Assembly: GCA_018398765.1 (NCBI GenBank)
Contig: JAHBMJ010002127.1
Location: forward strand, 1 to 22,497
Source: Chromera velia
Taxonomy: Eukaryota > Sar > Chromeraceae
DNA: 22,497 bases
Direction: 5' to 3'
A program made the position numbers and the translations under genes. The notes beneath the pieces are model-generated. The model did no database searches, was not told the origin of the DNA, and worked only from the letters and a program-made list of their open reading frames with translations. This document shows, one piece after another, positions 1 to 22,497 of the stretch (its first letter is position 1; the number at the start of each line of letters is the position of its first letter).

Positions 1-642
1 GGGGGGGGGAGGGGGGACCTTCTTTTCTGACCGCTCGAGAAGCAATCAGTGACTGAAATGGTGCAGAATGATTGTATGATGATTGAGGATGCGCTCACTG
101 AGAATCAGATCGTGGGTGCAGGGATGACTCGCTGTTCCATGCAGGTATCTCCTGAAAGGCAATTCAAGAACAGTTCGAAAGCAAAAGGAGTGTAATGACG
201 CGGCTGCCCGCACGTGTAGATGGCTGCTTGTGAAGAATGTGCGAAAAGGCGCAAACACATCTTTTGGAGAACATACATTTTTCATTCTCTCAACTCCTTC
301 GAACTTTGCATGTCTTAAAGTATTAATTTGTATAGATGTTCAAGTTGCTACTGATTCACAAATTAAAGAATCATAATGATTTAGATTTCTAAATTCAATT
401 CTATAACATTTATTATGATTGTGTATAGAACATATAATCTATTACACAACTACATACGATCATGCAATCATTTATATATGTAACCTAAATTCTACTATTC
501 TATAGGCTAAATTATATGTGCGGCCGATGTTTGCTAGCTCAGTTAGGTTACTTAGATATAACTCTAGATATAACTTGTTACGTACTTTGCTCGAATACTA
601 GCCCGAACATGAATCATATTATATGATTAAGATGTTACTAAG
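1..642. other. non-coding flank, becoming AT-rich
   Basis: The first 17 bases are almost pure G. Positions 1-290 have mixed composition, and 290-640 are AT-rich with many CTAG/TCTAGA words. The only open frame here (46-285, minus strand) has no recognisable motif and an unremarkable composition, so I do not call a gene. The stretch ends at the target-site duplication of the transposon that follows. Confidence 0.6.
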
Positions 643-650
643 TGGAGATG
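643..650. repeat. left 8-bp target-site duplication of the hAT element
   Basis: TGGAGATG lies directly before the CAGGG end. Its partner TGGAGATA is at 2098-2105, directly after the CCCTG end. The copies differ at one base. Confidence 0.75.
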
Positions 651-855
651 CAGGGTTATTAAGTACCATGCCTTTCGGTAGTAGTACTTCAGTACTTTAG
701 GGGGGGGTGGTTCCGTTTTTTGGTCTAGTTTTCGGTACCGGTCCTTTCGGTACTTTGAAACTTTTGCTTAAGCTGGGCTTTGTAACGTAAAAATGAGTGG
801 ATTCTAGGTTTTTTCACTAAAAATAAGCGTAACTAAAGCTAGTAAGTTTGGATTC

Positions 856-888
<33 letters not shown>

Positions 889-2097
889 TTAGGGTTTCGT
901 GAATATAATAATATAAATTTAATATAATATAATATATTATCTATATAACCTAGAGAGCTAGTCTCTTAGAGAGTATAATCGACAAAAAAAACTACAGAAT
1001 TGATGAAAAAAAAAGTATAGACTAGAGTTTATATTATACCTAGATAAAATAAATTGATTAGGTTATCTAACCGTTATCACATAGATACCATTGGTAGGGA
1101 GGTTGAACGATTCAAACAATTTTCAGCGTAGTGTCACGTTTAATAAAAGGAATTTCATTCTTAGAAATTATGGTCCAACCAGCGAGTGGTTCCATAACAT
1201 TGTGTGAAGGGAGTGCATTGTACTCCAAAAGCCTGGCGTATGTCAAAATATTTTGTAAATTGAAATCTTCTATCCATTCTTCAGCATGGGGGACTTTAAA
1301 ACGCATGAAGTGACTGTCTTCTTCGTCTGTTTGCTCGTGGGGGCAGCATAAAATAGTTGCTTTGACCTTTGTATTTTCTTCGCTGTGCATGACAGGAGAA
1401 AAAATTCGCTGTCCAGATGGGGTATGGATTGACTGAATTTGTCCGAGATCAATAAGATTCTATCTAGGATTCTGTTCTCCATCATCTAGGATTTTGGGAG
1501 GCTTGGGGGGTTCTAGGGGGGGTTATGGGAGTAAGAAGATTTATAGAATAAGTTTCAGACTAGGTTTTAGACAAAAACATGTAAAAATTGTAGTAAAAAC
1601 CTGACCGTTTCATTAGAAATATAATATAATATAATATAATATATAATGTAGAATATTGTTCATAATTAAGTTTATATTATATTATATTAAATTATATTAT
1701 ACTAGGATTTTGTCTGAAATATAAACTCTAAGAGAGGAATATATTGAATCCAGGCCTAGGACTAAAGTTCAATTTTATTTATCACGCTGCACGGGCCTGC
1801 TCGACTTTATTTCGCTTACCGCCGGTCCGGTGCCAGGCCCGCCATAGCTGCTTTTTTAGAGCTTTGACTCTAAAACAGCGGCAACAACCACTTTTCCACA
1901 TCATGTTAAGATGATCATGCTTACCTAGAAGTAGCAGTCTAAGGCCTTATCTTATAAAATTTTTGCTGGCGACGAAAGCACCAAAAAAGTACCGAAAGCA
2001 CCGAAAAAAAAAGAAAACGGGGGTCAGTTATGGTCGGTTCCATTTTCTGGTTACACATAAATTCGGTACTTACAGTTGTCGGTGATTAACAACCCTG
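651..2097. mobile_element. hAT-family DNA transposon, probably non-autonomous
   Basis: The 1447-bp block begins CAGGGTTATTAA (651-662) and ends TTAACAACCCTG (2086-2097). These are inverted repeats matching at 11 of 12 bases. It is flanked by TGGAGATG (643-650) and TGGAGATA (2098-2105), a 7-of-8 match to a direct repeat. An 8-bp target duplication together with CAGGG ends is the standard signature of hAT elements. Inside both ends are copies of a TTTCGGTAC-type word: 672-679, 731-739 and 744-752 on the plus strand, and inverted copies around 1988-1998 and 2072-2079. They resemble subterminal transposase-binding repeats. The interior is AT-rich except for one GC-richer island (about 1080-1470). 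I see no hAT transposase (no zinc-finger BED domain or hAT dimerisation domain), so it would need a transposase supplied elsewhere. The single mismatch in the target duplication suggests it is not very recent. Confidence 0.8.
1112..1459 (-). pseudogene. unidentified open frame inside the hAT element
   Basis: The minus-strand frame is open for 116 codons between an in-frame TAG (1460-1462) and a TGA (1112-1114). The first ATG is at 1390, giving 92 residues, but the sequence before it (a segment with LGQIQSIHTPSGQ) has the same protein-like composition, so the start may be missing. The product is mixed-charge and soluble-looking, with a Cys-Cys-Pro-His segment and a segment EEWIEDFNLQNILTYARLL that would form helices. 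It sits in the only GC-richer island of the AT-rich element, which argues for former coding. I do not recognise the family. It is not an obvious hAT transposase domain; it could be the tail of a gene captured by the element or a fragment of another transposon nested in it. Confidence 0.35.
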
Positions 2098-2105
2098 TGG
2101 AGATA
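2098..2105. repeat. right 8-bp target-site duplication of the hAT element
   Basis: TGGAGATA follows the right inverted end at 2097 and pairs with 643-650. Confidence 0.75.
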
Positions 2106-2931
2106 CCTTGGAGTTTAATATCTATGGAGTTATGGAGATAAGAACCATAGGATCTAAATATGAAAGCCGTATGAAGCTCCAAACTATAGTCTAAACCAGA
2201 ATCCAGATATTATTTGGAGAAGTTTCAGGAGAACTTATATTATAAATAATCTATGAGTTAAATTACTACTAAAAAGATTTAAGAAGGTTTTATCTAGTAT
2301 GCTATAGCGCTGGCTACTAGATAAACTAAACATATATTGATTTAACATATTTTAAAGTTACACTCTGTTTAAAGTTATTTCATGTTTTCAAAAAACAATC
2401 AACATTTGGTCCTAGATTTGGTCCGTTTTCTAGTCCGTTTTGTACAGATCGAGACAGGGAGAAAGCCAGCACTAGCTAGACAGAAGCCTTCAACAAATCA
2501 TTCGAATTATCACTTTGGTATTTTTGTTGTTCAAGGGCCAGAATCAAGGCCGCATCGAGAAAGGTACACCTCCAAAAATTCAGAGCCAAACAAAAACACA
2601 TTTAAAATGTCTGCTCCTGAGGGAACAAGAGGCGACAAGAGGCCCTCCACTCCGTTGGACACCAAATGCAGTCTTCTTTGGTTCACACATGCCCTATTTT
2701 ACGCCTCGTCTCGATCACCCACACGTCAATTATCGGCTAACAATCCTCACAGGCCCCTTCCGAGGGGCTCCCCAGCCTTTTGCTTTTCATGACATTCAAA
2801 TCCCTCTCATCACTGCTTACTTGCACACTTTCCGCCTCTTACCATGCCAAAACGTTACTCGCTCCCCGTAATGTACCTCAAGCTTCACCTGGAAGGTCTG
2901 CCCTCAGGCATCCAAAAGCCGAACGAATGAA
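2106..2931. other. intergenic, no supported gene
   Basis: AT-rich up to about 2380, then more balanced. An open frame at 2382-2792 on the plus strand gives 136 residues rich in Ser, Pro, Arg and Asn with no motif, and an overlapping frame at 2515-2871 is no better. Neither reads like a protein family. The stretch probably includes the 3' untranslated region of the minus-strand ankyrin gene, though I see no clear polyadenylation signal for it. Confidence 0.5.
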
Positions 2932-4044
2932 CTACACAACATCTTCCATCTCGCGTCGCAGTCCTTTCGCGAAAGTCAGGGCCTTCTCTTCCTCAGAAGA
3001 ACTCGCACGGATGCACGCACCTGCTGAAAGGAGCAGCCTCACAACAGCTCTGTGAGACCAAGTGCGACCACGATGCGAGGCGACCATCAGTGCAGTGTTC
3101 CCTCTCGCATCCACCGCTTCCACGTTTGCTCCGGCCTCAAGGAGGATCTCCACAACACCCACCTGCCCTTCTTCAGCTGCCATGATCAACGCCGACCGCC
3201 CCTTCCCATTGCGCCAAGAGGGCTCAGGATTGTCTTCATTCCGAGCCTCCACGTCTGCCCCCCACTCGACGAGGGTCCTCACGGCATCGCAGTGCCCCCT
3301 CACGGAGGCCCACATCAACGCTGTGGCCCCCTGTGAGTCCCTCCTGTTCACGTCGGCGCCGAACGACAGCAGCGCTCGCAGGGCAGGCACAGAACCCTCC
3401 CTCGCAGCCAGGTGAAGTGCAGCTTCGCGCTCCGTGTGCAAACGAACAGGACTATTGTACTTGAAGCAACATGCTAGGCACCACACGGAAATCAAAACAA
3501 GATAAAAACAGAACACAAGCGGTACTAAAACGAGGATCTTGAAGACACACCGCATGCTGTCAAAACAGAGACTGGATCTCTCGAAGACTCTAAAGCAAAA
3601 CTTCAAGGGGTTGTCGTCCAACTCGCAGAACATGCCGGGATCAGATTTCAAGTCAGGTCGGTTTTCAACGTACACCAGTCCGTTAACATCAGCACCGCAC
3701 ACTCGAAGCAGAAGGAAGAGATCCCCTTTGAGGTTAGGCGCACCCCCACAAAACATCCATGGGGCCCAACGGGTTTTGTTGATAAACGTATCTATCCTCT
3801 TCCGCAGCATGTGTGCTGACATCCGGGTGAAACTTCGCGTATTCCTCACCATCATTTGCGTCAGAGTGAAGGGACGGCTCCGTCTGGCAGATGCACATAC
3901 ACCCTCTCCTCTCTGCCCCCTTCCGGATTCGCTCCCTCTTCCCACCTCTGCATCTCTTCCACCCCGGACAACCAACAGCCTGCCTTGAAGGTCTCCTCCA
4001 TCAGTTTCGGAAGGGCGGACCAAGAAAGAAAACAAACCGCCCAT
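2932..4044 (-). CDS. ankyrin-repeat protein with a possible membrane segment
   Basis: The open frame gives 370 residues. From about residue 204 there are ankyrin repeats in register: residues 207-237 (ALHLAAREG, ALLSFGADVN), 240-270 (TALMWASVRGH, LVEWGADVEA), 284-314 (SALIMAAEEGQ, ILLEAGANVEA) and 317-350 (TALMVASHRGR, LLLSAGA). An isolated half-repeat with LLLRVCGADVNG lies at about residues 108-122. Ankyrin repeats bind other proteins; the partner is unknown. Residues 167-193 are strongly hydrophobic and could be one membrane helix. They could also be a translated intron, because a GTGTGTC-type donor (3550) and AG acceptor (3430) flank this stretch, though that exact pair would shift frame. 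Residues 10-60 are Arg/Gly-rich low complexity, and another frame there (to 4067) looks equally coding-like, so the N-terminal 90 residues are uncertain. The ATG at 4044 has a good context (CACAATGG). It is divergent from the gene at 4564. Confidence 0.75.
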   Translation of the reverse strand: MGGLFSFLVRPSETDGGDLQGRLLVVRGGRDAEVGRGSESGRGQRGEGVCASARRSRPFTLTQMMVRNTRSFTRMSAHMLRKRIDTFINKTRWAPWMFCGGAPNLKGDLFLLLRVCGADVNGLVYVENRPDLKSDPGMFCELDDNPLKFCFRVFERSSLCFDSMRCVFKILVLVPLVFCFYLVLISVWCLACCFKYNSPVRLHTEREAALHLAAREGSVPALRALLSFGADVNRRDSQGATALMWASVRGHCDAVRTLVEWGADVEARNEDNPEPSWRNGKGRSALIMAAEEGQVGVVEILLEAGANVEAVDARGNTALMVASHRGRTWSHRAVVRLLLSAGACIRASSSEEEKALTFAKGLRREMEDVV

Positions 4045-4563
4045 TGTGATGGAACCAAGTATGCCAAGTGATCGAAGCCTTTTGGTCTAGAGGCTTTGAG
4101 TGCAGTTTGGAGAGGTTTCAGGATTCCGCAGTGGTCACAGAAGATCTGCGACGGTGATGGTCTGTTCGGGAGCAGTGTCAGAAGTAGTCAGAAGAAGAGG
4201 AAGATCATTCCTTGACGAGACCGATCGAAAGCCCGGCGCCGTCTCCAGTTCTCCAACACGGAGACGGCCATAGACGGCCGGAGACGGCGGAGACGGCACG
4301 GATTTTCCGGGCCGTGGTTTGTCAGAGAATGTTTGAGAGGATTTGAGAGGTGCTTCGAAAATTCAAGTCATTTGATCATGTCAGCTTCATGAAACAGCTA
4401 GTCTGTAATTCACTCACTTGTATTGATCCCTCAAATTAACCTCGATATCTTCTGCTGCTTCTTGTGAAGACAGAGCGAAAACGGGTGCGATCAACCATTT
4501 GAGTCCCTGCCTTTTGCTTTTTTCCTTCTTTGAGAAATTCATGTACGTTGCCGTGAGGTCAAG
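4045..4563. promoter_or_regulatory. 519-bp divergent intergenic region
   Basis: It lies between the start codons of two outward-facing genes (4044 minus and 4564 plus), so it should hold both promoters. The clearest structure is a GC-rich cluster at 4238-4297: GGAGACGGC at 4260-4268, 4280-4288 and 4289-4297, a TAGACGGC variant at 4271, and the inverted copy GCCGTCTCC at 4238-4246. The inverted copy could pair with any of the forward copies. Whether it is a binding site or a chance local repeat is unknown. I see no TATA box. Confidence 0.45.
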
Positions 4564-5553
4564 ATGGCGCAATCTGGAATTGTCAACGTTCCTGACACGT
4601 CGCAAACGGCTTATGTTCAGATAAAAGAGAGGATGGACGAGCAGCAAAAGACCATCGCAGAAATGCAAAGATCGCTGTTGTGTCTTCTGAAACTCTTCAG
4701 AGATGTAGGACAGTCAGAGAGTCTAGTGCGGTCCCTGAATCCAGATCTGCTCACTGACGGAGGGGCAGGCAGTGCACCTCCACGTGATGTGCTGATGGAA
4801 CTACAGACACTGAGAAAAGAGAGGTCTGAGAGGGCCCGTCATGTGCTCTTTTCCGTTTACCTGCCTCATTTGCGGGTCGTGAGGTCACGTTTTGAGGAGA
4901 AGAAGAAAGAAGTGGCAGCACTGGTGGCAAGCTGGTCGTCTGCGCACGCTGCAAAGAAAACTAGGGCTAAATGGTTGGGGTCCTTGACAAAAGACGAGAA
5001 GATCTTGTGGAAATTCATTGAGAAGGACGTGAAAGACGCTGCTAAGGAAGACTCCCAAGAATTTAACGAAAGGAGGAGAGCGTCTTCTGAAGGTGCTGCA
5101 TGGACTCAAACAGATCAGGGCATTCAAGTCATTTGGGAGCATGGGCTTCCTTCACTTTGGGCCCTTTTCTTTTTGAGATCACCGAATCCGTCTCTGCTTG
5201 CAACGTGGCTGATGCTGCCCGTGTTGCTTTTGAGACCCGGATACTACGCATCGCAGGGGAGGAATTATTTCAACTCTCGAGAGAAGCCATTTGACGGGAC
5301 TCTTCCCAACGTGAGGCTCCTCGCACCGGTCGACTCGGAGTTCCTCTCCAGACGCCGCGATGTTCTCCGTGTGCTGTGGAAGGTTGCAATGGGAAATCCC
5401 CGAATTCCCGGGGTGAGAATGCTGTGCCAGTGGATGGTGACGGCATCCCATGTGGGAGACTGGGAGACGGTGGGGTGGATTTCATCGTTCTTGACAGAGA
5501 AAGAAGGCTTGTCCTCTGCGTTGTGGGTGGCTAGGCACATTGAGGGTGGGTAG
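4564..5553 (+). CDS. 5' part of a disrupted gene; unknown protein with N-terminal coiled coil
   Basis: The open frame gives 329 residues and begins in a good context (AAGATGG). Residues about 18-48 (QIKERMDEQQKTIAEMQRSL and on) have heptad spacing typical of a coiled coil. Residues 80-130 are Lys/Glu/Arg-rich helix, and 185-225 are hydrophobic (LWALFFLRSPN, LMLPVLLLRPG) without a clear membrane span. I do not recognise a family. The frame ends at TAG 5551-5553, exactly inside a 19-bp tandem duplication (5525-5543 and 5544-5562). Reading past it with one copy discounted moves the frame to the one that stays coding-like to 7033. This ORF is therefore probably the 5' two-fifths of one longer gene, broken in this allele or assembly, rather than a complete gene. 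Confidence 0.6.
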   Translation: MAQSGIVNVPDTSQTAYVQIKERMDEQQKTIAEMQRSLLCLLKLFRDVGQSESLVRSLNPDLLTDGGAGSAPPRDVLMELQTLRKERSERARHVLFSVYLPHLRVVRSRFEEKKKEVAALVASWSSAHAAKKTRAKWLGSLTKDEKILWKFIEKDVKDAAKEDSQEFNERRRASSEGAAWTQTDQGIQVIWEHGLPSLWALFFLRSPNPSLLATWLMLPVLLLRPGYYASQGRNYFNSREKPFDGTLPNVRLLAPVDSEFLSRRRDVLRVLWKVAMGNPRIPGVRMLCQWMVTASHVGDWETVGWISSFLTEKEGLSSALWVARHIEGG

Positions 5554-5562
5554 GCACATTGA
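5525..5562. repeat. 19-bp tandem duplication that breaks the reading frame
   Basis: Positions 5525-5543 and 5544-5562 are adjacent copies matching at 18 of 19 bases, sharing GTAGGCACATTGA-type sequence (C/G difference at 5531/5550). Nineteen bases is one more than a multiple of three, so the duplication alone explains the shift from the upstream frame to the downstream frame. Confidence 0.85.
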
Positions 5563-5779
5563 CAATTTCCAGATGCGAAGCGCAGGGAAGATTGTGGGGT
5601 CGGGAGACTTGACGCAGATGGCGTGGCAGTTTGAGCCCACACGTTCTTACATGGAGTTTTGTGAAGAGATTCACAAGCTCCCGAAGGAAAAGAGACGCGC
5701 TCTGATTGTCTCACAAGCTCAGAGTGTCTCTTTGACTTCAGAGTCCATGAGAAAGTTCTTTGCAGATGCACGTAGATAG
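5554..5779 (+). pseudogene. middle segment of the disrupted gene, ending in an in-frame TAG
   Basis: After the 19-bp duplication the coding-like frame continues with segments such as QMAWQFEPTRSYMEFCEE and HKLPKEKRRALIVSQAQS, which look like ordinary charged helical protein. It meets TAG at 5777-5779 in the same frame as the long 3' ORF. The stop could be a nonsense mutation, a sequencing error or part of a small unrecognised intron: an acceptor-like TTCTTTGCAG ends near 5768 and GATAGACAG near 5783. No donor convinces me. Confidence 0.5.
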
Positions 5780-7033
5780 ACAGGGGGAGTTGTAGAGACA
5801 GAAAAGAGGTTTTGTAAGTTCGGAAACCCATTTGACACTTTGCGGCGTCTTGACCCGAATCACTGTCTGGCTTCCCAGAAGCCTGCCAACCGTGACGCAT
5901 TGTATTGGTACGTGGACTCATTAGAAGCAGAGCTTTTGGATCTTGAGATAAAAGAGAGACGTATGGACCCGGAAAAAGTTGTGTCGATCCCTCGACACAT
6001 ATGCCACGGAAAAACAGATCCGGCCGAGTGGTCCCAGAGGCGTGCAGTTGACTTTTGTCTCCTCCGCGCGTGTGCAGTTGGTTTTCCCCGCGTGATTGTT
6101 CGTTTGCTTCGTCATGGGGCGAATCCGAAGATTATGATGGTAGAGTCAGACAATCAGGATTCGAGATTTTGGATTCCTTCGCCCTGCGATGCCGTGTGTC
6201 GAGCTGCAATTGAAGGGTTGAACGCTGGGAGGGGGTTCGGAAGGGGCGGGGATTTTTGCCGGTTTTGGGTGTGCGTCCGGGAGCTTCTTTTCGGGGGTGG
6301 AGACCCGTGTGTGTTTTTGGATCACCTCCAGCCTGAGAATACCAACATTTTTGATTGGGTGGATCATAGAGATTCAAGGAATACTGAAGAGGAGTCGAGA
6401 GCAGACTCCACGCCTTTCTGCTATCCGTCTCTTCCCCTCCGTCTCCAGCCTCGGGTCGTGAGGCTCCGCGTCCTCCTGCGTCTCTGCGCAGAGCCGTCGC
6501 TGCAGAGAAGGAGACGCAGACGCGACCTTGGAGACGGGAGTGTTCAAGAGTCTGTGTCAGAGAAAGACAGAGAGATCTTTGACCGTCTCCGCTCTGTATC
6601 TTCCCTTATGTGCGATGCAGACGAGGAGTACAACAAAGAGCATCCTGGCTCTCCCAAACTCTCTGAAAGAGATGGAGAAGAAGGGAAGGAAAGAGGGGTG
6701 GGGCAGGATGATCTGCTTCCTGTTTCTTCTGAGGGGGAGTGTGGGTCAAGTGAGCTAGCCAAAATTGCTGGTCCTTTTTCTTCTTCTTCTTCTGCTGCTG
6801 CTGCTGCTGCTGTCCGCATTGTTACAAAGAGAAATCTTGACGAGAGGAAACGGATCGAAGTTGATGAGATGATTTTTCTCGACTGTCAGCTGGAAGAGGC
6901 CTGGCAGATGGTCCGACAGTGGGGCCTCAGGCCGGCGGGTGCACCGGCTCCCTTGGGTCAGCTGAAGACGAGGGACACTCTCTGTGAATCTCTGTGGTTG
7001 GAATCGGGAGAGGATTTGGGGGAACGAGGGTAG
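5780..7033 (+). CDS. 3' part of the disrupted gene; degenerate ankyrin-like protein
   Basis: The frame is open from directly after the TAG at 5777 to the stop at 7031-7033, about 417 codons; the first ATG within it is at 5962. Ankyrin-like helices appear in FCLLRACAVGFPRVIVRLL followed by RHGANP (about 6053-6127) and again in DAVCRAAIEGLNAG with VRELLFGGGDP (about 6189-6309). Both are degenerate, with a Gly/Arg/Phe-rich insert. A weaker third match is VRLRVLLRLCAEP near 6460. Further on are an Arg run, an acidic Ser-rich linker, and a TTC/GCTGCT trinucleotide tract (6778-6812) coding five Ser then six Ala. It shares frame with 5554-5776 and so is most likely the C-terminal half of the gene starting at 4564. 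The neighbouring minus-strand gene is also ankyrin-type, suggesting a local or expanded family. Confidence 0.6.
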   Translation, partial: TGGVVETEKRFCKFGNPFDTLRRLDPNHCLASQKPANRDALYWYVDSLEAELLDLEIKERRMDPEKVVSIPRHICHGKTDPAEWSQRRAVDFCLLRACAVGFPRVIVRLLRHGANPKIMMVESDNQDSRFWIPSPCDAVCRAAIEGLNAGRGFGRGGDFCRFWVCVRELLFGGGDPCVFLDHLQPENTNIFDWVDHRDSRNTEEESRADSTPFCYPSLPLRLQPRVVRLRVLLRLCAEPSLQRRRRRRDLGDGSVQESVSEKDREIFDRLRSVSSLMCDADEEYNKEHPGSPKLSERDGEEGKERGVGQDDLLPVSSEGECGSSELAKIAGPFSSSSSAAAAAAVRIVTKRNLDERKRIEVDEMIFLDCQLEEAWQMVRQWGLRPAGAPAPLGQLKTRDTLCESLWLESGEDLGERG

Positions 7034-8721
7034 ACAGTACACCAGTTAATCATGATAGTTTGCTCAGGAGAGAAAGCTGAGTGCTTTGGAAGATTCAAAG
7101 GAGAGAAAAAAAGAAAAGTTAAAGCCACATGAATATCATGTACGATGAGGTTCAAGATAGGATTATATAAAACACCGGCATATGTTTTAGCTTCTATAGT
7201 CTGATGCACATAATCATAAAGGTACATAAAGCGTATATATGATAAAGGTGAATCCTCAGCTCCTCCTAGATCCTCAGAGGCTTAAAAGCCAAACATAAGT
7301 CTATAGACATAAGTTTAGATCTGGGTCTAGAGTCTATAGATTAGTGTAGACAGATCGAAGTTTATATATAAGTTTATAGGCAATTATTTTTTTTTATATG
7401 AGTCGGATAATTTGACTTTTTTACCTGTTTTCAACCTTTAAAAAGTTGATGATTGGGGATTCAATATATGATCATGAATGCAATGTAGACAATTAAAGTT
7501 AAGTTAAGTAAAGTACGAGGTTTTGGGAAATTAAAATAAGAAATAGTCTTTAAATAGAATGAGATGTGTAGAGATGTGAGGCTAATGATTTTTAAATTTT
7601 AGAAAAGTTTTTTATTATATTTAATGATATTTTATGATTAATCGATGAAATAAAAAAATGAGAAAAAATAAGTAAAAACAAGTGTTTGTGATAACTTTGT
7701 ATAGAAGTTTTAGTGACATCCATACGGTTGACCACACGCATCAAATAAGATTCAAACTAATCTGATAAATCCGAAGCCCTCTACAAAGGATCTCCTAGAT
7801 TCTGCTAGATCATACTAGATTTTCTAATGTATTCTAATGACCAGGTATGCCGTAAAATGAATGTCTAGGGATGTCTAGAGCTAACCAGAGCCGTGTATCT
7901 GAGTTAAGTAAAGTTAAGTTTTAGCTTAATTTAAATAACTTTGAATCCAGATATGATGATGATGATGATTGAGGGTTAAATCCTAGATTTAGTGACGCCA
8001 AATCCCAAGCCACTAGCAAGGCTTTGAGGACAACCCAGAGCACACATTCATGGGGGGGGGGGATGATATATATCCAGATCAAGACAATTGATCACAGTTG
8101 ATCATCTCTATTCTTGTTATGAGTCCAACTGTTTACTGTCTTAGTTCAGAGGCTCTGGACAGGACTTGACTTAGCAAAGTTTGATGATTGAGGTAGATTG
8201 AGGGTTTTGTAGCAAAGTTTTGATTCAATGGATCGAGGATTATCGAGGAAGATCGCGAGAATGATAGAGGTCGGTCCGCTCTAGACTGCATGGGCTCCTA
8301 TAGCTCGCACGACCATGCATGCACGCCCAGTGCATGGCCGCGAAATCCGAGCGGCAAGAGCATCCCGATGCCTCATCAATGCCTCAAACATGCACCCTCA
8401 GACTGCGTGAAAGTAGTGAGTTTGGTTTGCTGATACCGAAGTTATCCGAAGTTCACTTTTGAAGTTTTGATCCAAGTTTCTGCATGCATTAATATGTTTC
8501 TGCCAATAAACTCGCTTTTCGACCAAGTATATATGTATCAATAGCAGAGACCCGAGATATGGAGCCGCCATCCAAGCAGTGCGAAATGGCGAAACATACG
8601 TAAAAGTCACGTCTCTGCAGGATTTTGTTTTGTTCGGTTTGGCTTTGCTGCGATCCAGTGCGGGAAGAGACCGCTGCATCTGTCCTCTTTTTGTCCCAGG
8701 GGATTAAGTGAAGCACATTCG
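7034..8721. other. AT-rich intergenic island and upstream region of the next gene
   Basis: 7040-8270 is AT-rich with no credible open frame, many CTAGA/TAGATC words, a (GAT)n tract near 7955-7968 and a 10-G run at 8053-8062. From about 8280 the composition shifts to GC-richer DNA with clustered TGCATG words: 8287-8292, 8316-8323 (TGCATGCA), 8331-8336 and 8481-8488 (TGCATGCA). These lie 230-440 bases upstream of the ATG at 8722 and may be promoter elements. Confidence 0.5.
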
Positions 8722-11700
8722 ATGTCTTTCTCGGAGGAATTCCTCCTCGGGATTCTGGAAACTGCTGCAAAGAGCTTTACGGCCTACAGGGGGGAGGAAG
8801 ACTGTGGGGACGGGGGGAGAGACGGGCACGTAGACGGAGATCCGGTGGGAGACAGAGATGGCGAACTTCAAGGGGGAGGGGAGAAAAGCGGCGAATCTGA
8901 CTGGTGTCTTGAGGACCTGCTTGCCCTGTGCGAGACTTTGTTGGAGGTGAGTGCCTCGAAAGAGAGCGCGGAGACCCTGCAGAGACACGGACTCGTGGAA
9001 ATCCTGGCTCTCGGTGGCTCAAGACTCTGTGCAGGGTCTCGCGTCACGGTCAGCTCTAAATATGAATGTCAGGGCGACACTTTGTTTTGCCCTTGGCGTG
9101 CCTGGCGTCCGGTCAATAAGGTTGTGTTTTGCAGTCTGTATTCTGGCGTTGGTGCGGGTTTGGTCTTGCAGGAGAGCGTCGCAGGAATTCTGGCGAATCT
9201 TGTCTCCCACGCGAGTGTGTTGGAATGTGTTCTTGGGCGTAATTCGGTCGGATGGTCTCAGGGGGAAGGGGTGGATCGTCTGGGTCTTCTTTTGGATACG
9301 TGCGAGCACTTTTTGTCCGCCTCTGGACACGACGCGTTCGCTGTGCAACAAGTGCTCCGTCTCCAGGTGGCAATCCTCTCTGGATTGTCTTCTCTGTCGA
9401 AGGTGGGGGGTTTGGGTGGTGGCCGAGATGGGGTCGAAGGAAGTGGAAAGAAGCGGTAGGGTCGGATCGAGGAATCTCTTTCTGTCCCTGCGTAGATCCA
9501 TTTTTTGTCTGTGGTAGAATTGGTGTTGTACGGACTTGCACGATCAGATTCCACTCCGCTTTCGTCGTCCGGCGACAGTACATACTAATAGTGAATGTTT
9601 GTGCGATGGAGTTGCCAATGATCTTCGTCTGCAGGGGCAAATCTTCCTTTCAGGCAGACAGGTCGTTGAGCGGCTTCTCTGCCCTGCTTTTCTGTCAGAG
9701 GTGAGTGATGTCCGTCACTCAACTTGTTTGGTCTCTTCCTGTCTCTTCCCTGCCTAGGATAGAGGCTGCTCGCTGGATGATGGAACTGGTTCTGATTGAG
9801 CGGTTTGCCTGACTGCCTGTCTGCCTATTACCAGCTCTCTATTTATTCTTAGTGCCATTTTATCCGCCTGCCTGTCGTTTTGTTTGCCTCTAGCACAAGC
9901 TGTTTTGCACAGTGGTTGCGTTCGGAAGCCGTAGTGTGAATGTTGCCTTTCTCAACCTTGGTGCAGGTCTTGTTTGTCCTCTGGTCTTCTTTGCGGGCAG
10001 GGGTGGTCCAGATGGTCAGCGTCGATCAATTCATGTTCATAGTGCGGGGTTGTTGGTCGGACCGTTTTGTCTTTTCGGGTTTGGAGGGAATTCAAACGAG
10101 ATGATCGAAGGGGAGGGTACATCAAATAGTGAATTGAGAGCGTGAAAAGGGGAGGGATCCATGCAGGTATCTATCTATATCCGTCGAGCCCATGTGTGTG
10201 TCTGTCAGTGGGAGAAGCGCTTTGCATGGTAGGAATTCCCTTTATCCTTTTTTGCTGCTCGCTCTCTGTTCACTGCAGGCAGCCGACTTCTTCTCGATGG
10301 CGGTTGTGACGGCATTTGCGTACCCGTCTTCTTCTTCTTGTCCTGTAGAGGGTCCCGATATTCCGGTTGGAGAGGAAGAGAACGTCTCAAAAGGGAAAAA
10401 GCGGGAAAGAACGTTCACGGAAGCAGAAGAGGGAGAGGGGGCTGCACATGAAGGAGAGAGGGAAGAGGAGGGAGACGCAACGAATGGGACAGGGGATAGC
10501 ACCGAGAGGGGAAAAAAGAAGACGAAAAGGGAAGAGAAGGTCAAGGAACCTGCGTCGGAAGGAGAGATTGGGAAGATGCCGAAGACGGAAGAGACTGATC
10601 AAAGGGTAAAGGTGGGGTGGCTCTATCCTGCCCGTATTTGTTTCTTTTGCAACATGCTCAGGCTCTGTCTCTCAGAATGGGCTAGGCTCTGTCCTTGATC
10701 TCTTTCATGCCACTCTCTCTTCAGTACCCTCCCTATTCTTTTGTCTTGTCTTTCTGCAGTTCCGTTCTTCCTTCTCCACTTTTCCTTTTGTATTCTGTTC
10801 TCTTCTCTTCTGTATTTTATTCTACCATTTGACTTTCTGCTCCCGATTTCCTCTTCCCCTCTGAGATCGACGTTGGACCTTTGTGTTGCCGTTACAGAAT
10901 TCTGTGCATCTGTCTGGTGTTCCTCTGCAGAGTCTCCCAGAGCAATTGGCCGAGCTGAACATCTTCAAGGTAGCTCTGTTCAGACTCGCAGAAATGGTGT
11001 CTGTCAGGGATACCCTCCAACAGTGGAAGCGCTGTCCTGACGACGACCAGCCTCGGCATCACCCTGTAGGTGGAACATCAAACGAAGGGGCTGGCACCGG
11101 GAGTAGCTCCTCCTCTGCAAATGCCTCTGCCTCTGTCGCCCCCGCTTTGTCGTCTTCCCTGTCGACGTCTTTGCCAACCGACAAGAAAGGGGCAGAAGAT
11201 TCAAATCATCGGTTCGTCGAAGTGCATTTGACAGAAGGACCGCGGCCTGCTTATCCATCAAACAATGCTGCGGCGTTTGGAAGAGAATGACTTTCGTTTC
11301 GGTGAATAAATTTCGCTGCCTGATGGCGGGAGTTGAGCTCTCCGTATCTCTTTCCCTTTCTCCTCACCCGCTCCCCATTACTCCCTTCGTTTTTCTAAGC
11401 ACCCTCGGTCCTTCATCTCTCCCTCATTTTTCCGCGCCCCTCTTTTCGGTGTTCCACCCTTCGACGTCTGAGCAGATCACGGTCCGTACTTCTTCTTAAT
11501 ACCAGTCGCCAGTCTGTCTTTTCTTTTTTTCAGGACGCGTACCTCTCTCACTTTTTGCAGCCTCATTGGAGAGACCAGTCGCAGCGACCATGACGGAGAA
11601 AGTGCGACTGAGGAGGAGGGGGGAGGCTGTGGTGGTCTGGGCGAGGTGGCAGCGGATGAAGAGGAAAGGTGAGGAAGCGAGATACTGAGAAGGCTGTAGG

Positions 11701-12717
11701 GAGAAGTAGTAGAGCGGGAAAAAAGACATTGAAAGAATTTTGGACAAATGAGGTGACCTCTTCATTCCAACTATCAACGCAAGAAGGGGTATTTGTCGTT
11801 GTTGGCAAGGAAATAGGCGTAGTTGGTTGGGGATGGAAACGGTCACATGAGCAGGCCGGTGAGTAGACATGTTTGATAACTCGAGAGAGCCTGCAATTGC
11901 TTTTCTTCTACCTTCCCTCTGATTCATTCTTGAATGACTTGCAGACAACATATCGGAGACGCCGTTGCAGCTCTGTGCCGTCTCCTGGAGAACCTCCTGT
12001 GCCTCTACGACGTCGGGACTGTTGGGTGGAGAGAGAGAAAGAAGAATCTCCCAGCTGTTGTCTGCTGCTTGACCAGGGCAATCGAAAAGTCAGTTTTCTC
12101 AGACTTTCTACGCTTGTTTTCTTCGACTGATTGTCTGGCTCTGCTGCGACACCGTCCCTTCGGTTGGTTGTGGATACGACTTGGTCTTTTGGCTCCTTGA
12201 CTCGAGTTTGACGTTCACAAGGGTCCTATCCTGGTTTCCCCTCTTAGGGTGCGAGGGGACTGTGGCCTAGCGTAGGCACAGATGGAACATTCTGTGTCGG
12301 CATGCAGGTGCTCTTGTGAGAGTGAACTGGCGCTCGGAGGCAGAGACGATGTGACGTTAGCCCTCGTTTCTCTCCTTGTCTCCGTCATTGATGAGGAATC
12401 GGAAGAAGGAAGTGGGAGGAGTGCAGTTGCAGAAACAGGGAGTCAGAGGGAGACCAACCGCTCTCTGCAAGCAAGGGGGCCTGAAGAAGACGGCCCCGAT
12501 GAAAGTGCAGAGTCAATCAGCTGTCTGATCTCCACGGAAATCAAGAAAGGTAAGTCAGGGCCTCTTCAGATACCGTGCTTTTGTATTCTTTCGGTTTTTG
12601 TTCCCAAAAAATACCTTTCCTTTGTTGTTTTTCGCTCTCTTCTTTCCAAGTCGCTCCCTCACCTCCACCCTCCTCCGACTTCCTCTCTCTCTTTCTCTGT
12701 GCTTATCTGAGGGTACA

Positions 12718-12785
<68 letters not shown>

Positions 12786-13218
12786 GGAGAGGGAGGGAGA
12801 GAGAGAGAGAGAGGTCTCACCACGCAAAACCCCCGAGAAAATGCACTTCTTTCGAAGCATCCGTCAACTTGTCGTTCTCGGTGGAAGAATTTCGAGGACA
12901 ACTCAATTTACAGACAGAGAAGATGAATGTACTTTCCTACGGCTCTTGTGCAAATCAATCTGCCGGTAGCGTTTCAATGCCTCACCCTCTATCTCCTCTT
13001 CTGTATGTGGAAGGGAAGACGGGGTAGGACTGCCTTCGATCCTTCAGACGGTCAACGCCGGCTTCTCAAAAGATCTTCTGTTGTTTCAACTTTTTCGTGG
13101 ACTTGCAGGTGGTGCCACTGTACTGGACGCCGTCCTTGATGCGCGTGCGGAAGCCACCGAATCCTCTGAAATCAAGGCGTTGTCTCGTTTATTGAGTCTT
13201 TGGTCAGTCAGTCCATGA
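8722..13218 (+). CDS. multi-exon gene for an armadillo/HEAT-like helical protein
   Basis: Coding-like segments join in matching phase. My reading is exons 8722-9048, 9172-9402, 9548-9700, 9894-9935, 10279-10605, 10898-11211, 11534-11668, 11945-12088, 12308-12549, 12914-12965 and 13014-13218: 2172 nt, about 723 residues. Best-supported borders are the donors at 9403 (GTGGGG), 9701 (GTGAGT), 10606 (GTAAAG), 11669 (GTGAGG) and 12550 (GTAAGT), and the acceptors before 9172, 10279, 10898, 11945 and 12914. Weakest are the donors at 9049, 9936, 11212 and 12089 and the 48-nt last intron. Armadillo-type helices include LQRHGLVEILALGG, ESVAGILANLVSH, HIGDAVAALCRLLENLLCL and LPSILQTVNAGFSKDLLLF. A charged low-complexity linker (exon 5) and a Ser/Ala-rich stretch (exon 6) split the helical regions. 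The layout recalls animal SAAL1 at fold level only, so I give no symbol. Armadillo folds are protein-binding scaffolds; the partner is unknown. Confidence 0.7.
12716..12812. repeat. compound CT/GT/GA microsatellite in an intron
   Basis: A (CT)n tract (about 12716-12734) runs into (GT)n (12735-12754) and then (GA)n (12754-12780), followed by GAGGGA-type and further GA units to 12812. The CT and GA arms are reverse complements, so the block can fold into a hairpin with the GT tract as loop. It lies in the proposed intron 12550-12913. Confidence 0.9.
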
Positions 13219-13638
13219 GTGGGGATTTTGATGGGGTGTCGACCGTCAGCCTTCATCATGAGGTGCAATAATACGGAACCTCAATCACAGAAAGCGTTTC
13301 CCGGGCTCGATACGTCTATCCTTTTCCAATAAAAGAAAGGACTGAACTGCTGAACGCATCTATGACTCGGGAACTTCTGGACCTGTGTGTGTTTGTATGT
13401 CCCAGTGTATGCCTCACCAGATGTTTCACCTCATAATTCCATCTCTGCACCTCTGACTGGATGCAGTGACCCCAGCGTCCTCTCCCAAGAGAAGTACAAG
13501 AACGCTCTTGACGACCTTCATGAAAGGGAACGGGCCCTTTCGAGTCCCTCAACTTGATATCACGATAGACGTCATGCAACAGCGAATCACCAATATTGAT
13601 CGATGGGGATGCCAGTGCTGGTTCGAATGTGAATTGGC
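13219..13638. other. 3' flank of the armadillo-like gene
   Basis: No credible open frame is present. An AATAAA at 13328-13333 lies 110 bases after the TGA at 13216-13218 and is a fair polyadenylation signal. Nothing else stands out before the tandem duplication. Confidence 0.5.
13328..13333 (+). terminator. candidate polyadenylation signal AATAAA
   Basis: The hexamer lies about 110 bases after the stop codon of the armadillo-like gene on the same strand. The position is typical, but the motif is short and could be chance. Confidence 0.4.
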
Positions 13639-15100
13639 ACAGCGATTGCTAAACATCCTACAGTTTAGGGAATTTATTCAATCTACTGTGCATTCTAAAA
13701 ATTAGTATTTCTAATTATGAGTCTAATATGACTATAGCTAATATGATGTTTGAATATATGAGATCTTATGCTCACAGTGAATAATACTGCAACATAGGCT
13801 CATATACTTTGGTTTAGAAAGCGTGTAGGCTGCGTACCAGCTTTGTTCTAAAACTAAAAAATTAATGAATGAATGAATGAATGAAGTTGGCTTTGCTAGA
13901 GTGGAACCGTGCTCCCAGCAGCCCATGTTCATGCAAGAGATCGTCAATCACTCAACTTTAGAGATAAGGCTAAGCGCGAGATCCCCTGAAGTGCTCGCTT
14001 GGTGAGCTCACGAGCAGTATGCGCGTTGGAGGTGGCAATAGAAGACTCGAACAGAAGAAGAAAAGGTCGCGTTCACACAGAAACAGGCGTGCACAGTGAG
14101 TAACAAAGATCACAAACGGCTCTGCATGCTTCATACGGATCGACTTGTAAAGCCAAAAGCAGCATCTTCCTCGCTTCTGTTTCGGCTGCATCCGATCCCT
14201 CAATTCCTTCTCTCTGAATCCTTTGCTTCACTTTCTTTCCCTCTACCACTTTATTTAGTTTATTTCTTGTTTCTACCCAATTGGAGCATACTGAAAGCCG
14301 GTGCCAGAGATCATCAATTTTTCTTCTATTTGAACAACCCTCTGCCAGACAAAACAGCGATTGCTAAACATCCTACAGTTTAGGAATTTATTCAATCTAC
14401 TGTGCATTCTAAAAATTAGTATTTCTAATTATGAGTCTAATATGACTATAGCTAATATGATGTTTGAATATATGAGATCTTATGCTCACAGTGAATAATA
14501 CTGCAACATAGGCTCATATACTTTGGTTTAGAAAGCGTGTAGGCTGCGTACCAGCTTTGTTCTAAAACTAAAAAATTAATGAATGAATGAATGAATGAAG
14601 TTGGCTTTGCTAGAGTGGAACCGTGCTCCCAGCAGCCCATGTTCATGCAAGAGATCGTCAATCACTCAACTTTAGAGATAAAGCTAAGCGCGAGATCCCC
14701 TGAAGTGCTTGCTTGGTGAGCTCACGAGCAGCATACGCGTTGGAAGTGGCAATAGAAGACTCGAACAGAAGAAGAAAAGGTCGCGTTCACACAGAAACAG
14801 GCGTGCACAGTGAGTAATAAAGATCACAAACGGCTCTGCATGCTTCATACGGATCGACTTGTAAAGCCAAAAGCAGCATCTTCCTCGCTTCTGTTTTGGC
14901 TGCATCCGATCCCTCAATTCCTTCTCTCTAAATCCTTTGCTTCACTTTCTTTCCCTCTACTACTTTGTTTGGTTTATTTCTTATTTCTACCCAATTGGAG
15001 CATACTGAAAGCCGGTGCCAGAGATCATCAATTTTTCTTCTATTTGAACAACCCTCTGCCAGACAAAACAGCGATTGCTAAACATCCTACAGTTTAGGAA
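13639..15100. repeat. 714-bp tandem duplication with a 33-bp closing partial copy
   Basis: Unit 1 is 13639-14353 (715 bp) and unit 2 is 14354-15067 (714 bp). The first 33 bases of the unit recur at 15068-15100, so the order is short repeat, interior, short repeat, interior, short repeat. The short repeat contains CTAAAC and GTTTAG as inverted arms around 8 bases. By eye the copies differ at about twelve positions plus one G in a short G run (TAGGG versus TAGG). Each unit contains an (AATG)n tract (13863-13883 and its copy). The small open frames in the units (for example 13738-13947 minus, repeated identically at 14452-14661) have no motif and I do not call them genes. Confidence 0.9.
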
Positions 15101-15285
15101 ATTAACAGGCATACACAATCAATACTGTGTGCATATATAAAAAAAGAACTCTAGAAAGAACTATATTATACCTCGTAAATGAAAGTAAGTAATTAAAAAA
15201 TAAATTTTTTTTAAGGCTTTAATAATTAAGCCTTTGTCTACAAAATATAGCAATTGTTTGTGTTTATTATACCTGTTCATTCTTC
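15101..15285. other. AT-rich 3' flank of the monooxygenase gene with a short hairpin
   Basis: AAGGCTT (15213-15219) and AAGCCTT (15228-15234) form a perfect 7-bp inverted repeat with an 8-base loop. On the minus strand an AATAAA lies at 15268-15263, about 20 bases after the stop of the monooxygenase gene. It may be a polyadenylation signal but is unusually close. Confidence 0.45.
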
Positions 15286-16470
15286 TTAATTTCTTGTAAT
15301 ACGTGCTTCGGCTTCCCTGCAACTCCGTCTTTGTTGCTCTGTCTCAGCGGCCTCGGTTTTTCCTCTTGCCTTCCGCTGCGCCTCCTCGCACACAGCCTCC
15401 GTCGTGTGGGCAAAGAGCGCCAAGGCCCGACTCGCCAACACCCACTTCGCAGATCTTGGTACCATGCCTTCCTCAAACTCTCTGAAAGCCGTGCGGATAC
15501 CTGACTGACACCCCTCAACGAAATCCGGCAGAATCCCCTCACCCCCATCTGACTCCATCCGACAGTGGAAAGCCAGGCATGCAGACAATTCGCGTGCGTC
15601 AAGGAGAGCATTATTCGCTCCCTGTCCCTTGAAAGGCGTCATCGGGTGTGCGGCGTCTCCCATGAACGTGCAGAGGCCCCCCAGGGCACGCGAAGCTTCC
15701 TCAAAAACGGAAGAGTTCAGAGGCTCCCGGTCGAACAGATACCCGACCTGCGACATGCATGCAGGGAACGTGATGGGTGCGTAAGTGGCCCACATTCACA
15801 CACCCACATTCACACACCCACATTCACACACCCACATTCACACATTCACACATTCACACAGCCATACATGCAGACAAAGAAAGACAATTTCACACACACA
15901 GGCACGTTATCTCTCTCCCTTTCCCTCTCCCTCTCTCTCTCATTCACTGCCACACACACACACACACACACAAGCACACAGCGTCACACAGAGCAGGCGC
16001 GTCACGCACCAACATACACACATCAATTCGCACGTCATTTGTTGCTCAGGTTCTTTCCAGGCTTTTTTGGAATGCACTTCTCTCCCCACCCACCCACCCA
16101 CCCACCCGCATGTCTGAGGTCTCCGTCGATGCGATCAGGGAGAGCACAGGCTCTGGCCACTGTCGGACGATCGAGAGGGCATCCTCCTTCGCTTTCTTCC
16201 TTACACAGGAACCCGAAGAAGAAGACTGGGACTCCGCGACTAGTGCTGCGGCTGCCGTCTCTGCGCCCTTCGTGTCCATCTCCACTTTGTGTGTGAGTTG
16301 CCACATAATTCTGCGGCTGTCGAAGGGCTTCGTGAAGATGCGAGCTCCCTTCCCGTCCACGCACTCAAGAACTCTCTGCTGCACAAGCGCGTGTCCGTTC
16401 TCGCAGATCCCGTTGATCATTCGGAGTCCGGAGAACACCAGGGGATCCCCTATCTGTTCACAGGCAGGCA

Positions 16471-16509
<39 letters not shown>

Positions 16510-16661
16510 ACCCACACACACACATACATACATACATGCATACATACATACACGCATACACACATACATACATACACAAACGCACGCACACACGTGTATA
16601 TATACATAGTTACACGCACATGCACGCACACGCATGCATCCATACCTGTACACAAGCATAA

Positions 16662-16711
<50 letters not shown>

Positions 16712-16743
16712 GAGAGAGACAGAGTATGAAAGAAAAAGAAAAA

Positions 16744-16775
<32 letters not shown>

Positions 16776-16810
16776 CAAAGAAACGAAGAAAGAAAGAAAG
16801 AAAGAAAGCG

Positions 16811-16847
<37 letters not shown>

Positions 16848-16973
16848 CAAAGAAACAAAGAAACAAAGAAAGAAACAAAGAAACAAAGAAACAAAGAAAC
16901 AAAGAAAGAAAGAAAGAAAGAAAGAAAAAAGGAAAGAACGAAAGAACGAAAAAACGAAAGAAAGAACGAACGA

Positions 16974-17033
<60 letters not shown>

Positions 17034-17053
17034 ACGAAAGAAAAAAAGAAAAA

Positions 17054-17089
<36 letters not shown>

Positions 17090-18121
17090 ACGAAAGAAGA
17101 AGAGAAAGCATTGACAAAATGATACGGCAAGGAGAATTCTGAGGGAGCACCCATCGCAAATTTGTGTCTCGTCTGCCTTATCTTCCATGGAAGGAAGGAA
17201 GGAAGGAAGGAAGGAAGGAAGGAAGGAAGGAAGGAAGGAAGGAAGGAAGGAAGGAAAGGAGGAAGAAAAGAAGGAAGAAAGGAAGGAAGGAAGGAAGGAA
17301 GGAAAGAAGGAACTGTTTGTCTTCTTCCTTCCTTACCATCGTTCTCTCTTGTCATTCAGCAAGAAAGTTCACGAAGCTGGGGATCAGACTGACTGGGTGC
17401 ATTTTCCTAACGATGAAACCTCGACAGAGGCATCCCGAAGAATGAAATCGAAGCAGGTGAATAGACCGCATACAAGGAAAGCCAATTACAACGACTGCAC
17501 ACGGATGCTCACCAATTTCCGCCGTGCGAGTGAGTTCAAACCGTCTACGAAGACCACCGCGCCCGCCACCACGGATGTTCGTCCTCCGTGCTCATCCTGT
17601 TCCTCCTCCTCCCCTTTTTCTTGGGTCTTCACAAAATTCAAACGAACACCGTCACCATTCCTTCCGTCTCCTTTCACGAACTCCATACTCTCGAGACTGC
17701 ACCCCCAGTGCACCACGGCACCTCCCCCCTCCTCTCCCACGACAGCATCATGCAGAATCTTCCGAAGCACCTCTCGAGGAAGTGCAAAGTTGCCCCTCTT
17801 CCGAAGAGGGTCCACCCGCTTTCCAGGCAGAACCCCCCCATGGAAAACAACACCGCCGTCACCCGCACGCAAAGTAGTGTACCCAGCAGACGGCACTCCC
17901 GCCTCTCTGCACTGGCGATCCAGCCCCATCTCCTTCAAGTATGCCCCCCCTTCTTGTTCCTGCATGGTCAAGCTGTACCCTCGATACCTCGACAGAATAG
18001 GATCCCGCTCGAACAAGTGCACTCTACCCTTCCACAGACCCAAACGAGACAAACTCAAGGCAAGAGCCCAGCCACCCACGCCGCCCCCCACAATCACAAA
18101 CGGGGCCTTGCTTCCCTCCAT
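15286..18121 (-). CDS. FAD-dependent monooxygenase, three exons
   Basis: Exons 18121-17513, 16453-16106 and 15747-15286 join in phase 0 at both junctions to give 472 residues, in the usual size range of flavoprotein aromatic-type monooxygenases. Residues 9-17 (VIVGGGVGG) are the GxGxxG dinucleotide-binding loop, and Glu38 in LFERD is the acidic residue expected to bind the ribose. LPREVLRKIL is the conserved Arg-containing helix of the family, residues 193-196 are the DGLN motif, and residues 349-354 (GDAAHP) contact FAD, followed by PFKGQGANNAL. Exon 2 ends ASTETSDMR and exon 3 opens VGYLFDREPL, matching the family's usual order before GDAAH, which strongly supports this junction. Donors are GTGAGC (17512) and GTGGGT (16105); acceptors end GAACAG (16454) and TCGCAG (15748). 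An Ala/Ser/Lys-rich insert lies at about residues 258-295. The family oxidises small aromatic or isoprenoid substrates with NAD(P)H and O2; the substrate here cannot be told. Confidence 0.88.
15788..15975. repeat. CA-rich minisatellite in intron 2 of the monooxygenase gene
   Basis: A 14-bp unit of the type CACATTCACACACC repeats from about 15791 to 15865, followed by a TCTC-rich tract (15909-15941) and a (CA)n run (15951-15972). All lie in the intron spanning 15748-16105. Confidence 0.85.
16084..16107 (-). repeat. G-tract repeat over the exon 2 donor site
   Basis: On the minus (sense) strand this is six G-tracts of three or four separated by single T bases. The exon 2/intron 2 border (16106/16105) falls inside the first tract, with donor GTGGGT. 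Single-base-loop G3 repeats form very stable parallel quadruplexes. Confidence 0.85.
16471..16560. repeat. (AC)n and (ATAC)n microsatellite in intron 1
   Basis: An (AC)n run of about 18 units begins at 16471, just upstream of the exon 2 acceptor in the sense direction, and passes into CATA/CATG-type tetranucleotides to about 16580. Confidence 0.9.
16663..17312. repeat. polypurine microsatellite tract: (GA)n, (GAAA)n/(CAAA)n, (GGAA)n
   Basis: (GA)n at about 16667-16709 is followed by (GAAA)n with interspersed CAAA and CGAA units (about 16735-17099) and, after a 90-bp unique spacer, (GGAA)n at about 17189-17311. The whole lies in intron 1 (16454-17512) of the minus-strand monooxygenase, so the transcript carries it as a long UUUC/UUCC pyrimidine tract. 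The long Phe/Leu/Ser or Lys/Glu/Arg open frames here are by-products of the repeat. Confidence 0.95.
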
Positions 18122-18793
18122 CCTGCGAAAGAGTGTTCACAAACGGCACAAGCGGAGAAAGGTTTCCAAACTAGTGCACCAGCGTTGGAATCAGAGTTGT
18201 GGCCGTTCTGAATCAATCATTGATGAGGTTCAATGATGAATGCATGCTGAAGGAAAAAAGGTCAGGCAATTCTACGCGCGGAATTCGACTTTAACGCAAA
18301 GGCATCGTTCGCGCGTGTGCGCGGTTGAATTCGAGATCGCGGGCCAAAGTCACGTGAAGAATTAAGGCGATACTGCATGCATGGATCTGCATGGACCGTC
18401 TACACTCAGCAATGATGCATGCGCTTTCCAAGCTAGCTATAGCTAGCTAGCTAGTGCATGTCTCCCTGCGTTTCCCAGTGTGTTTCCCACCTATACATCA
18501 CCGTGGATTATGTCCTGCTTCGCCCTTTCAAGACAGATTCAAGTACCGCTGCGATTCTGTATCTATCTCGACGGTTCCGTCCTGTACTGATCTTCTTTGG
18601 TTCCCGGACCCCTTCCGTACTAACTGTTGCTTGAACCGTGATAGGTTCGTCCATATATAGCACAGCGCCTCTTTCTGAGTCTGCATGCGTTTTTGATTCG
18701 TTCTGTCCTGTCGTATGGTGATCGTTTACCTTCTTTGGCCAGAGGCCTGAAGAGAAGCGGCTTCGATCCTGGAGGCAGTGTGGGACAAGTCTG
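18122..18793. promoter_or_regulatory. 672-bp divergent promoter region with TGCATGC words
   Basis: It lies between the minus-strand monooxygenase start (18121) and the CxHG-repeat gene start (18794). It holds TGCATGC at 18241-18247, 18374-18381 (TGCATGCA), 18416-18422 and 18682-18688, plus TGCATG at 18388 and 18455. An AGCTAGCTATAGCTAGC palindromic stretch lies at about 18431-18454. Two near-copies of a GCGCGG...GAATTCGA block lie at about 18277-18289 and 18319-18334. There is no open frame of note. Confidence 0.5.
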
Positions 18794-20761
18794 ATGGATA
18801 CAGTCCTTCCCCCTATGCAGGAGGAAAGTCAAGCTGGTGCAGGTGCGGGGGGCGGGGGGAGTTTGGTTTCTTTGGAGGAGGACAGAGAAGTGGTAGACAG
18901 TTCTATGGAGAGACAGGAGGGTGCTGCTCTCATGCATCCCCTCGTTGTCGGTGACGGTGCAGGGGAGAAGGGGGTGTTCGAGAGACAGTCAGACCTTGAT
19001 GAGCTGCTGGGTGAGTATTCAGACGGGGAGGCAAGAAGCGAAGGCAACGAAGTAGAAGAAGACGAGAAGGAAGAAAAGGATGAGAAGGAAGAAAAGGATG
19101 AAAAGGAAGAAAAGGATGAGAAGGAAGAAAAGTATGAGAAAGAAGAAGAGTATGAGGAGGAAGAAATGTATGAGAAGGAAGAAAAGGATGAGAAGGAAGA
19201 AAAGTATGAGAAAGAAGAAGAGTGTGAGGAAGAAGAAGAGTATGAAGAGGAGGATGAAGGCGATGTGATAGAGGAATTGTTCGGAGACCGACAGCTGAAC
19301 AGGAGGAGGTCGAATGGGCAGTTGCAACAGCTGCGGCACGAGCAGGTGGGGGGGGAAGGCGCCGCCGCCTGTCTAGGACGATGTTGTGTGAGCACGGCCT
19401 CCAGATCAGGGAGTGCGATGAATGCGGAGCCAGCAAGAAAGCCGGCAAGTGCGAACATGGCCGGAACCGCTGGGGCTGCAAAGAGTGCGGGGGCGGAGGA
19501 ATCTGTGAACACAACCGCGTCCGTTACAATTGCAAGGAATGCAAAGGTGGGGGTATATGTGCGCACGGTCGGATTCGTGGCAACTGCAAAGAATGCGGGG
19601 GGGGGGGGTGTCTGCGAGCACAACCGCTACCGTTTTTACTGCAAAGAGTGTGGAGGGAAGGGTATATGCGAGCACGGCCGTCAACGGTATCACTGTACAC
19701 ACTGTGGAAACGCTCAGAAATTGAAATGCGAGCACGGTCGCAGGAAAGATAGATGCAAGGAGTGCGGAGGAAAGGGTCTCTGCCCCCATGGCCGAGTCAA
19801 GTGTAGGTGCAAGGAGTGTGGTGGTGCGAACATATGTGAGCATGGCCGTCAGCGTTACAAATGCAGAGAGTGCGGGGGAAAAGGAATCTGCAAGCACAAT
19901 ACCCGAAAAGACAGATGTAAGGAGTGTGGTGGTAGTTCACTTTGCGAGCACGGCCGAACTCGCTTCTATTGCAGAGAGTGTAGGGGGCGCAGGATTTGTG
20001 AGCATGGCACCGAGCGTCACCTTTGTGCAACGTGTCGAAATCTGCCTTTAGGGTTGCACAAAAAGAAGTCAGACCCGTGCGAGCACGGACGGAAACGCAA
20101 AGACGATTGCAAGATTTGCTGGGGGCTCAAAACGTGCAAACACGGCAGCTTGTGCCGTGAATGCACCGAGTGCGTTCCGAAGTTTTGCGAGCACGGCCGG
20201 GAACGCCGTGACTGCACTTTTTGTGGTGACAGCATTAACATCTGCGAGCACGGCACGAGACGGCGTCAATGCAAGGAGTGCAGGAACGCGACCCAGTGTA
20301 AGCACAAGCAAATCCGTTCACAGTGTGAGGATTGCAGAGAGACTGGGAAGGTATCGAAAAAGAAAAGGGGAAATTCAAAGCCACAGTCTGTAAAAAAGCA
20401 AAAACGAATTCCAGAGGAAGAGGGAGAGGAAGAGGAAGAGGAAAATCTGGCAAAGCGACAAGAAAAAAAGCGAAAAGTGAAAGCCCTTGAAGAGAATTGG
20501 AGTGGACACGCCGCGCAGAAAAGTCGCCGTCTGCCAAAGCCCAACTCTGAGCACACAACAGCCACAGCAGTGGAAGAACCCCTCACCCCCGGCACCTCTT
20601 TTGAAGAGGGCCTGCTCAGCGTCACTCACGGCAACGAGGGCTTGGCAGGGTTCCTTCCTAGTGACAGCGAGGTCACATGCAAGCATGGTCTTCCTCGCGT
20701 AGACTGTGCAGATGGAGGATGCAGATGCAAAAGCACCGAAGCACCCGGAACCCTCAAATAA
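18794..20761 (+). CDS. acidic protein with a C-x-H-x6-C-x2-C repeat array (CxHG repeats)
   Basis: The single open frame gives 655 residues. Residues 1-85 are Gly/Glu/Ser-rich, about 86-156 are tandem acidic Glu/Lys units, and 273-514 are 13 repeats of about 18 residues of type CEHGRQRYKCRECGGKG. A basic nuclear-localisation-like stretch (KKKRG, KKQKR) lies near 521-540, and a last CKHG motif near 628. Cys and His spacing suggests one zinc per repeat. Such repeats occur in protist and large-DNA-virus proteins of unknown function. Residues about 188-272 lack Cys repeats because the repeat frame there is +1-shifted: 19381-19608 in another frame encodes four more perfect repeats. The frame returns at a 12-G run (19597-19608), where 11 G would give the regular spacing; the first switch lies near the 8-G run at 19348-19355. 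Either the assembly has two compensating homopolymer errors or the locus is frame-disrupted. The start follows a divergent promoter region. Neighbours give no functional hint. Confidence 0.8.
   Translation: MDTVLPPMQEESQAGAGAGGGGSLVSLEEDREVVDSSMERQEGAALMHPLVVGDGAGEKGVFERQSDLDELLGEYSDGEARSEGNEVEEDEKEEKDEKEEKDEKEEKDEKEEKYEKEEEYEEEEMYEKEEKDEKEEKYEKEEECEEEEEYEEEDEGDVIEELFGDRQLNRRRSNGQLQQLRHEQVGGEGAAACLGRCCVSTASRSGSAMNAEPARKPASANMAGTAGAAKSAGAEESVNTTASVTIARNAKVGVYVRTVGFVATAKNAGGGGVCEHNRYRFYCKECGGKGICEHGRQRYHCTHCGNAQKLKCEHGRRKDRCKECGGKGLCPHGRVKCRCKECGGANICEHGRQRYKCRECGGKGICKHNTRKDRCKECGGSSLCEHGRTRFYCRECRGRRICEHGTERHLCATCRNLPLGLHKKKSDPCEHGRKRKDDCKICWGLKTCKHGSLCRECTECVPKFCEHGRERRDCTFCGDSINICEHGTRRRQCKECRNATQCKHKQIRSQCEDCRETGKVSKKKRGNSKPQSVKKQKRIPEEEGEEEEEENLAKRQEKKRKVKALEENWSGHAAQKSRRLPKPNSEHTTATAVEEPLTPGTSFEEGLLSVTHGNEGLAGFLPSDSEVTCKHGLPRVDCADGGCRCKSTEAPGTLK
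19048..19260 (+). repeat. tandem acidic coding repeat
   Basis: Units of about 15-18 bases of the type GATGAGAAGGAAGAAAAG repeat about a dozen times, coding DEKEEK- and YEKEEE-like blocks. The sense strand is almost all purine. Confidence 0.85.
19387..20335 (+). repeat. array of about 17 CxHG zinc-type repeats (54-nt unit)
   Basis: Four units are read in the frame starting at 19381 and thirteen in the main frame after 19608. The core is Cys-x-His-x6-Cys-x2-Cys with 5 residues before the next unit, an 18-residue (54-nt) period. Later units drift, for example CKHGSLCRECTEC and CEHGRKRKDDCKIC. Confidence 0.9.
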
Positions 20762-21600
20762 CATAACATTAGCTGCTTGCACGGGCAAAAAGTGGAATAA
20801 CTTTAAACAAAGCCTCGGAACGTAATCAGCACCTTCAGTTTAGCTGATAGCGCTATTAATAGTATTAAATTATATAAATAAAAAAACCCTAGTAACTAGC
20901 TTAGTAACTTTTATATAAATCATTTATGACATCGCCGTCACATCGGTGCTCCAAATGTTTGTTTTGGAGATCTCCTAGCTACTATTAGCTAGTATGATTA
21001 TATACTAGCTTTAAACCATCTCCATCATATTAGGGTACAATCTATACTTTCATAATTTCGATTAATATGAAATGAGTCAGAGCTAAAATCTAGACTAGAA
21101 TCATTACTTCAATCAATATAGATTTATCTAAACTGAGTCTAAAGTCGATCTGAAGATTTATAAACTTTGAATGATAATGATTTTTTTTTTAATGCACTTC
21201 TAAAAAACATTTAAAACAACTTTAAGTTTAAGAATTACTTTTATTAAAAGAATCAACAATTATAATCTGCACATATCTGTACGTTGAACGTTCGGCATTG
21301 GAGCAGGAAACCAATCTTCCAGACATTATAGTCATTACTCATATTCTATCCTATCGTAATCTCAAGTAATCTCAAATATGTTCTTTTCTTAATTTTTTAA
21401 AAAGTTTAAATTCATAATTGAAATCCTAGTGACAATCATTAATATTCTAGGCAGTATTTCAAAGTTTAAATCCTAATTAAACAAGTTTGCATAACTCAGT
21501 TGAATGCTAGGTTGAATGCAGTTGCATAATCGAGATGCAGTATCTGATACGTCATATCATAGATAGAAAGTGCTGGACTAGGTGTTGGATAAAACAAAAA
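20762..21600. other. AT-rich intergenic island
   Basis: No open frame of note. An AATAAA at 20877-20882, about 116 bases after the stop at 20761, may be the polyadenylation signal of the CxHG gene. The rest has AT-rich words and a poly-T run at 21181. Confidence 0.5.
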
Positions 21601-21608
21601 GTAAAAAT

Positions 21609-21833
21609 TAGGGCTGGGAAAAGGTTCATTGAGAAAAGGTTCAAATCTGAAAAAGTGAACCTGTTGAACCTGTTTTGAACCTGTTAAACCTGTTGAACCT
21701 GTTTTGAACCTGTTTTGGAGGCCAGACGCGCGGCTACTGGCACAAGGCCGGCCAGGCCTGCGCCGCCCGCGGCCGATATAGGTGAAATAAGGAGCCGGAG
21801 CCGCGCGTACAGCAACTATCCCCAGCCGGTTCA
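21609..21833. repeat. AACCTGTT repeat cluster beside a GC-rich block
   Basis: Six AACCTGTT words start at 21658, 21667, 21678, 21687, 21696 and 21707, with spacings of 9, 11, 9, 9 and 11. Two inverted-type AAAAGGTTCA words lie just upstream (21620 and 21635). A TAGGGCTGGG word opens the block (21609-21618) and CCCAGCC closes it at about 21822-21828. The interior 21718-21810 is strongly GC-rich in an AT-rich setting. It may be a mobile-element end, but I find no target duplication. Confidence 0.5.
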
Positions 21834-22497
21834 ATCTATTATATCGGACAGATGCATGTCAGCATATGTCAGCATCATATGTCAGCATGAAAACTCATAC
21901 AGAGCTACTAGCACCCTAAGAAGGGGGATGTCTTGACATTCCGCTGCGGGCCAAACACCCTCTTTATCTATCTTTGTCGGTATGCAGGGAAAGCTTGAGA
22001 TTGTGTACACCTTTTCCAAGAGGGGGGTTCCAATGATAACGGTACGATGGTTAGAAGTTGATGAGGTATTAAGGGTCAGAGAGGAGGTATTAAGGGTCAG
22101 AGAGAAGAGGCGCGGCGCGCGTAGCATCATACCAGTCTAAATCAATCCACGCATGCCATCGAGCGCCGTCGAGCGAATTGTACATGTCAGTAATACATGC
22201 ATGAAGCGTTGCATGCGGGAAATTGCAATATACACGTGAACATGCATACAGAAAGTGCAGAACTGAAAGAGACTGAATGCGAGTGGACAGAAAAGCAAAG
22301 AGCATGTCATATACGGGACATACAGACAAGTGTATTACATGAAATACAACAGATACAGACAGAGCAGACGTGCACGTGAGCGATCGATCGACCGATCGAC
22401 CGAGAATTAGAAATACAGATAGAGAGTGTGTATCGAGGTCCGGACTAGAGAGATCTGTGAACTCGAGACCATTCCCGGAAGACCAGACTTACGAGTA
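21834..22497. other. non-coding window end with short tandem repeats
   Basis: A 21-bp unit beginning GAGGTATTAAGG is present twice in tandem, 22063-22083 and 22084-22104, without a mismatch. Near the end there is a CGATCGATCGACC-type repeat (22380-22402). Open frames here are under 85 codons with no motif. Confidence 0.6.

Follow-up and report, generated by a model that had tools for sequence, protein, structure and literature searches.

The usual view of non-autonomous DNA transposons is that they are empty passengers. There are transposons, however, whose cargo includes a protein other than transposase: in the available text of two reports (PMC5735166; PMC10398659) VANDAL transposons are described as encoding VANC anti-silencing proteins, and in that of the first VANC21 is described as binding short motifs in the non-coding parts of its own family. 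Here we describe an insertion in the genome of Chromera velia that compares with both situations. A conserved protein family that is not a recognisable transposase is carried by small elements from at least three families, and purifying selection is seen in family A, where alone a test was possible. The DNA analysed (the window) is a stretch of 22,497 nucleotides; numbers of the type L009 denote loci fetched from the same genome (177.8 Mb in 4040 contigs).

Results

An outer element of the CAGGGTT family

The outer element is an ordinary non-autonomous hAT-type element of a CAGGGTT family, occupying 651..2097 of the window (1447 bp counting the element nested within it). Its ends are short inverted repeats, CAGGGTTATTAA at 651..662 on the plus strand and TTAACAACCCTG at 2086..2097 on the minus strand, and their CAGGG fits YARNG, the consensus of hAT ends. 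An 8-bp target-site duplication flanks the element, with TGGAGATG at 643..650 and TGGAGATA at 2098..2105 matching at seven of eight positions. Inside the ends lie subterminal words: TTTCGGTA at 673, 730 and 745 in the left arm (673..753, plus strand), and TTCGGTAC at 1989 (reverse) and 2062 (forward) in the right arm (1989..2069). Words of this type lie in the two arms, and a scan of the whole window found TTCGGTAC absent from the remainder.

Inside the window alone this evidence is weak, since four pairs of ends with a duplication were counted there and 0-3 in each of 20 shuffled windows. The element is settled as real by copies elsewhere in the genome that share its ends and duplications. 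Genome-wide, 41 occurrences of a 17-base end pattern were counted (two of them in the window), as against zero for the reversed control. A DNA search of the genome gave at least 77 matches, the window's own included, a lower bound drawn from the 40 of 117 candidates that were scored. Twelve of the 37 related places that were fetched combine the two ends, each with no more than one mismatch, with a duplication matching at 7/8 or better, and at L011, L013, L016, L028 and L040 the 8-bp duplication is perfect. These 12 copies are 437-711 bp long, except L025 at 974 bp. The other 25 places show no clear end pair or a poorer duplication (5/8 at L009; 6/8 at L020 and L030). The hAT dimerisation family PF05699 (Dimer_Tnp_hAT) was found at seven places in the genome and at none in the window; because the window holds no such match, we class the outer element only as non-autonomous.

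A first-pass annotation of the window had proposed a hAT-type insertion on the strength of the inverted CAGGGTT ends, the 7/8 duplication and the recurring words inside both ends, had recognised no hAT transposase in the interior, and had suggested searching the genome for further copies with the same ends and duplications of their own. Each of these points is borne out by the results above. The annotation had also likened the words to transposase-binding sites, and for that role they are candidates.

A second element nested within the first

The insertion in the window is two elements, one nested in the other, and not one. In the DNA search, sister outer copies match the window at 651-838 and at about 1761-2098, leaving the middle unmatched. 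That middle has ends of its own: a 921-bp element (family C; 839..1759) has CTAGTAAGTTTGGATTC as its left end (839..855, plus strand) and GAATCCAGGCCTAG as its right end (1746..1759, minus strand; also given as CTAGGCCTGGATTC, read on the strand opposite to CTAGTAAGTTTGGATTC), and is flanked by an 8-bp duplication, AACTAAAG at 831..838 and GACTAAAG at 1760..1767, matching at 7/8. The uninterrupted site, with a single AACTAAAG, is visible in the outer copies L011 and L013 and, with one change, in L010; 16 outer-family copies were aligned for this comparison, and among the rows listed the stretch is altered or missing in the others. A single element with a captured gene was therefore rejected, given that sister copies match only up to 838 and from 1761, and that the site is unoccupied in L011 and L013. 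The first-pass annotation had left the interior as either captured host sequence or a nested element. The nested element stands, with its own ends, its 8-bp duplication and its empty sites, and captured host sequence finds no support in the loci examined: the 21 relatives of the interior's protein that were fetched lie in family A, family B or L063, with no parent gene among them.

The length of its duplication makes the inner element hAT-like, and we call it hAT-like only, because its CTAG ends do not fit YARNG. AT-rich AATATAAT repeats, which were picked without a shuffle control and whose positions were converted from element coordinates, lie inside the left end at 902, 921 and 926 (902..933) and inside the right end on both strands (1618..1698). 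No outer ends were found near the family C relatives L012 and L031.

Two further loci show CTAGG elements within outer copies. L023 holds a different one at another site, with the duplication TTTTGACG/TTTTGAGG, and L010 and L013 display the corresponding empty site, TTTTGACT. In L009 (C2034), where the outer duplication is the poor one noted above, a 2667-bp CTAGG-type element (860-3526) occupies the same AACTAAAG site as the window's inner element, save that an additional T stands on one side; the arms that the two share are short and AT-rich. Either a single insertion was carried along in a composite, or a hotspot was hit twice; the L009 element could have arisen in either way. Its 268-aa frame had no credible match in the families searched.

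The open frame of the inner element belongs to a protein family

The minus strand of the inner element is open at 1112..1459 for 115 codons plus a stop, in a GC-richer island (39% for the frame versus 31% for the inner element), much as the annotation had described it. The frame runs from 1459 to 1115 and stops at 1112-1114; a TAG immediately precedes it, and no ATG occurs before codon 24. Its length alone is only mildly unusual, since runs this long turned up in 7 of 1000 shuffles when the inner element was shuffled and in 14 of 1000 for the island (1081-1500). The DNA search, with 40 of 117 candidates scored, found no match elsewhere for 1027-1596.

Searches of Pfam, NCBIfam, PHROGs and PDB with the product gave nothing credible. 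In Pfam the window's member stayed under every cut-off, and the best of 15 members reached E 0.058. One pattern run against viral contigs gave 43 matches, none of them a relative, and a single-sequence structure model of the window protein alone (mean pLDDT 34.6) is meaningless. Relatives were found in the same genome, where a protein search returned 27 other matches down to E 10, the best at 2.3e-4. We fetched 20 regions holding 21 of these matches (the six left out had E 0.135 to 3.2), and 13 of the regions fall in DNA repeat family A, six in family B and one (L063) in neither. Among the window's 520 frames, and with profile columns from an alignment that included the window, a profile of family A only finds the window frame at 2.2e-12 and one of family B only at 7.2e-10, the best reversed control being 0.34.

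Identity to the window's domain is 24-33%, across three element families with different ends. Invariant positions in the 15 aligned members, some of which are partial, include W62, E64, F66, Y80, G94 and K100, and the sole invariant acid is one glutamate. Basic runs stand upstream of the domain in A and B copies, a sequence feature that suggests a nuclear protein. L063 (3633-4007, minus strand) holds a diverged version of the domain, the fourth kind of relative, which is interrupted by one stop codon; no element ends were found there. The window's own copy of the gene is probably a relic, since a stop lies directly upstream and the domain is absent from the fetched stretches of the family C relatives L012, L023 and L031. 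The protein family is without known relative, and we found no description of it in the literature searched: the titles and abstract openings covered, which leave most subscription journals outside, contain no hAT-like elements with this protein.

Small CTAGG-ended elements carry the family

Clear ends with 8-bp duplications are present in 11 of the 19 family A and B loci, seven of them with 8/8 duplications; L061 is ambiguous, and seven loci have no clear pair. Family A ends in CTAGGGTTGGACACTAAAG, with duplications of 8/8 at L066, L068, L071, L072 and L080 and of 7/8 at L074, L076 and L078, and family B in CTAGGCATGGTTTATAC, with 8/8 at L062 and L067 and 7/8 at L065. The 11 clear loci measure 0.7 to 2.2 kb, mostly 1 to 1.4 kb, except L072, which holds an insert. 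L067 is probably a recent copy, because its ends match at 20 of 20 positions, its duplication is 8/8 and it has a 192-codon open stretch; no transposase was recognised in it. A family-specific word, picked by eye and without a shuffle control, lies near both ends of the elements looked at (two of family A, two of family B, and the window's family C and outer elements): TTAAAGTT in A, ACATACAT in B, AATATAAT in C and TTCGGTAC in the outer element. Stray single words also occur, ACATACAT once inside one A copy and TTCGGTAC once inside another.

Copies of A and B vary through internal deletions and insertions with different breakpoints. L065, the longest family B element (2.17 kb), has an acidic 242-aa frame at 4158-4883 on the plus strand, opposite the conserved domain, and L080 (1.6 kb) has an acidic 165-aa open frame; neither had a credible family match. 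As these longer copies carry other open frames, the conserved protein may represent just one component of some larger master element. DNA matching the C-terminal part of the 242-aa frame persists in the left arms of L062 and L064, and partly in that of L073. The 3.3-kb L072 was considered as a long autonomous A copy and rejected, its extra 2.2 kb being an insert with a flanking duplication of about 12 bp.

The seven places in the genome with PF05699 are L046-L052. L050-L052 have CATAGTTGCC ends, with an 8-bp duplication in L052 (CCTTAATT, 8/8) and L051 (7/8). L046, L048 and L049 have boundaries that appear to be of the CTAGG type, with no visible duplication. A profile search of these loci (1.7 to 3.2 kb per locus) did not find the window's domain, and among the stretches examined there was no transposase locus with the ends of the inner element.

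Selection on the gene

The dN/dS comparison used ten open stretches of family A, including four short ones of only 78-95 codons; L070, L076 and L080 (broken frames) and the second copy in L077 were omitted. In all 24 pairs between subfamilies dN/dS is 0.06-0.29, at dS 0.32-0.82. Within subfamilies it is 0.25 to 3.05 in the more recent one (15 pairs) and 0.18 to 0.48 in the other (6 pairs). Most changes fall at third codon positions in five of five overlapping pairs (p <= 0.0012), pairs that share copies and are not independent. The family A gene was kept under purifying selection during diversification, and a gene used in active copies and then decaying in dead ones would look like this. Between subfamilies, third positions differ by about 22-29% and the 3' non-coding flanks by only 12-14%. 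Because third positions exceed the divergence of the flanks, drift combined with selection on the protein is no simple explanation, and constraint on the flanks or exchange between subfamilies may lie behind the mismatch. Family B adds little (10 pairs, dN/dS 0.18-0.83, dS <=0.18).

Other features of the window

Adjoining the nested elements, at 2935-4044 on the minus strand, is an ankyrin-repeat protein (Pfam Ank, 2.4e-29). Further along, a 300-base direct repeat of 100% identity (13669-13968 and 14383-14682, spaced 714 bases apart) is followed by near-identical frames beyond each copy (14096-14383 and 14810-15097); together they look like a recent segmental duplication. Two FAD_binding_3 pieces lie on the minus strand within 15289-18121, one above the cut-off (15289-15795) and one below it (17489-18121), and are probably exons of one FAD monooxygenase gene with about 1.7 kb of simple-repeat-rich DNA between them. 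A 655-aa frame on the plus strand (18794-20758) contains an acidic KEEKDE run and, after it, a long series of CEHGRxRxxCKECGG-type repeats, and no domain in it exceeds the Pfam cut-off.

Discussion

Taken together, the results make it probable that the locus is a nested pair of non-autonomous elements and that the gene carried by the inner element belongs to a family under selection. We propose the following course of events. The outer CAGGGTT element would have been moved in trans by a transposase not its own, entering through an 8-bp staggered cut at the target; the duplications of the sister copies show this insertion step. An inner CTAG-ended, hAT-like element later inserted at AACTAAAG within it, as the empty sites of sister copies show, and brought an open frame encoding a domain about 115 aa long, whose protein family at least two other CTAGG-ended families carry. 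The protein would be a transposon-encoded accessory and not the catalytic transposase; most likely it would be a nuclear DNA-binding or regulatory protein, acting on the ends of its own family or on host silencing, and catalysis would be supplied by a hAT transposase elsewhere in the genome. This accessory role we put forward tentatively, as a suggestion with somewhat less than an even chance. It could be extended to a division of labour in which tiny TIR families without transposase each keep a diverged DNA-binding or anti-silencing protein for their own end words, while the hAT transposase comes from separate elements and selection maintains the cargo gene; in that full form we regard the proposal as rather unlikely.

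Alternatively, the small elements might be internal-deletion products of a larger autonomous element, with the domain being an exon of its spliced transposase or a second gene. We consider this possible, though at less than even odds. Such an origin would agree with the varied breakpoints by which A and B copies differ and with the extra open frames retained in the 2.17-kb L065 and the 1.6-kb L080. However, the transposase loci L046-L052, each covered over 1.7 to 3.2 kb, gave no match to the domain profile, the scanned proteins of A, B, C and L009 contain no Pfam transposase domain, L072 reaches 3.3 kb solely through its insert with the duplication of about 12 bp, and even the probably recent L067 is without a recognisable transposase.

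It is improbable that the frames are fragments of host genes captured by hAT-type elements and spread along with them, in the manner of Pack-TYPE transposons. The available text of PMC8903248 does describe hAT elements as able to carry gene pieces, and the unmatched frames of L065, L080 and L009 could be captures of this sort. The domain itself, by contrast, is found in three element families whose ends differ, with 24-33% identity to the window's; the 21 fetched matches include no parent host gene (six others, E 0.135 to 3.2, having been left out); and between the A subfamilies, which share their non-coding parts, the gene shows purifying selection.

A purely fortuitous open run in old element DNA that codes for nothing, as the length of the frame (equalled in 7/1000 inner-element shuffles) and the unmatched stretch at 1027-1596 (40 of 117 candidates scored) might allow, is rejected as extremely improbable on the A-only and B-only profile matches (2.2e-12 and 7.2e-10, versus 0.34 for the best reversed control).

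Comparison with known systems

A nested pair of non-autonomous elements, the inner one with a gene of a selected family, can be set beside three described systems. With hAT non-autonomous elements and MITEs (relatives of Ac/Ds, Tol2 and hobo) the locus shares the 8-bp duplication, short inverted ends, subterminal words and the lack of a transposase of its own, and the CAGGG end of the outer element fits YARNG. What sets it apart is the inner element, whose ends are CTAG and whose conserved frame is not recognisable as a transposase.

Pack-TYPE and Pack-hAT elements, so far as the available text of PMC8903248 describes them, are likewise non-autonomous TIR elements with internal coding DNA. Unlike what that text describes, the matches examined here include no parent host gene, and one protein family recurs under different ends, with purifying selection in family A.

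In the VANDAL/VANC system, as presented in the available text of the reports cited at the outset, there is likewise a transposon-borne family of non-transposase proteins that diversifies alongside the transposon families. According to the same text, VANDALs have in addition a transposase of their own, VANA, and DUF1985 is part of VANC; here no Pfam family rose over its cut-off, either for the window member or among the 15 members (best E 0.058), and a VANC of the DUF1985 type was thus not found. VANC is the closest working analogy for the putative accessory protein, as an analogy only, the two having no Pfam family in common. If the protein aids movement or escape from silencing, the accessory proteins of Arabidopsis VANDALs would have a counterpart in it, and this, if true, would go some way towards explaining how elements can compete when they lack a transposase.
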